64,000 nucleotides of DNA from an uncultured Holophaga sp. (GTDB lineage Bacteria; Acidobacteriota; Holophagae; Holophagales; Holophagaceae). The notes under the pieces were generated by a model. The model saw nothing but the letters and a program-made list of their open reading frames with translations. It did no database searches and was not told the DNA's origin. This document shows, piece after piece, positions 1-64,000 of the stretch. The stretch lies in NCBI RefSeq assembly GCF_963677305.1, contig NZ_OY781925.1, forward strand, positions 371,501 to 435,500, in the 5' to 3' direction. Both the position numbers and the translations under genes were made by a program. Within the stretch, counting starts at the first letter, position 1. Each line of letters opens with the position of its first letter.

Positions 1-120
1 TTGATCAGCATAGCAAAGCCCGGCTTCTTTCCGAACCAGGGCAGAAATCACGAATGTGAAGGACACCCCTGCGCCCTGGAACGACGTAGCGGGTCAGCCG
101 GTATGGACGGGGAACCCGGA

Positions 121-413
121 GATGAAAGGCTGAAAAGCCTTGGGTCCGCCGATGCACGCCCGATATACGCCGATGGGGCCTGACCCACCCTGGGTAACTG
201 GGAGACCCCGCCTGGGACAGGTTCAGGGAGGGGTTCGGCCCGTGGACGCGCTGGCGCGTCTCAGGGCAGCACCCCTACCTGAACGCGGACGGTCACCGTC
301 CGCCCCCGCGCAGCGGGGCGCCCAGGCGGGACCTCCCGGTCACCCGAACCGCACCCATCCCGGCTTTTATCCGTGCGCATCCGTGCTCATCCGTGGCTGA
401 TGGGCTTTTCAGC
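121..413 (+). repeat. CACGGAT palindromic element, copy 1 (full length)
   Basis: A roughly 290-bp imperfect palindrome. The left end carries paired AAAGGCTGAAAAGCC-type arms and cgATGCACGCCCGAT-type 10-bp iterations. The right end carries the inverse (ATCCGTGCGC, ATCCGTGCTC, ATCCGTGG, then GGGCTTTTCAGCC). The centre holds nested hairpins, including GTTCAGGGAGGGGT paired with ACCCCTACCTGAAC, GCGGACGG paired with CCGTCCGC, and CCCCGCGCAGCGGGG. There is no credible coding content. It fills most of the gap before the Uma2-family gene; bases 1-120 show nothing assignable. Similar copies lie at nine other sites in the window. Confidence 0.85.
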
Positions 414-435
414 CGTGCACCCCCGGTCCCCTCTC

Positions 436-987
436 TCAGTCTCCGCCCAGGGGGATCTCCAGACGGTCGCCCAGCAGGGCCACGGTGCTGCCCCAGGCGA
501 TGCGCGCCTTCTCCTGGTAGCGCCCCTCCACCAGGTACAGCAGGATTCCCAGCCGCTCATCAGGGTCCACGATCAGATACTCAGGCACCCCGGCGGCCTC
601 ATAGGCCCAGCGCTTGATGCTGTGATCCTTCCCGGCGGTACTGGGGCTGAGGATCTCCACCACCAGATCCGGGGCCCCTTCGATACCCCGGGAGCTGATC
701 TTGGCGGGATCGCAGACCACCACCAGATCAGGAATGAAGACCCCGGCAGGCAGAAAGACATCAATGGGAGCCGCGATCACCTCGCAAGCTCCCCCAGCGC
801 ACCTCGCCTTCCGCTGCCCCAGGGCATTGAAGAGAATCGCCGTCAGCTGGGTCGCGGCCTTCTGGTGGGCATAGCTGGGCGAGGGCGTCATGTCATAGGC
901 GATCCCGTCGATCAGCTCCCAGCGGCCTTCCCAGGTCCGCCAGTCTTCAAGGGTATAGCCCGAACGCCCAGGCTGCGGGAGCTTCAT
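436..987 (-). CDS. Uma2 family (DUF820) PD-(D/E)XK-fold endonuclease-like protein
   Basis: A 183-residue protein of the Uma2/DUF820 family, a restriction-endonuclease-like fold whose cellular role is not established. The start at 987 is chosen because GGAGGAG lies about 8 bases upstream; longer in-frame starts run back into a repeat. Visible family features are the early EGRWELIDG segment, the IPDLVVV strand carrying the probable catalytic Asp, and APDLVVEILSPST carrying the Glu of the E-x-K-like motif. These are followed by KDHSIKRWAYEAAGVPEYL, the usual C-terminal signature. The gene stands alone and is bracketed by two copies of the dispersed palindromic element. This family is often multicopy in genomes, so transfer or duplication is plausible. 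The family call is firm; the substrate is unknown. Confidence 0.85.
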   Translation of the reverse strand: MKLPQPGRSGYTLEDWRTWEGRWELIDGIAYDMTPSPSYAHQKAATQLTAILFNALGQRKARCAGGACEVIAAPIDVFLPAGVFIPDLVVVCDPAKISSRGIEGAPDLVVEILSPSTAGKDHSIKRWAYEAAGVPEYLIVDPDERLGILLYLVEGRYQEKARIAWGSTVALLGDRLEIPLGGD

Positions 988-1081
988 GCCTGTCTCCTCC
1001 GGGGATCCAGACATGATCGCATGCCGGAATCCGCATGGAAGAAACCCATCCGACCACGGCGGGGAAAACCAGATCATCCGG

Positions 1082-1291
1082 GGATGAAAAGCTGAAAAGC
1101 CTTTTGGCCACAGATGCGCACAGATATCCACGGATGGGTCACGACCCGCCCAGGGTGACTGGGAGGACCCGCCTGGGACAGGTTCAGGGAGGGCCTCCCC
1201 GTCACCCGAGCCGCACCCATCCCGGCTTTTATCGGCGTGCATCTGCGTCCATCGGCGGACGATTCGCTTTTCAGCTTTTCATCCTTACTTC
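1082..1291 (+). repeat. CACGGAT palindromic element, copy 2 (short form)
   Basis: The same outer arms as copy 1: GATGAAAAGCTGAAAAGCC, then CACAGATGCG, CACAGATATC and CACGGATGGG at 10-bp spacing, and on the right ATCGGCGTGC, ATCTGCGTCC and ATCGGCGGAC followed by GCTTTTCAGC. The GC-rich central hairpins are missing, as if deleted. Together with copy 1 it flanks the Uma2-family gene and fills the gap before the TPR gene. Confidence 0.85.
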
Positions 1292-1374
1292 TTTTCATCC
1301 CCGTGCATCCCCGACTCCCCAGGCATTTTCCCGGTCTCAACCCCAGTCCCTCCCGGTCCTTCTATACTTTCATC

Positions 1375-2463
1375 ATGGTCCGCCTGGCCCCCCTTCTCCT
1401 GACCCCCCTTTCCCTGCTCGCCCAGGCCCAGACGCCCTACCAGCCCCGGACCGACCTGGACAACAGCCGCTACCTCAAGGCCTACCGCGACGCCGAAGCC
1501 CAGCTCAAGGCCAATCCCGGCAACGCCCTCGCCTGGGCCGCCAAATCCCAGGCCCTCTCCGCCATGGTCCGCAGCTGGGAAGCCAAGAGCTGCGCCGACA
1601 AAGCCCTCAGCCTCCAGCCCGGCCTCGCCGATGGCCTCCTGGCCCGGGGCATGGCCCGCGCCGGCATCGCCATCCAGCAGCGCAACCTCAGCAGCCTGCG
1701 CGGCGTGGGCGCCGCCATGGACGACCTGCGAGCCGCCGTGGCCGCCGACCCCAGCCTGGTCAGCGCCTGGATGAGCCTGGGCCTGGGCTACCAGCAGCTC
1801 CCCGGCATCCTGGGCGGCTCCACCCGCAAGGCCCTCCAGTGCGCCGAGAGCCTGCGCCGGGTCAACGGCCCCCGGGCCGACCTCCTCCAGGGCACCATCC
1901 TCTCCATGGACGGCCGCTGGAACGAAGCCCTCCCCTACTTCGGCCGCGCCCTGGCCACCGCCCCCGGCGATGCCGAGATCGTCTACGGCTACCTGGACGC
2001 CCTGGGCAGCAAGGAGACCCGGAAGATCCTCGGCCAGAGCGAGCAGAAGCACCGCCTCGCCCTTGAAGCCCGCCGCCTCCTGCCCCCCGTCCGCACCCGG
2101 GCCCGGGCCGTCGAAGCCGTGAGCCTCGCCCTCATGGATGCCGGCCAGCCCGAGGAGGCCTGGAGCGTCGCCCAGGGCGCCCTGCCCCACGCCGACAGCC
2201 CCAGCCTCCTCCACCTCCACCTGGGCAAACTCGCCGCCCGCACCCACCTCCATCAGCAGGAAGGCCTCGCCTACCTGGACCAGGTTCTCCGGGAGCCCCT
2301 GGAGGGCGGCACCGGCGGCTACGCCGCCGCCTGGTGGCGCAAAGGGCAGATCCTCAAAGACTTGGGAAGAAGGGACGAGGCTCGCCAAGCCGCTGAGAAG
2401 GCCCTCCAGACCGATCCGGGGCACCGGGGGGCGAAAGAGCTGCTGAAAGAGCTGAGCTCCTAG
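1375..2463 (+). CDS. Exported tetratricopeptide-repeat protein
   Basis: A 362-residue protein with a short hydrophobic leader (MVRLAPLLLTPLSLLAQAQ) that looks like a signal peptide ending near residue 19, so it is probably periplasmic or envelope-associated. The rest is helical TPR-like units: A-W-A-A-K-S-Q-A near residue 55, LADGLLARGMARAG, VSAWMSLGLGY, WNEALPYFGRALATAPGD and a C-terminal AAWWRKGQILKDLGRRDEA unit. No catalytic motif is visible; TPR proteins usually act as scaffolds. The ATG at 1375 has no clear Shine-Dalgarno, but TATACT lies only 7 bases upstream, so the message may be nearly leaderless. Its 3' end overlaps the convergent phosphatase gene by 4 bases. Partner unknown. Confidence 0.75.
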   Translation: MVRLAPLLLTPLSLLAQAQTPYQPRTDLDNSRYLKAYRDAEAQLKANPGNALAWAAKSQALSAMVRSWEAKSCADKALSLQPGLADGLLARGMARAGIAIQQRNLSSLRGVGAAMDDLRAAVAADPSLVSAWMSLGLGYQQLPGILGGSTRKALQCAESLRRVNGPRADLLQGTILSMDGRWNEALPYFGRALATAPGDAEIVYGYLDALGSKETRKILGQSEQKHRLALEARRLLPPVRTRARAVEAVSLALMDAGQPEEAWSVAQGALPHADSPSLLHLHLGKLAARTHLHQQEGLAYLDQVLREPLEGGTGGYAAAWWRKGQILKDLGRRDEARQAAEKALQTDPGHRGAKELLKELSS

Positions 2464-3005
2464 CAGTCATACCGCCCCACGATGGTCTCCCAGCGGCCCT
2501 GGGCCTTCAGGATCAACTCGGCGGCGGCCCGGAAGAATCCGCCACCCCCAAGCTCAGGCAACACCACATGGCAGGCGGCACGCACCTCCGGAGCCGCGTC
2601 CGCAGGACAGGCCGAAAACCCCGCCACCTTCAGGGCCGGCAGATCATGGAGGTCATCCCCGAAATAGGCGGCCTCAGTGGGCGCCAGCCCCCGGGCAGCC
2701 ACCTCCGCCAGGAGGGTTGCACGCTTGTCCTGGGGACCCAGACAGAGGATCTCAACCCCGAGGTCCATCCCTCTCCGGCGGGTACTGGGATCATCCAGCG
2801 CCGAGATGAAGCCGACCGGAAGCCCCGATTGCGCCAGCCACTGCATCCCGGCCCCGTCCCGGGTGCTGAAGGGCCGCAGGCGAACCCCCCGGTCATCATA
2901 GATGACATGGGATGTGGTCAACACTCCGTCCACATCGGTGAAGACGATCCGCACCTGCTGTGCGGCCCTTTCCCACCCAGGTTTACGCGTTTCCCTGCTC
3001 TCCAA
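2460..3005 (-). CDS. KdsC-like HAD phosphatase (3-deoxy-ulosonate 8/9-phosphate phosphatase family)
   Basis: A 181-residue type C0 HAD phosphatase. The nucleophile motif is FTDVDGVLT (Asp24 and Asp26), followed by FSTRDGAGM, a GFISA threonine/serine motif region and the metal-binding FGDDLHDLP near residue 117, as in KdsC and KDN-9-phosphate phosphatase. Such enzymes dephosphorylate the product of a KdsA- or NeuB-type synthase and are usually tetrameric and cytoplasmic. The TTG start at 3005 is preceded by GGAGG at about 9 bases. It is divergent from the NeuB-like gene across a 60-bp gap, so the two are likely co-expressed. Size matches KdsC (about 180 residues). Substrate is inferred only: either KDO-8-P or the product of the neighbouring synthase. 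Confidence 0.8.
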   Translation of the reverse strand: MESRETRKPGWERAAQQVRIVFTDVDGVLTTSHVIYDDRGVRLRPFSTRDGAGMQWLAQSGLPVGFISALDDPSTRRRGMDLGVEILCLGPQDKRATLLAEVAARGLAPTEAAYFGDDLHDLPALKVAGFSACPADAAPEVRAACHVVLPELGGGGFFRAAAELILKAQGRWETIVGRYDC

Positions 3006-3065
3006 GTCGACTCTCCTCCGGGCTGGCGGTATCTTGACCTATTGCCCACCCCGGAGACTACCGCG

Positions 3066-4574
3066 ATGTCCGCCTTTCCGAAGCCCCTCATCATCTTTGA
3101 GATGGCGAATAACCACATGGGTCAGGTCGAGCATGGCCTGAGAATCCTGGATACCTTCGCCAAAGCCGTCCAACCCTTCCGGAAACACTTCGACTTCGGC
3201 TTCAAGCTCCAGTACCGCCACCTTGATACCTTCATCCATCCCCAGGCCCAGGGCCGGATGGACATCAAGTACGTCAAGCGCTTCGAAGAGACCCGATTGT
3301 CGGAACCCCAGTTCCGCCGCCTCCGCGAGGGCATGAGGGACACTGGCTTCCAGGCCATCTGCACCCCCTTTGACGAGACCTCCGTGGACATGGTGGAAGC
3401 CCATGGCTTCGACTTTCTCAAGATCGCCAGCTGCTCCCTGGGGGACTGGCCCCTCATGGAGCGCATGGCCCGCTCCCCCCTGCCCGTCATCGCCTCCACC
3501 GCCGGCTCGGGCTTCGAGGTGCTGGACCGGGTGGTGAGCTTCTTCGAACACCGGGAACACCCCCTCTCGATCATGCACTGCGTGGCCGAGTACCCCACCC
3601 CCGCCGCCCACCTCAACCTGAACCAGATCAACCTGCTCCAGAGCCGCTACCCCAGCCACCCCATCGGCTTCTCCACCCACGAGGAGCCCGCCAACACCCG
3701 CTTCGTGCAGATGGCCCTGGCCAAAGGCGTCCAGCTCCTGGAGAAGCACGTGGGCCTGCCCACCCCGGAGTGGCCCCTCAACAACTACTCCTCCAACCCC
3801 GAGGAGACCGTCCAGTGGCTCAGCGCCGCCAGCGAGGCCCTGGAGGCCCTGGGCGAGCGCCAGGAACGCTACGCCGCCTCCCAGGCGGAGCTGGAGAGCC
3901 TCCACGCCCTGCGCCGAGGCGTCTTCGTGACGGAGCCCGTGGAGGCGGGGCAGCCCATCGATCCCGCCAAGGTCCTGCTGGCCATCCCCACGGTGCCGGG
4001 TCAGCTCACCGCCAATGACCTCTCCAAATACGCCGAGTTCATCGCCCAGGAACCCATCCCCGCCCTGGGACCCGTCATGGGCGCTGCGGTGAAGCGCATG
4101 GACAACCGCGAGCGGGTCTACGCCATCGTCCTCCAGGTGCGGGAACTGCTGAAGGCCAGCCACACCGTGGTGGGCAACCAGGCCGAGGTGGAGATCAGCC
4201 ACCACTACGGCCTGGAGCGCTTCGAACAGTTCGGCGCCACCATCATCAACCTGGTGAACCGCGCCTACTGCAAGAAGCTCATCGTCATGCTCCCCGGCCA
4301 GCGCCACCCCGAGCAGTTCCACAAGGAGAAGGAGGAGACCTTCCACATCCTCCACGGCTCCGTGGACATGATCCTGGACGACGAGTGCCGCACCCTCAAG
4401 GCCGGCGACATCCTCACCGTGGAGCGGGGCGTCCGCCACGACTTCAGCAGCGCCGAGGGCTCCGTCATCGAGGAGATCAGCTCCACCCACATCAAGTCGG
4501 ACTCCTACTACACAGACGAGTCCATCCTGCGGAACCCCAACCGCAAGACCCACTTGACCTACTTCTTCGGGTGA
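3066..4574 (+). CDS. NeuB-family nonulosonate synthase fused to a C-terminal cupin (lyxose/mannose isomerase-like) domain
   Basis: A 502-residue two-domain protein. Residues 1-270 are a NeuB-type TIM barrel that condenses phosphoenolpyruvate with an aldose: FEMANNHMG (Glu12, Asn16, His17), GFKLQ (Lys47), LKIAS (Lys119), IASTAG, HCVAEYPTP, and the metal-binding histidines in GFSTHEEP (His205) and LEKHVG (His228). Residues 270-345 replace the usual antifreeze-like domain region. Residues 350-502 form a cupin with PGQRHPEQFHKEKEETFHI and GVRHDF, closely resembling D-lyxose isomerase. Start ATG 3066 has GGAG upstream. It is followed 4 bases later by the ThDP enzyme gene. The fusion is unusual: the cupin might supply the aldose (mannose or its phosphate) to the barrel, which is inference. 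No CMP-transferase gene lies in the window. Confidence 0.85.
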   Translation: MSAFPKPLIIFEMANNHMGQVEHGLRILDTFAKAVQPFRKHFDFGFKLQYRHLDTFIHPQAQGRMDIKYVKRFEETRLSEPQFRRLREGMRDTGFQAICTPFDETSVDMVEAHGFDFLKIASCSLGDWPLMERMARSPLPVIASTAGSGFEVLDRVVSFFEHREHPLSIMHCVAEYPTPAAHLNLNQINLLQSRYPSHPIGFSTHEEPANTRFVQMALAKGVQLLEKHVGLPTPEWPLNNYSSNPEETVQWLSAASEALEALGERQERYAASQAELESLHALRRGVFVTEPVEAGQPIDPAKVLLAIPTVPGQLTANDLSKYAEFIAQEPIPALGPVMGAAVKRMDNRERVYAIVLQVRELLKASHTVVGNQAEVEISHHYGLERFEQFGATIINLVNRAYCKKLIVMLPGQRHPEQFHKEKEETFHILHGSVDMILDDECRTLKAGDILTVERGVRHDFSSAEGSVIEEISSTHIKSDSYYTDESILRNPNRKTHLTYFFG

Positions 4575-4578
4575 GCCT

Positions 4579-6372
4579 GTGAAGCTGTCCGACTACGTCT
4601 GGAACCGCATCGCCGATGAGGGCGTGGAGGATGTCTTCATGCTTCCCGGGGGCGGGTGCATGCACCTGGTGGACTCCCTCGGCCGGAACCCGCGCCTGAG
4701 GTTCATCTGCAACCTCCACGAGCAGGGCACCGCCGTGGCCGTGGATGCCTACGCCCAGCTCCGGGGCTTCGGCGCGGGCTTGGTCACTACGGGCCCCGGG
4801 GGCACCAACGCCCTCACCGGCGTAGCCGGGGCCTGGCTGGACTCCACCCCCTGCATCATCATTTCCGGCCAGGTGAAGCGGGCGGATCTCAAGCGGGACA
4901 GCGGGGTGCGCCAGCTGGGCTTCCAGGAGATCGACATCGTGGCCATGGCGGCCCCGGTCACCAAGTACGCCGTCACGGTGGAAGAGCCCACCCAGATCCG
5001 CGCCCACCTGGACCGGGCCCTCCACCTGGCCCGCACGGGCCGTCCCGGGCCCGTGTGGCTGGACATCCCCCTGGATGTGCAGGCCGCCGACATCGACCCA
5101 GAGAGCCTGGAGGGCTGGAGCCCGGAGCCCCGGACCGCCCCCGGCCTGGACGCCATCGCCCAGCACACCCTGGAGCTCCTGCTCCAGGCCCGTCGCCCGG
5201 TGATCCTGGCGGGCAACGGCGTCCGCTTGGCAGGCGCCCTCCCCGACTTCATCCGCCTGGCTGAGCGCCTCCAGATCCCGGTCCTGACCACTTGGAAGGC
5301 CGCCGACTTCCTGCCGGAGGCGCACCCCCTCTCCGCAGGCCGCCCCGGTGGCTCCGGGCAGCGGGCCGCCAACTTCGCCCAGCAGACCAGCGATGTGCTC
5401 CTCTCCCTGGGAGCCCGCCTGGACCTGGGCCAGCTGGCCTATGAACACGGGAACTTCGCCCCCCGGGCCCGGAAGATCATCGTCGATGTGGACCCGGCCG
5501 AGCTGGGCAAGCTCCGCATGAACCTCGAAGCAGCCGTGGAAGCCGATGCCGGGGCCTTCATCAAGGCCCTCCTGGTCGCCTCCGAGGGCCTCCCGGCCCA
5601 GGACCGCAGCCCCTGGATCAGCCGCATTGCAGGCTGGAAGGCCCGCTTCCCCCTGGTTCAGGAGGCCTACCGCCAGGAGACAGGCTGGGTGAACCTCTAC
5701 GTCTTCATGGACGCCCTCTCCGACCTCCTCCAGGCAGGCGACATCATGGCTCCCTGCTCCTCCGGACAGGGGAGCGAAGTCACCCACCAGGCCCTCCGCA
5801 TGCCCCCCGGAGTGCGCATGCTCAACAGCCAGGGCCTCGGGCCCATGGGCTTCGGCCCCCCGGCGGCCCTGGGGGCCTGCGTGGCCTCCGGCGGCAGGCG
5901 GACCATCTGCATCGACGGGGACGGCGGCTTCCAGATGAACATCCAGGAGCTGGAGGTCATCCACCGCCTGAACCTGCCCATCAAGCTCTTCGTGCTGGAC
6001 AACCAGGGCTACGGCTCCATCCGGGGCAGCCAGCGGGGCTACTTCCAGGGGCACCTGGTGGCCAGTGACGCCACCTCGGGGCTCACCCTCCCGGACCCCC
6101 TGGCCGTGGCCCGGGCCTACGGGCTCCCCACCGCCAGCCTGGAGAGCCACGAGGGGCTCACGGACAAGCTCCGCACCCTGCTGGAGCAGCCCGGCCCCCT
6201 GGTCTGCCGCGTGAAGCTCAACCCCGACCAGCCCACCCTGCCCCGGGCCGTCTCGTACCAGAAGCCCGATGGCTCCATGGCCACCCGCCCCATGGAGGAC
6301 CTCTTCCCGCTCCTGGAGCGGGAGGAGCTGGCGGCGATCCTGGACGAGGCCACCTCACAGACCCAAGCCTGA
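4579..6372 (+). CDS. ThDP-dependent acetolactate-synthase-like enzyme, YerE-like
   Basis: A 597-residue thiamine-diphosphate enzyme of the acetolactate synthase superfamily. The catalytic glutamate is in NLHEQGTA (near residue 50), GPGGTNALTG follows, and the ThDP/Mg motif runs from GDGGFQMN to LDNQGYGSI near residues 455-485. It begins MKLSDYV. In the context of CDP-sugar genes it most resembles YerE, which adds a two-carbon unit from pyruvate to C4 of CDP-3,6-dideoxy-4-keto-D-glucose in yersiniose synthesis. The GTG start at 4579 lies 4 bases after the NeuB stop, so translation is probably coupled. A housekeeping IlvB role is less likely because no ilvN or ilvC is adjacent. The YerE assignment rests on context and recalled similarity. 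Confidence 0.7.
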   Translation: MKLSDYVWNRIADEGVEDVFMLPGGGCMHLVDSLGRNPRLRFICNLHEQGTAVAVDAYAQLRGFGAGLVTTGPGGTNALTGVAGAWLDSTPCIIISGQVKRADLKRDSGVRQLGFQEIDIVAMAAPVTKYAVTVEEPTQIRAHLDRALHLARTGRPGPVWLDIPLDVQAADIDPESLEGWSPEPRTAPGLDAIAQHTLELLLQARRPVILAGNGVRLAGALPDFIRLAERLQIPVLTTWKAADFLPEAHPLSAGRPGGSGQRAANFAQQTSDVLLSLGARLDLGQLAYEHGNFAPRARKIIVDVDPAELGKLRMNLEAAVEADAGAFIKALLVASEGLPAQDRSPWISRIAGWKARFPLVQEAYRQETGWVNLYVFMDALSDLLQAGDIMAPCSSGQGSEVTHQALRMPPGVRMLNSQGLGPMGFGPPAALGACVASGGRRTICIDGDGGFQMNIQELEVIHRLNLPIKLFVLDNQGYGSIRGSQRGYFQGHLVASDATSGLTLPDPLAVARAYGLPTASLESHEGLTDKLRTLLEQPGPLVCRVKLNPDQPTLPRAVSYQKPDGSMATRPMEDLFPLLEREELAAILDEATSQTQA

Positions 6373-6389
6373 GCCCCACGGGAGCCCCC

Positions 6390-7523
6390 ATGCCCACCCT
6401 CGCCGTGCCCTGCCCCCTCGAGGCCCTGCGCCGCTTCCTGGAACGGCATGAGCAGATCGCCTGCTTCGGGGCCGGACTCAGTGGCGAGTTCTGTCTGGCC
6501 TACCTCCGCTACCTGGGTCGTGAACCCCAGAGGTTCATCGACAACAGGCAGGGGGCCTGGGGGAGCACCTTCGGAGGCCTGCCCGTAGCCGACCCCGCCT
6601 CCCTGGCGACCTCCACTGAGGGCATCCTCATCACCACCGCGCGCTATGCCCCGGAGATCCGGGCCCAGCTCAGTGGGATGGGCATCGCCGGAGACCGGGT
6701 CCACCTGATAACCCAGGAGGACCTCCAGGTGCTCTACCAGCGGGATCCCGGATGGCCCCCCCATGTGACCCGCACCTACTTCAACCCCCACTACCGGGCC
6801 TACTTCGAGGCCCGGGGGTTGGACTGCAGCGGACCCTTCCTGGCGGCCAGGGGGTACCGCTTCCCCAATCCCTTCCTGGCGGACCTGGACTACCAGGTCA
6901 GCTTCTTCTCGGAAATCGGGGACTACGTGCTCCCGGCCCTCTGCGGAGACACCGCCCTGTATGCCGAGGGCCCCACGGAGCATGGAGGCGCCGTCATCTG
7001 CCCGGGGGATGTCGTCATCGACGCCGGTGCCAACATCGGACTCTTCTCCATGGCGGTGGCCCCCAAGGCCGCGCAGGTCCATGCCTTCGAGCCCATCCCC
7101 GCCGTGATCCGCTTCCTGGAGCGGGCCCGAGAGCTCCACCCCAACATCGAGATCGCCCCCTTCGCCCTGGCGGCCGCCCCCGGGGAGGCGGAGTTCATCC
7201 TCTCCCAGGGCACCAACACCTGCCACTCCATGGTGATGGGGGAGGGCCAGGAGCGCCTCCGTGTCCGCACCCACAGCATCGACGCCTATGTCAAAGAGCG
7301 CTCCCTGGACCGAGTGGACTTCATCAAAGCTGATGTGGAAGGCGCCGAGCGCCACCTCCTCCAGGGGGCCCGGGAGACCCTGAGGACCCAGGCCCCCCGC
7401 CTCGCCATCTGCACCTACCACCTGCCCGACGATCCCCAGGTCCTGGAGGCCCTGGTGCGGGAGGCCAACCCCGCCTACGTCATCGAACATCGCTGGGCCA
7501 AGCTGTATGCCTGGGTGCCCTGA
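6390..7523 (+). CDS. FkbM-family SAM-dependent methyltransferase
   Basis: A 377-residue protein. The N-terminal 120 residues form a small Rossmann-like domain (CFGAGLSGEFCLAYL, FIDNRQG) of the type often found in sugar-modifying enzymes. The C-terminal part is an FkbM methyltransferase: motif I DVVIDAGANIGLFSM near residue 210, HAFEPIPAVIRFLE, NIEIAPFALAA, and VDFIKADVEGAERHLLQGA, the family signature. FkbM enzymes O-methylate hydroxyls on sugars or polyketides. It follows the YerE-like gene by 17 bases, has a GGGAG before ATG 6390, and ends the plus-strand glycan arm. It probably methylates a surface-glycan sugar; the position is unknown. Confidence 0.85.
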   Translation: MPTLAVPCPLEALRRFLERHEQIACFGAGLSGEFCLAYLRYLGREPQRFIDNRQGAWGSTFGGLPVADPASLATSTEGILITTARYAPEIRAQLSGMGIAGDRVHLITQEDLQVLYQRDPGWPPHVTRTYFNPHYRAYFEARGLDCSGPFLAARGYRFPNPFLADLDYQVSFFSEIGDYVLPALCGDTALYAEGPTEHGGAVICPGDVVIDAGANIGLFSMAVAPKAAQVHAFEPIPAVIRFLERARELHPNIEIAPFALAAAPGEAEFILSQGTNTCHSMVMGEGQERLRVRTHSIDAYVKERSLDRVDFIKADVEGAERHLLQGARETLRTQAPRLAICTYHLPDDPQVLEALVREANPAYVIEHRWAKLYAWVP

Positions 7524-7531
7524 GGGGCGCC

Positions 7532-8023
7532 TCAACGCAGAAAGGGCCGGTACATCCCATGCACCTCCAATAGCCGCTCCGGGCAGCCCTGGTGCCAGGC
7601 CCACTCCCCATGGAGAGGCTCGCCCCCGTGCCACTCCCGGGCAGGATCGGGCGGAGTCTCCAGGGTGCAGGCATAGAGCATGGAGATGAAGTGCCCCCGG
7701 TTCTTCCGCTCGGCCTGGATGACCTCCCGGATGGCCAGGGGCTCGGATTCAAAGCGAATGCGAGCTCCCAGCTCCAGGTGGGCCACCGCATGGAGGCGCT
7801 GGGCAGCGGTCTCCTTGTATCGGATGATCCCTCCCGGGACATGCCAGCCCGCCGGGTAGTAGGTGTCCGCCCGCCAAGTCAGGAGACTCCGTCCCTCCCC
7901 GTCGCGGATGAGCAGGTCCACATTGATCATGGGTGTCAGGCGGGTCAGAAGGAGAAAGACCTCCTCCGGCAGTCCCTTGCGGGCATCGGGCACCAGGGAT
8001 TCCAAAGCCTCCAGCGGGTCCAT
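7532..8023 (-). CDS. Nudix hydrolase, GDP-mannose mannosyl-hydrolase-like
   Basis: A 163-residue Nudix-fold protein and the last gene of the minus-strand glycan operon. The fold core is visible: INVDLLIRDGEGRSLLTWR, GWHVPGGIIRYKET and HLELGAR. The canonical G-x5-E-x7-RE-x2-EE box is degenerate: where the box expects Arg-Glu the sequence has Ala-Val. That pattern is known in GDP-mannose mannosyl hydrolases (Gmm/WcaH), which use a different catalytic base and cleave the sugar-phosphate bond. It therefore likely hydrolyses an NDP-sugar, or serves a regulatory or dead-end-removal role. It follows the epimerase gene with a 1-base gap. The exact NDP-sugar is unknown. Confidence 0.75.
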   Translation of the reverse strand: MDPLEALESLVPDARKGLPEEVFLLLTRLTPMINVDLLIRDGEGRSLLTWRADTYYPAGWHVPGGIIRYKETAAQRLHAVAHLELGARIRFESEPLAIREVIQAERKNRGHFISMLYACTLETPPDPAREWHGGEPLHGEWAWHQGCPERLLEVHGMYRPFLR

Positions 8024-8024
8024 C

Positions 8025-9074
8025 TCAGCCTCGCCGCGCAAAGTCCGCCGTGCGCCGGATGGCCTCCTCCAGGTCCACGCGCTCCCGCAGCCCCAGCTCC
8101 TCCCGGCAGCGGGTGGTGGCGGGGACATAGCGGCTGGGTGCCGGCCCCAGGACCCGCTGCCCCAGGATCTCCACGGGCAGACCCGGCGCCAGGACCCGCC
8201 CCACGGTGTGGGCCAGCTCCCCCACGCTGAGCCCGCGCTCCGAGCCCACATGGTAGAGCCGCCCCGGCTCGCCCCGCAGCAGGAGGGTCCACAGCCAGAC
8301 GGCCAGATCCGCCGCATAGAGGAAGGAGCGGATGGGCGTGCCATCCCCCTGGACCCGGATGGGGGTCCCCGCCAGGGCGTCCCGGATGAAGTTCCCGATG
8401 GCGTAGTGCAGGTCCAGCTGCAGGTGGGGGCCCACGAAGGAGAAGCAGCGGGCCACCACCACCTCGAATCCCTCCTGGCGTCCGCACTCCCGGCTCATCC
8501 ACTCCACCACCCGCTTGCCCTCCCCCAGGGCTGACTGGGGCAGGCTCAGGTCGGGACCTCCCTGCCAGTCCTCCGGGATCAGGTCCAGCCCCGGAGGCTG
8601 GGGCCCGCAGGCCGCTCCGGAACTGGTGAGCAGGAAGCGCCGGGCCCCACACTGGGCCGTGAAGTCCAGGACACGGCGGGTCCCCTGCACCACCGTGTCG
8701 AAGGACTCCAGGGGCGGGATGCGCTGGAAGGTCGCCTCCGCCGAGGTGGAGCCCGCGTGGATCACATGGGTGAAGGAACCCCCGGGGAAAGCGAAGTCCC
8801 GCACATCCCCCGGGTGGAGACTCAGCCCAGGGGTCCCTGCCAAGCGAGGGTGGCGACGACGGAAGCCCTCGGGATCCCGGGTGAGCACCACGGCCTCGCA
8901 ATCCAGGTCAAGAACAGCCCGGGCATGGGCGAGGCTCTCCAGCAGCCAGACCCCGAAGAAGCCTGTCCCCCCGGTGATGAAGAGCCGGGCCCCCCGGAGA
9001 CTCTCCCAGAGTCCCCGGGTCTGGCCCAGGATTTCACCCAGGTCCCCTTGGAGGGGACTCTGCGGCACCCTCAC
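8025..9074 (-). CDS. NAD(P)-dependent sugar epimerase/dehydratase/4-reductase (extended SDR)
   Basis: An extended short-chain dehydrogenase of about 349 residues. The Rossmann motif is LFITGGTGFFGVWLLESL (G-x2-G-x2-G), followed by HPGDVRD and VIHAGSTS, then a serine-rich LLTSSGAACG strand. The usual catalytic Tyr-x3-Lys appears as SALGEGKRVVEWM, so Lys is present and Tyr is replaced in this alignment. ARCFSFVGPHL and RSFLYAADLA are typical of NDP-sugar epimerases. The GTG at 9074 overlaps the radical SAM stop (GTGA) with GAGG 10 bases upstream; GTG 9068 is the alternative. It probably acts on the CDP-4-keto sugar or its branched derivative, by epimerising or reducing. The missing Tyr is worth checking. 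Confidence 0.75.
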   Translation of the reverse strand: MRVPQSPLQGDLGEILGQTRGLWESLRGARLFITGGTGFFGVWLLESLAHARAVLDLDCEAVVLTRDPEGFRRRHPRLAGTPGLSLHPGDVRDFAFPGGSFTHVIHAGSTSAEATFQRIPPLESFDTVVQGTRRVLDFTAQCGARRFLLTSSGAACGPQPPGLDLIPEDWQGGPDLSLPQSALGEGKRVVEWMSRECGRQEGFEVVVARCFSFVGPHLQLDLHYAIGNFIRDALAGTPIRVQGDGTPIRSFLYAADLAVWLWTLLLRGEPGRLYHVGSERGLSVGELAHTVGRVLAPGLPVEILGQRVLGPAPSRYVPATTRCREELGLRERVDLEEAIRRTADFARRG

Positions 9075-10147
9075 CGGATGAAGTCCTCGGGGGTGAAGAC
9101 CTCCTGCCAGGGCACCGGCAGGGGCTTGCCGTAGATCTTCTTGGCCTCCACCTCCTCGATGAAGTGGCGGTCCTCGGCGATGAGGCAGGTGTCCGTGTAC
9201 TCGTGGAAGCACTTGATGCGCATGCCCCGGTCCAGGACCTCCTTGAGAGGCTCCAGGAAGACATTGCCCAGGCTGGTGTGGATGTAGGGGCAAGGCATGA
9301 CATCCCCATACTGGGTGATCGAGACCATGCGCTTCACGGCGATGCAGCCCAGGTCCATGCCATAGGCAGGGGTGAGGTGGGTGAAGACCTGGTAGCGCTT
9401 CTCCAGCTGCCGCAGGTAGTCCATGTCCTCCCGGGTGATCATCACATCGTAGTTGCCCTCCCAGGCCCCCACGGGCTTGGCGTAGGTGACGAAGATGGGC
9501 ACATTGCGCGCCTTGCCGAACTCCAGGAACTCGATGAACTCCTCAGAGCGGATGCGCTGCTTGGTCACCACCGTGGCGATGATCAGGTTCAGCCCTGCAG
9601 CCTGGGCCGCATCGATGGCCCGCATGGCCCGCTCATGGGAGCCGGGCTTGCGCCGGAACTCGTCGTGCTCCTGGGCATTGAGGCTGTCGAGGCTCAGCTG
9701 GATCTTGTCCACACCAATGGCCTTGAGGTGCTTGGCCCGCGCTTCGTCCAGGAACCAGCCATTGGTGTCGGAGGTGATGTAGAACTTGCTGGGATCCCAG
9801 GCCTCCACCAGCTGGTCAAAGTCCGGGAAGATCAGGGGCTCACCCCCGGTGATCACCACATGGGCCAGGCCCAGTTCATGGGCCTGTCGGGAGAGCTTGC
9901 GCACATCCTCCAGGTTGAAGCGGCGCAGACTCCGATCCCGCCCCCGCTCCTCCAGACGCGTGATGCAGCAGTGCTGGCACTTGAAGTTGCAGCGGTAGTC
10001 GTACTGGAATTGCAGGATCGCAATGCTCTCGCCCCGCTTCACCTTCTCGTCGAACTTGAGGATCTTCTCGTACACCAGGGGCTTCTCCAGCTGGAGCTGG
10101 TTCCGCTTGGCGCTCTCTTCGGTCGAAAGGGCTTTCTGATCAGTCAT
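9071..10147 (-). CDS. Radical SAM enzyme with SPASM-like C-terminus
   Basis: A 358-residue radical SAM protein. The [4Fe-4S] cluster motif C-x3-C-x2-C is YRCNFKCQHCC near residues 52-60. It is followed by VVITGGEPLIFPDF (GGEP motif), ITSDTNGWFL and KIQLSLDS strands. The C-terminal third has further cysteines (LGCIAVKRMVSI, VMPCPYIHT, KCFHEYTDTC), consistent with a SPASM-type auxiliary cluster. ATG 10147 overlaps the upstream methyltransferase stop (ATGA). In a CDP-dideoxysugar operon it may perform a radical deoxygenation, dehydrogenation or C-C chemistry on a nucleotide sugar, but the specific reaction cannot be read from sequence. It could also act on a peptide. Function is open. Confidence 0.8.
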   Translation of the reverse strand: MTDQKALSTEESAKRNQLQLEKPLVYEKILKFDEKVKRGESIAILQFQYDYRCNFKCQHCCITRLEERGRDRSLRRFNLEDVRKLSRQAHELGLAHVVITGGEPLIFPDFDQLVEAWDPSKFYITSDTNGWFLDEARAKHLKAIGVDKIQLSLDSLNAQEHDEFRRKPGSHERAMRAIDAAQAAGLNLIIATVVTKQRIRSEEFIEFLEFGKARNVPIFVTYAKPVGAWEGNYDVMITREDMDYLRQLEKRYQVFTHLTPAYGMDLGCIAVKRMVSITQYGDVMPCPYIHTSLGNVFLEPLKEVLDRGMRIKCFHEYTDTCLIAEDRHFIEEVEAKKIYGKPLPVPWQEVFTPEDFIR

Positions 10148-11280
10148 AAGTGGTCCTCTTCCCTGGTTGGATGCCCGGCGATCCGGATCTCGACACCCCA
10201 ATCCCGCAGGATGCCCACCCGGAGCCGCTCACCATAGTGTTCCTGCAGGATTCCCGCCACTTCGTCCGAGTAGCTGGCGGCCATCACCAATACCGAGTCC
10301 ACCGGATCCTCATCCAGGGCCGAAGGGGGCCGGATGGGCAGATGGGTCGCCGGGGTGAAGCGGCCCTGCTTGAAGGGAGCCGAGTCCACCACGTAGCGGA
10401 TCTCCGGTCCCAGACCCGCCAGGGCCAGAAGGGCCAGGGCCTGGTGCCCCGCCCCCCAGACGGCCACCCGCCCGGAGCCCCCGAGGAAGGCCCGCAGATC
10501 CGCCTCCAGGGCCGTCTGGCGCTGGCGGAAGGCGCTCAGGTCCAGGATGCCCCGGCGCCGGACCGTGGCAGAGAGGATGTAGCGGTGCCAGACCTCCCCG
10601 CAGTCCAGCACCTCGAAGCCCGCACGCTCGAGAAGAGCCCGGAGGGTGGAGGCCGTGAAGTAACAGAGGTGGTCCGGAATGAACTCCGAAAAGAGCTCCT
10701 GCTCCACGATCAGATCGAAGTTGGGCACCTCCACCAGGCCTGTGGCCCCGGGAGCGAGGCGGGCATGAAGGGCGCGGAGAGCCTCCAGGGGCTCCGGCAG
10801 GTGTTCCAGGAAGCTGAAGAAGAAGAAGCCGTCGAAGGCCCCCTGCCCGGCCAGAGCCCCCTCGTCCTGGATGAAGCCCGGCAGGATCCGCGGATGCCCC
10901 TGGGGTGCCGCCTCCAGCCCCCAGGCGTCCATGCCCGCCTCCAGGAGGAGGTCCAGATACTCGCCGCGCCCACTGCCGACCTCCAGGACCCGTCGGCCCA
11001 GGAGACCGTGGGCCTCGGCGAAGGCACGGAACTGACTGCGGCGGAAGGCACCCATCTCCGGCGAGAAGGCCGTGGCCCGGATGACCTCCCGCCAGTAGTC
11101 CACGGGTCCGCCCTCCAGCTGTACCAGGCCACAGTGAGCGCACTGGCGCACCACCAGGTCCACGCCCCGCTCCGTGGCCAGCTCTTCCGGCCCCGGCAGG
11201 TGCTGGGCGGCCTTGGGCATGTCGGCCAGGAAAAGAATCGGCTCCGGATGGCAGGAGCCGCCGCAGCCCCGGCAGATCAT
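10144..11280 (-). CDS. Sugar C-methyltransferase (TylCIII/NovU type) with N-terminal zinc-binding domain
   Basis: A 378-residue class I SAM methyltransferase with three parts. The N-terminal zinc-ribbon-like region has cysteines in [10 protein letters not shown] and [10 protein letters not shown]. The Rossmann methyltransferase core has [20 protein letters not shown] near residue 100 and [14 protein letters not shown]. The C-terminal domain (residues 265-378) has [16 protein letters not shown] and [15 protein letters not shown]. This three-part layout is that of NDP-4-keto-sugar C3- or C5-methyltransferases such as TylC3 and NovU. It overlaps rfbH by ATGA. It should add a methyl branch to a CDP-4-keto-deoxysugar; C3 is a typical position, but this is inference. 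Confidence 0.8.
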
Positions 11281-12572
11281 CGGAGGGCGCCCTCCAGCAC
11301 TTCAGCCATGCGGTCCAGCTGGGCAGTGCCCAGACCCGGGTAGATCCCGATCCAGAAGGTGTTGTGCATGACCCGGTCGGCCCCGGCCAGGTCCCCCACC
11401 ACCCGGCAGGGAATTCCCTGGTAGGCGGGCTGGCGCAGCAGGTTGCCCCCGAAGAGGAGCCGGGTCCCGATGCGGGCCCCCTCCAGGGCCTGGATCAGCG
11501 CATGGCGGCTCACCCCCTCCCGCACCGTCAGGGGGAAGCCGAACCAGCTGGGCTCACTCCCTGGGGTGGCCTCCGGCAGGATGAGGCGATCCGCCAGGGG
11601 CGCCAGCTTGGCCCGCAGGTATTCGAAGTTGGCCTTGCGCTGCGCGATGAAGCCCGGAAGCTTCTCCAACTGGCTCAGGCCCACCGCCGCCTGCATGTCC
11701 GTGAGCTTCAGGTTGTAGCCGATGTGGCTGTAGGTGTACTTGTGATCATAACCGTGAGGGAGCTCCCCCAACTGCCAGTCGAAGCGGCACTTGCAGGTGT
11801 TGTCGCAGCCCGGCTCGCACCAGCAGTCCCGGCCCCAGTCCCGGAAGCTCTCCACCAGCTTCTTCAGCTTGGGGTCGGAGGTGAGCACCGCACCCCCCTC
11901 CCCCATGGTGAGGTGGTGGGCCGGATAGAAGCTGACGGTGGCCAGGTCCCCGAAGGTCCCCACCATGCGCCCCCGGAAGCGGGCCCCCACCGCATCGCAG
12001 CAGTCCTCGATGACCCAGAGATCGTGCTTCCGGGCCACCGCCATGACGGCATCCAGGTTGAAGGGGTTCCCCAGGGTATGGGCCACCATGATGGCCCTGG
12101 TCCTGGGGCTGATGGCCTCTTCCAGCCGGGTCACATCCAGGTTGCAGGTGGGGATGTCCACATCCAGGAAGACCGGGACGAGCTGGTGCTGCAGGATGGG
12201 GTTCACCGTGGTGGGGAAGCCCGCAGCGCAGGTGATGACCTCATCCCCGGGCCGGAGCTGGCGCTCCCCGAGGCTGGGCGAGGTGAGCGCAGCCAGGGCC
12301 ACCAGGTTCGCGCTGGAGCCGGAGTTCACCAGGGAGCAGTGCTTCTGCTCCATGAAGGCCGCGAAGCGGGGCTCGAAGTCCCGGGCGAAGCGGCCCGTGG
12401 TGAGCCAGAAGTCCAGGCTGGCATCCACCAAGCTGCGCACATCGGCCCCATCGAAGACCTTGCCGCTCACGGGGATGGCATCCCCGGGCCGGAAGTCCCG
12501 CTGGGGCCACTTGGCCCGGGCGTACTGCTCCACCAGATCCAGGATCTGGCTGCGAAGTTCTTCGGCGCTCAT
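11277..12572 (-). CDS. rfbH: CDP-4-keto-6-deoxy-D-glucose 3-dehydratase (RfbH/DdhC/E1)
   Basis: A 431-residue PMP-dependent, [2Fe-2S] dehydratase that removes the C3 hydroxyl on the way to CDP-3,6-dideoxyhexoses. The usual PLP lysine is replaced by histidine in [13 protein letters not shown], the defining feature of this family. The iron-sulfur motif C-x57-C-x1-C-x7-C is complete: the second Cys of VIEDCCDA, then DCWC, then the Cys after EPGCDNT. Other landmarks are [14 protein letters not shown] and GNPFNL. ATGA overlaps tie it to rfbG upstream and the C-methyltransferase downstream. The enzyme normally needs the reductase DdhD/AscD (E3); none is encoded in the window, which is odd. Confidence 0.93.
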
Positions 12573-13549
12573 GCCTGCACCCCCAGGAATGCCCGGTACC
12601 AGGCCGTGGTGGCCTCCAGGCCCTCCTTCAGGCTCCGCTGGCAGCTCCAACCGAGCCGCTCCCGGGCTTTGGACGAATCCAGGTACTGGTCCTTGATCTC
12701 CGCCTTGGCGGTATTGGCGATCACGGGCTCCAGATCGGGACGCCCGGCCGCCTCCAGCACCATCCGGGTGATTTCCAGCACGCTGAGGGCTCGCTCGGGG
12801 CTGAAGTTGAAGGCCTCGCCCTTCACCCCCTCCCGATCCGCCGCCTCGGCCAGAGCCAGGTAGGCGTCCACCACATCCTCCACATAGAGGTAGTCCCGGG
12901 TGAAGGTGCCATCGGAGCGCAGCACCGGGGCCTGGCCCGCGAAGGCACTGCGCAGGGTGCCCGGGACGATGCGGCTCCAGTTCAGGTCGCCGCCCCCGAA
13001 GATGTTGCCGCAACGCGCCACCGCCACCGGCAGCCCGTAGGTAGTGGCATAGGTGTGGGCCAGCAGGTCCGTGCAGCTCTTGGAGACATCGTAGGGATGG
13101 CTGCCCTTGGCGGGCATGTCCTCGGTGTAGGGCAGCACCGGGGAGTCCCCGTAGGCCTTGTCGGAGGAGGCCACCACCACCCGCTTCACCAGCCCGGCCT
13201 GGACCCGGCAGGCTTCCAGCAGGTGGTAGCTGCCGCGGATATTGGCCTCGAAGGTGGCCAGGGGACTGCGGAGCGCCGTACCCACAATGGCCTGGGCTCC
13301 CAGATGGAAGACCGTATCCACCTCCTGCTCGCAGATGGCCCGCTCCACAGCGCTGTAGTCCTCCAGACAGCCGGAGACCACGCTGCAGCGCTGCACATCC
13401 CCCGAGCGGATCAGCTCGGTCTGGGGATCCAAGTCCCGCACCAGGCAGGCCACCTGCGCCCCCTCCTTCAGCAGCCGCTTCACCAGCCAGGAGCCCACCA
13501 GCCCCGTGGCCCCGGTCACCAGCACCCTGCGCTCAGTCCAGAATCCCAT
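12569..13549 (-). CDS. rfbG: CDP-glucose 4,6-dehydratase
   Basis: An extended SDR of about 326 residues that converts CDP-D-glucose to CDP-4-keto-6-deoxy-D-glucose. It has the Rossmann motif [49 protein letters not shown], the catalytic Tyr-Lys region in [39 protein letters not shown] and [14 protein letters not shown]. The start is placed at ATG 13549, which overlaps the rfbF stop (TGATG) with AAGGTG upstream; a GTG at 13555 is also possible. It lies between rfbF and rfbH as in classical O-antigen loci. The glucose substrate is inferred from its rfbF and rfbH neighbours. Confidence 0.92.
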
Positions 13550-14331
13550 CACCACACCTTCCAGGGCGCTTCGCCCGATGTCCAGAGTTCCTCCAGCAGC
13601 TGCTTCTCCCGGAGGGTGTCCATGGGCTGCCAGAAGCCCGGGTGGCGGTAGGCCATGAGCTGCCCCTCCTCGGTGAGCCGCTCCAGGGGCTCACCCTCAA
13701 AGGGCACCTCATCGCCTTCGATGTAGTCGAAGACCTTCCGGCTCAGCACAAAGAAGCCGCCATTGATCCAACCCTCGCCCGTCTGGGGTTTTTCGGCAAA
13801 ACGGGCCACCTGGTCCCCCTCCAGGGCCAGGCCACCGAAGCGCGCCGGTGGGCGCACCGCCGTCACCGTGGCCAGTTTCCCGTGGCGGCGGTGGAAATCC
13901 AGCAGGGCCTTCAAGTCCACATCCGCCACACCATCGCCATAGGTCATCAGAAAGGTCTCGTCCTCCCCGATCCATGAACGCAGACGGCGCACCCGCCCAC
14001 CCGTCTGGGTGACATCCCCGGTGTCCACCAGATGTACCCGCCAATCGGGGCGCTCCCCTTCGTGAATTGTGGTGGCCCCCGTGGCCAGATCCAGGCTCAG
14101 GTTCGAGTTCATGGCCCCGAAGCGGAGGAAATAGTCCTTGATCACCTCGCCCTTGTACCCCAAGGCCAGCACAAACTCCCTGAAGCCGTGGTGGGCATAG
14201 ATGTTCATGATGTGCCAGAGGATCGGGTGGCCCCCGATCTCCACCATGGGCTTGGGCTTCACTACAGTCTCCTCGGACAGCCGCGTACCCAGGCCGCCCG
14301 CCAGGATGATGGTCTTCAATGCAGCATTCAC
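13549..14331 (-). CDS. rfbF: Glucose-1-phosphate cytidylyltransferase
   Basis: A 260-residue nucleotidyltransferase forming CDP-D-glucose from CTP and glucose-1-phosphate, the first step of the CDP-dideoxysugar pathway. The N-terminal signature LAGGLGTRLSEETVVKPKPM contains the catalytic G-G-x-G-T-R and Lys residues. WHIMNIYAHHG, YGDGVADVD (metal-binding Asp), GGFFVLSRKVFDYI and FWQPMDTLREKQLLE follow, as in RfbF. The GTG start at 14331 has GGAG 6 bases upstream, and the shorter TTG at 14319 is less likely. It overlaps rfbG by TGATG. There is a 28-base gap from gtrA, so it probably belongs to the same transcript or starts a sub-operon. Confidence 0.93.
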   Translation of the reverse strand: MNAALKTIILAGGLGTRLSEETVVKPKPMVEIGGHPILWHIMNIYAHHGFREFVLALGYKGEVIKDYFLRFGAMNSNLSLDLATGATTIHEGERPDWRVHLVDTGDVTQTGGRVRRLRSWIGEDETFLMTYGDGVADVDLKALLDFHRRHGKLATVTAVRPPARFGGLALEGDQVARFAEKPQTGEGWINGGFFVLSRKVFDYIEGDEVPFEGEPLERLTEEGQLMAYRHPGFWQPMDTLREKQLLEELWTSGEAPWKVW

Positions 14332-14359
14332 AAGCAACTCCAGAGGGATGAGAAAAAGT

Positions 14360-14788
14360 CTACAACGGACTGGGCGGGCGGCGCCTGAAGGAGAGGCGCT
14401 TATGCAGTACATAGCTCCCAAGTGTGGTGAGTACGATGACCCCTGCCTGGGCGCCCAAAGGATGGAGACGCAATCCCTCCACCAAAGCGGGGAGGGCCAA
14501 CAGCCCAAAGGCCAGGACCCCCAGGTAGCTCAGGTTAAAGCGGAGGAAATCCATCCAGAAATGCCCCGCCACCCTGAAAGTCAGATGGCGGTGGCCCGCA
14601 AAGGCGTTGATGACAGCAATGAAATGGGCCAGAACCGCAAGGATCAGATAGTGCAGGTGCCGACCCAGTAGGGCGTAGGCCAGGGCAAAGACCCCGTACC
14701 CGAAGAGGGTGTTCCAGGCCCCCACCACCAGGAAGCGGAGCTTCTCACTTCGCTGCCAGAGAGCGAGGAGCCCAGGGAGCTCACTCAT
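14360..14788 (-). CDS. GtrA-family membrane protein (putative polyprenyl-phosphate-sugar flippase)
   Basis: A 142-residue protein with four predicted hydrophobic segments (FLVVGAWNTLFGYGVFALAY, YLILAVLAHFIAVINAFA, FNLSYLGVLAFGLLALPAL, GVIVLTTLGSYVLHK) and the GtrA fold features F-x-V-V-G-x-x-N near residue 20 and NAFAGHRHLTF in the middle. GtrA proteins are thought to move polyprenyl-phosphate-linked sugars across the inner membrane or aid their transfer. Its start lies inside the last codons of the upstream polyprenyl glycosyltransferase gene (8-base overlap), the classical GtrA/GtrB pairing. It likely serves the TMTC-like transferase two genes upstream. Confidence 0.85.
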   Translation of the reverse strand: MSELPGLLALWQRSEKLRFLVVGAWNTLFGYGVFALAYALLGRHLHYLILAVLAHFIAVINAFAGHRHLTFRVAGHFWMDFLRFNLSYLGVLAFGLLALPALVEGLRLHPLGAQAGVIVLTTLGSYVLHKRLSFRRRPPSPL

Positions 14789-15734
14789 CGAAGTTCACCC
14801 GCTCCTCTTCCACCACATGGGGGCGCTTCATCACCTGGGTGTGGATGGAGGCCACGTACTCCCCCAGAAGCCCGATGAAGAAGAGCTGGATGGAGGAGAA
14901 GAAGAAGACCCCGATGAGCACAGGCGCCAACCCAAAGCCGAAGCGATCCCAGAAGACCAGCTTCATGACCAGATAGGCCAGGGAAATGAGAAGACTGAGG
15001 AAGGCCAGGACAAAGCCCCCCATGGTGGCCAGGCGAATGGGCAGTTTGGAGTGGCTGGTGATCCCCAGCATGGCGATGTCATAGAGGGTGTAGAAGTTGT
15101 TCTTGGTGATTCCCCGGAATCGCTGAGGCTGAACATAGGAGATTTCCGCACGCTTAAAGCCGATCTCCGAGATGATCCCCCTGAAGTAGGGGTAGGGATC
15201 ATCAAACTGGCGCATCACTTGGACCACTCGCTGATCGTAGAGCCCGAATCCCGTGAAATTCTCGATGACCTGGATATCGGCAATCTTGTACAGGAGCCGA
15301 TAGTAGGCCCTCCGGAGCAGCCACATCAGCCGAGACTCCCGGCTTTCCGCCTTGACCCCCACCACGACCTTGAAGCCCGATTCCCACTTGCCAATCAGCT
15401 CGGGCAACAGCTCCGGTGGATCCTGGAGATCGGAGGCCATCATCACCACCGCGTCCCCCTTGGCCTGAAGGAAGGCGTGGTAAGGCGAGCGGATGTGGCC
15501 GAAGTTCCGGGCGTTGACGATGAGCTTGATCCGCCGGTCTTGGGCCGCCATGCCCTTGACCAGCTCCACGGTCCGGTCCTGGCTCTTGTTATCGATGAAG
15601 ATCAGCTCGTAGTCGTACTGGGGCAGGCCCTGCATCACGGCGTCAATGCGGGAGCGGAGGAGCTCGACGTTCTCCTCCTCGTTGAAGCAGGGGGAGACGA
15701 TGCTAATGAGCAAGCGGGGCATTCTTTGGTTCAT
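14781..15734 (-). CDS. GT2 polyprenyl-phosphate glycosyltransferase (GtrB/ArnC/DPM1-like)
   Basis: A 317-residue family-2 glycosyltransferase. The nucleotide-binding N-terminus ISIVSPCFNEEENVELL, IDNKSQDRTVELV, LIVNARNFGHIRSPYHAFLQA and the DxD-type SDLQDPPELLPELI motif are present. So is the RFRGITKNNFYTLYDIAM segment of the GtrB group. Two C-terminal membrane segments (ATMGGFVLAFLSLLISLAYL and a second near residue 270) anchor it in the inner membrane. It should load a sugar from an NDP donor onto undecaprenyl phosphate on the cytoplasmic face. It shares ATGA with the TMTC-like gene upstream and overlaps gtrA downstream. The donor sugar is unknown. Confidence 0.9.
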   Translation of the reverse strand: MNQRMPRLLISIVSPCFNEEENVELLRSRIDAVMQGLPQYDYELIFIDNKSQDRTVELVKGMAAQDRRIKLIVNARNFGHIRSPYHAFLQAKGDAVVMMASDLQDPPELLPELIGKWESGFKVVVGVKAESRESRLMWLLRRAYYRLLYKIADIQVIENFTGFGLYDQRVVQVMRQFDDPYPYFRGIISEIGFKRAEISYVQPQRFRGITKNNFYTLYDIAMLGITSHSKLPIRLATMGGFVLAFLSLLISLAYLVMKLVFWDRFGFGLAPVLIGVFFFSSIQLFFIGLLGEYVASIHTQVMKRPHVVEEERVNFDE

Positions 15735-17995
15735 GACTTAGCTCCCCGCTTCGCAGGAGACACATAGGGGGCTTCCACGACGGGTTTGTTCACACTGAAG
15801 AGCGCCAGATGCGCCTGAAGGATCGGAACCCAGCTCTCCCTTTGGTCCTTGGACTTGCTGAGACCCTCCTGAACCAAGGCTACTGCTTCCTCAAAGCGCC
15901 CAGCAGAGGCATAGGCCACGGCCACCAAGTCCAGGATCTCAGGAGTCCGGACCCCTTGCTGGGCTTCCAATACCCCTTGGGCGAGACGAGCAGCTTCGGC
16001 CCCGTTTCGAATACCCGCATCAGCACTGGCCGCCAAGATCCAAGCCCGTTCCATCCGGGCCCTCAAATGACCGGGGACCATGCGATCCACCTGATCCAGA
16101 GCCGCCAAGGCCTCTAAATCATAGCCACGCTGGTGGATCGCCCAGGCTAGGCTACAGATTTTCTCTGCACTGAACATGGCCCGGAGGGTCTGGCGGAAAG
16201 CCGCCCGTGCCCCTTCTCGATCCCCCAGATCGGAGAGGATATACGCTTTCTGTTCCCACAGCCCAGGGTTGTAGGGATCAGCTTCGAGGGCCCTCAGTAT
16301 GTATACCTTCGCTTGAGGGAGATCCCGCTTCGCCTGCATGACGGAGGACATGCCCGCCAGGGCAGTCCCATCCTTGGAATCCATACCCAAAGCCGTCTGG
16401 AAGCAGATTTCGGCATTCGCGACCGACCCCTTCATGAGGAGTACTACGCCAAGGTTGTCAAGGTAGGCTGGGGTCCCGGGATCCCTTTGCACGGCAATCC
16501 TGAGGTGCTCAAGCCCTTCCTGATACCGGCCCGCTTTTCCCAGGCTGAGGCCATAGTTTGACTCAAAAAGCGGGGTTCCCGGGGCAATCTGCACGGCCTT
16601 GCCGTATTCCTGGATGGCTTCCTGCAGACGCCCTCTCTCTATGAGCTGGTACGCGTAGTTATTGTGGCCTCGCGGGTTGTGTGGCGAAGCCAGGATTACG
16701 CTATACCAGAGGTCCAGAGGGTCCTTGTAGTCCTCGTTGCGCAGGTAGGTCAGGATACCCAGGGTGGCTAGGATGGCGGCAAAAAGGGCCGCCACGAGGA
16801 AGTTCATCCAGGCCAAGCGGGCACCCCAGCGTTCCCTGACCACCCTCAATCCGGCATGGACGACCAACACCAAAGCCACCAGGGCCGGGACCAGGGGTAG
16901 GTACATCCGGTGCTCCACCGCCAGATCCAGGATGGGCATGACGCTGGAAGTCGGGGCGAGGATGGCCAGGAAGAGGAGGGGCAGGAAGGCCAGACGGGGA
17001 CGCTTGAAGAAGGCCCAGATGGTGAAGCCCAGAAGCACCAAGGCGGCCACGATTCCGGGAGCCAGGGGCTTCCACGAGGTAGTGGGCTGCCAGAAGTAGT
17101 CGAAGACCAGGGGGTGGGGCCAGATCACCATCCGGAGGTAGTGAAGGACCACCCTAGGCTGATTGAGGGCGTATTTCCACCAGGGCATGGTGTAGCCCGA
17201 AGCTGCGAAGGTTCGGGGAGCTGCGTGGAGCTGGACATAGAGGAAGGGGAGCCATGTGAGGACCAGCCCCAGGTAGAACCAACGCCTCTCCCGCATGGCC
17301 CCCCGGAAGGATCCCGCCACAAAAGCCCGGTCAAAGCAGAGCACCAGCAAGGGAAGGGAGACCGCAATCTCCTTGCTCTGAAGGGCCAGGGCACAGGCCA
17401 GTACAGCCAGAACCTGCCAAAGGAGCTTCCGGGACTCCAGACTCCGGAGGAAGGCATAGAAGGTGGCCAGGATCAAAAGAGAGACGACGGATTCGTAGCG
17501 CTGCGTGATGTACGAAACCGACTCTGTGACCAGGGGGTGGAGGGCCCAAAGAGCCGCAATGCCCAAAGCCAGGGCAGAAATCTGGTCCTTGAAGCGCTCC
17601 TGGAAGCAGGGAAGGAGAAGGGTACGCCGCACCACCCCAAGGAGGGTCAGAGAAGCCAGAAGGTGAACCGCCAAATTCACCAGATGGAAGCCAAAAGGAC
17701 GCACCCCCCCGAAGGCGTAGTTGAGGGCGAAGCTCAGGGTCACCAGGGGGCGGTTCAACCATCCCTTGCCTGGAAGGATGAGGACATCCCGGAGGGGCCA
17801 GAGGTGGCGGATGGTGTACTGGTCAAGTACATCGCAATAGTCATCATAGGTAAAAGGGCTGTGCAAACTGTTGGAGTAGGCCAGAAGCACAGCCAGGACC
17901 AAGAGCAGGGCCATAGCCCAGGGGGGCCAGACCCGGTGGCGACGGAGGGCGGAGGGCGTCTCCACACCAAGAAGAGGGGATGGGACCTGCTGCAT
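15731..17995 (-). CDS. TMTC-like membrane glycosyltransferase with C-terminal TPR repeats
   Basis: A 754-residue inner-membrane protein. The first 430 residues hold about ten hydrophobic helices. An acidic FTYDDYCDV motif in the first periplasmic loop is typical of GT-C enzymes using lipid-linked donors. The region before NEDYKDPLDLWYSV ends the membrane part. The last 310 residues are TPR units (YAYQLIERGRLQEAIQEYGK, GLSLGKAGRYQEGLEHLR, LGVVLLMKGSVANAEICF). The layout matches bacterial TMTC/DUF1736 relatives, whose animal counterparts O-mannosylate proteins. ATG 17995 has GGAG upstream. It sits directly downstream of the pilA terminator and upstream of GtrB- and GtrA-like genes, suggesting protein or pilin O-glycosylation, which is inference. 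Confidence 0.75.
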   Translation of the reverse strand: MQQVPSPLLGVETPSALRRHRVWPPWAMALLLVLAVLLAYSNSLHSPFTYDDYCDVLDQYTIRHLWPLRDVLILPGKGWLNRPLVTLSFALNYAFGGVRPFGFHLVNLAVHLLASLTLLGVVRRTLLLPCFQERFKDQISALALGIAALWALHPLVTESVSYITQRYESVVSLLILATFYAFLRSLESRKLLWQVLAVLACALALQSKEIAVSLPLLVLCFDRAFVAGSFRGAMRERRWFYLGLVLTWLPFLYVQLHAAPRTFAASGYTMPWWKYALNQPRVVLHYLRMVIWPHPLVFDYFWQPTTSWKPLAPGIVAALVLLGFTIWAFFKRPRLAFLPLLFLAILAPTSSVMPILDLAVEHRMYLPLVPALVALVLVVHAGLRVVRERWGARLAWMNFLVAALFAAILATLGILTYLRNEDYKDPLDLWYSVILASPHNPRGHNNYAYQLIERGRLQEAIQEYGKAVQIAPGTPLFESNYGLSLGKAGRYQEGLEHLRIAVQRDPGTPAYLDNLGVVLLMKGSVANAEICFQTALGMDSKDGTALAGMSSVMQAKRDLPQAKVYILRALEADPYNPGLWEQKAYILSDLGDREGARAAFRQTLRAMFSAEKICSLAWAIHQRGYDLEALAALDQVDRMVPGHLRARMERAWILAASADAGIRNGAEAARLAQGVLEAQQGVRTPEILDLVAVAYASAGRFEEAVALVQEGLSKSKDQRESWVPILQAHLALFSVNKPVVEAPYVSPAKRGAKS

Positions 17996-18043
17996 ATCGC
18001 TCCTTGCCTTGCCTGCGGACTAGCTTAACGGATGGCTCCGGGC

Positions 18044-18078
18044 AAAAAAAAAGCACCCCTGAATTTCCAGGGGTGCTT
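18044..18078 (-). terminator. Rho-independent terminator of pilA
   Basis: On the minus strand an 11-bp stem (AAGCACCCCTG paired with CAGGGGTGCTT, 6-base loop) is followed by an unbroken run of nine T. It lies 17 bases past the pilA stop, so it should separate pilin transcription from the glycosyltransferase operon. Confidence 0.92.
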
Positions 18079-18094
18079 CCGAAGCCTGCGGCAA

Positions 18095-18547
18095 TCAGTC
18101 GAGGGCCACGATCTTGGTGGTGGAGGCGGACACACCGCCCTTCAGGTACAAGGCAGTGATGATCACGGCGGAGTAAGACTGGCCGGTGGCAGGGTCAGTA
18201 TAGTTAGTGCCATTGAGGGCCACCTGACCCACCCCACCCGTTGCAGCAGCGATGAAGGGGGCGCTGCCGGCATAGTAGGGATTGACCGTATTGGGGGTGG
18301 TGAAGTTGGAAAGGGCAAGCACGGAGCCCACCACCTCGGTGGCGGTGACAGCGGTGCCGTTCTCCTTCATGGTGTCGTTGACGCGAGCACACTCACCGGC
18401 GATGGCGTCGGCGTTGCCCTGGGTGGCCTTGGCCTTGGCGCGCTCACGCTGTCCCAGCAGGGCGGGGATGGCGATCGCGGAGATGATGCCGATGATGGCG
18501 AGGACGAGCAGAAGCTCGATGAGGGTGAAGCCGGACTGCTTCTTCAT
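18095..18547 (-). CDS. pilA: Major type IV pilin (PilA-like)
   Basis: A 150-residue prepilin. The five-residue leader MKKQSG is followed by the class III signal FTLIELLLVLAIIGIISAIA with Phe+1 and Glu5, processed and methylated by PilD. The hydrophobic alpha1 helix runs into PALLGQRERAKAKA. The globular part is rich in Ala, Thr, Gly and Asn and has a single Cys (GECARVN), so no C-terminal disulfide loop. The ATG at 18547 has AAAGGAG upstream and a sigma-54-type promoter 35 bases away; a strong terminator follows. The high expression expected from these signals fits the major pilus subunit. The second pilin gene lies 174 bases upstream. Confidence 0.88.
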   Translation of the reverse strand: MKKQSGFTLIELLLVLAIIGIISAIAIPALLGQRERAKAKATQGNADAIAGECARVNDTMKENGTAVTATEVVGSVLALSNFTTPNTVNPYYAGSAPFIAAATGGVGQVALNGTNYTDPATGQSYSAVIITALYLKGGVSASTTKIVALD

Positions 18548-18581
18548 GGGTTTCTCCTTTAGGAACCTGGCCCCGATCTTA

Positions 18582-18598
18582 GGCAATCCCCGGGCCAA
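18582..18598 (-). promoter_or_regulatory. Sigma-54 (-24/-12) promoter of pilA
   Basis: On the minus strand TTGGCCCGGGGATTGCC has GG and GC dinucleotides separated by exactly 10 bases, matching the -24/-12 consensus (TGGC-N8-TTGC). The expected start site leaves about 24 bases before the ATG including the AAAGGAG. Sigma-54 control with a PilR-type activator is typical of pilA genes. The PilS/PilR pair is not in the window. Confidence 0.7.
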
Positions 18599-18721
18599 TT
18601 GCCACTGAATGTGAAAAAGCGTGGGAAGAAGGCGGGAATGGCTTCCAGGCAGCGCTCCGGGTCCCCCTTTCTCCCTCCCAGATGCCCTGCTCCGGCAGAA
18701 AGGGGTGCCCCGCTGCGTCAC

Positions 18722-19147
18722 CTACTTCAGGCGCTGGAGCTCCGAGCCCGCCTGATCTGTCTGGTAAGCGGTGGTAGCGAGAGAGGGGTCCACCACAGTC
18801 AGGGTGTAGGCCAGGCCACTGGAACCGATCTCCAGGGTGTAGTCCATGGTGGAGTTGCCCTTGGGGGTGAAGGTGGGCAGGAGGGAGGTGGCCGAGGAAT
18901 CCGCGGTCCCCGAAGCAGGCCAACTATAGGTCGCCGCAGTACCGTAGATCCCGTTCTCAGCCTTGCGGGACTCCAAGAGGAGAGACATCACCTTGGCGTT
19001 GGCCATGGCATCGCCCACCACCCGGGCACGACGGCGCTGGCCCAGGTAGCTAGGGATGGCGATGGCGGAGATGATGCCAAGGATGGCGACGACCAGCAGC
19101 AGCTCTATGAGGGAGAAGCCCTTCTGTTCCTTCCTGCGACCGTACAT
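18722..19147 (-). CDS. Type IV pilin-like protein
   Basis: A 141-residue prepilin. The short basic leader MYGRRKEQKG precedes the signal FSLIELLLVVAILGIISAIA with Glu5, then PSYLGQRRRARVVGDAMANA. The C-terminal portion (LPTFTPKGNSTMDYTLEIG, YTLTVVDPS) is short and lacks a cysteine pair. The start at 19147 has GGGAGG 7 bases upstream. It may be a second major pilin, a minor pilin or a GspG-like pseudopilin; the longer basic leader separates it from PilA. It lies upstream of pilA and has its own near-consensus -24/-12 promoter, so separate expression is possible. Confidence 0.85.
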   Translation of the reverse strand: MYGRRKEQKGFSLIELLLVVAILGIISAIAIPSYLGQRRRARVVGDAMANAKVMSLLLESRKAENGIYGTAATYSWPASGTADSSATSLLPTFTPKGNSTMDYTLEIGSSGLAYTLTVVDPSLATTAYQTDQAGSELQRLK

Positions 19148-19175
19148 GGCAAGCCTCCCGGGGATGAGAGTACTA

Positions 19176-19192
19176 TGCAATCCCTGTGCTGG
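19176..19192 (-). promoter_or_regulatory. Possible sigma-54 promoter of the second pilin
   Basis: The minus strand reads CCAGCACAGGGATTGCA. The -12 half (TTGCA) is perfect and the -24 half is AGCAC instead of GGCAC, with correct spacing. It lies 29 bases before the pilin ATG. It is weaker than the pilA site and could be a degenerate match. Confidence 0.4.
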
Positions 19193-19201
19193 TTTTCAAG
19201 G

Positions 19202-19636
19202 TCAAATGCGGGTCCAGGCCACATGAAAGTGGGCAAGGATGGCGTCGCGCTCGACTTTCTCCTGCTCGGCCATGCTGGTGTAGGGGTGGCAGTAGATCAC
19301 CCGGCGGACGCCGCGGCGGATGAGGGCGCGGGTGCAGGTGAGGCAGGGCTCGTGGGTGACGTAGGCGGTGGCCACGGAGCCGTCACAGAAGCCCAGGGCG
19401 TTCTCCTCGGCGTGGCTGGTATGGAGGCAGCGCTGATTGGGGCCGCAGGTCTCGGGGGTGCAGTGGGGCATGCCGGGGAGGGCACCGTTGTAGCCCGCGG
19501 AGGCGATGCCGCCATCGGGGCGCAGGAGGATGCAGCCCACCTTGAGGCGGCAGCAGGTCCCCAGGCGGCTCAGCTCCAGGGCCATGTTCATGAAGACCTG
19601 GTCCTTGAGGGCGTGGCGGTCGGGATCGTAGGTCAC
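19202..19636 (-). CDS. dCMP/cytidine deaminase family protein (ComEB-like)
   Basis: A 144-residue zinc-dependent deaminase. The zinc motifs are TSHAEENAL (His and catalytic Glu) and HEPCLTCTRAL (two Cys), and an upstream GYNGALPGMPHC with TCGPNQRCLHT is typical of dCMP deaminases such as ComEB. It should convert dCMP to dUMP for thymidylate synthesis in the cytoplasm. The GTG start at 19636 is chosen because AAGGAGG precedes it by 6 bases; the longer open frame upstream runs into a palindromic repeat. It stands alone, with 54 bases between its stop and the pilin start. A role in DNA uptake is not implied. Confidence 0.88.
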   Translation of the reverse strand: MTYDPDRHALKDQVFMNMALELSRLGTCCRLKVGCILLRPDGGIASAGYNGALPGMPHCTPETCGPNQRCLHTSHAEENALGFCDGSVATAYVTHEPCLTCTRALIRRGVRRVIYCHPYTSMAEQEKVERDAILAHFHVAWTRI

Positions 19637-19696
19637 GGAGGCCTCCTTGAAGGAGGATAACCGGGATAGGGGAGCAGGGATGGAGGGAGGCACAGG

Positions 19697-19996
19697 ATCG
19701 AAAAGCTGAAAAGCCTTTGGCCACGGATGCACACAGATGAGCACAGATGGATCGCGACCCACCCTGGGTGAGCGCGAGGCCCCGCCTGGGACAGGTTCAG
19801 GAAGGGGTTCGGCCCGTGGACGCGCTGGTGCGTCTCAGGGCCGCACCCCTTCCTGAACGCGGACGGTCCCCGTCCGCCCCCGCGCAGCGGGGCCTCCCAG
19901 GCGGGGCCTCCCGCTCACCCGAGCCGCACCCATCCAGCTTTTATCCGTGCGCATCCGCGCTCATCCGTGGCTGATCTGCTTTCGGCTTTTCCTCCT
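19697..19996 (+). repeat. CACGGAT palindromic element, copy 3 (full length)
   Basis: A full-length copy, closest to copies 1 and 6: GAAAAGCTGAAAAGCC arm, CACGGATGCA/CACAGATGAG/CACAGATGGA iterations, the GTTCAGGAAGGGGT hairpin arm, GCGGACGG-N3-CCGTCCGC, CCCCGCGCAGCGGGG, and the inverse right arm ending in GCTTTTCC. It lies between the divergent dCMP deaminase and lon genes. Bases 19997-20185 after it are GC-rich with only a possible TACACT -10 at about 20159 before lon. Confidence 0.85.
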
Positions 19997-20185
19997 TACG
20001 GTCCATCCTCGGCGCCCTGCCCCTGTCCCCGGCCCCCCAAAGTCAAGCCGCAGGGGCCACCTGACGAAGCAGGGGCGTGCAGGTGGCAGTCCCACGCGGG
20101 GTCCGGTCGGCATCGAAGCCCTGGAGGCCCATCCCCGTTCCCGGGCCCCCGCGGCAAGCTACACTGAACCCCAAAGAGGTACACC

Positions 20186-22627
20186 TTGGCTGAAGAACTG
20201 AACCCCACCCAGATATTCGACGAACAGCCCAAAATCCCCGAGGTCCTGCCGGTCCTGCCCCTGCGGGACGTGGTGGTCTACCCCTATGTGATCCTGCCCC
20301 TCAGCGTCAGCCGCGAGAAGTCCATCCGCGCCGTGGACACCGCCCTGGTCGAGAACCGCATGATCCTGCTCCTATCCCAGAAGCAGACGGAGATGGACGA
20401 CCCCAAGCCCGAAGACCTCTACCAGGTCGGCACCGCAGCCCTCATCGTCCGCGTGCTCAAGCTCCCCGATGGCCGCATCCGCGCCCTGGTCCAGGGCCTC
20501 CAGCGGGTCCGGGTCGAATACTTCACCGAGACCGAAAACGTCTTCAAGGCCCGGGTCGAGCCCCTGGTGGAGCCTGAGAGCCCCAACTCCAGCGTGGAGC
20601 AGGATGCCCTCATGCGCTCGGTCAAGCAGACCCTGGAGAAGGCCGTCGCCCTGGGCAAGAGCCTCAACCAGGAGGTCCTGGTCATCGCCGCCAACCTGGA
20701 CGCCCCCGGGCGCCTGGCGGACCTGGTGGCCTCCAACCTGGAGCTCAAGCCCCCCCAGCTCCAGGAGGTCCTGGAGATCATCGATCCCCTGGCCCGCCTC
20801 AAGCGCATCCACGAGCTCATCATGCGGGAGATCGAGCTGCTGGAGGTCCAGCAGAAGATCACCATGGAGGCCCGGGGCGAGATGGACAAGAGCCAGCGGG
20901 AGTACTACCTCCGCCAGCAGCTCAAGGCCATCCAGCAGGAGCTGGGCGAGACCAACGAGCTGGCCGAGGAGATCCAGGCCTTCCGCGACAAGCTGGCCAA
21001 GCTCACCGTCCCCGAAGACATCATGCTGGAGATCGACCGCAACCTGAAGAAGCTGGAGCGCATGCACCCGGACTCCAGCGAGACGGCCGTCACCCGCACC
21101 TACCTGGAGTGGATGACCGAGATGCCCTGGGGGGTGATCTCCGAGGACAACAAGGACCTGAAGAAGGCCAAGGAGATCCTGGACGAGGAGCACGACGGCC
21201 TGGAGAAGATCAAGGACCGCCTCATGGAGTTCCTGGCGGTGCGCAAGCTCCGCCCCGATCTCAAGGGCACCATCCTCTGCTTTGTGGGGCCTCCGGGGAC
21301 CGGCAAGACCTCGCTGGGCAAGAGCGTGGCCAAGGCCCTGGGCCGCAAGTTCGCCCGGGTCTCCCTGGGCGGCGTCCATGACGAGTCCGAGATCCGCGGC
21401 CACCGCCGCACCTATGTGGGTGCCATGCCCGGACGCATCGTCCAGGCCCTGCACCAGGTCAAGACCATGAACCCGGTCATCGTCCTGGACGAAGTGGACA
21501 AGATCGGCCGGGACATGCGGGGCGACCCGAGCGCTGCCCTGCTGGAGGTGCTGGATCCCGAGCAGAACAACACCTTCCGTGACAACTACATGAACGTGAA
21601 CATCGACCTGAGCCAGGTGCTCTTCCTGACCACGGCCAACGAGCTGGACCCCATCCAGCCCGCCTTCCGGGACCGCATGGAGATCATCAGCCTCTCCAGC
21701 TACACCCTGGAGGAGAAGATCAGCATCGCCGAGAAGCACCTGATCCCCCGCCAGCTCGAAAAGAATGGCATCACCCGGGAGCAGGTGGCCTTCGCCAAGT
21801 CGGGGCTCCGGGCCCTGATCCAGGGCTACACCCGGGAGTCCGGCCTGCGCCAGCTGGAGCGGGAGGTCGGCAGCGTCTGCCGGAAGATCGCCCGGCGGGT
21901 GGCGGAGGAGAAGCAGGAAGGGAAGTTCACCCTCACCGAGGCGAACATCCAGGAGCTCATGGGTCCCCTCAAGCTCCTCAAGGACGAGCGGCTCAAGGCC
22001 CCCCGGGTGGGGGTGGTGACGGGTCTGGCCTGGACCTCCACCGGCGGCGATGTGCTCTTCGTGGAGGCCCTCAAGATGCCCGGCAAGGGCGGGCTGATTC
22101 TCACGGGCCAGCTGGGGGATGTGATGAAGGAGAGCGCCCAGGCGGCGCTGAGCTACATCCGCAGCCGCAGCGAGGCCTTCGGCATCGAGGCAGAGCTCTT
22201 CCAGAAGCACGATATCCACATCCACTTCCCCGAGGGGGCCATCCCCAAGGACGGGCCCTCGGCGGGTCTGGCCATGGCCACGGTCCTGCTCTCGGTCCTG
22301 AAGGGCATCCCGGTGAAGAACACCCTGGCCATGACGGGTGAGATCGACCTGCGGGGCGAGGCCCTGGCCATCGGCGGGCTGAAGGAGAAGTCCCTGGCGG
22401 CCCTGCGGGTGGGGATCAAGGACATCATCATCCCCTTCGCCAACCAGAAGGACCTGGAGGAGATCTCCCCCGAGGTCCGGGCCAAGCTCAGCTTCCACCC
22501 CGTCAAGCACGTGGAGGAGGTCTTCGAGATGGCCCTGACCCAGTGGGAGTGCCCCGACAGGCCGAAGAAGGCCGCCGCGAAGAAGCCTGCCAAAGCCCCG
22601 GTGAAGAAGACCCCCGCCAAGGCCTGA
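20186..22627 (+). CDS. lon: ATP-dependent protease Lon
   Basis: An 813-residue cytoplasmic AAA+ serine protease degrading misfolded and regulatory proteins. The N-terminal LonN domain begins with VLPVLPLRDVVVYPYV. A coiled-coil linker near residues 190-270 is rich in Glu, Lys and Gln. Walker A is GPPGTGKTSLGKS near residue 370 and Walker B is VIVLDEVDKIG. The protease domain has the catalytic Ser in KDGPSAGLAM and Lys in GGLKEKSLAALRVGI. The last 25 residues are an unusual Lys/Ala/Pro-rich tail (AAKKPAKAPVKKTPAKA). The TTG start at 20186 has AGAGG at 7 bases. It is monocistronic with its own terminator. Confidence 0.97.
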   Translation: MAEELNPTQIFDEQPKIPEVLPVLPLRDVVVYPYVILPLSVSREKSIRAVDTALVENRMILLLSQKQTEMDDPKPEDLYQVGTAALIVRVLKLPDGRIRALVQGLQRVRVEYFTETENVFKARVEPLVEPESPNSSVEQDALMRSVKQTLEKAVALGKSLNQEVLVIAANLDAPGRLADLVASNLELKPPQLQEVLEIIDPLARLKRIHELIMREIELLEVQQKITMEARGEMDKSQREYYLRQQLKAIQQELGETNELAEEIQAFRDKLAKLTVPEDIMLEIDRNLKKLERMHPDSSETAVTRTYLEWMTEMPWGVISEDNKDLKKAKEILDEEHDGLEKIKDRLMEFLAVRKLRPDLKGTILCFVGPPGTGKTSLGKSVAKALGRKFARVSLGGVHDESEIRGHRRTYVGAMPGRIVQALHQVKTMNPVIVLDEVDKIGRDMRGDPSAALLEVLDPEQNNTFRDNYMNVNIDLSQVLFLTTANELDPIQPAFRDRMEIISLSSYTLEEKISIAEKHLIPRQLEKNGITREQVAFAKSGLRALIQGYTRESGLRQLEREVGSVCRKIARRVAEEKQEGKFTLTEANIQELMGPLKLLKDERLKAPRVGVVTGLAWTSTGGDVLFVEALKMPGKGGLILTGQLGDVMKESAQAALSYIRSRSEAFGIEAELFQKHDIHIHFPEGAIPKDGPSAGLAMATVLLSVLKGIPVKNTLAMTGEIDLRGEALAIGGLKEKSLAALRVGIKDIIIPFANQKDLEEISPEVRAKLSFHPVKHVEEVFEMALTQWECPDRPKKAAAKKPAKAPVKKTPAKA

Positions 22628-22651
22628 GCGGCCACAGAGCGGACCCCGGAC

Positions 22652-22686
22652 AGAGCCAGGACACCCCCACAGGTGTTCCTGGCTCT
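22652..22686 (+). terminator. Probable terminator of lon
   Basis: AGAGCCAGGA-CACC pairs with AGGTGTTCCTGGCTCT in a long stem with one bulge and a short C-rich loop, 25 bases after the lon stop. Only TCT follows, with no clear T-run, so strength is uncertain. Confidence 0.55.
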
Positions 22687-22705
22687 TCTGACGGAGGTCG
22701 CCGGG

Positions 22706-22832
22706 AATGAAAAGCCTTGGGTCCGCCGATGCACGCCGATAGACGCCGATGGGCTCCGACCCACCCTGGCTTTTATCCGTGCGCATCCGTGCTCATCCGT
22801 GGCTGATGGGCTTTTTCAGCTTTTGATCCCTC
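22706..22832 (+). repeat. CACGGAT palindromic element, copy 4 (short form)
   Basis: A short copy: GAATGAAAAGCCTTGGGTCC on the left, joined through GACCCACCCTGG directly to the right arm (ATCCGTGCGC, ATCCGTGCTC, ATCCGTGG, GGGCTTTTTCAGC). The central hairpins are absent. It fills the gap between the convergent lon and histidine kinase genes. Confidence 0.8.
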
Positions 22833-22875
22833 TTCCTTCATCCTCGTCCATCACCGGGGATCCCCGGCTGGCGCT

Positions 22876-25038
22876 TCAACCTTCACGGAGGGATGGGAAG
22901 CCCTCCAGGGCCTCCAGGGAGCACTCCACCAGGGAGTGGAGTTCCTCCCGATCCGGGGCCTCGCCCCGATCCAGGCCCTCCTCGGCCTCCCGGGCGGCCT
23001 GCCGGAGCTGAGGCATCCCGTACCAGGCCGCCAGCCCTGCCAGACGGTGCAGCGCAAAGGCCACGGTGTCCGTATCCCCCTCCAACCCGGTCAGGCACTC
23101 CAGGGCCGACTCCCGGCAGGCCGGGAGCCCCGCCCGCCAGCCCCCTGGGGGCAGGCTCCCGATCAGCTCCGCCAGGTAGCCCTCGTCCAGCAGGCGCTGC
23201 GGCTCTTCCACCTCCCCTTCCGGCTGGAGCCCCGCCAGAACCGCGGCCAGCTGGGAGCGCCAGAGGGGCTTGGGGAGCACCCCGTCCACCCCGGCCTCCA
23301 GGCAGGCCGTGCGCTGGCTGAGCTCGGTGTCCGCCGTCAGGAGGTGGACCGGGATCGTGGCAGCCCAGGGCGTCGAGAGGGTCCGGATGCGGCGGAAGAC
23401 CTCCAGCCCGTCCATGCCGGGCATGTGCAGGTCCAGAAGCACCAGATCGAAGGGCCGGGTGGCCAGAAGCTCCAGGGCCTGCTGCCCCCCTCCAGCCACG
23501 GTGGGGAGCTGTCCCAGGCTCTCCAGGAGCCCTGCGGTGACGATGCGGTTGGCCTGCACATCGTCCACCACCAGGACCTGCAGCGGGGTCCGCAGGCGCT
23601 CGGGCAGGGAGCGGGGCGCCTCCAGCACGGCCTCCCTGAGGCTCAGGGCGAAGTGGAAGGTGCTGCCCTGCCCCAGGATGCTCTCCACCTGGAGTTCTCC
23701 CCCCATGGCCGCCACCAGATCCCGGCTGATGGCGAGCCCCAGGCCAGTACCGCCGTGCTGGCGCTGGATGGAGTCGTCCTCCTGTTCAAAGGGGCGGAAG
23801 ATCCGCACGAGGGAGCTCTCGGCGATACCCGGGCCGGTGTCCCGGACGCTGAAGGCGCAGCAGAGGCTTCCCTGCGCCTCCCGGGCCAGGCTCAAGCCCA
23901 GGACCACTTCGCCGGACTCGGTGAACTTGATGGCATTGCCCACCAGATTGATCAGGATCTGCCGCAGACGCAGGGGATCCCCCAGCAGATGAGGCGGCAG
24001 CTCGGCGGGGACCTCCAGCCTGAGGGCGATGCCCTTGGTCCGGGCCTGGGGATAGAGCACCCCGTGGACCGTGGCCAGCACCTCCCGGAGGGAGAAGGGC
24101 TCCTGGACCAGCTCGAAGTAGCCGGCCTCGACCCGCGCCAGGTCCAGGATGTCATCCAGGAGCTGGGCCAGCTGGCGCCCGCTGTACCCCACGATCTCCA
24201 GGGGCTGGGCCAGGGATCGGTCCAGCACCCGGGATTCCAGAAGCTGGATGCCCCCCAGGACCCCATTGAGGGGGGTGCGGATTTCGTGGCTCATGATGGC
24301 CAGGAAGCGGCTCTTGGCAGCGTTGGCCCGCCGGGCCTCGGCCTCGGCGGTCTTGCGCTCGGCCACCTCGCGCTGGAGTTCCTGGCGCAGGACGAAGTCC
24401 CGCCGGACCAGGCGGTTCCAGGAGACCTGGAAGGCATAGCCCGCGCCGTTGGCCACCAGGAGGGAGAGGGACAGCAGCAGGGTCGGCTGACCCGTCCACC
24501 CGCTCTGGGGGATCTGATGACCCAGGAAGGGGACGGCGATGATGCCATTGGCCAGGACGGTCATCCACACCCGATTGGGGAGCATGATGTAGGCCATGAG
24601 GATGATCAGCAGGATGAAGGGCAGGCCCCCCGCCGCCGCAGGCCCCTGGGCCTGGAGGAGGATCTCCGCCAACTCGGTCACCCCGATGAGCAGGAAGGCA
24701 CTGAAGAGCAGCCAGCGGAAGGCCGCCCCGGGTCGCCGTGCACTCAGGTAGGTCCCCAGCATCAAGGCACCGCAACCCAGGCGGAGGGCCGCCATGAGGG
24801 CCAGGGGAAGGCCCGGCCCCAGGATGGCGTAGTTCAGGTAGATGCAGGCCACATAGGCGAGCCCGGCCACCCCCAGGACCAGGCGCACCTGGCGCCGGAT
24901 CCGGGGCCAGGCGTCCGCGAAGAAGGCCTGTTCGCGCTGGGGGTCCAGGAACTCGCCGCTGAAGGACGAGAGAGCCACCTCGGCCTCCATCCCATCACCA
25001 GCCGTCCCCGGAGGGGCTGTTCCCGTGGTGTCCGACAT
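22876..25038 (-). CDS. Membrane-bound hybrid histidine kinase with REC and HPt domains
   Basis: A 720-residue sensor kinase. Residues 50-210 contain six hydrophobic helices (VLGVAGLAYVACIYLNYAIL and others) with no large periplasmic loop, so the signal is probably sensed in the membrane. A short coiled coil leads to the phospho-acceptor H-box MSHEIRTPLNG. The ATPase domain has INLVGNAIKFTESG and DTGPGIAESS, then GGTGLGLAIS. A receiver domain near residues 490-610 has VLVVDDVQANR and the phospho-Asp in VLLDLHMPGMDG. The C-terminal HPt-like helix has FALHRLAGLAAWYG. This is a complete His-Asp-His relay, so the output should be a separate regulator not present here. ATG 25038 is chosen over the ATG six codons upstream. 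Confidence 0.88.
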   Translation of the reverse strand: MSDTTGTAPPGTAGDGMEAEVALSSFSGEFLDPQREQAFFADAWPRIRRQVRLVLGVAGLAYVACIYLNYAILGPGLPLALMAALRLGCGALMLGTYLSARRPGAAFRWLLFSAFLLIGVTELAEILLQAQGPAAAGGLPFILLIILMAYIMLPNRVWMTVLANGIIAVPFLGHQIPQSGWTGQPTLLLSLSLLVANGAGYAFQVSWNRLVRRDFVLRQELQREVAERKTAEAEARRANAAKSRFLAIMSHEIRTPLNGVLGGIQLLESRVLDRSLAQPLEIVGYSGRQLAQLLDDILDLARVEAGYFELVQEPFSLREVLATVHGVLYPQARTKGIALRLEVPAELPPHLLGDPLRLRQILINLVGNAIKFTESGEVVLGLSLAREAQGSLCCAFSVRDTGPGIAESSLVRIFRPFEQEDDSIQRQHGGTGLGLAISRDLVAAMGGELQVESILGQGSTFHFALSLREAVLEAPRSLPERLRTPLQVLVVDDVQANRIVTAGLLESLGQLPTVAGGGQQALELLATRPFDLVLLDLHMPGMDGLEVFRRIRTLSTPWAATIPVHLLTADTELSQRTACLEAGVDGVLPKPLWRSQLAAVLAGLQPEGEVEEPQRLLDEGYLAELIGSLPPGGWRAGLPACRESALECLTGLEGDTDTVAFALHRLAGLAAWYGMPQLRQAAREAEEGLDRGEAPDREELHSLVECSLEALEGFPSLREG

Positions 25039-25184
25039 CCTTCCTTCCACCCGCACCTCCTCCGGGGCAAGGCGTCAAGCACCGGAAAAAGACCGCACCC
25101 CACCAGGATCCTGGAACCAGTGTATGCCCCCCGGCAGGCCGGTGGGGAATTCCTCCAGGCATCCGATCCTGCCTGTGATGGGCC

Positions 25185-25502
25185 TCAGACCCGGGGTCCC
25201 AGCAGCAGCCCAGCGATGAGGGAGGCGATGCCCGCCAGGAAGGCCAGGGTCTCCCAGCGGGTGACCTGGTCCGGCCGGAGCTCGCCACCCTTGTGGACTC
25301 GCCAGGCGGCCAGCCCCAGGGCGACGCCCGCCAGCACAGGCCCCAGGGCGAAGAGGACATGGGGCAGGCCCTCCAGGTGGATCACCGTGGGAGGGCGGCG
25401 GGTGGGCAGATCCAGAAAGGGCTTGGAGAAGAGCCAGGCCCCCGTCATCCAGAGGGCCACGCCGAAGACCCCAAGGAAGGTGGTGTCGCTGCGTCGGGAC
25501 AT
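25185..25502 (-). CDS. Small membrane protein of unknown function
   Basis: A 105-residue protein with three hydrophobic segments: LGVFGVALWMTGAWLF near the start, HVLFALGPVLAGVALGLAAW in the middle and TLAFLAGIASLIAGLLLG at the end. I recognise no family. Coding seems real because the membrane topology is coherent, and the frame starts at an ATG. It lies 146 bases upstream of the histidine kinase on the same strand and could be co-transcribed. No function is proposed. Confidence 0.55.
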   Translation of the reverse strand: MSRRSDTTFLGVFGVALWMTGAWLFSKPFLDLPTRRPPTVIHLEGLPHVLFALGPVLAGVALGLAAWRVHKGGELRPDQVTRWETLAFLAGIASLIAGLLLGPRV

Positions 25503-25651
25503 GAGGCGAGTTTAGCGTCTGCACCTGCCCAAGCGAACGGGGGATCGGCGGACCGCAGGGCTTTCCGGAAACGGCACTCTGAGGCACGGGGCCCCGCCAT
25601 GGATCCCGGCGCCCCTCTCCCCAGTCACCCCGGGCCTCACCGTCGCAGGTT

Positions 25652-26575
25652 TCATCGGCAGGCCGTGGCGTTCATCGGCGGACCCTGCTTCTCCCCGCTG
25701 ATGTCGGCGAAGAGCTCGATGAAGTGCCGGGCGGCCTGAGAGAGGTAGCGCTGCCGCATCCAGATGATGGCCGCGCCCGACTCGATGAGCGGATCCACCA
25801 GGAGCCGGGTCTCCAGGTTGGCGGAGGGCAGCAGGCCGATGGCCGCCCGGGGGACCACCGCCACCCCGATACCCGCCTCCGCCCAGCCCAGGGCGGGCAT
25901 CACGTCGTCACTGGTGCACAGGAGGCTGGGCTCGAAGCCGGCCTGGTGGCAGTGCTCTGCGATCATGGACTCGAACTTGCGGTGGATCAGCAGGGGGAGA
26001 CCGGCCAGAGCGGCAAGCGGGAGCGGCTCCCCCCTGCCGAGCAGCTGACGGAAGCCCTCCCGGTGGAAGGCCGCCACCAGGGGCTCCGGTGCCAGACGGA
26101 TGCTCTGGTGGCGCTCATCGTCGATCGCGAAGCGCACCAGGCCGATCTCCACCAGCCCCTGGTCGAGCAGCTCGATGACCTCGATGGACTCACCGGTCCG
26201 CAGCTCGAAGCGGAGTCCCGGATAGCGGGCGCAGAAGACGCTGGCCACCCGCGGCAGCAGCGGGGCCACGGAGGAGGAGGCGATCCCGATGGCCAAGGTG
26301 CCGCGGGTCCCCCGATCCACATCCAGGATCTCCTTTTCGGTGGTGGCCAGCAGTTCCATCAGCTGGCCAGCCCGCAGCTGGAGCAGGCGTCCGGTCTCGG
26401 TGAGCTGGATCCTGCGGTGGCCCCGCTCAAACAGCGTGGTGCCCAGCTGCTCCTCCAGCTGCTTCATCTGGCGGCTCAGGGGGGGCTGGGCCATGTTCAG
26501 GCGCTGGGCAGCCCCGCTGATGTTGCCCGCCTCAGCCACGGCGAGGAAGTGGTGCAGGTCGCGACTGCTCAACAT
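25652..26575 (-). CDS. LysR-family transcriptional regulator
   Basis: A 307-residue LysR-type regulator. The N-terminal winged helix is DLHHFLAVAEAGNISGAAQRL, with QPPLSRQMKQLEEQLGTTLF as recognition helix, followed by a linker helix. The co-inducer domain begins GTLAIGIASSSVAPLLP, the layout of BenM/CatM-type proteins; the effector cannot be read. ATG 26575 is preceded by an AT-rich region with inverted repeats facing the divergent hydrogenase/formate dehydrogenase operon, so regulation of that operon and of itself is likely. LysR control of such an operon is uncommon; FhlA-type control is the known case. Confidence 0.9.
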   Translation of the reverse strand: MLSSRDLHHFLAVAEAGNISGAAQRLNMAQPPLSRQMKQLEEQLGTTLFERGHRRIQLTETGRLLQLRAGQLMELLATTEKEILDVDRGTRGTLAIGIASSSVAPLLPRVASVFCARYPGLRFELRTGESIEVIELLDQGLVEIGLVRFAIDDERHQSIRLAPEPLVAAFHREGFRQLLGRGEPLPLAALAGLPLLIHRKFESMIAEHCHQAGFEPSLLCTSDDVMPALGWAEAGIGVAVVPRAAIGLLPSANLETRLLVDPLIESGAAIIWMRQRYLSQAARHFIELFADISGEKQGPPMNATACR

Positions 26576-26579
26576 GGGG

Positions 26580-26640
26580 ACACCTATATACCAATTAGGT
26601 ATGGTATCCCAATTAAACAAGTATTTTTAGTATGGCAAAG
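26580..26640. promoter_or_regulatory. AT-rich divergent promoter/operator between lysR and the hydrogenase operon
   Basis: A local drop in GC content with TATACC-aatt-AGGTAT (a near-perfect dyad) followed by ATGGTATCCCAATTA, which repeats part of it. The T-N11-A spacing usual for LysR sites can be drawn several ways. It lies immediately upstream of the LysR ATG and about 90-140 bases before the ferredoxin gene. A weak -24/-12-like TTGGGCAGCATCCTGCA at 26684-26700 might serve the operon. Confidence 0.5.
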
Positions 26641-26722
26641 GCCTCACTAAACTCCCTCATGGATCATCCGCTGGTCTGGCCCCTTGGGCAGCATCCTGCA
26701 GCGGTTGGATCGGAGGTTCCCA

Positions 26723-27217
26723 GTGAGTCGATCCCTGCACACCACGGTGATGGTGGATCACCGATTGTGTACGGCCTGCCGTGTCTGCGAGCTGGCCTGT
26801 GCCCAGGCCCATGGAAAGACAGCGTCCCTGACCGTAGGGAGCGTGCGGGAAGCCCTGGTGCCCCGCCTCTTCCTGACGAGGGGCGGGACGCGGGCCCTGC
26901 CGGTGCAGTGCCACCAGTGCGAGGAGGCCCCCTGTCTGGCCAGCTGCCGCAGCCACGCCCTGCGCCGTCAGGGGCAGGCCATCATCGTCCAGGAGGAGCT
27001 CTGCATCGGCTGCCATGACTGCAGCCTGGCCTGTCCCTACGGGGCCATCGAACTGGTGGGCGGCAAGGCCATCAAGTGTGACCTCTGCAGCGGCCGGGCA
27101 GAGGGGCCCGCCTGTGTGGCGGCCTGCCCCTCGGGGGCCCTGAGTCAACCGGACTGGGCAGGCCTGCGGCGCCAGCGCCAGCGGGCCGCCGCAGCGGCGA
27201 GGGAGGTGGCACTGTGA
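26723..27217 (+). CDS. HycB-like 4Fe-4S ferredoxin subunit (first)
   Basis: A 164-residue polyferredoxin of the HycB/HydN type with four [4Fe-4S] cysteine groups: LCTACRVCELAC, CHQCEEAPCLASC, LCIGCHDCSLAC, and CDLC paired with CVAAC. Such subunits carry electrons between formate dehydrogenase and hydrogenase. The GTG start at 26723 has GGAGG 7 bases upstream. The stop overlaps the next start (GTGA), so it is translationally coupled to hydA. The C-terminal helix is Arg/Ala/Gln-rich. In the hydrogen-dependent CO2 reductase of Acetobacterium woodii, homologous HycB proteins form conductive filaments; whether this protein does is inference. Confidence 0.88.
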   Translation: MSRSLHTTVMVDHRLCTACRVCELACAQAHGKTASLTVGSVREALVPRLFLTRGGTRALPVQCHQCEEAPCLASCRSHALRRQGQAIIVQEELCIGCHDCSLACPYGAIELVGGKAIKCDLCSGRAEGPACVAACPSGALSQPDWAGLRRQRQRAAAAAREVAL

Positions 27218-28548
27218 GCCAAGCCCGCGGGATCAGCATCGACCCGGACCTGTGCACCGGATGCCAGCGCTGTCAGGCGGTCTGTCCGGTCGAGGCCATC
27301 AGCGGGGAGCCCGGCGGCCCCCAGATCCTGGACGCATCGCGCTGCGTGCGCTGTGGCCAGTGCATCCGGGTCTGCTCGGGCTTCGACTCGCCCTTCGATC
27401 AGAGCCCAGGGGAGCGCCAGCGCCGTCTGGCGGAGCGCCACCTGCCCCCGGACACGGTGGAACCCCTCTTCGCCGCCCATGATGTGGGGGATCTGGCCCT
27501 GGTACGGGAGGCCTTGCAGAGCTCGGGCCGCCTCCGGGTGGTCCAGTGCGCCCCCGCGGTGCGGGTGGCCATCGCCGAGGAGTTCGGCATGCCCCTGGGC
27601 AGCCTGACCCCGGGCCGCCTCGCCAGCGCCCTGCGGAGCCTGGGCTTCCATCGGGTCTATGACACCAACTTCGCCGCTGATGTGACCGTGATGGAGGAGG
27701 GCCACGAGCTCCTGCAGCGGGCCCGCTCCGGCGGCGTCCTGCCCATGTTCACCTCCTGCTGCCCCGCCTGGGTGCGCCACCTGGAGCTGAATCATCCGGA
27801 CCTGCTGCCCCACCTCTCCAGCTGCAAGTCCCCCCAGCAGATGGGGGGCGCCCTGATCAAGACCTGGGGGGCCCAACTGGAAGGCCTGGCGCCCGAAGCC
27901 CTCTTCAGCGTGGCGGTGATGCCCTGCACCGCCAAGCGCGGCGAGGCGGCCCGCCCGGGCATGGAGGCGAGTGGCGTACGGGATGTGGACGCCGTGCTCA
28001 GCACCCGGGAGCTGGCCTGCCTGCTCAAGGAGGCCGGAATCGACTTCATGACGCTCCCCGAGGGCTCCTTTGACGAGGCCCTGGGCCGCTATTCCGGTGC
28101 GGGCACCCTCTTCGGCTTCAGCGGGGGCGTCATGGAAGCGGCCCTGCGCACCGCCAGCACCCTGCCCGAGGCCGCGGGTCTCGAGCTCAGGACCGCTGTG
28201 GCGGCGGGCCTGGCCGAGGCCGAGGCCCTGCTGGCCAAGCTGCGGGTGGGCCAGGCGGACTTCGACTTCCTGGAGGTGATGGCCTGCCCGGGGGGCTGTG
28301 TCTCCGGCGGTGGTCAGCCCAAGCTCCTGCTCCCGGGCCAGGTCGGGAAGGCCTGGGCCGAGAGGGCGCGGAACCTGCGCCGCCACGATACCGAGCGCCC
28401 CGAGCGGCGCAGCCACGAGAACCCGGCCATCCAGGCCCTTTACACCGACTTCCTGGGGAGGCCCCTGGGCGAGCGCTCCCATCACTTGCTCCATACCCAC
28501 TACGGAAGGGCCTGCTCCCGCCAGGGAGAGGCGGAGGTACCGAAATGA
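27214..28548 (+). CDS. [FeFe]-hydrogenase catalytic subunit (HydA2-like)
   Basis: A 444-residue iron-only hydrogenase. Two N-terminal [4Fe-4S] clusters (LCTGCQRCQAVC at 14-24, RCVRCGQCIRVC at 43-54) precede the H-cluster domain. All three H-cluster motifs are intact: TSCCPAW at 180-186, MPCTAK at 236-241 and EVMACPGGC at 354-362, followed by GGGQP. The FSGGVMEAAL segment has Ser where many enzymes have Thr. It lacks the long N-terminal extension of bifurcating HydA and has no NuoE/NuoF-like partners, so it is probably part of a soluble formate-linked complex. HydE, HydF and HydG maturases are not in the window. It overlaps both neighbours by 4 bases. Confidence 0.93.
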   Translation: MSQARGISIDPDLCTGCQRCQAVCPVEAISGEPGGPQILDASRCVRCGQCIRVCSGFDSPFDQSPGERQRRLAERHLPPDTVEPLFAAHDVGDLALVREALQSSGRLRVVQCAPAVRVAIAEEFGMPLGSLTPGRLASALRSLGFHRVYDTNFAADVTVMEEGHELLQRARSGGVLPMFTSCCPAWVRHLELNHPDLLPHLSSCKSPQQMGGALIKTWGAQLEGLAPEALFSVAVMPCTAKRGEAARPGMEASGVRDVDAVLSTRELACLLKEAGIDFMTLPEGSFDEALGRYSGAGTLFGFSGGVMEAALRTASTLPEAAGLELRTAVAAGLAEAEALLAKLRVGQADFDFLEVMACPGGCVSGGGQPKLLLPGQVGKAWAERARNLRRHDTERPERRSHENPAIQALYTDFLGRPLGERSHHLLHTHYGRACSRQGEAEVPK

Positions 28549-29063
28549 ATCAGTTTGTCGTTGCCGATCACCGGAAGTGCATCGGCTGTCGCACCTGCGA
28601 GGTGGCCTGTACCCTGGCCCACGGGCCCGCATTGGCCGAGCTCAGCGAGGGCAACTTCGCCCCACGCCTGCAGGTGGTGCGGACCGCCCGGGTCACGGTG
28701 CCCATCCAGTGCCGCCAGTGCGAGGACGCCCCCTGCCTCAAGGCCTGCGGTGTGAGTGCACTGCTCCGGCGGAACGGCCTCATCGAGCCGGTGGCCGGAC
28801 GCTGCATCGGGTGCAAGGCCTGCCTCATGGCCTGTCCCTACGGGGCCATCGACCTGGTGTTCGAGCCCGGCAGGGCGGGGAACGGCGCAGTGGAGCCCCT
28901 CAAGTGCGACCTCTGCCACCAGTCGGGGGCGGGCCCAGCCTGCGTGCGGGTCTGCCCCACCGATGCCCTCGGGCTGGTCCAGGAGGCGGATCTGGTCCGG
29001 CAGACCCGCGAGAAGCGGCAGCGGGCGGCCGGAGCCGCGGTTCACAAGTCGGAAACGAGGTAG
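28545..29063 (+). CDS. HycB-like 4Fe-4S ferredoxin subunit (second)
   Basis: A 172-residue four-cluster ferredoxin of the HycB/HydN type: KCIGCRTCEVAC near residue 12, CRQCEDAPCLKAC, RCIGCKACLMACPYGAIDLV and CDLC with ACVRVC. It is a paralogue of the first gene of the operon, with the same Arg/Ala-rich C-terminal tail. It starts by ATGA overlap with hydA and is followed by fdhF after 6 bases. It probably wires the formate dehydrogenase to the hydrogenase. Two HycB-type subunits match the composition of hydrogen-dependent CO2 reductase operons (HycB2 and HycB3). Confidence 0.88.
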   Translation: MNQFVVADHRKCIGCRTCEVACTLAHGPALAELSEGNFAPRLQVVRTARVTVPIQCRQCEDAPCLKACGVSALLRRNGLIEPVAGRCIGCKACLMACPYGAIDLVFEPGRAGNGAVEPLKCDLCHQSGAGPACVRVCPTDALGLVQEADLVRQTREKRQRAAGAAVHKSETR

Positions 29064-29069
29064 ACCAGC

Positions 29070-31211
29070 ATGACGCACAAGGTATCCACCGTCTGTCCCT
29101 ACTGCGGGAGCGGCTGCAAGCTCTGGCTCCATGTCGACCAGGGCGAGATCATCAAGGCCGAGCCCGCCGATGGGCGCAACAACGAAGGCGAGCTCTGCCT
29201 GAAGGGCTATTACGGCTGGGACTTCCTCAGGGACAACAAGCTCCTGACCAAACGCCTCAGCAAGCCCCTGATGCGGCGCACCCGGGAGGAACCCCTCCAG
29301 GAGACCACCTGGGAGGAGGCCATCCGCTTCGCCGCCGACCGCCTGGCCGCCATCAAGCTCAAGCACGGCCCGGATGCCATCATGGCCACCGGCTCGGCCC
29401 GGGGCCCGGGCAACGAGGCCAACTACGCCATGCAGAAGTTCGTGCGGGCCGTCCTGGGTACCAACAACATCGACCACTGTGCCCGGGTCTGTCATGGCTC
29501 CTCCGTCGCCGGGCTGCAGAGCACCCTCGGCAACGGGGCCATGTCCAACTCCATCCCGGAGATCGAGAACAGCAAGTGCATCCTGATCTTCGGCTACAAC
29601 CCCGCCGACTCCCACCCCATCGTGGCGAGACGCATCCTCAAGGCCCAGGCCAAGGGGGCCCGGGTCATCGTGGTGGACCCCCGGCAGACGGAGCAGGCCC
29701 GCACCGCCGATCTCTGGCTGCGACTCAACAACGGCGCCAACATGGCCCTGGTGAACGCCTTCGGCCATGTCCTGCTGGAGGAGCATCTCCACGACCCGAG
29801 CTATGTCAGCCAGTTCACGGAAGGCTTCGAGGCCTATCGCCAAGGAGTGGCCGCCTACGCCCCAGAGGCGGTGGAGCAGATCACCGGCCTCCCCGGAACC
29901 CAGGTGCGCGAGGCCATGCGCATCTATGCGTCCGCTGGCGATGCCGTCATCCTCTGGGGCATGGGGGTGACCCAGTTCGGTCAGGCCGTCGATGTGGTCA
30001 AGGGCCTCTCCTCCCTGGCTCTCCTGACCGGCAACCTGGGGCGCCCCAACGTGGGGGTGGGACCGGTGCGGGGCCAGAACAATGTGCAGGGGACCTGTGA
30101 CCTGGGCACCCTGCCGGACATGTATCCGGGCTACCAGCCCGTCACCGACAACCAGGTGCGGGCCAAGTTCGAAGCGGCCTGGGGCGTGGAGCTCTCCCCC
30201 AGGCCGGGCTATCGCCTGACGGAGGTGCCCCACCTGGTCAAGGAAGGCAAGCTGAAGGCCTACTACATCTTCGGCGAGGATCCGGTGCAGAGCGATCCGG
30301 ATGCCGCCGGGGTCCGGGCCGCCCTGGACGCCATGGACTTCGTGATCGTCCAGGACATCTTCATGAACAAGACGGCGCTGCATGCCGATGTGATCTTCCC
30401 GGCCACCGCCTGGGGTGAGCACGAAGGGGTCTACTCCGCCGCCGACCGGGGCTTCCAGAAGTTCAACAAGGCTGTGGAACCCAAGGGGGATGTCAAGCCG
30501 GACTGGGAGATCATCGGGCTGCTGAGCAGCGCCATGGGCTATCCCATGGCCTACACCAGCGCCGAGGAGATCTGGGAGGAGATGCGCCACCTCTGCCCGC
30601 TCTATGCCGGGGTCACCTACCAGCGCCTGGAGGAGCTGGGCACCATCCAATGGCCCTGCCCTGACGAACAGCACCCCGGCACCCCCTATCTCTACGGGGG
30701 CAACCGCTTCAACACGCCCAGCGGCAAGGGGCTGCTCTTCGCGGCAGCGTGGCGGGCCCCGGGTGAGCTGCCGGATGCCGAGTACCCCCTGGTGCTCTGC
30801 ACCGTGCGCGAGGTCGGCCACTACTCGGTGCGCACCATGACCGGCAACTGCAAGGCCCTGAAGACCCTGGCGGACGAACCCGGCTTCGTGCGGATCAGTC
30901 CGGTGGAACATGCGGCCCTGGGGGTGCAGGATGGGGACCTGGTCTGGGTGGCCTCCCGCCGCGGCAAGGTACTCAGCCGGATCCAGGTCAGCGAGCGGAT
31001 CAACGAGGGCTCGATCTACATGACCTACCACTGGTGGATCGGCTCCTGCAATGAGCTGACCCACGACCACCTCGATCCCATCTCCCGCACGCCCGAGTTC
31101 AAGTACTGCGCCGCCAGGATCGAGGCCATCCCCGACCAGGCCTGGGCCGAGACTTACCTGGAGCGGGAGTATCTGGCCCTGCGCCAGCGGATGGGGTGTG
31201 TGGGGGCCTAG
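29070..31211 (+). CDS. fdhF: Molybdo/tungsto formate dehydrogenase, FdhF type, cysteine form
   Basis: A 713-residue bis-MGD formate dehydrogenase, collinear with E. coli FDH-H along its length. The N-terminal [4Fe-4S] site is C-x2-C-x3-C (Cys9, Cys12, Cys16) plus Cys43 in ELCLKGYYGWDF. The active-site residue is Cys141 in ARVCHGSS where E. coli has selenocysteine; the codon is TGT, so no selenocysteine machinery is needed. The adjacent His142 is conserved, as are GYNPADSHPIVAR, GMGVTQF, GNLGRPNVGVGPVRGQNNVQG and the C-terminal MGD domain with VREVGHYSVRTMTGNC. It is cytoplasmic with no Tat signal. It ends the operon and should interconvert formate and CO2 with electrons from the hydrogenase. 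Confidence 0.95.
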   Translation: MTHKVSTVCPYCGSGCKLWLHVDQGEIIKAEPADGRNNEGELCLKGYYGWDFLRDNKLLTKRLSKPLMRRTREEPLQETTWEEAIRFAADRLAAIKLKHGPDAIMATGSARGPGNEANYAMQKFVRAVLGTNNIDHCARVCHGSSVAGLQSTLGNGAMSNSIPEIENSKCILIFGYNPADSHPIVARRILKAQAKGARVIVVDPRQTEQARTADLWLRLNNGANMALVNAFGHVLLEEHLHDPSYVSQFTEGFEAYRQGVAAYAPEAVEQITGLPGTQVREAMRIYASAGDAVILWGMGVTQFGQAVDVVKGLSSLALLTGNLGRPNVGVGPVRGQNNVQGTCDLGTLPDMYPGYQPVTDNQVRAKFEAAWGVELSPRPGYRLTEVPHLVKEGKLKAYYIFGEDPVQSDPDAAGVRAALDAMDFVIVQDIFMNKTALHADVIFPATAWGEHEGVYSAADRGFQKFNKAVEPKGDVKPDWEIIGLLSSAMGYPMAYTSAEEIWEEMRHLCPLYAGVTYQRLEELGTIQWPCPDEQHPGTPYLYGGNRFNTPSGKGLLFAAAWRAPGELPDAEYPLVLCTVREVGHYSVRTMTGNCKALKTLADEPGFVRISPVEHAALGVQDGDLVWVASRRGKVLSRIQVSERINEGSIYMTYHWWIGSCNELTHDHLDPISRTPEFKYCAARIEAIPDQAWAETYLEREYLALRQRMGCVGA

Positions 31212-31263
31212 GATTCGGCGGCGTGACACTGCAGCTTGAGCGACCTCCGGGCGCATGGAACTT

Positions 31264-31518
31264 TGAAAGCAGGAGCCACGGATGGGCACGGATCTCCACG
31301 GATAAAAGCCATGGATCCACCCAGTGCAGGGTGTCTGGGGCCGCCCCGCTGCGCGGGGGCGGTCGGCAAGCCGACCGCGTTCAGAGGGGGAGGGGCAGCC
31401 AGGGGCACGTTGGCGTGCCCTGGTCTGACCCTCCCCCTCTGAACCAGCCCCAGGCAACCCCGGTGGGTCGCTGACTATCCGTGTCCATCTGTGCCCATCC
31501 GTGGTCCGAAAGGCTTTC
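31264..31518 (-). repeat. CACGGAT palindromic element, copy 5 (inverted, variant subfamily)
   Basis: Outer arms CACGGATGGG and CACGGATCTC on the left and ATCCGTGTCC, ATCTGTGCCC and ATCCGTGG on the right. The centre is in the opposite orientation to copy 1 (GCCCCGCTGCGCGGGGGC, then CGGTCGGC-AA-GCCGACCG, then CGTTCAG). The stretch TGCAGGGTGTCTGGGGCC is shared with copy 10. It occupies most of the 459-base gap between fdhF and ftsY; a parS site lies near the end of that gap. Confidence 0.8.
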
Positions 31519-31634
31519 CTGCACCGGACCCCTTCCACCGCACTGCCCTGGAAGGACAAGACCTCGCAGGGGGACTCCTCCCGGTCAGCCCGACCGTGCT
31601 TCTCGCATCCTCGCAGGATTGGGGGATAATGGCC

Positions 31635-31650
31635 TGTTCCACGTGGAACA
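31635..31650. other. parS: parS centromere-like site 1 (perfect palindrome)
   Basis: TGTTCCACGTGGAACA, a perfect 16-bp palindrome matching the ParB-binding parS consensus (TGTTNCACGTGNAACA). It lies just upstream of the TTG start chosen for ftsY. Two further near-perfect copies lie at 48690 and 58169, all within 16 kb of dnaA, as expected for chromosomal parS. Confidence 0.9.
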
Positions 31651-31670
31651 CCTTGGTGAGCGGGGTTTCC

Positions 31671-32582
31671 TTGGGTCTGTTCGGCAATCTCTTCGACAAG
31701 TTCAAGCAGGGCCTTCAGCGGACACAGGAGCTGGTGCTGGCCCCCATGCAGAAGCTCCTGGGCCTCCGGCGCCTGGACGAGGACCAGCTCCTGGAGCTGG
31801 AAGACCTCCTCCTCCAGGCCGACCTCGGCATCCATGCCGTGGAGCGGCTCATGGAGCGGCTGCGCTTCGAGATGAAGCGCAACGCCGAGATCGACCCCAA
31901 GGCCGTGCTCAAGGACGAGCTCCTCAAGATCATCCAGCACATCCCTGCCCGCCCCTTCCAGGCCTCCTCCACCCAGGTGGTACTGCTGGTGGGTGTCAAC
32001 GGTGTGGGCAAGACCACCACCCTGGGCAAGCTGGCCGCCCACCTCAAGGGCCGGGGCGAAGAGGTCCTGGTGGTGGCGGGCGACACCTTCCGCGCCGCGG
32101 CCATCGACCAGCTGGAACTCTGGGGCCAGCGGGCCGGTGTGCCCGTGATCCGCAACCAGATGGGGGGCGACCCGGCGGCCATCGCCTTCGACGGGGCCAC
32201 CTCCGCCAAGGCCAAGGGAACGCCCTGGGTCCTCGTCGACACGGCGGGCCGCCTCCACACCAAGGACCACCTCATGCGCGAGCTGGACAAGATCCACCGC
32301 AGTCTTCAGAAGGTGCTCCCCGACGCCCCCCACCGGGTCCTCCTGGTGCTGGATGCCACCACCGGCCAGAACGGATTGGTTCAGGCCGAGGCCTTCAAGG
32401 CCGCCGCCGGGGTGACGGACCTGGTGCTCACCAAGCTGGACGGCAGCGCCAAGGGCGGCGTGGTGATCCCCATCCTGGAGCGCCTGAAGCTCCCCATCGC
32501 CTTCGTGGGCGTGGGGGAGGGCGTGGACGACCTCATCCCTTTCGATCCGGAGGCCTTCGTCGATGGACTCCTCAGTGCCTGA
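31671..32582 (+). CDS. ftsY: Signal recognition particle receptor FtsY
   Basis: A GTPase of about 303 residues that docks SRP-ribosome complexes at the membrane. The protein begins MGLFGNLFDKFKQGLQRTQ, the typical amphipathic FtsY start, when read from TTG 31671. An ATG at 31629 (preceded by a G-run) would add 14 residues encoded across the parS site and is the main alternative. The four-helix N domain is followed by the G1 P-loop GVNGVGKTTTLGKLA, then DTFRAAAIDQLELW, DTAGRLHTKDHLM and TKLDGSAKGG. The acidic A domain is essentially missing, as in many non-enteric FtsY proteins. Its end overlaps ribD by 20 bases. Confidence 0.93.
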   Translation: MGLFGNLFDKFKQGLQRTQELVLAPMQKLLGLRRLDEDQLLELEDLLLQADLGIHAVERLMERLRFEMKRNAEIDPKAVLKDELLKIIQHIPARPFQASSTQVVLLVGVNGVGKTTTLGKLAAHLKGRGEEVLVVAGDTFRAAAIDQLELWGQRAGVPVIRNQMGGDPAAIAFDGATSAKAKGTPWVLVDTAGRLHTKDHLMRELDKIHRSLQKVLPDAPHRVLLVLDATTGQNGLVQAEAFKAAAGVTDLVLTKLDGSAKGGVVIPILERLKLPIAFVGVGEGVDDLIPFDPEAFVDGLLSA

Positions 32583-33708
32583 GCTGAGCCCGGCCTGGGC
32601 CTGGCAGCTCGCCACCGGCGGGCCCTGGCCGGACCCCAACGCCCTGAGGGGCGACGAGCGGCTGATGAGCTTGGCCATCCAGGAGGGCCTGAAGGGGGTC
32701 GGCCTTTCGAGCCCCAACCCCCCTGTGGGCTGCGTCATCGCTAGGGATGGGAGGGTCATCGGACGGGGGGTGCATGTCCAGGCAGGCACTCCCCACGGCG
32801 AGATCATGGCCCTGCGGGATGCCGCCAGCCGGGGCAACGAAGTGAAGGGCGCCACGGCCTATGTGACCCTGGAACCCTGCTGCCACTACGGCCGGACCCC
32901 GCCCTGCACTGAGGCTCTGCTGGCCGCGGGCATCGCCCGGGTCGTGGTGGGGACCCGGGATCCCAACCCCAGGGTGGACGGCGGGGGCATGGCCCTGCTC
33001 CGCTCCCGGGGTATCGAAGTCACCGAGGCCGTCCTGGGGGAGGCCTGCTCGCACTTCCATGCCCCCTTCTTCAAGCTCATCCGCACCGGCCTGCCCTGGG
33101 TCGTCCTCAAGCTGGCGGTGGGCTCCGATGGCTCCACCGGCCCCGATGGAGAGCGCACCGAGATCACCTCGCCGGAGATCCAGGGCTTGGCCCACGCCCT
33201 GCGCCGGGCCTGCGAGGCCATCGTGGTGGGCAGCGGCACCGTGGCGGTGGATGACCCCTCCCTGACGGACCGCTGGCCCGAGGCCACCCTGCCCCACCGA
33301 CGCTTCCTGCGGGTGGTGCTGGACACCCACGGGCACCTGGCGGCGGCATGCCGGGTCTGGCAACCCGTCGAGGGCCAGCCTGCCCTGCGGGCCACGGTGG
33401 GTTCCCGCTCGCCCATCCCGGGGGTGGAGGATCTGCAGCTGCCGCCGGGGCCCAGGGGCTGCAGTCTGCGGCACCTCCTTCACGAGCTGGCGGCGCGGGG
33501 GGTGGGGCGGGTGCTCCTGGAGGGGGGACCGACCCTGGCCAAGCGGGCCATGGTGGAGGGCCTGGTGGACGAGTTCCACCGCTTCCGCTCCGAGCGCCCC
33601 GCCGGGGGACCACCCGTCCTGGGCCGCGAGGCCGACCACTTCATCCGGGTCACCTCCACCCCCTTCCCCGGTGGCAGCTGGGATGTCCTCCTCCCAGGCG
33701 TCTGCTGA
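32563..33708 (+). CDS. ribD: Bifunctional riboflavin biosynthesis protein RibD (deaminase/reductase)
   Basis: A 381-residue enzyme for two steps of riboflavin synthesis. The N-terminal cytidine-deaminase-like domain has PNPPVGCVIARDG, the zinc motif THGEIMALRDA (His-x-Glu) and LEPCCHYGRTPPC. The C-terminal reductase domain (from about residue 175) has WVVLKLAVGSDG and EAIVVGSGTVAVDDPSLT, ending with VLLEGGPTLAK. It deaminates the pyrimidine from GTP cyclohydrolase II and reduces its ribose with NADPH. The start overlaps ftsY, implying coupled translation. Other rib genes are not adjacent, and no FMN riboswitch is visible. Confidence 0.94.
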   Translation: MDSSVPELSPAWAWQLATGGPWPDPNALRGDERLMSLAIQEGLKGVGLSSPNPPVGCVIARDGRVIGRGVHVQAGTPHGEIMALRDAASRGNEVKGATAYVTLEPCCHYGRTPPCTEALLAAGIARVVVGTRDPNPRVDGGGMALLRSRGIEVTEAVLGEACSHFHAPFFKLIRTGLPWVVLKLAVGSDGSTGPDGERTEITSPEIQGLAHALRRACEAIVVGSGTVAVDDPSLTDRWPEATLPHRRFLRVVLDTHGHLAAACRVWQPVEGQPALRATVGSRSPIPGVEDLQLPPGPRGCSLRHLLHELAARGVGRVLLEGGPTLAKRAMVEGLVDEFHRFRSERPAGGPPVLGREADHFIRVTSTPFPGGSWDVLLPGVC

Positions 33709-33742
33709 GGGACCTCGCGCCGAGGGGAGAGAGGCGGAAACG

Positions 33743-34030
33743 CCAAGAGCTGAACAGCCTTGTAGCCACGGATGCGCACAGATAAACACGGATGGGGCCC
33801 GAACCACCCTGGGTGACCGGGACGCCCCGCCTGGGACAGGTTCAGGGAGGGGTTCGGCCCGTGGACGCGCCAGCGCGTCTCTGGGCCACCCCCCTACCTG
33901 AACGCGGACGGTTCCCGTCCGCCCCCGCGCAGCGGGGCGTCCAGGCGTGGCAGCCCGGCCACCCGAGCCGAACCCCTCGATCTTTTATCCGCGTTCATCT
34001 GCGTTCGGTGGACGATCTGCTTTTCATCCC
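33743..34030 (+). repeat. CACGGAT palindromic element, copy 6 (full length)
   Basis: A full-length plus-orientation copy: AGCTGAACAGCC arm, CACGGATGCG/CACAGATAAA/CACGGATGGG iterations, the central GTTCAGGGAGGGGT arm, GCGGACGG-N3-CCGTCCGC, CCCCGCGCAGCGGGG, and a right arm with ATCCGCGTTC, ATCTGCGTTC and GCTTTTCATCC. It sits between the convergent ribD and TauE/SafE genes and ends 15 bases from the transporter stop codon. Confidence 0.85.
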
Positions 34031-34044
34031 CGTGCCTCCCCGGC

Positions 34045-34824
34045 CTACTTCAGGACCAGGAGCAGGGCCATGAGCACCACGAGGGCGGCGAAGATCTTCT
34101 TGAGATGACGCCCGTGGAGGCGATTGGCCACCTTGGCCCCCAGAAGGGCCCCGCAGGTGAAGCCCAAGGCCACCCCGATGAGGATCACCCAGGGGAAGTG
34201 CCCCTGGCTGAGGGCGTAGACCCAGACCGCCGGGAGACCGACGGGGAAGAGCATCATGGTCAGACTGGCCAACTGGGCCTGATGCTGGGGCAGCTTCAGG
34301 AAACCCACCATCAGGGGCACCATGATGATCCCACCGCCGATGCCCAGCAGACCTGAAGAGATCCCACCGATGAAGCCGATGCCGAGGCCGGGCAGGGCCG
34401 CCTCGGACCAGGCCAGAGCGGTGCTGCGCTCCTGGCCCTGCTTCCCCTTCACCCCCAGCCAGGTCCGCACCGCCACCACCAGGAGGAAGACCACGAAGAT
34501 CCAGCGCATCTCCCGGGAAGGCAGGTGGTTGGCCAGCCGGGCCCCCAGCCAGCCCCCCACCAGGAAGGCGGCAATGAGGAAGCCGATGATGCGCCAGTGG
34601 ATAGGTACCCCGCTGCGGCGGTACTGCAGCACCGCCGGGAGCCCAAGGGGCGGCAGGGTGGCCGCCAGGGCGACCCCCTGCGCGGCCTGCTGGTGCAGGC
34701 CCAGCACCAAGCCCATCAGGGGCACCAGCACGATCCCGCCGCCGATGCCGAAGAGCCCTGAGAGCACGCCACCGCTGAAGCCGGCCCCGAGACCTCCGAA
34801 AAAGGGGAAGAGACTGTGAAGCAT
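34045..34824 (-). CDS. TauE/SafE family anion exporter (sulfite/sulfonate exporter-like)
   Basis: A 259-residue inner-membrane protein with about eight helices and the internal duplication typical of the family. GLGAGFSGGVLSGLFGIGGG near residue 15 is repeated as GIGFIGGISSGLLGIGGG near residue 150, each followed by an I-x-V-P-L-M segment. TauE/SafE proteins are proposed to export sulfite, sulfoacetate or related organosulfur anions; the substrate here is unknown. The start at 34824 gives a normal-length protein and avoids reading back into the repeat. It stands alone between two palindromic elements. Confidence 0.88.
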   Translation of the reverse strand: MLHSLFPFFGGLGAGFSGGVLSGLFGIGGGIVLVPLMGLVLGLHQQAAQGVALAATLPPLGLPAVLQYRRSGVPIHWRIIGFLIAAFLVGGWLGARLANHLPSREMRWIFVVFLLVVAVRTWLGVKGKQGQERSTALAWSEAALPGLGIGFIGGISSGLLGIGGGIIMVPLMVGFLKLPQHQAQLASLTMMLFPVGLPAVWVYALSQGHFPWVILIGVALGFTCGALLGAKVANRLHGRHLKKIFAALVVLMALLLVLK

Positions 34825-34907
34825 GGAAACCCCCGGCGGCCCTGGGCCGCACCCAGCTCTGATCCTAACCGCTGACAGGCACGGGGAGGGGAGGCACCCG
34901 GGTCGGG

Positions 34908-35152
34908 GATGAAAAGCGGAAAAGCCTTTGAGCCACAGATGCGCACAGATATCCACGGATGGGTCGCGACCCACCCGGAGTGTCCGGGACTGGTTCAGGG
35001 CGGGAGGGTCAGACCAGGACACGCCTGCGTGTCCCTGGCTGCCCCTTCCTCCCTGAACGCGGACGGCCTGCCGTCCGCCCCCGCGCAGCGGGGCGTCCCG
35101 GACACCCCGAGCCGCACCCATCCCTCATCTGTGGCTATTCCCTCATGGGCTT
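34908..35152 (+). repeat. CACGGAT palindromic element, copy 7
   Basis: GATGAAAAGCGGAAAAGCC arm, CACAGATGCG/CACAGATATC/CACGGATGGG iterations, the central GGTTCAGGG and CCTGAACGCGGACGG with CCGTCCGC, CCCCGCGCAGCGGGG, and a shortened right arm (ATCTGTGGC). The centre also has a GGACACGCCTGCGTGTCC hairpin not found in copy 1. It fills the gap between the divergent TauE and phosphoesterase-like genes. Confidence 0.8.
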
Positions 35153-35209
35153 GTGGGTCCACACCTGCTCCGGGCCATCCATGTTCCAATGGAAGGGACA
35201 GGCGACCTT

Positions 35210-35980
35210 ATGCAGATTTCCTTTTCCGATGATGTGATCCTCGACAGCCGGCGGGCGGTGTTCCTCCCGAAGGACGGGACCCTTGTCCTCGCGGACCTCT
35301 TCCTCGGGCTGGGGGCCGCCCGCCGCAAGCGCCCGGACCTCTTCCCCGACTCCCAGCACGCCGACATCTGGGAACGCCTCCTGGGCCTCCTGGATGAGTA
35401 CCAGCCCCGGCGGGTGGCCGTCCTGGGGGACATCAAGCCCAACCAGGGTCATGTGGAGGACGATGAAGCCGAGGAGTTGAAGCTGCTCTTCCGCAAGCTC
35501 AAGGGACGGAACCGCCAGGTGGTCCAGGTCGTGGGCCACCCTGAGCGCTCCTCCGGCCCGGTCATGGAGAGGCTGGGCATCGAGCCCGTGGAACTCTTCC
35601 GGGCCGGCTCCCACACCCTGATGCACCGTCGCCGCATCTTCGTCTACCCGCGCCATGAGCCAGCCAACAGCTTCTGGATCAATGGCGGTCTCCACCCCCT
35701 CTTCGCCGTCCCCGTGTCCGGGCCCGATGGCGGGGAGGAGTACATCCGCTACCCGGCCTTCCTCTACACCGGCTTCGCCCTGGTGATTCCGCCCTTCGTC
35801 TCCTACGCCCAGGGCTGGGAGGTCATGCAGCCCGAGCGCCTGCCCCGCCAGGCCCGGGCCTGGCGGGTCCTGGGGGGCCATGAGATGGTGCCCCTCTCCC
35901 TGCCCGACCTGCCGCCCGTGCCTGAAGGACTGGAGAGCGTGGCGAGGCCCACGGGGAAATCCCGCAGCAAGCGGGACTGA
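35210..35980 (+). CDS. Degenerate metallophosphoesterase (PdeM-like), probably inactive
   Basis: A 256-residue protein resembling PdeM/ligase-associated metallophosphoesterases: ILDSRRAVFLPKDGTLVLADL, then VAVLGDIKPNQ, VVQVVGHPERS, INGGLHPLF and a final ALVIPPFVSY. Key metal ligands are changed. The usual D-x-H is ADLFLG (His to Phe), GNHD/E is GHPE, and the late GHxH is GGLH, so at least three ligand positions differ. The fold is probably kept but metal-dependent catalysis is doubtful, and a binding or regulatory role is possible. ATG 35210 has only a modest AGG upstream. It is convergent with the HtrA-like gene. The family call is moderate; inactivity is inference. Confidence 0.65.
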   Translation: MQISFSDDVILDSRRAVFLPKDGTLVLADLFLGLGAARRKRPDLFPDSQHADIWERLLGLLDEYQPRRVAVLGDIKPNQGHVEDDEAEELKLLFRKLKGRNRQVVQVVGHPERSSGPVMERLGIEPVELFRAGSHTLMHRRRIFVYPRHEPANSFWINGGLHPLFAVPVSGPDGGEEYIRYPAFLYTGFALVIPPFVSYAQGWEVMQPERLPRQARAWRVLGGHEMVPLSLPDLPPVPEGLESVARPTGKSRSKRD

Positions 35981-36011
35981 GGGCACTGGACGCCCTCCCG
36001 ATCTGAAGCGC

Positions 36012-37184
36012 TCAGATGGTGGTCTTGGCCTTCTGGACCTTGCCCGGTTTGATGACCAGACGGATGATCTTGCCCCCCCGGACCACATCAAAGCTCCGCT
36101 CCGATTCGCTGGAGTCCTGCTCCATCATGGACCAGAGCTGGCCCACGGAGCTCACGGCCTGGCCCTGGTAGCCGACGATCACATCCCCCAGTTCGACCTT
36201 GCCGTCCTGAAGGACCTTGAGGGGGCGCAGACCGGCCCGGGCCGCGGGTCCACCCTCCTCCACATCGCTGATCACCACGCCCCGGTTGACCCCCAGGTTC
36301 TTGGCCACCTGGGTGCTGGCGGCCTCGAAGCCCAGGTGGGGACGGTCCAGCACCCCCTTGCGGATGAGGGTGGGCACCACCTGACGCAGGATGTCGGCAG
36401 GGATGGCGAAGCCGATGCCCACGGAAGCGCCGGTGGCGGGGGCAATGGCCGTGTTCATGCCCACGAGGCGTCCCCCGCTGTCCAGAAGGGGCCCGCCCGA
36501 GTTGCCGGGGTTGATGGCGGCATCGGTCTGGATCACCTCGGAGATGGTGGTGTCGAAAAGGGTGATCAGCTGCCGACCCAGGGCCGAGACGATCCCCTGG
36601 GTGAGGGTGTGGTCCAGTCCGAAGGGGTTGCCGATGGCCATGACATCCTGCCCCACCACCAGATCCCCGGAACTGCCGATGGGCAGCGGCTTCATGTCCT
36701 TGAGGGGGGCGAAGACCTGGAGCACCGCCACATCGTAGGCCGTGCTGATCCCGATGACCTGGCAGCGGTAGGTTTTGCCGTCCGCCAGGGTAACCACCAG
36801 GTCCGCCGGGGCACTGAGATGCCCGCTCTGGTCCTGGACCATGATGACGTGCAGGTTGGTGACCACATGCCCAGCCTCGTCCCAGACGAAGCCGGTGCCG
36901 GACCCGGCGGGAACCAGGCTCAGGTTGCGGGTCTTCACGTCCCGCACCAGGGCGGCGCTGGCAATGAAGACCACGGACTTCCGGGCGGACCTGAAGACCC
37001 CGACCCGCTGGCGCTCGGCCTGGGTCAGGGGGCGTTTGGGCGCCAGGGGACGGGGACCCGAGATCTTGCGATTGGCCTCGACCACCAGCTCCTCGGGGCT
37101 CTTTTTGGCAGGCTTGGCCTCCGCCGAGCCCAGGGCCGGAGCGAGGATTGCCGCTGTCAGGGCGCAGGTGATCCAGGTCTTCAT
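36012..37184 (-). CDS. HtrA/DegQ-like trypsin-family serine protease with one PDZ domain
   Basis: A 390-residue exported protease. The signal peptide MKTWITCALTAAILAPALG is followed by a linker rich in Lys, Glu and Pro. The trypsin-like domain shows all three catalytic residues: His in VVTNLHVIM, Asp in TAYDVAVLQV and Ser in NPGNSGGPL. A single C-terminal PDZ domain (GVVISDVEEGGPAARAGLR, GDVIVGYQGQAVSS) is expected to bind substrate C-termini. One PDZ makes it closer to DegS/HhoB than to DegP. It probably acts in periplasmic protein quality control. The start at 37184 is chosen because it begins the signal peptide. Its cue is unknown. Confidence 0.9.
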   Translation of the reverse strand: MKTWITCALTAAILAPALGSAEAKPAKKSPEELVVEANRKISGPRPLAPKRPLTQAERQRVGVFRSARKSVVFIASAALVRDVKTRNLSLVPAGSGTGFVWDEAGHVVTNLHVIMVQDQSGHLSAPADLVVTLADGKTYRCQVIGISTAYDVAVLQVFAPLKDMKPLPIGSSGDLVVGQDVMAIGNPFGLDHTLTQGIVSALGRQLITLFDTTISEVIQTDAAINPGNSGGPLLDSGGRLVGMNTAIAPATGASVGIGFAIPADILRQVVPTLIRKGVLDRPHLGFEAASTQVAKNLGVNRGVVISDVEEGGPAARAGLRPLKVLQDGKVELGDVIVGYQGQAVSSVGQLWSMMEQDSSESERSFDVVRGGKIIRLVIKPGKVQKAKTTI

Positions 37185-37233
37185 GATGCCATGATCCCAC
37201 ACCCGGGCTTCAGCGCAGGAAGAACAGCCTGGG

Positions 37234-37923
37234 CTACTCGGCCTCCAGCTTGGAAAAGAGCCTCCCGGCCAGGAGTGCACCCACCAGGGGAGCCAGCCAG
37301 AAGAGCCACAGCTGCCGGAGGGCCCAGCCCCCCACGAAGAGAGCAGGACCGGTGCTGCGGGCGGGATTCACACTGGTGTTGGTGACGGGGATGCTGATGA
37401 GGTGAATCAGGGTCAGGCAGAGACCGATGGCAATGGGAGCCAGGCCCTGGGGAGCTCTCTTGGAGGTGGATCCAAGGATCACAAGGAGGAAGAAGAAGGT
37501 CATCACGATCTCGGTGACGAGAGCGGAGCCCAGGCCGTATTGACCCGGGCTGTGGATGCCGTAGCCGTTGCTGGCGAAGCCGCCGAGCACAAAGCCAGGC
37601 TGACCGGAAGCGATGATGAAGAGGATGGCGGCCCCGGCAATGCCCCCCAGGACCTGGACCACCCAGTACGGAACCAGGTCCCCCCAGGAGAAGCGGCCGG
37701 AGACCGCAAGACCCAGGGTCACGGCGGGATTGAGATGGCACCCCGAGATGGGGCCGATGGCGAAGGCCATGGTCAGAACCGTGAGGCCAAAGGCTAGGGA
37801 GACCCCGAGCAGTCCGATGCCCACCCCTGGAAAGGTGGCGGCCAGCACAGCACTGCCACAGCCTCCCAGAACCAGCCAGAGGGTCCCGAGGAATTCCACC
37901 AGGAGTCGATTGCGGAGCGGCAT
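37234..37923 (-). CDS. aqpZ: Aquaporin (AqpZ-like MIP family channel)
   Basis: A 229-residue membrane channel with six helices and both NPA motifs, HLNPAVTLG near residue 63 and [12 protein letters not shown] near residue 187. The selectivity-filter arginine follows the second NPA (NPAR), and the fifth-helix region has a His ([10 protein letters not shown]), both consistent with a water-selective AqpZ rather than a glycerol facilitator. The N-terminus [26 protein letters not shown] is typical. It lies 49 bases upstream of the HtrA-like gene on the same strand and may be co-transcribed with it. Confidence 0.93.
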
Positions 37924-38040
37924 GATCCCTCCTCAGGAACAGGGTGTCCAGACATCAACATAGGAATTCGGGGCCCGATGGGAAGTCCATCATGAATGTC
38001 ACTTGGTCCTTTCGTCCTTTTTCCGCCAGAATCAGGAGCT

Positions 38041-40107
38041 ATGCCGCATCCGATGGACGCCTTCTTCGCCTTGCCCAAGGGCCGTATCTTCGCCTGCTTC
38101 CCGGGGGCCGAAGAGCGCCCGGGCCAGCGCCGCATGGCCGAGCTGGTCGCCGATGCCATCAACGAGGGTGAGGGCCGCTTCGGCGCCTGGCGCCGGGGCG
38201 GTGGCGAGCCCGAGGCCAAGCCCAACGCCGTGCTGCAGGCCATCGAGGCGGGCACGGGTACCGGCAAGTCCCTGGGCTACCTCATCCCCTCCCTGGCCTC
38301 GGGGCGCCATCCCGTCATCGTCACCACCCGGACCAAGCAGCTGCAGCGCCAGCTCATGGACGAGGACCTCCCACGGGTGCGTGGCATCCTTGGGCGCGAG
38401 GTGCGGGGTGTGCTGGCCAAGGGCCGCTCCAACTATCTCTGCCTGGCGGCCTGGGAGGAGCTGGAGAGCACGCCCCCAGCTGAGATGCAGGCCCGGGACC
38501 ATGGGCTCTGGCTGGCCCTGCCACGCTGGGCCAAGGAGACCCTCAGCGGGGATCGGGAAGAGCTGGGACGGCATGGAGAAGGCGAGTCCGAGCTCTGGGA
38601 CCGCCTCAACGCCCGGGCGGAGCGCTGCACCGGCAAGCAGTGCCGCCACTACGAGACCTGCTTCCTGACCCGTCTGCGCAAGGAGGTGGCCGAAGCCGAC
38701 CTCATCATCGCCAACCACGCCCTGCTCCTGGCGGATCGGGTGCTGCGGGAATCCGCCTTCGGCCAGGTGCTGCCGGACGCCCCGGTGCTGGTGCTGGACG
38801 AGGCCCACGAGATCGAGGAGCAGCTCACGGAGAGCTGCTCGGAGGTCTGGTCCAGCCGGGCCATGTCCATGCTCTTCCGGGACCTGGAGTCCGAGTCCTT
38901 CAGAGAACCGGAAGGAGCGGCCCTCTCGGCCCAGCTCATCCCCTGGCAGGATGCCTGGAGCAGCCTCCTGGCCCAGGTGCCCCTGGACAGCTCGGTCTAC
39001 GGCTTCGAGGACAACCGCCTGCCCCTCTCACCCATCGCCGATGCCGTGGGGGCCTGGGTCGAGGCCGGGCAGGCCTCCTGGCGGGAGGCCAAGCGCCTGG
39101 CTAGCCGCTCCACCGATCAGAGCCCCGAGAGCCTGACCTGGCGCAAGCTGGCGGAGCGCATCGGCCTGGCCTTCCAGCGCATGGAGCAGATCTTCGCCCA
39201 GCCCGAGGGCTGGGTCTCCACCATCACCCGGGAGGGCCCCCACACCGTGGTCTTCAAGTCCAACCCCGTGGATGTGAAGCCCTTCTTCCACCAGCACCTG
39301 CGCCGGGGCTTCGAGACCGTGATCCTCACCAGCGCCACCCTGCGGGATGGCAAGGGCTTCAACGGGCTGCGCCTGCGCCTGGGCCTCAGCGAGGAGGAGG
39401 CAGCGCGCAGTGAGCACGTGGAGAGCCCCTTCGACTTCCCCAATCAGGGCATGCTCTTCATCCCCCCGGGCATCCCCGAGCGCAAACCGGGCCGGGATGG
39501 CATCGGCGAACCCCGCTGGGTGGAGGGCTCTCTGGAGGCCATGGAACGCCTGCTGGTGGCCTCCCGGGGCCGGGGGCTCATCCTCTTCACCAGCCGCAAG
39601 ATGCTGGCGGCCTTCCGGCCTCGCCTGGAGTCGGCCCTGCCCCAGATGACCTTCTTCGTGCAGGGCGAAGGCCTCACGCGCCACGCCATGCTGGAGCGCT
39701 TCCGCAAGACCCCCAACGCGGTGCTCCTGGGCTTGGCCAGCTTCTGGCAGGGGGTGGACCTGCCCGGGGATGTGCTGAGCCTGGTGGTGGTCACCGCCCT
39801 GCCCTTCGCCCCTCCGGACGATCCCGTGCTCCAGGCCCGGGTGCGGGAGGCCGATGCCAAGCAGCAGGGCCTGGGCTTCATCGGCATCCAGGTCCCCCAG
39901 ATGACCCTCAAGCTCAAGCAGGGCATCGGCCGCCTCATCCGCACCCGCAGCGACCGTGGAGTGGTCTGCATCCTGGACCCGCGCCTGATGCTCCCCCATG
40001 AAGACCGCCTCGGCAAGCGCTACGCCGCCCAGGTCCGGGCGGCCCTGCCCCCCTTCCCCATCACCAGGGACTGGGGGGAGGTGGAGGGCTTCCTGCGGAG
40101 CCTCTGA
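38041..40107 (+). CDS. DinG-family ATP-dependent DNA helicase
   Basis: A 688-residue XPD/DinG-type superfamily 2 helicase. Motif I is IEAGTGTGKSLGYLIPSL near residue 80. The iron-sulfur cysteines are in NYLCLAAWEEL and RAERCTGKQCRHYETC, giving the four ligands of the [4Fe-4S] cluster. Motif II is VLVLDEAHEIEEQL. The later motifs include VILTSATLRDG, LILFTSRKMLAAF and KQGIGRLIRTRSDRG. These helicases unwind 5'-3' and resolve R-loops and other structures during repair. ATG 38041 has CAGGAG upstream. A bidirectional hairpin separates it from the convergent outer-membrane gene. Confidence 0.93.
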   Translation: MPHPMDAFFALPKGRIFACFPGAEERPGQRRMAELVADAINEGEGRFGAWRRGGGEPEAKPNAVLQAIEAGTGTGKSLGYLIPSLASGRHPVIVTTRTKQLQRQLMDEDLPRVRGILGREVRGVLAKGRSNYLCLAAWEELESTPPAEMQARDHGLWLALPRWAKETLSGDREELGRHGEGESELWDRLNARAERCTGKQCRHYETCFLTRLRKEVAEADLIIANHALLLADRVLRESAFGQVLPDAPVLVLDEAHEIEEQLTESCSEVWSSRAMSMLFRDLESESFREPEGAALSAQLIPWQDAWSSLLAQVPLDSSVYGFEDNRLPLSPIADAVGAWVEAGQASWREAKRLASRSTDQSPESLTWRKLAERIGLAFQRMEQIFAQPEGWVSTITREGPHTVVFKSNPVDVKPFFHQHLRRGFETVILTSATLRDGKGFNGLRLRLGLSEEEAARSEHVESPFDFPNQGMLFIPPGIPERKPGRDGIGEPRWVEGSLEAMERLLVASRGRGLILFTSRKMLAAFRPRLESALPQMTFFVQGEGLTRHAMLERFRKTPNAVLLGLASFWQGVDLPGDVLSLVVVTALPFAPPDDPVLQARVREADAKQQGLGFIGIQVPQMTLKLKQGIGRLIRTRSDRGVVCILDPRLMLPHEDRLGKRYAAQVRAALPPFPITRDWGEVEGFLRSL

Positions 40108-40141
40108 AATAAAGAAAGGCCACGGGTCGCCCCGTGGCCTT
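40106..40141 (-). terminator. Rho-independent terminator between dinG and the outer-membrane gene
   Basis: AAGGCCACGGG pairs perfectly with CCCGTGGCCTT around a TCGC loop. On the minus strand it is followed by TTCTTTATTT, so it mainly serves the outer-membrane gene, whose stop lies 21 bases away. It can also fold for dinG. Confidence 0.9.
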
Positions 40142-40162
40142 GATCATCCGGCTTCTGAGGGA

Positions 40163-40675
40163 TCAGAAGTACATGCGGACGAAGAGGGAGCTGAAGGTGC
40201 TCTGGGAGTTGTACTGGGAATCGTACCCACACTCTTTCTCGTGGTACATATCCAGACCGACCTTGCCGCCAAAGCTCACCTTCTTGTTGACCTGGTATTC
40301 CAGGCCCACGGTGGGCTGGAGGCCGATCACGTTGTTAATGTACTTGTAGCTGGAGGAGGTGTATTCGTCCTTTTCGCGCCTCTGGCCCGCATACAGGCTG
40401 GCACCGTAGAAGAACTCCATGGAGGGGGCGATCTCGTGGTGCTTGAAGACGCCGAACTCGACGCCGTACTGCTTGTACTTGTACTTGCTGCTGCCACTGT
40501 GCTCGTTCTCGTTCGAGAAGTAGACGCCAGGCTCGAGGACGATGCCGCCCTTCAGACGGATGGGCGCGGTGATGGCGTTGCTGTCGTTGGAGACAGAGAA
40601 GCCGAGGCCGGGCTCGGCGGCGCAGAGGGAGGCCGCAGCGGCCAGGGAGAGGGCGAGGGTCTTGAGGTGCTTCAT
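40163..40675 (-). CDS. Predicted outer-membrane beta-barrel protein
   Basis: A 170-residue exported protein. The signal peptide MKHLKTLALSLAAAASLCAA is followed by alternating polar/hydrophobic strands rich in Tyr, Gly, Lys and Ser (GGIVLEPGVYFSNENEHSG, YGVEFGVFKHHEIAPSMEFF, VIGLQPTVGLEYQVNKKVSF). It ends in VRMYF, an aromatic C-terminal signature used for BAM insertion. The start at 40675 is chosen because GGAG lies 6 bases upstream. It is probably an eight-stranded porin-like barrel of unknown function. A 5' leader hairpin and AT-rich region precede it. It stands alone with its own terminator. Confidence 0.75.
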   Translation of the reverse strand: MKHLKTLALSLAAAASLCAAEPGLGFSVSNDSNAITAPIRLKGGIVLEPGVYFSNENEHSGSSKYKYKQYGVEFGVFKHHEIAPSMEFFYGASLYAGQRREKDEYTSSSYKYINNVIGLQPTVGLEYQVNKKVSFGGKVGLDMYHEKECGYDSQYNSQSTFSSLFVRMYF

Positions 40676-40954
40676 GAACTGCTCCATGCAAAGTGACCGT
40701 GGGGGACGGTCCTGGTTGGGTCCACAACTCTTTCAAGTTGTGTAAGGACTCCAATCTAAACACCTGGTACCTGTTTTTTACAGCTTGTATTTATGTTTAT
40801 TTATTGCTATACAGCCTCCAAGCCCCATCCGACAAAAGGGCACCATGAGTGTGTGGTACGCCCTGGATCCGCCCTCTACCATGCATGGGACATCCAGGAT
40901 CAGGCCCCTCCTCAGCGCCTGTAGGAAGGCGCTGACAGGGATACCTCAATCGGA
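40676..40954 (-). promoter_or_regulatory. AT-rich upstream region of the outer-membrane gene
   Basis: About 280 bases without a gene. Bases 40755-40805 are strikingly AT-rich (TTTATGTTTATTTATTGC) compared with the surroundings. ACAACT-N6-AGTTGT at 40724-40741 is an inverted repeat in the presumed leader. A promoter for the barrel gene is likely here but I cannot fix its -35/-10 with confidence. Confidence 0.4.
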
Positions 40955-41566
40955 TCAGCTCCGCTTCCGGCTCTTGGGAGGGGCTGCCTGGATATCAGGG
41001 AAGAGGGGGGTTGAGCTGGCCACGGCACCCCGGGGCTGGAGGGGCTCCTCCACCTCCGGGGTGGGCCGGGCGGGCTTGCGCAGGGGAACAGGACGGGTCT
41101 CCACCGTGGTCTGGGCCCCGGCCATCATGCCCTCCAGGGCCTTCACGAAGTCAGGGAGGTCCTTGAACTGACGGTAGACCGAGGCGAAGCGGACGTAGGC
41201 CACGGAGTCCAGGGCCTTGAGGGCGTCCATCACCAGCTCCCCCAGGTCCCGGCTGGCGATCTCGCGGTCGGGATGCTCCAGGAGGCGGGCCTGGATGTCG
41301 CCCACCAGCTCCTCCTGCTGGGTGAGGGAGACGGGGCGCTTCTGGCAGGCGGCCATGATGCCGCGCATGAGCTTCTGGCGGTCGAAGGGCTCGCGCCGAC
41401 CATCCTTCTTCACGATGAGGAGGGGCACCTCCTCCACCCGCTCGTAGCTGGTGAAGCGGCGTCCACACTTCAGGCACTCCCGGCGCCTGCGGATGGAGTC
41501 GCCCTCCCGGGACTCCCGGGAGTCCACGACCTTGTCCTCGTGATGGCCACAGAAGGGGCAGCGCAT
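40955..41566 (-). CDS. nrdR: NrdR transcriptional repressor of ribonucleotide reductase genes
   Basis: A 203-residue NrdR. It begins at MRCPFCGHHEDKVVDSRES, the zinc ribbon with CPFC and, further on, CLKCGRRFTSYERV. It is followed by the ATP-cone domain (LLIVKKDGRREPFDRQKLMRG, then AYVRFASVYRQFKD). NrdR binds dATP/ATP and represses nrd operons. The normal family length is about 150 residues; here a 50-residue Pro-rich tail (PVPLRKPARPTPEVEEPLQP) follows, ending in a basic PKSRKRS. The start at 41566 is the conserved Met; longer frames upstream enter a repeat. No nrd gene is nearby. Confidence 0.93.
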   Translation of the reverse strand: MRCPFCGHHEDKVVDSRESREGDSIRRRRECLKCGRRFTSYERVEEVPLLIVKKDGRREPFDRQKLMRGIMAACQKRPVSLTQQEELVGDIQARLLEHPDREIASRDLGELVMDALKALDSVAYVRFASVYRQFKDLPDFVKALEGMMAGAQTTVETRPVPLRKPARPTPEVEEPLQPRGAVASSTPLFPDIQAAPPKSRKRS

Positions 41567-41657
41567 GGCTCCAGTGTGCCCCAGGGGGCCCGGATGGAAA
41601 AGCCCGGTAAACCTGGAAGAAAAGCAGGTATGGCCGGGGATCCACGGGGAACACGGG

Positions 41658-41830
41658 GATGAAGAGCCCAAAAGCCTTCTGTCCGCCGATCAACGCCGAT
41701 GCACGCAGATGGGTCACGACCCACCCGGGGGTGCCTGGGGCTGGTTCAGGAAGGGGGCGGCCCAGGTACCCCATGCCATACCCTCCCATCTTTTATCGGC
41801 GTGAATCGGCGGACAAACTTTCATCCCCGT
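41658..41830 (+). repeat. CACGGAT palindromic element, copy 8 (short form)
   Basis: A short, more divergent copy: GATGAAGAGCCCAAAAGCC, ATCAACGCCG and ATGCACGCAG iterations, GACCCACCC, GGTTCAGGAAGGGG, then a right arm with ATCGGCGTGA and ATCGGCGGAC. Central hairpins are mostly lost. It lies between nrdR and glyA, both on the minus strand. Confidence 0.7.
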
Positions 41831-41873
41831 CCATCACCGTGCATCCCCGGCTCAAGAAGCTTTTTCTCCATAA

Positions 41874-41915
41874 ACAACCGGGAGCCGACCCCCGAAGGGA
41901 CCGGCTCCCGGTTGT
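41874..41915 (-). terminator. Terminator of glyA
   Basis: A 14-bp perfect stem (ACAACCGGGAGCCG with CGGCTCCCGGTTGT) with a 14-base loop, 16 bases past the glyA stop. On the minus strand it is followed by TTTATGG, a modest T-tract. Confidence 0.85.
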
Positions 41916-41930
41916 CAGCTTCCCTCAGCC

Positions 41931-43175
41931 TCAGGCGGGGATGGGGAACTGGGAGGTCATCTCGAAAACCTCCTTCTGGATCTGGGCCAGGGCGGCGTCA
42001 TCCTTGGTGCTGCGCAGGGCGCGGTCGATCCAGCCGGCGATCTTGACCATCTCAGCCTCCTTCATGCCGCGGCTGGTGACCGCGGGGCTGCCCAGGCGGA
42101 TGCCGGAGGGCTTGAGGGGGGGGTTGGGATCGAAGGGGATGCCGTTCTTGTTGGCAGTGATGCCGGCCTTGTCCAGGGCCTTCTCGGCCTCGTTGCCCAT
42201 GATCCCCTGGGCGAAGACATCCACCAGCATGAGGTGGTTGTCGGTGCCGCCGGAAACGATGCGCCAGCCCTTCTCCTTGAGGGTCTCAGCCAGGACGGCG
42301 GCGTTCTTCACCACCTGGGTCTGGTACGCCTTGAACTCGGGCTTGAGGGCCTCGCCGAAGGACACGGCCTTGGCGGCGATGACATGCATGAGGGGACCGC
42401 CCTGCACGCCGGGGAAGACGGCCCGATCGATGTCCTTGGCGTACTTCTCTTTGCAGAGGATCATGCCACCGCGGGGGCCACGCAGGGTCTTGTGGGTGGT
42501 GGTGGTCACGAAGTCGGCGTAGGGCACGGGGCTGGGGTGGGCGCCGGTGGCCACAAGACCCGCGATGTGGGCCATGTCCACCATCATCAGGGCACCGACC
42601 TCGTCGCAGATGGCGCGGAAGGCGGCGAAGTCGAAGATGCGGGGATAGGCGGAAGCGCCCACCACGATCATCTTGGGCTTGTGCTCCCGGGCCAGAGCCT
42701 GGACCTGCTCCATGTCCACGCGCTCGGTGTCCTTGCGGACCTGGTAGCCGATGAAGTTGTAGAGGATGCCGGAGCTGTTGAGGGGGTGGCCGTGGGTCAG
42801 GTGGCCACCGTGGGCCAGATCCAGGCCCATGACGGTGTCCCCGGGCTTCAGCATGGCCAGGTAGACACTGGTGTTGGCCTGGGCGCCGGAGTGGGGCTGG
42901 ACATTGGCGTGCTCGGCCCCGAAGAGCTCCTTGGCGCGATCCCGGGCGATGTCCTCGACGGTGTCCACATGGACACAGCCGCCGTAGTACCGGCGTCCGG
43001 GGTAGCCCTCGGCGTACTTGTTGGTGAAGTGGCTCCCCATGGCCTCCATGACCGCCACGGAAGAATAGTTTTCGCTGGCGATCAGCTCCAAGTGGTGGCT
43101 CTGGCGGCCCACCTCCAGCTCAAGGGCGCCGAAGACGGCGGGATCGCTCGAACGGAGCACGTCGTACATGGTCAT
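41931..43175 (-). CDS. glyA: Serine hydroxymethyltransferase
   Basis: A 414-residue PLP enzyme interconverting serine and glycine with tetrahydrofolate, supplying one-carbon units. Family landmarks are IASENYSS near residue 36, [53 protein letters not shown] and the PLP lysine in [16 protein letters not shown] near residue 228. Three in-frame ATGs lie at the start; 43175 has the best spacing from GAGGTG, with 43178 and 43169 as alternatives. It is divergent from dnaA across about 150 bases and has its own terminator. Confidence 0.97.
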
Positions 43176-43323
43176 CATTCACCTCGGACTGTCATCTTCT
43201 CATGAAATCCCTTTGCCTACTTCCCTGCTAGAATCAGGGCTCCCTCGATCCGGCTGCACGACTCGAAACCCCCGAGCCACCCGTGCTCGATGGGGGTATT
43301 GTCCATTTGAACTGCGGTGATGC

Positions 43324-44712
43324 ATGACCCCGAACGACGCTGAAACCATCTGGGAGACTCTCCGGCAGGGTCTGGCCCAGAAGCTGCCGGAACGCACGTA
43401 CCAGGACTGGGTGGAGCCCTGCCGGGCCCTCAAGTACGACGGCAGTTCCCTCTGGCTCCAGACCTCCTCCCCCTCGGCCAAGATCTGGATCGAGCAACAG
43501 TTGGCGGAGGAGTTCCACGATGTCCTGGTCCAGGCGGACCTGGCCCACCTGAAGCTGGTCTTCTCGGTCCAGGGGGACAACGTCAAGGCCGAGAAGACCG
43601 CCGCCACCAAGTCCCGGAGTGTGGTGGTGCAGGCCCCGGCCCTGGAGGAGGAGGACCCCTTCCCGCAGGGCTTTCAGCGCTACACCCTGGACCGCTTCGT
43701 CGTGGGCCCCAGCAGCCAGCTGGCCTTCGCTGCGGCCAATGCCATTGTGGAAAACTACGGCCGGGCCAGCGCCAGCCTGAACATGAACCCCCTCTTCATC
43801 TATGGGGGCTCAGGCCTGGGCAAAACCCACCTCATGATCGGCATCGGCAAGGGCCTCAAGGCCCGCAGCCCCGAGCTGCGGATGACCTACCTGAAGGTGG
43901 AGAACTTCTTCAACGAGCTGACCGTCGCCATCCGCAGCAAGAACACCGAGCCCCTGCGCAAGAAGTACCAGCAGCACGATGTGCTCCTGCTGGACGATGT
44001 GCAGATCCTGGGGAAGATGGAGCGCACCCAGGAGGAGATCTTCTACATCTTCGAGCACCTGCTTCAGTACGGTAAGCAGATCATCATCACCTCCGACAAG
44101 CCCCCGCAGAAGCTCGAGGGGCTCCACGACCGGCTCATCACACGCTTCAAGTGGGGACTCACGGCGGACATCCAGCCCCCGGACTTCGAGACCCGCGTGG
44201 CCATCCTTCGCAAAAAGCTGGAGGAGGATGTCTTCCAGGACCTCAACGCCCGGGTGCCCGAGGAGGTCCTCACCTTCATCGCCCACAAGGCCAAGGGGAG
44301 CGTCCGCGATCTGGAGGGGCTCCTGACCCGCGTAGTCTTCCAGAGCAGCTTCCTGGGCCTTCCCGTGAGCATTGAGGTGGCCGCCCAGGCCTTCCAGGGC
44401 CAGACGGGCCAGGAGGCCACCACCAACATCTCCCTGGACCGCATCTGCCGCATGACCGCCGAGACCTTCAACATCAGCTTCAACGATCTGGTGAAGAAGA
44501 AGACCCGCATGCAGAACATCCTGCTGCCCCGTCAGGTGGCCATGTACCTGGCCCGGGAGCTGACCTCCAACTCCCTGGTGGAGATCGGGAAGTCCTTCAA
44601 CAACCTGCACCACAGTACGGTCATGAACTCCATTGAGCGGGTGAAGACCCTGATGCAGAAGGATCCCGATCTCCACAAGACCGTCCACTCCCTGCTCAAC
44701 AGCATCTCCTGA
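43324..44712 (+). CDS. dnaA: Chromosomal replication initiator DnaA
   Basis: A 462-residue initiator. Domain I (residues 1-80) starts ETIWETLRQGLAQKLPERTY. Domain III has Walker A in YGGSGLGKTHLMIGIG, Walker B in VLLLDDVQILG and the box VII region before DLEGLL. Domain IV ends with the DNA-binding helix-turn-helix. In the DnaA-box recognition loop, E. coli RDHTTV is here LHHSTV, so base-contacting residues differ. ATG 43324 has only GGTGAT upstream. It is followed by dnaN after a 216-base gap with DnaA-box-like sequences; recF is not between dnaN and gyrB. One TGTGGAAAA (a TTTTCCACA box) lies inside the gene at 43746. Confidence 0.97.
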   Translation: MTPNDAETIWETLRQGLAQKLPERTYQDWVEPCRALKYDGSSLWLQTSSPSAKIWIEQQLAEEFHDVLVQADLAHLKLVFSVQGDNVKAEKTAATKSRSVVVQAPALEEEDPFPQGFQRYTLDRFVVGPSSQLAFAAANAIVENYGRASASLNMNPLFIYGGSGLGKTHLMIGIGKGLKARSPELRMTYLKVENFFNELTVAIRSKNTEPLRKKYQQHDVLLLDDVQILGKMERTQEEIFYIFEHLLQYGKQIIITSDKPPQKLEGLHDRLITRFKWGLTADIQPPDFETRVAILRKKLEEDVFQDLNARVPEEVLTFIAHKAKGSVRDLEGLLTRVVFQSSFLGLPVSIEVAAQAFQGQTGQEATTNISLDRICRMTAETFNISFNDLVKKKTRMQNILLPRQVAMYLARELTSNSLVEIGKSFNNLHHSTVMNSIERVKTLMQKDPDLHKTVHSLLNSIS

Positions 44713-44928
44713 AAATGCAGGGTACTGGCTCGATCTCCACAGACCCCTGCGGAAAACCGCAGCCTTGGATGTTCAATTCGAGGTACCGGGGGGATGTCCG
44801 CAGGGGAAACCCACAGCTCCGGGCTTTGGATCCGCATCCTGTCCCTTCTCTCTTTTTCCATGTACAATCAGGGGTTTGATGCCCTTTTCCGCAGCATTCC
44901 ACGTACCTCAGCATGATCAGGGTGAGGC
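44713..44928. other. oriC: Candidate replication origin (oriC) between dnaA and dnaN
   Basis: A 216-base gap holding several 9-mers near the DnaA box TTWTNCACA: ATCTCCACA at 44733, TGCGGAAAA (reverse TTTTCCGCA) at 44748, ATGTCCGCA at 44794, AAACCCACA at 44807 and TTTTCCGCA at 44885. The two TTTTCCGCA copies are inverted to each other. A hairpin CTGCGG-aaaa-CCGCAG covers 44747-44762. There is a pyrimidine-rich TTCTCTCTTTTTCC stretch but no long AT-rich unwinding region. Position beside dnaA and between parS sites supports the call; the boxes are imperfect. Confidence 0.5.
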
Positions 44929-46056
44929 ATGAACTTTCAAATACAGGTATCCAGAGATCGTCTTGATCGGACCTTGGGCATCCTCAAGCACGCGCTGGAG
45001 AGGCGGGTCACCCTGCCGATCCTTCAGCACATCCTCGCGGACGTGAATGACCAGGAGATGACCCTCAAGGCCACCGACATGGAGCTGGCCTTCGAGGCCA
45101 CCGTTCCCGTGGAGGGCAACGGCTCCCGCCTGGTGGCCATTCCGGGGAAGAAGTTCATCGACACCGTCAAGGCCTACCCCGAGGGGCTCCTGACCATCGA
45201 GTGGCCCGAAGTGGCAAACCGGATCTGGCTCCGCGCCAAGGGCTTCAACTCCGAGCACAATATCCAGCCCGGGGAGGGCTTCCCCGAACTCCCCAAGCCC
45301 GATGAGACCCTTCCCCGGGTCACGGTGCCTACCCTGGCCTTCCGCAAGGCCATCCTGCTGGGCTCCATCTCGGTCTCCAAGGACGCCACCAAGCCCGCCC
45401 TCTCAGGTGTGCTGCTCCACTTGACCCCCTCCTTCATCCGGGTGGTCTCCACCGATGGCTTCCGCCTGGCGGTGGTCGAACTCCCCTGTGAGACCGGGCT
45501 CACCTCAGAGGCCCGCCTGACCGTGCCCAAACGGGCCCTGGACCTCCTCCCCTCCGCCCTGGCGGAGGACGGACAGCTCACCCTCTCCTGGGACGACCGC
45601 AGTCTCTTCATGGAGCAGCCCGGGCTCAAGTTCAGCACCCGCCGGGTCACCGGGAACTATCCCGCCTACGAGAAGGTTTTGCCAGCCGAGCTGCCCCGCC
45701 GGGTGATCATCGACCGCGAGGACTTCCTCAAGACCCTCAAGGTCGTCGGCCTCAAGAAGGACGACTACAACAAGAATGTCCGGCTCTTCTTCGAATTCCC
45801 CAACCTCCGCGTCTTCTTCCAGCACCCGGATGAAGGCGTCAACCAGGGCACCCTCAGCTTCAGCGGCGAGGAGAACCCTCTGGAACTGGCCTTCAACATC
45901 GACTACCTGACGGAGCTTCTGGAGCGCATCCCGGGCGACGAGGTGGTCTACCAGTTCCGCGACGATGTGGGCCAGGGCATTTTCATGTCCCCCAGCATCG
46001 AGGACATGAGCTTCCGCTATGTGCTCATGCCCGTGAAGTTCGCGAACCCCAGCTAG
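44929..46056 (+). CDS. dnaN: DNA polymerase III beta sliding clamp
   Basis: A 375-residue clamp with the usual three-domain repeat. The N-terminus MNFQIQVSRDRLDRTLGIL, LPILQHILADV and TDMELAFEATV mark domain I. Domain II includes LSGVLLHLTPSFIRVVSTDGFRLAVVE. The C-terminal PIP-like pocket end is SIEDMSFRYVLMPVKF, close to the conserved M-P-M/V end. It tethers the replicative polymerase to DNA. GGTGAGG precedes the ATG. It lies in the dnaA-dnaN-gyrB-gyrA block, with a 24-base gap to gyrB. Confidence 0.97.
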   Translation: MNFQIQVSRDRLDRTLGILKHALERRVTLPILQHILADVNDQEMTLKATDMELAFEATVPVEGNGSRLVAIPGKKFIDTVKAYPEGLLTIEWPEVANRIWLRAKGFNSEHNIQPGEGFPELPKPDETLPRVTVPTLAFRKAILLGSISVSKDATKPALSGVLLHLTPSFIRVVSTDGFRLAVVELPCETGLTSEARLTVPKRALDLLPSALAEDGQLTLSWDDRSLFMEQPGLKFSTRRVTGNYPAYEKVLPAELPRRVIIDREDFLKTLKVVGLKKDDYNKNVRLFFEFPNLRVFFQHPDEGVNQGTLSFSGEENPLELAFNIDYLTELLERIPGDEVVYQFRDDVGQGIFMSPSIEDMSFRYVLMPVKFANPS

Positions 46057-46062
46057 TGCTGA

Positions 46063-48612
<2,550 letters not shown>

Positions 48613-48697
48613 TCTGAACCACCGGGGCCCTGGGGCGGCTTGGCCTGCCCGGCGCCCTTGGTGTCCCGGTGGTGACATTTTTCAGTAGAGGTTCCAC

Positions 48698-51328
<2,631 letters not shown>

Positions 51329-51336
51329 GAGCTGAC

Positions 51337-51720
51337 ATGACCGAACAGATCACCGTTGGCATGGTCTTCGAGCGCCAGAAGACCGCCGAGCCCCAGGAGT
51401 CCGCCGCTGCGGTGGGCTCCGGCGGCCTGGATGTCTACTCCACCCCCTCCCTGGTGGCCCTCTTCGAGGGTGCCGCCCTCCAGGGTCTGGCGCCCATGCT
51501 CCCCGAGGGCTTCGGTACCGTGGGCATCGATGTCCACGTCAAGCACTTGAAGGCCACCAAGATCGGCAAGCAGGTCCGCTGCGCCGCCACGGTCAGCGCC
51601 GTGGAGGGCAAGAAGATCAGCTTCACCGGCGAGATGTTCGATGAGGACGGCAAGATCGGCGAGGGCACCCATGTGCGCTACGTGGTGAACAACGCCGACT
51701 TCGTGAAGCGCCTGGGGTGA
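51337..51720 (+). CDS. Hotdog-fold thioesterase (FlK-like)
   Basis: A 127-residue hotdog-fold protein of the fluoroacetyl-CoA thioesterase (FlK-like) group. It has STPSLVALFEGAAL, with the Thr and Glu positions used in FlK catalysis, and GTVGIDVHVKHLKATKIG, with the His. These are followed by VSAVEGKKISFTGEMFDEDG and GTHVRYVVNNADF. Such enzymes clear acyl-CoA or other thioesters; the substrate here is not known. It starts 8 bases after gyrA and overlaps the next gene by TGATG, so it is probably read on the gyrA transcript. Confidence 0.85.
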   Translation: MTEQITVGMVFERQKTAEPQESAAAVGSGGLDVYSTPSLVALFEGAALQGLAPMLPEGFGTVGIDVHVKHLKATKIGKQVRCAATVSAVEGKKISFTGEMFDEDGKIGEGTHVRYVVNNADFVKRLG

Positions 51721-52442
51721 TGCCCCGGAGCGACGGAGCGCCGGGAGGGCACGGAGGGTCGCTGCAGGGCACCCCCGTGCCCTCCCGCTCTCTGCCCTTC
51801 TGGCTCCTGGTGGCCCTGGCGCTGGTGCTGCGCTACGCCTGCCACGCCCTCATGCTCCTGGCGGTCCTCTGGCACGAGGGGACTCCCGCGCCCGGTCTCC
51901 ACGACCTCGTGCTCTCCCATGTGCCCTATGTGGATCTCCTGGCTCGCTGGAACTACCTCCTGTGGCTGCTCTGCTACATCCCCGGGGCTCTCTGGATCGG
52001 GTGGAAGGACAGGCAGCTCTTCCTTCGCCTGGTGCTCCTGGATGGGGGGCTTGCCCTGCTGCGGGGGATCTGTGTGCCTCTGACGGCCCTGGGTCCGGTC
52101 CTGGGACCCGATCTCAATGGCCTGCACCCCTTCCCCCTCTGGTCCACCTGGCTCTCGATCCTCAACCCCTTCTCGGCCATCGTCGGCAATACAGCCGGGA
52201 TCTACCTCACCAAGGACCTCTTCTTCTCCGGTCACATCGCCACCACCTTCCTGCTCTACCTGGTGTCCCGGCGTCTGGGGTGGGTCTCGCGGGTCTTCCT
52301 GGGGTTGAACCTCTTCACCCTGGGGGTGGTCCTGCTGGCGCACCTCCATTACTCCATCGATATCGTCGGGGCCTACGCCCTCACCTATGCCCTCTACCGG
52401 ATGGCGGTGAAGCGCGCCTGGCTGCCGGAGGCTTTGGCCTGA
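51720..52442 (+). CDS. PAP2_C/sphingomyelin-synthase-like membrane protein
   Basis: A 240-residue inner-membrane protein with about six helices. The C-terminal active-site region is DLFFSGHIATTFLLYLV followed by AHLHYSIDIVGAYAL, giving the His-His-Asp triad of the PAP2_C family that includes sphingomyelin and inositol-phosphoceramide synthases. It may move or remove a phosphate-containing headgroup on a lipid. The ATG at 51720 overlaps the thioesterase stop (TGATG); a GTG one codon upstream is possible. The N-terminal 20 residues are Gly/Ser-rich. The true lipid substrate is unknown. Confidence 0.7.
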   Translation: MPRSDGAPGGHGGSLQGTPVPSRSLPFWLLVALALVLRYACHALMLLAVLWHEGTPAPGLHDLVLSHVPYVDLLARWNYLLWLLCYIPGALWIGWKDRQLFLRLVLLDGGLALLRGICVPLTALGPVLGPDLNGLHPFPLWSTWLSILNPFSAIVGNTAGIYLTKDLFFSGHIATTFLLYLVSRRLGWVSRVFLGLNLFTLGVVLLAHLHYSIDIVGAYALTYALYRMAVKRAWLPEALA

Positions 52443-52487
52443 AGGACTTCCCTGGCATCCTGGGGCATCCCCCTCCAGGAGTCTGTC

Positions 52488-53192
52488 ATGAATGCCATTC
52501 ATCTCCCTGAAGCCCCCGGCGCACGGGCCTCCCGCATCTGCGGCATCTGGGGCCTGGTGGGGCTCATCCTCTTCTTCCCCGCCGGTGTGGTGCTGGGCAT
52601 CATCGCCATCGTGAAGAGCTCCAAGGCGCGGAGCCTGGCGCGGCAGGCGCCGGGGACCTATCGGGACCCCGGCATGGCGGGGCTCATCATGGGGATCCTC
52701 GCCATTGCACTCGTTCCGGTGTACCTGGCCTTCGTCGGCATTGTCGCCGCCATTGCCATTCCGGCCCTGCTGGGCCAGCGGGCCCGGGCCCGGGACAAGG
52801 CGGCCATCAGCGCCCTGTATGGTGCCGGAGCCGATCTGGTGGCCGAATACGATCAGGCGGTCACCCGGGGGGCCAACCCCGCCGAGACCCTGCAGGGCAT
52901 GGAGGCGAGGCTGAGGTCCCTGGGCGCCTCCACCCGCAACCCATGGAATCCCGCCCTCCCCGCCTTCACGTACGAGATCCGCGTCGTGGAGGGCCTGGAT
53001 GCGGAGGGTGTGCGCGAGCTTGCTTCCAGCCTGGAGGGGGAGGCTGGGCAGGGCAGCTTTGTGCTGCAGTTCCCCAGGGTGGGGCACCCGGGAGAGCCAG
53101 AGGGGCAGGCAGGCTTCCTGGCCGGGGCGGTCCACACCCGCAGCCCCCTGGAGTCCTCCCACATCGTCGTGAAGGTGATCCCTCTGGACTGA
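52488..53192 (+). CDS. DUF4190-type membrane protein with a pilin-like segment
   Basis: A 234-residue protein. The N-terminal 95 residues match DUF4190-like membrane proteins (GIWGLVGLILFFPAGVVLGIIAIVKSS, then MAGLIMGILAIALVPVYLAF). The second hydrophobic stretch continues VGIVAAIAIPALLGQRARARDKA, almost the same pattern as the alpha1 helix of the pilin genes at 18-19 kb. There is no prepilin peptidase leader or Glu5. The C-terminal 120 residues are soluble and pilin-like in size (ISALYGAGADLVAEYD, NPWNPALPAFTYE). It may be a membrane-anchored pilin-like protein. It lies between the PAP2-like and DUF2339 genes on the same strand. Confidence 0.65.
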   Translation: MNAIHLPEAPGARASRICGIWGLVGLILFFPAGVVLGIIAIVKSSKARSLARQAPGTYRDPGMAGLIMGILAIALVPVYLAFVGIVAAIAIPALLGQRARARDKAAISALYGAGADLVAEYDQAVTRGANPAETLQGMEARLRSLGASTRNPWNPALPAFTYEIRVVEGLDAEGVRELASSLEGEAGQGSFVLQFPRVGHPGEPEGQAGFLAGAVHTRSPLESSHIVVKVIPLD

Positions 53193-53210
53193 GGGTGAGG
53201 GAGTTCAGGC

Positions 53211-54920
53211 ATGGATGGGAGCCAGGAGGAACTTCAGAGGCGGGTGGCGGAGCTGGAGGCCCGGGTGGCCTGGCTCATGGCCCGGGCCGAGGCGCCGCCG
53301 GCTCCGCTGCCTAGGGTCCATCCTGCGCCCCAGCCCTCCCCTACCCAGGTGTCTCCGCCCAAGGCCCGGGTGCCCCGCTTCAGCCCGGTGGTGCTCATTG
53401 CGGCCATCGGGGCCGTGATCTTCCTCCTGGGTGCCCTTTTCTTCCTGCACTTGGCCATCCAGCGGGGCTGGATCGGGGCCGAGCTCCGCTTGGTGATGGG
53501 GCTGCTGGTGGGCTGCACACTCGGGGGCGCTGCAGGCCTCATGATCCTGCGGCGGAGTCCCCAGCTGGGGAGCTGCCTTCTGCTGGCGGGGCTGGGCACC
53601 CTGGTCTTCACCCTGCGCTGGGGGGCCTTCAACCTCCACCTCGTCCCGACCTGGCTGGGTTTCGGCGGATCGGTCCTCGCGGCCCTCTATGCCGGAGGTC
53701 TGGCCAGCCGGACCCGCTTTTCGCCACCCCTCTGGATCGGCCTCCTGGTGGGGTTCCTTGCTCCCCTTCTCTTCAGCCAGGGCGGGCACCACGAAGTGGG
53801 CCTGGCGATCTATCTGGTGGCCCTCATGGCCGTGGCCCTGGCCGTGCCCTACCTCGCCCGGATCGGGGCACGCTGGGCCACGGTCCGCTGGCTGGCGGTC
53901 CTGGGGACCTGGCTCCTCCTCGCCCTGGCCTGCTCGGGGGTTCCAAGGGCGGAGGCCGGGGTGCTCCTGGGCCTCCTGATCCTGCACCTCCTGCTGGCCG
54001 GGTTCTGGATCTGGCTGCCCGGGCAGGGGGAGGCGCGGCCAGGGTCGCCGACCCTGCTCTGGTTCCTGGTGAACCTGGCCTTCAGCTCTCTTGCCTGGGG
54101 GCTCTGGCTCCGGATGGGCCTGAGCGGTGAGCTCTTCTGCGGGCCGGTGCTTGGGGTGGCGGCCCTGAATCTGGCCCTGGTGCGGCCCGTCCGTGTGCGC
54201 CTCGGAGGCCATGGGGGCGACCTGGGGCTCCTGGTCCTGGCGGCGGGCCACTTGGCTGTGGCGGTGCCCATCGTCCTGGCATGGCGTTGGGTGGGGCTCT
54301 TCTGGGGGGGCTTCGCCCTGGCTCTGTCCCTGGCGGTGGAAGCCTGCACCCGGCATGAGGGTTGGGCGGAGGAACGGCGTCCCCTCCAGATCCTGGCGGG
54401 GGGCATGGCCCTTCTGGCGACCCTCACCTGGGGGGTACACACCGCTCAGCTGGCCAGGGTCTCCCAGCTGACCCCCTTTGCCAACCGGGCCTTCGCGGAG
54501 GCGGTGCTGGTCGGGTCGGCGTGGGGTCTCCTGACGCGGCGTCGGGGCTTCCTGGGGGTATCGGGGGTGATCCTGGCGGAACTCATCGGGAACATCGCCC
54601 TGGCCCTGGAACTCAGCCGGGCCATCCGAACGGCGGGGGGGAGCGCTCTGGCGGCCTCCATCGGCATGACCCTGGTCTGGGCCGCCTCAGGGGCCCTGCA
54701 GTGGCTGCTGGGCCTGAGCGGAGAAGGCGCCACGAGGCGGGTCTTCGCGGTCTCGGGGTACGTCTGGCTGGGGATTGCGGGGCTCAAGCTCATCCTGGTG
54801 GACATGGCGGAGGTGGGGGCCATCCTGAGGGCCCTGGTCTTTCTGGGAGTGGGAGTCATCTTCCTGGCTGCCGCCTTGACGGGGAACCGCCTCCGGGCGG
54901 GCCGGAAGGATGGGGTGTGA
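53211..54920 (+). CDS. DUF2339 family polytopic membrane protein
   Basis: A 569-residue protein. The first 60 residues form a coiled coil (QEELQRRVAELEARVAWLMA) and a Pro-rich linker. The remainder has about fourteen or more hydrophobic helices, beginning VVLIAAIGAVIFLLGALFFL and including the typical segment GWIGAELRLVMGLLVGCTLG. The C-terminus has YVWLGIAGLKLILVDMAEV with RALVFLGVGVIFLAAAL, a signature of DUF2339. The function of this family is unknown. It begins 18 bases after the previous gene, so it is probably in the same operon. Confidence 0.85.
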   Translation: MDGSQEELQRRVAELEARVAWLMARAEAPPAPLPRVHPAPQPSPTQVSPPKARVPRFSPVVLIAAIGAVIFLLGALFFLHLAIQRGWIGAELRLVMGLLVGCTLGGAAGLMILRRSPQLGSCLLLAGLGTLVFTLRWGAFNLHLVPTWLGFGGSVLAALYAGGLASRTRFSPPLWIGLLVGFLAPLLFSQGGHHEVGLAIYLVALMAVALAVPYLARIGARWATVRWLAVLGTWLLLALACSGVPRAEAGVLLGLLILHLLLAGFWIWLPGQGEARPGSPTLLWFLVNLAFSSLAWGLWLRMGLSGELFCGPVLGVAALNLALVRPVRVRLGGHGGDLGLLVLAAGHLAVAVPIVLAWRWVGLFWGGFALALSLAVEACTRHEGWAEERRPLQILAGGMALLATLTWGVHTAQLARVSQLTPFANRAFAEAVLVGSAWGLLTRRRGFLGVSGVILAELIGNIALALELSRAIRTAGGSALAASIGMTLVWAASGALQWLLGLSGEGATRRVFAVSGYVWLGIAGLKLILVDMAEVGAILRALVFLGVGVIFLAAALTGNRLRAGRKDGV

Positions 54921-54995
54921 GGGTGCGGGTGTCCTGTCGCCCCTGCTGCTCCTGCTGGCCGGGGCGGGGCTCCGCCTGATGAAGCGGGGTTGAGC

Positions 54996-56360
54996 CTACT
55001 CGACCCAGCGCAGGAGTTCTGTCCTGATGCCCTCCTGGAGATCCTCCTCGCTTCCCCGGAGGGCCCGGAGGAGGGTCTCCTCCCTGCCCCCCGAGGGCAT
55101 GAGGCCCACCACCTGGTTGCGCCCTCGGCGCTTGGCCTCGTAGAGGGCATGGTCGGCCAGGTGCAGTACCTCCTCCCAACCCAGGGCGGCAGGGGCCTGC
55201 TCCAGGAAGGGCAGCAAGGCGAAGCCCACACTGCAGGTCAGGCGGAGCCGTGGCCCCTTGGAGAGCGCGAAGGGATGGGCCTCCACGGCCTCCCGGATCC
55301 GCTTGGCCACCCGCAGAGGCTCGCTGCGCGGGGACTCCAGGGCCAGGATGACGAACTCCTCGCCTCCCCAGCGGATGACCCGGTCAGGGGCCCGGACCGT
55401 TGCCTGCAGGACCTGGGCCGCCTGGACCAGCACCTCGTCGCCGGCGGAGTGCCCGTGGGTGTCATTGACCGCCTTGAAGAAGTCCAGGTCCACCAGGACC
55501 AGGGCCAGACTGAGGGGCGGCAGGCCCTGGGCCAGGGCCTCCGGGTGCCAGCTCCGCAGGAGGCGGGCGGATTCCCGATCAATGAACGTCTTCATGGCGC
55601 GGCGGTTGGGCAGGCCCGTGAGGCTGTCCACGAGGGCCGCCTCCTGGAGCCGGATCCGCATCAGGAGATTCTCCCGCAGGGTGCGATGGACCCCGAACCC
55701 GACCACCAGGAGGGTGGCGAGGTAGAAGAGGATGATGACCGGAATCATCAGTGGGACGCCCCGCTGGTGATGGATCCAGGCCAACAGGGCATCCGAGCCG
55801 ATGATGGGGACCATGTAGACGGAGAAGGCGAGAGGGCTTCCGGCCATGCTCACCATGGCGGTGGAGCAGATGCCCGCCTCGCAGACCCACAGGAAGGCCA
55901 GGAGCAGGGGCGGGAGGCAGGGGGTGGCCAGGACGTTGAAGAGGACGAATCCCGAGGAGCTCAGGAGAGCTCCAACCACGAAGAGCCGGTGACTTGCATC
56001 CACCGAGAGATCGTTGGCGTGGGCCACCAGCTCAAAGACGGCACGGAGGATGAGGGAGCTGGCGAGGCCCAGGAAGACCCAGTGCAGCCCCGGGTGCTCC
56101 CTGAGGGGCTGGCCCAGGGTGAACCAGAGGAGGGTGAGGAGGAGCAGCAGGGCGCCCATGGAGACCCTGCTGCGCTTCCACAGCTCCTCCACCAGGGCTC
56201 CGTGCAGCTCCTCTGCATGGACCTGGTCCTCGGCTCTGAGGGTGAAGGGATAGAGGAGGTTCAAAGGCGCTCCGTCACCCGATCTTTCGGTCTCCTGAGG
56301 GGTACGGTCAAGTTCACAGCCTCGCGGGGCCGGTCCGTCCGGGGTATCTTGTTCATTCAT
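54996..56360 (-). CDS. Membrane-bound diguanylate cyclase (GGDEF)
   Basis: A 454-residue protein. The first 240 residues contain about six membrane helices of a MASE-like sensor region (VSMGALLLLLTLLWFTLGQPL, LVAHANDLSVDASHRLFVVG). A GGDEF domain follows: DSLTGLPNRRAMKTFID near residue 255, VLVDLDFFKAVNDTHGHSAGDE and the active-site RWGGEEFVILA (GGEEF, an active variant). The I-site RxxD is not obvious four residues before it. It makes cyclic-di-GMP, usually linked to motility or biofilm. It is convergent with the DUF2339 gene and divergent from the CDF transporter. The signal is unknown. Confidence 0.92.
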   Translation of the reverse strand: MNEQDTPDGPAPRGCELDRTPQETERSGDGAPLNLLYPFTLRAEDQVHAEELHGALVEELWKRSRVSMGALLLLLTLLWFTLGQPLREHPGLHWVFLGLASSLILRAVFELVAHANDLSVDASHRLFVVGALLSSSGFVLFNVLATPCLPPLLLAFLWVCEAGICSTAMVSMAGSPLAFSVYMVPIIGSDALLAWIHHQRGVPLMIPVIILFYLATLLVVGFGVHRTLRENLLMRIRLQEAALVDSLTGLPNRRAMKTFIDRESARLLRSWHPEALAQGLPPLSLALVLVDLDFFKAVNDTHGHSAGDEVLVQAAQVLQATVRAPDRVIRWGGEEFVILALESPRSEPLRVAKRIREAVEAHPFALSKGPRLRLTCSVGFALLPFLEQAPAALGWEEVLHLADHALYEAKRRGRNQVVGLMPSGGREETLLRALRGSEEDLQEGIRTELLRWVE

Positions 56361-56372
56361 TGAAGGTTCGCC

Positions 56373-57275
56373 GTGTCCGCTTCCAGTTCCCGTGCCCTTG
56401 CCCTCTCCCTGGCTGCCAACCTGGGCATCGCCATCTCCAAGTTCGTGGTCTTCGGGTTGACCCGCTCAGCTTCCATGCTCACGGAGGCCATCCACTCCAC
56501 GGCCGACTGCGGCAATCAGGTGCTCCTCTTCCTGGGCATGGCCCAGGCCCGCAAGCCCCCGACGGAGACATACCCACTGGGACGGGGGCAGGCGGCCTTC
56601 GTGGCGAGTTTCCTGGTGGCCCTGCTGCTCTTCACCGTGGGTGGCCTCTACTCGGTGGTTGAGGGCATCCACAAGATCCGCCACCCGGAGGCCCCCCATG
56701 CCCTGGGCTGGGCCGTGGGTCTGCTGGTCTTCGCCATGCTGCTGGAGGGGAGCTCCCTCCTGGGGGCCCTCAGGGCCAGCGGCCAGGAGCGCCGGGGCAA
56801 GGGGTTGCTCCGCTACATGCGCGAGAGCAGCTCTACGGAGCTGGTGGTGGTGCTTGCGGAGGACTTCGCCGCCCTGGCGGGCCTCGCCATGGCCCTGGTG
56901 GCCGTGCTCCTCACCTGGCTTACGGGCAATCCGGTCTGGGACGGCATTGGCAGCCTTGGCATCGGCCTCCTTCTGATCGCCGTGGCGGCCTTTGTGGGCA
57001 CCGAGGTGGTGAGCCTCCTGATGAATGAGGCGGCCCCGATCCACCTGCGTCAGGCCATCCGGGAGAGGATCCTGCAGGATCCCCAGGTGGAGCGCATCCT
57101 GACCCTGGTGACCGTGGTGGTGGGCTCCGATCAGCTGCTGGTGGCCCTGCGGCTGCGCTTCCGGGACCAGGGGACCGATGATGGGCTGCTGGAGGCCAGC
57201 AACCGCCTGGAGGCACACCTGAAGGAACGCTTCCCCCAGATCCGCTTCCTCTTTGTGGAGCCGGACACTGAATGA
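56373..57275 (+). CDS. Cation diffusion facilitator (CDF) family transporter
   Basis: A 300-residue divalent-metal transporter, probably exporting Zn2+ or a similar ion in exchange for protons. Six helices are visible, with the metal-site pair TEAIHSTADCGNQVLLFLG in TM2 (HSTAD) and VVVLAEDFAALAGLAMALV in TM5 (ED in place of His-x3-Asp), as in the SLC30A9-like branch of the family. The C-terminal cytoplasmic domain has VVVGSDQLLVALRLRF and ERFPQIRFLFVEPD. GTG 56373 has AAGG upstream and lies 12 bases from the divergent diguanylate cyclase start. Metal specificity cannot be read. Confidence 0.88.
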   Translation: MSASSSRALALSLAANLGIAISKFVVFGLTRSASMLTEAIHSTADCGNQVLLFLGMAQARKPPTETYPLGRGQAAFVASFLVALLLFTVGGLYSVVEGIHKIRHPEAPHALGWAVGLLVFAMLLEGSSLLGALRASGQERRGKGLLRYMRESSSTELVVVLAEDFAALAGLAMALVAVLLTWLTGNPVWDGIGSLGIGLLLIAVAAFVGTEVVSLLMNEAAPIHLRQAIRERILQDPQVERILTLVTVVVGSDQLLVALRLRFRDQGTDDGLLEASNRLEAHLKERFPQIRFLFVEPDTE

Positions 57276-57494
57276 TCCGGGCTTCCCGGTTGGGTCGTGA
57301 TCCATCCCTGGCCTCAAGGCTTTTCCACCTCTTCATCCCCGGCAGATCCTGCTTTTGGATAGAAACGGATCTGAGCGGAGCTGTTGCAGGCGGTCTGGCC
57401 GGCATCCAAGATTCCAGTGGTTCTGTAGGTGCAAGCGAGGGTGGTCCATCGGATCCCTTCCTGGGCCTGCGTGCATCACCCCTCTGGAGCTTCC

Positions 57495-58163
57495 ATGGCC
57501 GACCCCGGACCTCTCACTTTCCATCCCGCCCGCCTTGAGGCCATCCGTAACGACTACGGGGATGTCCACACCTACACCTTCCGCACCGAAACCCCCCTGC
57601 CCTTCATCGCCGGGCAGCATGTGCACCTGGCCGGTCCCGGCCTGGAGGTCTGCAAGCCCAATGTCCGGCACATGAGCGTGGCCTCGGCCCCCGGGGATGA
57701 GCTCCTGCAGTTCTCCATGGACCTCGCCTCCCACTCGGACTACAAAGAGGCCTTCCGGCGCTCCAAGCCCGGTGACACCACCCAGATCTTCAAGATCGGT
57801 GGGGAATTCACCGTGGATCCCGCAGATCCCTCGCCCCTGGTCTTCATCGCCGGAGGGATCGGCATCACTCCCTTCCGCAGCCTCATCCGGGATCTGGAGC
57901 AGAAGGGGCGTCCCCGTCCCTGGAGCCTGTTCCATGTCTCCCGCGATGCCTTTCTCTACGAGGCGGAGTTCACTCCACTGCCCTTTCCCCAGCTCCGCAC
58001 TGGGCGCGCCGGGGTACCGGAAGCCCTGGCTGCCCTGCTGGAGGCCAACCCCCAGGGACTCTGGTACCTCTGCGGCTCCCGGAGCTTCCTGGAGGGCCTT
58101 CTGGAACACCTCGGGAGCCTTGGGGTGCCCGCAGACCGCATCCGCACCGAGGATTTCCGCTGA
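57495..58163 (+). CDS. Ferredoxin/flavin reductase-like FAD-NAD(P) oxidoreductase
   Basis: A 222-residue FNR-fold protein. The FAD-binding half starts VHTYTFRTETPLPFIAGQHVH. Its flavin-contact motif is RHMSVAS in place of the usual R-x-Y-S-x-x-S. The NAD(P)-binding half has VFIAGGIGITPFRSLI and LWYLCGSRSFLEGLLEHL, and the protein ends RIRTEDFR, which matches the family. It lacks an attached [2Fe-2S] domain, so an external ferredoxin or flavin partner is needed. ATG 57495 has TGGAG upstream. It stands alone. It could in principle serve RfbH as reductase, but it is 45 kb away and this is speculation. Confidence 0.8.
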   Translation: MADPGPLTFHPARLEAIRNDYGDVHTYTFRTETPLPFIAGQHVHLAGPGLEVCKPNVRHMSVASAPGDELLQFSMDLASHSDYKEAFRRSKPGDTTQIFKIGGEFTVDPADPSPLVFIAGGIGITPFRSLIRDLEQKGRPRPWSLFHVSRDAFLYEAEFTPLPFPQLRTGRAGVPEALAALLEANPQGLWYLCGSRSFLEGLLEHLGSLGVPADRIRTEDFR

Positions 58164-58168
58164 GGACC

Positions 58169-58184
58169 CGTTCCACGTGGAACA
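58169..58184. other. parS: parS site 3
   Basis: CGTTCCACGTGGAACA, 15 of 16 matches to site 1. It lies 5 bases after the reductase stop codon, 9.5 kb from site 2, on the far side of gyrA from dnaA. Confidence 0.85.
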
Positions 58185-58195
58185 CCATGGCCGGG

Positions 58196-58429
58196 GAAAA
58201 GCCGATTGTCCACCGATGGACACGGATGAACGCAGATAAATGATTCTTATGTGTGCGGCTCGGGTGACCGGGATGACCCGCCTGGACGCCCCGCTGCGCG
58301 GGGGCGGACGGGAACCGTCCGCGTTCAGGTAGGGCCTCCCAGGCGGGGCCTCCCGTTCACCCAGGGTGGGTCGGGCCCCATCGGCGTCTATCGGTGTGCA
58401 CATCGGCGGACCCAAGGCTTTTCATCCCG
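58196..58429 (-). repeat. CACGGAT palindromic element, copy 9 (inverted)
   Basis: Reverse orientation relative to copy 1: GCCCCGCTGCGCGGGGGC, then GCGGACGG-GAA-CCGTCCGC and CGTTCAGGTAGGG, followed by CCCAGGCGGGGCCTCCC. The arms are CACCGATGGA/CACGGATGAA on one side and ATCGGCGTCT/ATCGGTGTGC/ATCGGCGGAC with AAGGCTTTTCATCC on the other. It lies between the convergent reductase and AMMECR1 genes, immediately after parS site 3. Confidence 0.85.
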
Positions 58430-58466
58430 GTGTTCCCCGTCCTTGTCCTTGACCCCCGGGATCGCC

Positions 58467-58994
58467 CTAATCTTCCGTGTGGCGGATGACGGTGAAGCGT
58501 GAGAGCTGGCAGGGATCCCGGTCTGGATCCAGACCGGCTTTCCGGGCGGCGATGCGGATCTGCTCGCGGGCGCTGGCGATGCCCGGCAGGTCCGGGAGGA
58601 GGACCCCCCTGCGCCCACCGGGGCCGCTGACGATGACACCGTAGCGCATGGGGTCCAGGTCTTCACTGGAGCTCACCGGCTCTGGTTCGGAGAGGACATC
58701 CACCTGGATCACCAACCCGGGAAGCTCGGGAAGGGTCACGGGTTCGAAGCGGTGGTCCCGGGTCCCCGCGGCCAGCGCGTTGGCGGCGATCTCCTCCGCC
58801 AGGGAGGAGCGGGTGGCGGCCAGGGTCCCGATGCAGCCCCGCAGCTCGCCGCCACGGGTGTGCAGGGAGACGAAGGCGCCTCCCTGCTCCCCGGACAGGG
58901 CCCGGACGCAGTCCTCCGGCAGGGGCTCCAGGGGGCGCCCCGTGGCAAGCCCATGCTCCAGGGCGAGACGGGCCAAGTGGGTGTGGGGATCCAT
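58467..58994 (-). CDS. AMMECR1-domain protein (AmmeMemoRadiSam system protein A-like)
   Basis: A 175-residue AMMECR1-domain protein. The signature GGELRGCIGTLAATRSSLAEEI lies near residue 50, followed by AANALAAGTRDHRFEPVTLPEL and LVIQVDVLS. The C-terminal half is GVIVSGPGGRRGVLLPDLPG. In AmmeMemoRadiSam systems this protein accompanies a MEMO protein and a radical SAM enzyme; neither is adjacent here, so it is an orphan. The molecular role of AMMECR1 proteins in bacteria is not established. The family call is firm. Confidence 0.9.
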   Translation of the reverse strand: MDPHTHLARLALEHGLATGRPLEPLPEDCVRALSGEQGGAFVSLHTRGGELRGCIGTLAATRSSLAEEIAANALAAGTRDHRFEPVTLPELPGLVIQVDVLSEPEPVSSSEDLDPMRYGVIVSGPGGRRGVLLPDLPGIASAREQIRIAARKAGLDPDRDPCQLSRFTVIRHTED

Positions 58995-59123
58995 GGCCCA
59001 AGGGTAGGCCTGGAGCCGGGCTCAGGAAGACAGGTTTCGATGGCTTTTTGTAAGTTGTTTTATTCAATGAGTTGATGGGATAACGTCACGCCGTGGGTGC
59101 GTTGCAAAATGTGTACTGCTCAT

Positions 59124-59139
59124 CGGTACATGTGTACCG
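59124..59139. promoter_or_regulatory. Inverted repeat in an AT-rich island (possible operator)
   Basis: CGGTACA-TG-TGTACCG, 7-bp perfect arms, with a further GTGTAC about 12 bases upstream. It lies in an AT-rich stretch (about 59030-59200) that contrasts with the GC-rich surroundings. It may be a regulator site for the genes on either side. The rest of the 736-base gap to 59730 holds a truncated palindromic element (copy 10) and nothing else recognisable. Confidence 0.4.
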
Positions 59140-59344
59140 TATTTGAATACACCTCATTTTTGTAAAATGGGTCATTTTAATAATGGGGATCATATCCGTG
59201 CATATGGATGAAAAAGGTCCTGGCTACCGACAAATCTCAGCTTGGCTGAGTTCCGGTACCCCGTGGTGGGGGAAGGTCAGGCGATCACCCTGGCCAACCG
59301 AGTCTCCAGCTTGGTGCGCGGTTGCGTCGGCACGGGAACCCCTC

Positions 59345-59487
59345 CAAAAGCCATGCTGGCCACGGATGACACAGATCACAGCGGGTCGGCCCCAGACACC
59401 CTGCACCGGGGCGCCCCTCTGCTGTCCAGATCCGGGGCCTTCATCCGTGGGAATTCGTGCCCATCGGTGGCTCCCGCTTTCGTCCCC
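59345..59487 (+). repeat. CACGGAT palindromic element, copy 10 (truncated, copy-5 subfamily)
   Basis: GGCCCCAGACACCCTGCACCGG is close to the reverse complement of a stretch in copy 5, and the arms CACGGATGAC and ATCCGTGGGA/ATCGGTGGCT-CCCGC match that copy's ends. The centre is shortened. It lies in the upstream region of the deoxyhypusine-synthase-like gene. Confidence 0.7.
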
Positions 59488-59730
59488 GTCCATTGTGCCG
59501 AAGCTGAGTCAGGCCGATTTTCAGGGCGAAGGCCTCTTAATGTTTGTATTGATGATGTTATTCATTTGTGGGGCGAACATCTCAGCCCTTCGGAGGCCCG
59601 AGGTGCCGGCTGGGCACCCGGAAGTTACCTCGCTGTGTCCCATCGATACCGGGTCTCATTGACCATGGGGAAGAAGGCTCCCACCATGGAGTCTCCTGTC
59701 CTTTCCCGACATTCTGAAAAGAGGCTGGTC

Positions 59731-60747
59731 ATGTCCCCCAATCCCAATTCCACCTCCGCAACCCCCGCACCCGCCGACCTGGGCCCTGTCGGGGCCTTCA
59801 TCCGGCACCACTTCAGGCACTTCAACTCCGCCGCCCTCATCGATGCCGCCGAGGCCTACCGGGTTTACCTGGCCCAGGGCGGGCGCATGATGGTGACCCT
59901 GGCGGGGGCCATGAGCACGGCGGAGCTGGGGCTCTCCTTTGCCGAGATGATCCGGCAGGACAAGGTCCACCTGATCGTCTGCACCGGCGCCAACCTGGAG
60001 GAGGACATCTTCAACCTGGTGGCCCACGATTTCTATGAGCGGGTACCCCACTACCGGGACCTCACGCCCCAGGATGAAAAGGAACTGCTGGACCGCCACA
60101 TGAACCGGGTGACGGACACCTGCATCCCTGAGATGGAGGCCATGCGCCGCATGGAGGACGCCATGCTGGAGGTCTGGACCGAGGCCGACCGGAAGGGCGA
60201 GCGCTACTTCCCCCACGAGTTCTTCCAGCAGGTTCTTAAAAGCGGTAAGTACAAGGAATACTATCAAATCGATCCCAAGCACTCCTGGATGCTGGCGGCC
60301 CTTGAGAAGAACGTGCCCATCGTGGTGCCGGGCTGGGAGGACTCCACCCTGGGCAACATGTTCGCCGCTGCGGTCATTCGCGGCGAGATCAAGAATGTCC
60401 ACACCGTCCGCACCGGCATCGAGTACATGACCTGGCTGGCGGACTATTACCTCAAATCCACCAAGGAGAGCCCCTTGGGCATGTTCCAGATCGGTGGGGG
60501 CATCGCCGGAGACTTCCCCATCTGCGTGGTGCCCATGCTGCATCAGGACCTGGAGATGGAGGCCCCCCTCTGGGGCTACTTCTGCCAGATCTCGGACAGC
60601 ACCACCAGTTACGGTTCCTATTCCGGTGCCGTGCCCAACGAGAAGATCACCTGGGGCAAGCTGGGGGTGGATACGCCCCGCTTCATCATCGAGTCTGACG
60701 CGACCATTGTGGCTCCCCTGGTCTTCGCCTATCTCCTGGGCTGGTGA
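59731..60747 (+). CDS. Deoxyhypusine synthase-like protein
   Basis: A 338-residue member of the deoxyhypusine synthase family. The NAD-binding fold has MVTLAGAMSTAELG, LIVCTGANLEEDIFNLVAH, PIVVPGWEDSTLGN and QIGGGIAGDFPICVVPML. The catalytic lysine of DHS is kept as Lys310 in ITWGKLGVD, so imine chemistry with a butylamine group is possible. Bacteria lack eIF5A, so a polyamine such as spermidine, putrescine or agmatine is the likely partner. Homospermidine-synthase-like activity is one option. ATG 59731 has GAGG upstream. It is followed by a terminator, then the cyclitol-like operon, so a functional link is suspected but unproved. Confidence 0.8.
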   Translation: MSPNPNSTSATPAPADLGPVGAFIRHHFRHFNSAALIDAAEAYRVYLAQGGRMMVTLAGAMSTAELGLSFAEMIRQDKVHLIVCTGANLEEDIFNLVAHDFYERVPHYRDLTPQDEKELLDRHMNRVTDTCIPEMEAMRRMEDAMLEVWTEADRKGERYFPHEFFQQVLKSGKYKEYYQIDPKHSWMLAALEKNVPIVVPGWEDSTLGNMFAAAVIRGEIKNVHTVRTGIEYMTWLADYYLKSTKESPLGMFQIGGGIAGDFPICVVPMLHQDLEMEAPLWGYFCQISDSTTSYGSYSGAVPNEKITWGKLGVDTPRFIIESDATIVAPLVFAYLLGW

Positions 60748-60750
60748 TCA

Positions 60751-60768
60751 AGCTTATTGGAATAAGCT
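60751..60768. repeat. Perfect inverted repeat after the DHS-like stop codon
   Basis: AGCTTATT-GG-AATAAGCT: 8-bp arms separated by 2 bases, starting 3 bases past the stop. The loop is too small for a normal RNA hairpin, so a dyad protein-binding site is as likely as an RNA structure. It lies upstream of the terminator at 60790. Confidence 0.5.
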
Positions 60769-60789
60769 AAATAGATCCAAATAGGTTGG

Positions 60790-60828
60790 GACCCCGATGG
60801 CCATGAGGCCTTTCGGGGTCTCTTTTTT
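60790..60828 (+). terminator. Rho-independent terminator of the DHS-like gene
   Basis: GACCCCGA pairs with TCGGGGTC, with an inner GGCC/GGCC stem in the loop, followed by TCTTTTTT. It lies 43 bases past the stop and should isolate this gene from the next operon. Confidence 0.9.
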
Positions 60829-60986
60829 ATGATGTGTGGCTGGGTACGCCTCATTTTATAAACAGGTTTCTTAAAAGGCCCAGGGCCAGGTCATGGCCGT
60901 GTAACGGGGGGAACCCACCCCCCAGGGGAGGCTTTTGCCTGTAAATGCCCTGAAAACAATGGGAGAAAAAATTTCAATTTTTGACG

Positions 60987-61015
60987 TTGACAAAGATTTG
61001 GCTCCGACAGATTAT
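60987..61015 (+). promoter_or_regulatory. Sigma-70-type promoter of the cyclase operon
   Basis: TTGACA, 17 bases, then GATTAT (4 of 6 matches to TATAAT), in an AT-rich leader (about 60940-61080). The start site would lie about 65 bases before the ATG at 61088, which has AAGGAG upstream. The open frame that runs back from the ATG through this promoter is considered non-coding. Confidence 0.6.
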
Positions 61016-61087
61016 TTTGGTGTCCCACCAAGCAAACCATCTGTATCACACACCGATACTCTCTACAAAAAGCCAAGGAGCCCTCCG

Positions 61088-62278
61088 ATGACCTACATCA
61101 ACGCCACCTCTGTCGACGCTTCCGCCCCCCTCGAGGCCGAGCTCAACACCTTCAGGAACCTGGTCCCCGGGGAGATGATCCGCCTGAAGACCCACCTGAT
61201 TCCCGATCCCCCCTACTACTTCGGCAACCGCATCACCGGCGAGCTGGGCCGCCTGGTCAAGGAGCAGAACCCGGACCGTGTCTACCTGGTCACCAACACC
61301 CTGCTCCTGGACCTCTACGGGGTCGAGCTGCAGAAGTCCCTGGCCGCCGCTGATCTGAACGTCACGGTCATCACCATCGAAGACAACGAGAAGGCCAAGA
61401 CCTTCCAGAACCTCGAGTACCTGTGCGAGACCCTGGTCGACAAGAACGTCTCCAAGGCCTCCCTGATCATCGGCTTCGGGGGGGGCTGCCTCACCAACAT
61501 CGTGGGCCTCTCCGCCGCCATGATCTTCCGCGGCATCCGCTACGTCGAGATCCCCACCACCCTGATGGGGGTGACCGACAGCAGTCTGAGCAACAAGCAG
61601 GCCGTCAATGGCAAGCACGGCAAGAACCAGTTCGGCGTCTACTACGGCCCCGTCTTCCTCTTCGGCGACACTCAGTTCCTGATGAGCGAGCCCATCAACG
61701 GCAAGAAGTCCGCCCTGGTCGAGGGCATCAAGAACGGCTTCATCTCCGATGCCTCCCTGGTGGACTACTTCGAGCAGAAGCTGCAGAAGAAGCTCGAGGA
61801 CTACACCGAGATGGACATGACTGAGCTGGCCCTCAAGATCATCCTCTCCAAGCTGGTCATCCTGAAGATGGACCCCACCGAGAAGAAGCTGGGCATGATC
61901 CTGGAATACGGCCACACCTTCGGCCACGCCATGGAGTTCATGACCAAGGGCGCCATCACCCACGGCATGGCCGTGGCCAAGGGGATGTGCATCGCCGCCG
62001 AGCTGGGCCACCGCCTGGGCTACATCTCCCGGGAGGATGTGCAGCGCCACTACCGCATCTTCCGCGACATCCTCGGCCTGGATGTGAAGATCCCCGAGAA
62101 TGTCAGCATCGAGGACATGCTCAAGGTGATGGTCAGCGACAACAAGAAGACCCTGGGCGGCACCAAATTCGTGCTCCTCGAGAAGATCGGGAAGTGCCAG
62201 AACCCCGATGGCGACTATCAGGTCAAGGTTGACGGGGAGATCGTCAAGGCCATCCTCAATGAGTACAAGCAGCAGTAG
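61088..62278 (+). CDS. Sugar-phosphate cyclase of the dehydroquinate synthase superfamily (2-deoxy-scyllo-inosose synthase-like)
   Basis: A 396-residue NAD-dependent, metal-dependent sugar-phosphate cyclase. The nucleotide motif GGGCLTN is at 131-137 and PTTL at 156-159, followed by SLSNKQAVNG (170-174). The KQAVN wording is that of 2-deoxy-scyllo-inosose synthases, while AroB proteins usually read GGKTGVN. Metal ligands are kept: Glu212 in VEGIK, His276 in GHTFGH and His292 in THGMAV. It should convert a glucose-6-phosphate- or heptulose-7-phosphate-like substrate to a cyclitol. The start has AAGGAG at 9 bases. It begins a three-gene operon, the last gene of which runs off the window. EboD-like or valiolone-type cyclase are alternatives. 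Confidence 0.8.
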   Translation: MTYINATSVDASAPLEAELNTFRNLVPGEMIRLKTHLIPDPPYYFGNRITGELGRLVKEQNPDRVYLVTNTLLLDLYGVELQKSLAAADLNVTVITIEDNEKAKTFQNLEYLCETLVDKNVSKASLIIGFGGGCLTNIVGLSAAMIFRGIRYVEIPTTLMGVTDSSLSNKQAVNGKHGKNQFGVYYGPVFLFGDTQFLMSEPINGKKSALVEGIKNGFISDASLVDYFEQKLQKKLEDYTEMDMTELALKIILSKLVILKMDPTEKKLGMILEYGHTFGHAMEFMTKGAITHGMAVAKGMCIAAELGHRLGYISREDVQRHYRIFRDILGLDVKIPENVSIEDMLKVMVSDNKKTLGGTKFVLLEKIGKCQNPDGDYQVKVDGEIVKAILNEYKQQ

Positions 62279-62308
62279 GCTGCGATCCGGAAACCCTGGG
62301 GGACCTCC

Positions 62309-63127
62309 ATGTTCAAGCTCTGCTTCAACTCCACCACTCTGAGGGACATCGAGCTCCTCCAGGCCCTGCGGGAGATCAAGAAGGCCGGTTACGAGGGTGT
62401 CGAGCTCACCATGATCGGGAGCCACATGCACCCCTTCCAGGTGAGTGATGCCCGGATCCGTGAGGTCCGCGACTTCTGCCGGGACATCGGGCTCACCCTG
62501 GCCTGCGTGGCGGTGGGGGGACCCACCCTCCTGGGGGATGTGGCCTACGAGCCCTCCCTCATCTGCTCGGACGCCGCCGGGAGGCAGCTGCGCCGGGACC
62601 TGATCAAGCGCTCCATCGAGGTGACCCACCTGCTGGAGGCCCCCGTCCTCAACTTCAACAGCGGCATCCTCCGGGAGGACGTCACCCCTGCGGAAGCGGG
62701 CGAGCGCCTCCGGGAGAGCATCCGCGGCTTTCTCCAGGAGGTGGGCGACCTCATCCTGGTGATGGAGCCGGAGCCCGGCTTCTTCGTCGGCACCACGGAC
62801 ACGGCCATCCCCGTGCTCCGGGACATCGACAGCCCCAAGCTCCGCCTCAACCTCGACATCGGGCATGTCTTCTGCTGCGAGGACGATCCCTATGGCGCCG
62901 TCGAGCGGGCCCTGCCCTACTCCCGCCACATCCACATCGAAGACATCAAGGGTGGGATCCACCACCATGAGATCCCGGGCGAAGGGGACATCGACTTCGA
63001 CCGGATCATCCGGGCCATCCAGGCCTCGGGCTATGACCACTACGTCAGCGTCGAGCTTCACCACCACGACAAGATGTGGCAGCGCGCCCTGGACGAGAGC
63101 AGGAGCTACCTATGCCAGCGCATGTAG
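62309..63127 (+). CDS. Sugar-phosphate isomerase/epimerase-family TIM barrel protein
   Basis: A 272-residue AP-endonuclease-2-like TIM barrel (IolE/IolH/xylose-isomerase-like group). It has CFNSTTLRDIELLQALREIK, GYEGVELTM, VLNFNSGILR and VMEPEPGFFVGTT (metal Glu). LNLDIGHVFCCEDDP carries the Asp/His ligands, RHIHIEDIKGG the His, and SVELHHHD the final Glu. Members isomerise, epimerise or dehydrate keto-sugars and inosose-like rings, which fits the cyclase next to it. It begins 30 bases after the cyclase stop, and the following gene starts inside it (16-base overlap). EboE of the ebo cluster is a similar barrel paired with a cyclase-like protein. The substrate is unknown. Confidence 0.8.
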   Translation: MFKLCFNSTTLRDIELLQALREIKKAGYEGVELTMIGSHMHPFQVSDARIREVRDFCRDIGLTLACVAVGGPTLLGDVAYEPSLICSDAAGRQLRRDLIKRSIEVTHLLEAPVLNFNSGILREDVTPAEAGERLRESIRGFLQEVGDLILVMEPEPGFFVGTTDTAIPVLRDIDSPKLRLNLDIGHVFCCEDDPYGAVERALPYSRHIHIEDIKGGIHHHEIPGEGDIDFDRIIRAIQASGYDHYVSVELHHHDKMWQRALDESRSYLCQRM

Positions 63128-64000
63128 ACACCGTGAACCGCGGCCTGATCATCCAGGGTCCCGGCGAGGTTTCGCTCGAGAGCCTGCCCATGCCCGTCCC
63201 GGGGTCCGGCGAGGTGCGGGTGCGGATGCGCTATGTCGCCCTCTGCGGCTCCGACCGCAAGCTCTTCGAAGGCTCCTACAAGGCGCCCCACAAGTACCCC
63301 ATCCTCATCGGCCACGAGTGGGTCGGTGTGGTGGACGCCCTGGGGGCGGACTGCGCTCCCGGGCTCTCCGTGGGCGACCTGGTGACCGGGGACTGCTCCC
63401 TCTACTGCGGCGAGTGCTTCTACTGCACCACCGAGGGCAACCGGAACCACTGCCTGAGCATCCAGAAGCGCGGCATCACCGTGGATGGGGCCTGCGCCGA
63501 CTACATGGTGATCAACCGCCGTCACCTCTACCGCTGCGAGGGGGGGGGAGAACTCCTCTCCTATGTGCTCACGGAGCCCATGTCCGTCTCCGCCACGGCT
63601 CTCGGTCTGCGCTTCACCCGTGAGCAGCTGAAGAAGGTCCGCAAGGCCCTCATCATCGGCGCCGGGGGCATCGGGGCCCTGGCCCTCTTCACCCTGAGGG
63701 ACTACGGGATCCAGGACATCACCATCGTGGACATCGTGAAGGAGAAGCTGGCCGTCTCCGAGTCCATGGGGCTGCCCGGGGTCAAGGTCCTGGCCTCTGA
63801 CCTCTCGGACCTGCCGGAGAACAGCTTTGACCTCATCCTGGAAGCCTCGGGCAGCGGTGCGGGCCTCAAGCGCACCGTGGTCCTGGCCGCCCCCGATGGC
63901 AAGATCGTCCTCATCGGCCACCAGGGCAGTCTGGAACTGGATTTCGGGCTCGTGATGAAGAAATCGCTGACCCTGGCCGCCAGCATGGGCAGCACGGGTG
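63112..64000 (+). CDS. Zinc-dependent alcohol dehydrogenase (MDR family), truncated by the window end
   Basis: The first 296 residues of a medium-chain dehydrogenase; the stop lies beyond 64000. Catalytic zinc ligands are in VALCGSDRKLFEG and LIGHEWVG. The structural zinc site is CSLYCGECFYC followed by NHC. The Rossmann motif is ALIIGAGGIGALALF. ATG 63112 has AGGAG 7 bases upstream and overlaps the preceding gene by 16 bases, so translation is coupled. It resembles sorbitol and threonine dehydrogenases and would oxidise or reduce a ring hydroxyl of the cyclase product. In 2-deoxystreptamine-type pathways a dehydrogenase acts after the cyclase, consistent with this order. Confidence 0.9.
   Translation, partial: MPAHVDTVNRGLIIQGPGEVSLESLPMPVPGSGEVRVRMRYVALCGSDRKLFEGSYKAPHKYPILIGHEWVGVVDALGADCAPGLSVGDLVTGDCSLYCGECFYCTTEGNRNHCLSIQKRGITVDGACADYMVINRRHLYRCEGGGELLSYVLTEPMSVSATALGLRFTREQLKKVRKALIIGAGGIGALALFTLRDYGIQDITIVDIVKEKLAVSESMGLPGVKVLASDLSDLPENSFDLILEASGSGAGLKRTVVLAAPDGKIVLIGHQGSLELDFGLVMKKSLTLAASMGSTG

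Follow-up and report, generated by a model that had tools for sequence, protein, structure and literature searches.

Among the closest described counterparts of the locus analysed here are the hydrogen-dependent CO2 reductases (HDCRs), which had been proposed for it in the first-pass annotation as a selenium-independent HDCR outside the classical acetogens. As a claim of novelty, this fails, because non-acetogen and cysteine-containing HDCRs, one of them with activity, have already been published: the HDCR of Thermoanaerobacter kivui is reported to lack selenocysteine (Sec; PMC6119302), HDCR-like clusters are described in Paenibacillus and sulfate reducers (PMC6288185), and for Clostridium beijerinckii, a Cys complex produced in active form in E. 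coli JM109(DE3) is reported, which after purification worked in both directions (PMC12905484). Selenium independence was likewise dismissed as a novelty, given that 13 of the 43 FdhFs from HDCR-type loci among the matches listed already carry Cys. Since such cases are on record, an HDCR outside acetogens adds little by itself; the feature of the operon that looks unusual is its mosaic make-up.

Within the window (the whole 64,000-nucleotide stretch of Holophaga DNA that was analysed), positions 26723–31211 hold four intact ORFs, all on the plus strand. The first, hycBa (26723..27217, GTG start), encodes a 164-aa HycB4-type Fe–S protein with four [4Fe-4S] clusters, assigned to the hydrogenase side; it is followed by hydA (27214..28548, GTG start) for a 444-aa HDCR-type [FeFe] hydrogenase, a hydN-like gene (28545..29063, ATG start) for a 172-aa Fe–S protein, also with four [4Fe-4S] clusters, on the formate dehydrogenase (FDH) side, and fdhF (29070..31211, ATG start) for a 713-aa FDH-H-type formate dehydrogenase with Cys141. 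The hycBa/hydA and hydA/hydN junctions are 4-bp overlaps and hydN and fdhF are separated by 6 bp, in line with the overlapping or near-overlapping arrangement described initially; all four starts are preceded by GGAGG- or AGG-like ribosome sites. The operon is bordered by a LysR gene on the minus strand and an FtsY gene (the latter identified by eye), and neither a [NiFe] group 4 hydrogenase nor membrane subunits are encoded at the locus; the earlier statement that membrane hydrogenase genes are lacking holds for these adjacent genes. A promoter scan yielded no promoter-like sites and a terminator scan two terminator-like sites against 1.7 expected, and the fold of the 3' region was weaker than in all 200 shuffles.

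This clustering of FdhF, HydA2 and two four-cluster ferredoxins without membrane subunits is an HDCR feature: the same four subunit kinds, with no membrane or bifurcating subunits, make up the HDCRs of T. kivui (PDB 7QV7) and, by description, Acetobacterium woodii. Judging from the gene set and motifs evident in the DNA, the operon is best read as encoding an HDCR-like soluble H2/CO2–formate complex. Probably, it specifies a soluble, reversible four-subunit complex interconverting formate and H2 + CO2, composed as a mosaic of HDCR and formate hydrogenlyase (FHL) and inserted as one block. The initial assertion that the gene set matches HDCR is upheld for HydA and HycBa, which group with HDCRs, but not for FdhF, which groups with its counterparts in [NiFe] FHLs, nor, with less certainty, for the second ferredoxin, which groups with the HydN of these systems.

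HydA carries the motifs TSCCPAW, MPCxxKxxE and ExMxCxGGCxxGGGxP, which we take to be the marks of the H-cluster, as well as the Pfam domains Fe_hyd_lg_C and Fe_hyd_SSU and an N-terminal ferredoxin part with two clusters; these motifs and domains bear out the description of the H-cluster motifs as complete. The top PDB match is HydA2 of the T. kivui HDCR (517 bits; runner-up, 338 bits), and in the HydA tree, the window and T. kivui proteins fall in an HDCR clade of 57 rows among the matches listed (support 100) that includes none of the five further [FeFe] hydrogenases of the source genome, bifurcating-type enzymes among them. This position in the HDCR clade excludes assignment to the bifurcating or another known [FeFe] group. 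HydA matches below 150 bits, including three weaker ones from the same genome, entered no tree. A second tree, used with the AU test, comprised 48 rows, with only two non-HDCR rows kept as outgroup and with the rows of 10 near-identical loci and of locus L099 left out. When the Halodesulfovibrio HydA row was included, the window HydA paired with it (95/90), a grouping flagged as two long branches meeting; placement of HydA outside the sulfate-reducer rows was not rejected (AU p 0.206), and the composition (letter make-up) of HydA was flagged as deviant. The Halodesulfovibrio pairing speaks against the simplest history of HydA.

HycBa has T. kivui HycB4 as its top PDB match. In its tree, a branch with SH-aLRT 99 sets apart 38 rows among the matches listed: HycBa and 37 other HycBs, each encoded immediately 5' of an HDCR-type hydA. 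The window and T. kivui complexes have in common a HydA2-like hydrogenase, a single HycB4-type ferredoxin on the hydrogenase side and Cys in place of Sec. HycBa and the HydN-like protein contain 16 Cys each, all invariant in alignments of 14 and 13 rows, respectively, as expected of the two four-cluster ferredoxins claimed at the outset. Both had been called HycB-like, which is apt for HycBa, whereas the second protein appears closer to HydN than to HycB. In the best tree, its group consists of HydN-type proteins from four proteobacteria together with the ferredoxin of the G330 FHL locus (96/97), and its NCBIfam matches, AegA at 170 bits (cut-off 1003) and HydN at 157 bits (cut-off 260), are both below the cut-offs. 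The HydN placement is not beyond doubt: joining this protein to the downstream HycB of Clostridium muellerianum was not rejected (AU p 0.131), and in a wider, quick ferredoxin tree, built from matches above 60 bits after 17 near-identical loci had been taken out, its group received an SH-aLRT of only 80. The upstream HycB of Desulfobaculum, also included in the HydN tree, fell among sulfate-reducer rows, away from the window row. HDCR filaments are reported to form through the C-terminal helices of both ferredoxins (PMC10413684); here, such helices are predicted at residues 145–163 and 147–171, in models too weak to build on (mean pLDDT 65.0 and 55.1).

FdhF scores 861.7 bits against TIGR01591, exceeding the curated cut-off of 666.25 and ruling out a different molybdoenzyme, and a TGT codon specifies Cys at position 141, the site occupied by X (Sec) in E. 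coli FDH-H, which confirms the substitution noted in the first-pass annotation. In a tree without the rows of 18 near-identical loci, FdhF fell into a group with seven FdhFs of the FHL type (99/96, rising to 100/98 on removal of G306, which has a long branch). Three alternative placements of FdhF were rejected by the AU test: p was 0.015 for joining it to 18 HDCR FdhFs of the Firmicutes, spirochaete and termite-gut types, 0.006 once four Sporomusa-type rows were added to that set, and 0.010 for six rows of the sulfate-reducer type. In all AU tests, those on the other subunits included, the groups were picked after the trees were known. FdhF was not found inside any HDCR FdhF lineage sampled in these trees, which were built without the T. 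kivui and A. woodii proteins. Its identity is 67.9% to the Paenibacillus HDCR FdhF, 68.9% to that of the G330 FHL and 58.1% to E. coli FDH-H. Of six FHL-type loci whose surroundings could be read, those of Rhodovastum atsumiense, Pantoea alfalfae, Azospirillum argentinense and G330 have, like the window, an Fe–S gene directly 5' of fdhF; its position differs in the other two (fdhF and hydN are far apart in E. coli, and the Fe–S gene is 3' of fdhF in G306). The FdhFs of these four loci are 64.3–68.9% identical to that of the window, but the loci encode a [NiFe] hydrogenase and membrane subunits (by eye for G330), in contrast to the soluble [FeFe] enzyme here; from FHL, the operon has the FHL-lineage, FDH-H-type FdhF but not the [NiFe] group 4 hydrogenase with its membrane subunits. 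The estimated contamination of G330 is 8%.

Gene order also sets the locus apart: fdhF is last, whereas in HDCRs it precedes the hydrogenase, and fdhD is missing from the cluster. Of the HDCR-type loci among the matches listed, 43 show an FDH nearby, and in none of these does it lie downstream on the same strand; named relatives were defined by two N-terminal patterns (at least 209, 80 of them kept), and of those kept, 55 had a HydA above 400 bits, including the 43. The C. beijerinckii CbFdh/Hyd, compared by description, is likewise a soluble HydA/HycB/HycB/FdhF assembly with Cys but, unlike the window operon, is said to have fdhF upstream in a separate predicted operon and FDH maturation genes in both operons (PMC12905484). 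An ordinary HDCR, inherited whole, in which fdhF moved from upstream to downstream and the conflict between lineages is a tree artefact, would fit the subunit kinds, the high identity to the Paenibacillus FdhF, the two placements that the AU test left standing (HydA outside the sulfate-reducer rows and the second ferredoxin with the Clostridium HycB) and the flagged long branches and deviant composition. We nevertheless consider it unlikely, given the rejection of all three groupings of FdhF with HDCRs, the gene order seen at none of the 43 loci and the grouping of the ferredoxin adjoining fdhF with HydN in the best tree.

In the mosaic complex, the hydrogenase half (HycBa–HydA) would derive from the HDCR lineage and the formate half (HydN–FdhF) from that of FHL. 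In the predicted electron route, which could be used in either direction, the Mo/W site of FdhF and its cluster would connect to the four clusters in the HydN-like protein, these to the four in HycBa, and the latter, by way of the clusters at the N-terminus of HydA, to the H-cluster. The mosaic reading depends on trees with long branches and limited sampling. The join of modules of apparently different ancestry at hydA/hydN might instead mark two separate enzymes, HycBa–HydA and HydN–FdhF, on a shared transcript, but the 4-bp overlap at this very junction and the reported co-purification of four C. beijerinckii proteins of the same kinds (PMC12905484) make this quite improbable.

The operon is part of a 6132-bp block (25504..31635) that lies between ftsY and a gene for a 105-aa protein and comprises the LysR gene, the four genes and one copy of a dispersed repeat. 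In G332, a genome of the same genus that lacks both the LysR gene and the operon, the sequences bordering the block (up to 25503 and from 31636 onwards) have their matches 36 bp from each other, indicating an insertion relative to that genome. The divergent LysR-type gene (25652..26575, minus strand; LysR family matches, none above the cut-off among the 25 matches listed) encodes a candidate regulator, which may control the operon. The 147-bp gap between LysR and hycBa contains ten T-N11-A strings, of which the one at 26588..26602, an ATACC-N5-GGTAT dyad recognized by sequence inspection, has the best arms (4/5); as a candidate LysR-box-like site, it is suggestive only. HDCR-type HydA (E <= 1e-90) was detected in 1 of 77 genomes of the family and 1 of 396 of the phylum (overlapping sets), the source genome itself in both cases, which rejects HDCR as a family- or phylum-wide trait. 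A limited literature search, including part of PMC9137090, found no HDCR from Acidobacteriota.

The genome encodes HydF and HydG, both above cut-offs, and an FdhD gene outside the operon, which are among the maturation genes that the first-pass annotation had proposed to look for. HydA grouping elsewhere and missing hydrogenase maturases had been named there as grounds for refutation; with HydA in the HDCR clade and HydF and HydG present, neither refuted the proposal. The domain PF03598 (AcsB/CdhC), which we presume to mark bacterial AcsB too, had no matches in this one-contig, 97% complete genome (G000), a further difference from T. kivui and A. woodii, and acetogenesis via AcsB was rejected on this basis; a control search matched 2 of 14 genomes, both archaea. 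Among Wood–Ljungdahl genes, for which a search had also been suggested, a formate-tetrahydrofolate ligase gene is present, with a FolD-like gene adjoining (by eye), but the PF03598 domain is not. No pyruvate formate-lyase (PFL) was found in the genome: the sole PFL-like gene scores 1608.4 bits as 4-hydroxyphenylacetate decarboxylase (cut-off 1150) and was rejected as a formate source.

These findings bear on the direction in which the same complex would run. That it works in the cell as a soluble formate hydrogenlyase, releasing H2 + CO2 from formate, is a real possibility, if short of probable: the formate half belongs to the FHL lineage and the same role is proposed for Paenibacillus HDCRs (PMC6288185), but related complexes are reversible and, with a decarboxylase as the only PFL-like gene, no internal source of formate is evident. 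Somewhat doubtful, though possible, is a physiological CO2 reductase supplying formate to one-carbon metabolism or excreting it as an electron sink. The ligase gene, together with the lack of a detected PFL, and the five other [FeFe] hydrogenase genes, which could supply H2, favour this role, whereas the absence of the AcsB/CdhC domain leaves no acetyl-CoA-pathway demand evident, and another FDH, encoded with a NuoF-type partner ~7 kb away from the ligase gene, could take over this role.

We tentatively suggest that a HydN–FdhF cassette from the lineage of a membrane-bound [NiFe] FHL may have become joined through HycB4 to an HDCR [FeFe] hydrogenase, giving a soluble '[FeFe]-FHL' that may differ from both parents in direction bias or filament state and may travel, LysR regulator included, as a self-contained block. 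A genuine mosaic would mean that such enzymes can swap their formate and hydrogen halves where the two ferredoxins meet. The operon would then be a natural experiment for learning which of the halves decides whether CO2 reduction or formate breakdown is favoured, a bias that bears on hydrogen storage as formate.

The four-gene operon of the first-pass annotation (26723-31211, + strand) was borne out when its starts, junctions, protein families and motif residue were re-read. Each gene start (26723, 27214, 28545 and 29070) is preceded by a GGAGG- or AGG-like site, and the successive intergenic junctions are -4, -4 and +6 bp. HydA, encoded by the second gene, combines, according to family searches, an [FeFe] hydrogenase domain with a small-subunit domain and has a two-cluster part at its N-terminus; both small proteins are ferredoxins with 16 Cys each, and the fourth product, FdhF, is a formate dehydrogenase (FDH) alpha subunit scoring above the curated family cut-off. 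The annotated replacement of selenocysteine (Sec) at the FdhF active site was likewise confirmed, residue 141 being Cys.

The assignment of HydA to the hydrogen-dependent CO2 reductases (HDCR), rather than to other hydrogenases, held. Among solved structures, it scored 517 bits to HydA2 of the T. kivui HDCR (56% identity over the typed pieces of HydA2), the next chain reaching 338 bits. In the 80-row tree, from which three weaker own-genome matches were left out, it fell into a 57-row clade with T. kivui (support 100); the genome's five other [FeFe] hydrogenases in the tree all lay outside it. HycBa, the ferredoxin encoded before hydA, groups with 37 HycBs, all encoded directly upstream of HDCR-type hydA (support 99). 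The fine placing of HydA is unsure, because the letter make-up of its row deviates. It stands beside sulfate-reducer rows (96/95) in the tree without the long-branched Halodesulfovibrio row; when that row is kept, the two pair (95/90), flagged as a meeting of long branches. Neither a single clade of HydA with the sulfate-reducer rows (p 0.433) nor a position outside them (p 0.206) was rejected, and grouping with 39 rows kept separate from those of the sulfate reducers, locus L032 and T. kivui was weakly rejected (p 0.027); most of these 39 rows, as far as seen, go with an FDH-H-like FdhF.

FdhF scored 977 bits to E. coli FDH-H versus 668 bits to the T. kivui HDCR FdhF, which is not in itself unusual, because many HDCR FdhFs are FDH-H-like. 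With formate hydrogenlyase (FHL) sequences added, it joined the FdhFs of two other genomes of the phylum (G330 and G306), Rhodovastum, Azospirillum, E. coli, Pantoea and Proteus (99/96; 100/98 when G306 was left out), and three placings with HDCR rows were rejected (p 0.006 to 0.015). The ferredoxin encoded before fdhF joined the G330 ferredoxin and HydN-type proteins of four proteobacteria (96/97), two annotated or known as HydN and two annotated only as 4Fe-4S proteins. Since HycBa-HydA and HydN-FdhF are thus placed separately, the two halves of the operon appear to be of different ancestry, with the seam at the hydA/hydN junction.

Gene order was compared across 55 loci with HydA above 400 bits among the matches listed, 43 of which have an FDH in view. 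The FDH lies upstream on the same strand in 41 of the 43 (two, L035 and L047, have additional FDH-like genes downstream on the opposite strand) and only downstream, on the opposite strand, in the other two (L076 and L080); none of these 43 listed loci has it downstream on the same strand, as the window operon does. A small Fe-S gene directly 5' of fdhF, as in the window, occurs in four of six readable FHL-type loci (Rhodovastum, Pantoea, Azospirillum and G330; the Proteus record lacks annotation there and is outside the count). In E. coli, unlike the window, hydN and fdhF are far apart, and in G306 the Fe-S gene follows fdhF. These two exceptions would suit an ordinary HDCR inherited as one unit, its fdhF merely relocated and the lineage conflict a tree artefact, as would the HydN group, which reached an SH-aLRT of only 80 in a wider quick tree; joining the HydN-like ferredoxin to the downstream HycB of C. 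muellerianum was not rejected (p 0.131). The exceptions and the weak HydN group make that explanation slightly stronger and a mosaic slightly weaker; given the rejected HDCR placings of FdhF, we still regard the former as unlikely. The reading we hold to be reasonably likely is an HDCR-like complex whose formate half descends from FHL. It is kept distinct from HDCR proper because one defining feature, FdhF lineage, places its FdhF outside the HDCR lineages sampled. The HDCR-like reading of the first-pass annotation survives for the mode of working, as the complex probably works like an HDCR; the novelty claimed for it does not.

Cys in FdhF is not unusual either, as 13 of 43 FdhFs from 42 HDCR-type loci among the matches listed carry a Cys codon (the other 30 have TGA, for selenocysteine); Cys is also found in the FdhFs of Rhodovastum, Pantoea, Azospirillum and Proteus. 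The proposed novelty, a selenium-independent HDCR outside the classical acetogens, had already been published: HDCR-like clusters are described in 18 organisms, including five sulfate reducers, and in many Paenibacillus (PMC6288185); clusters in 25 organisms and the Cys/tungsten enzyme of T. kivui have also been reported (PMC6119302), as has an active Cys complex of C. beijerinckii (PMC12905484). A narrow search of the open-licence literature turned up no account of an [FeFe] hydrogenase of HDCR type combined with a HydN-FdhF pair.

The same-genus genome G332 has lon, a gene of 105 codons (the 105-aa gene), ftsY, ribD and the next five genes in window order, without the four operon genes and the divergent LysR gene (25652-26575, - strand); flanks stopping at window positions 25503 and 31636 sit 36 bp apart there. 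None of the four operon genes occurs in the lon-ftsY-ribD stretch of four further family genomes. The GC content of the inserted block is 69.1%, and that of the flanks 67.9 and 69.5%. As the LysR gene is absent together with the operon from G332 and a T-N11-A dyad (26588-26602) lies between it and hycBa, we infer that LysR is the likeliest regulator of the operon. A gene for a hybrid histidine kinase-like protein (22876-25056), which in the window separates lon from the 105-aa gene, is also missing at that place in G332. The downstream end of the block holds a copy (31240-31600) of a dispersed repeat family, with partial copies at 34921-35107, 33766-33942, 19710-19983, 272-398, 41671-41760, 58284-58328, 59379-59481 and 22764-22804. 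Elsewhere in the window, consecutive dnaA-, dnaN-, gyrB- and gyrA-like genes (43324-51328; named by eye) suggest that a replication origin probably lies near 43 kb.

The window's own genome was the only one in which an HDCR-type HydA (E <= 1e-90) was found, both among 77 genomes of the family and among 396 of the phylum. An FdhF (E <= 1e-190) was found in seven of the 396: besides that genome, in G330 (69% identity), in G306 (51%) and in four with 44-46%. The G330 protein, from another family of the phylum (L143, G330:C134), contains Sec and is encoded beside a HydN-like ferredoxin and, as judged by eye, [NiFe] FHL-like genes. A 72.6-kb plasmid of Desulfobaculum bizertense (L149, NZ_CP090010.1) carries a complete HDCR-type cluster with a Sec FdhF, and is a possible vehicle for moving such clusters.

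Genome-wide, the maturation proteins HydF, HydG and FdhD are present; the Wood-Ljungdahl marker domain AcsB/CdhC is absent. A formate-tetrahydrofolate ligase gene is present; about 7 kb away lies another FDH, which has a NuoF-type partner and an adjacent FdhD. The sole PFL-like gene found in the genome is that of the 4-hydroxyphenylacetate decarboxylase large subunit (C1:20158-22851, L119), which, with the likely small subunit and activase adjoining it (by eye), suggests aromatic amino acid fermentation. At another locus (C1:2474064-2477570, L113:4065-7571), the gene of an [FeFe] hydrogenase that by eye carries a Tat/lipobox-like leader precedes genes for an HmcB/HybA-like Fe-S protein and a HybB-like membrane protein; this hydrogenase is a putative exported and quinone-linked enzyme. 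As the genome shows no AcsB and no obvious internal source of formate, neither direction of the HDCR-like complex is strongly favoured; the complex may do no more than link the H2 and formate pools, a role ascribed to such soluble complexes in PMC6288185.
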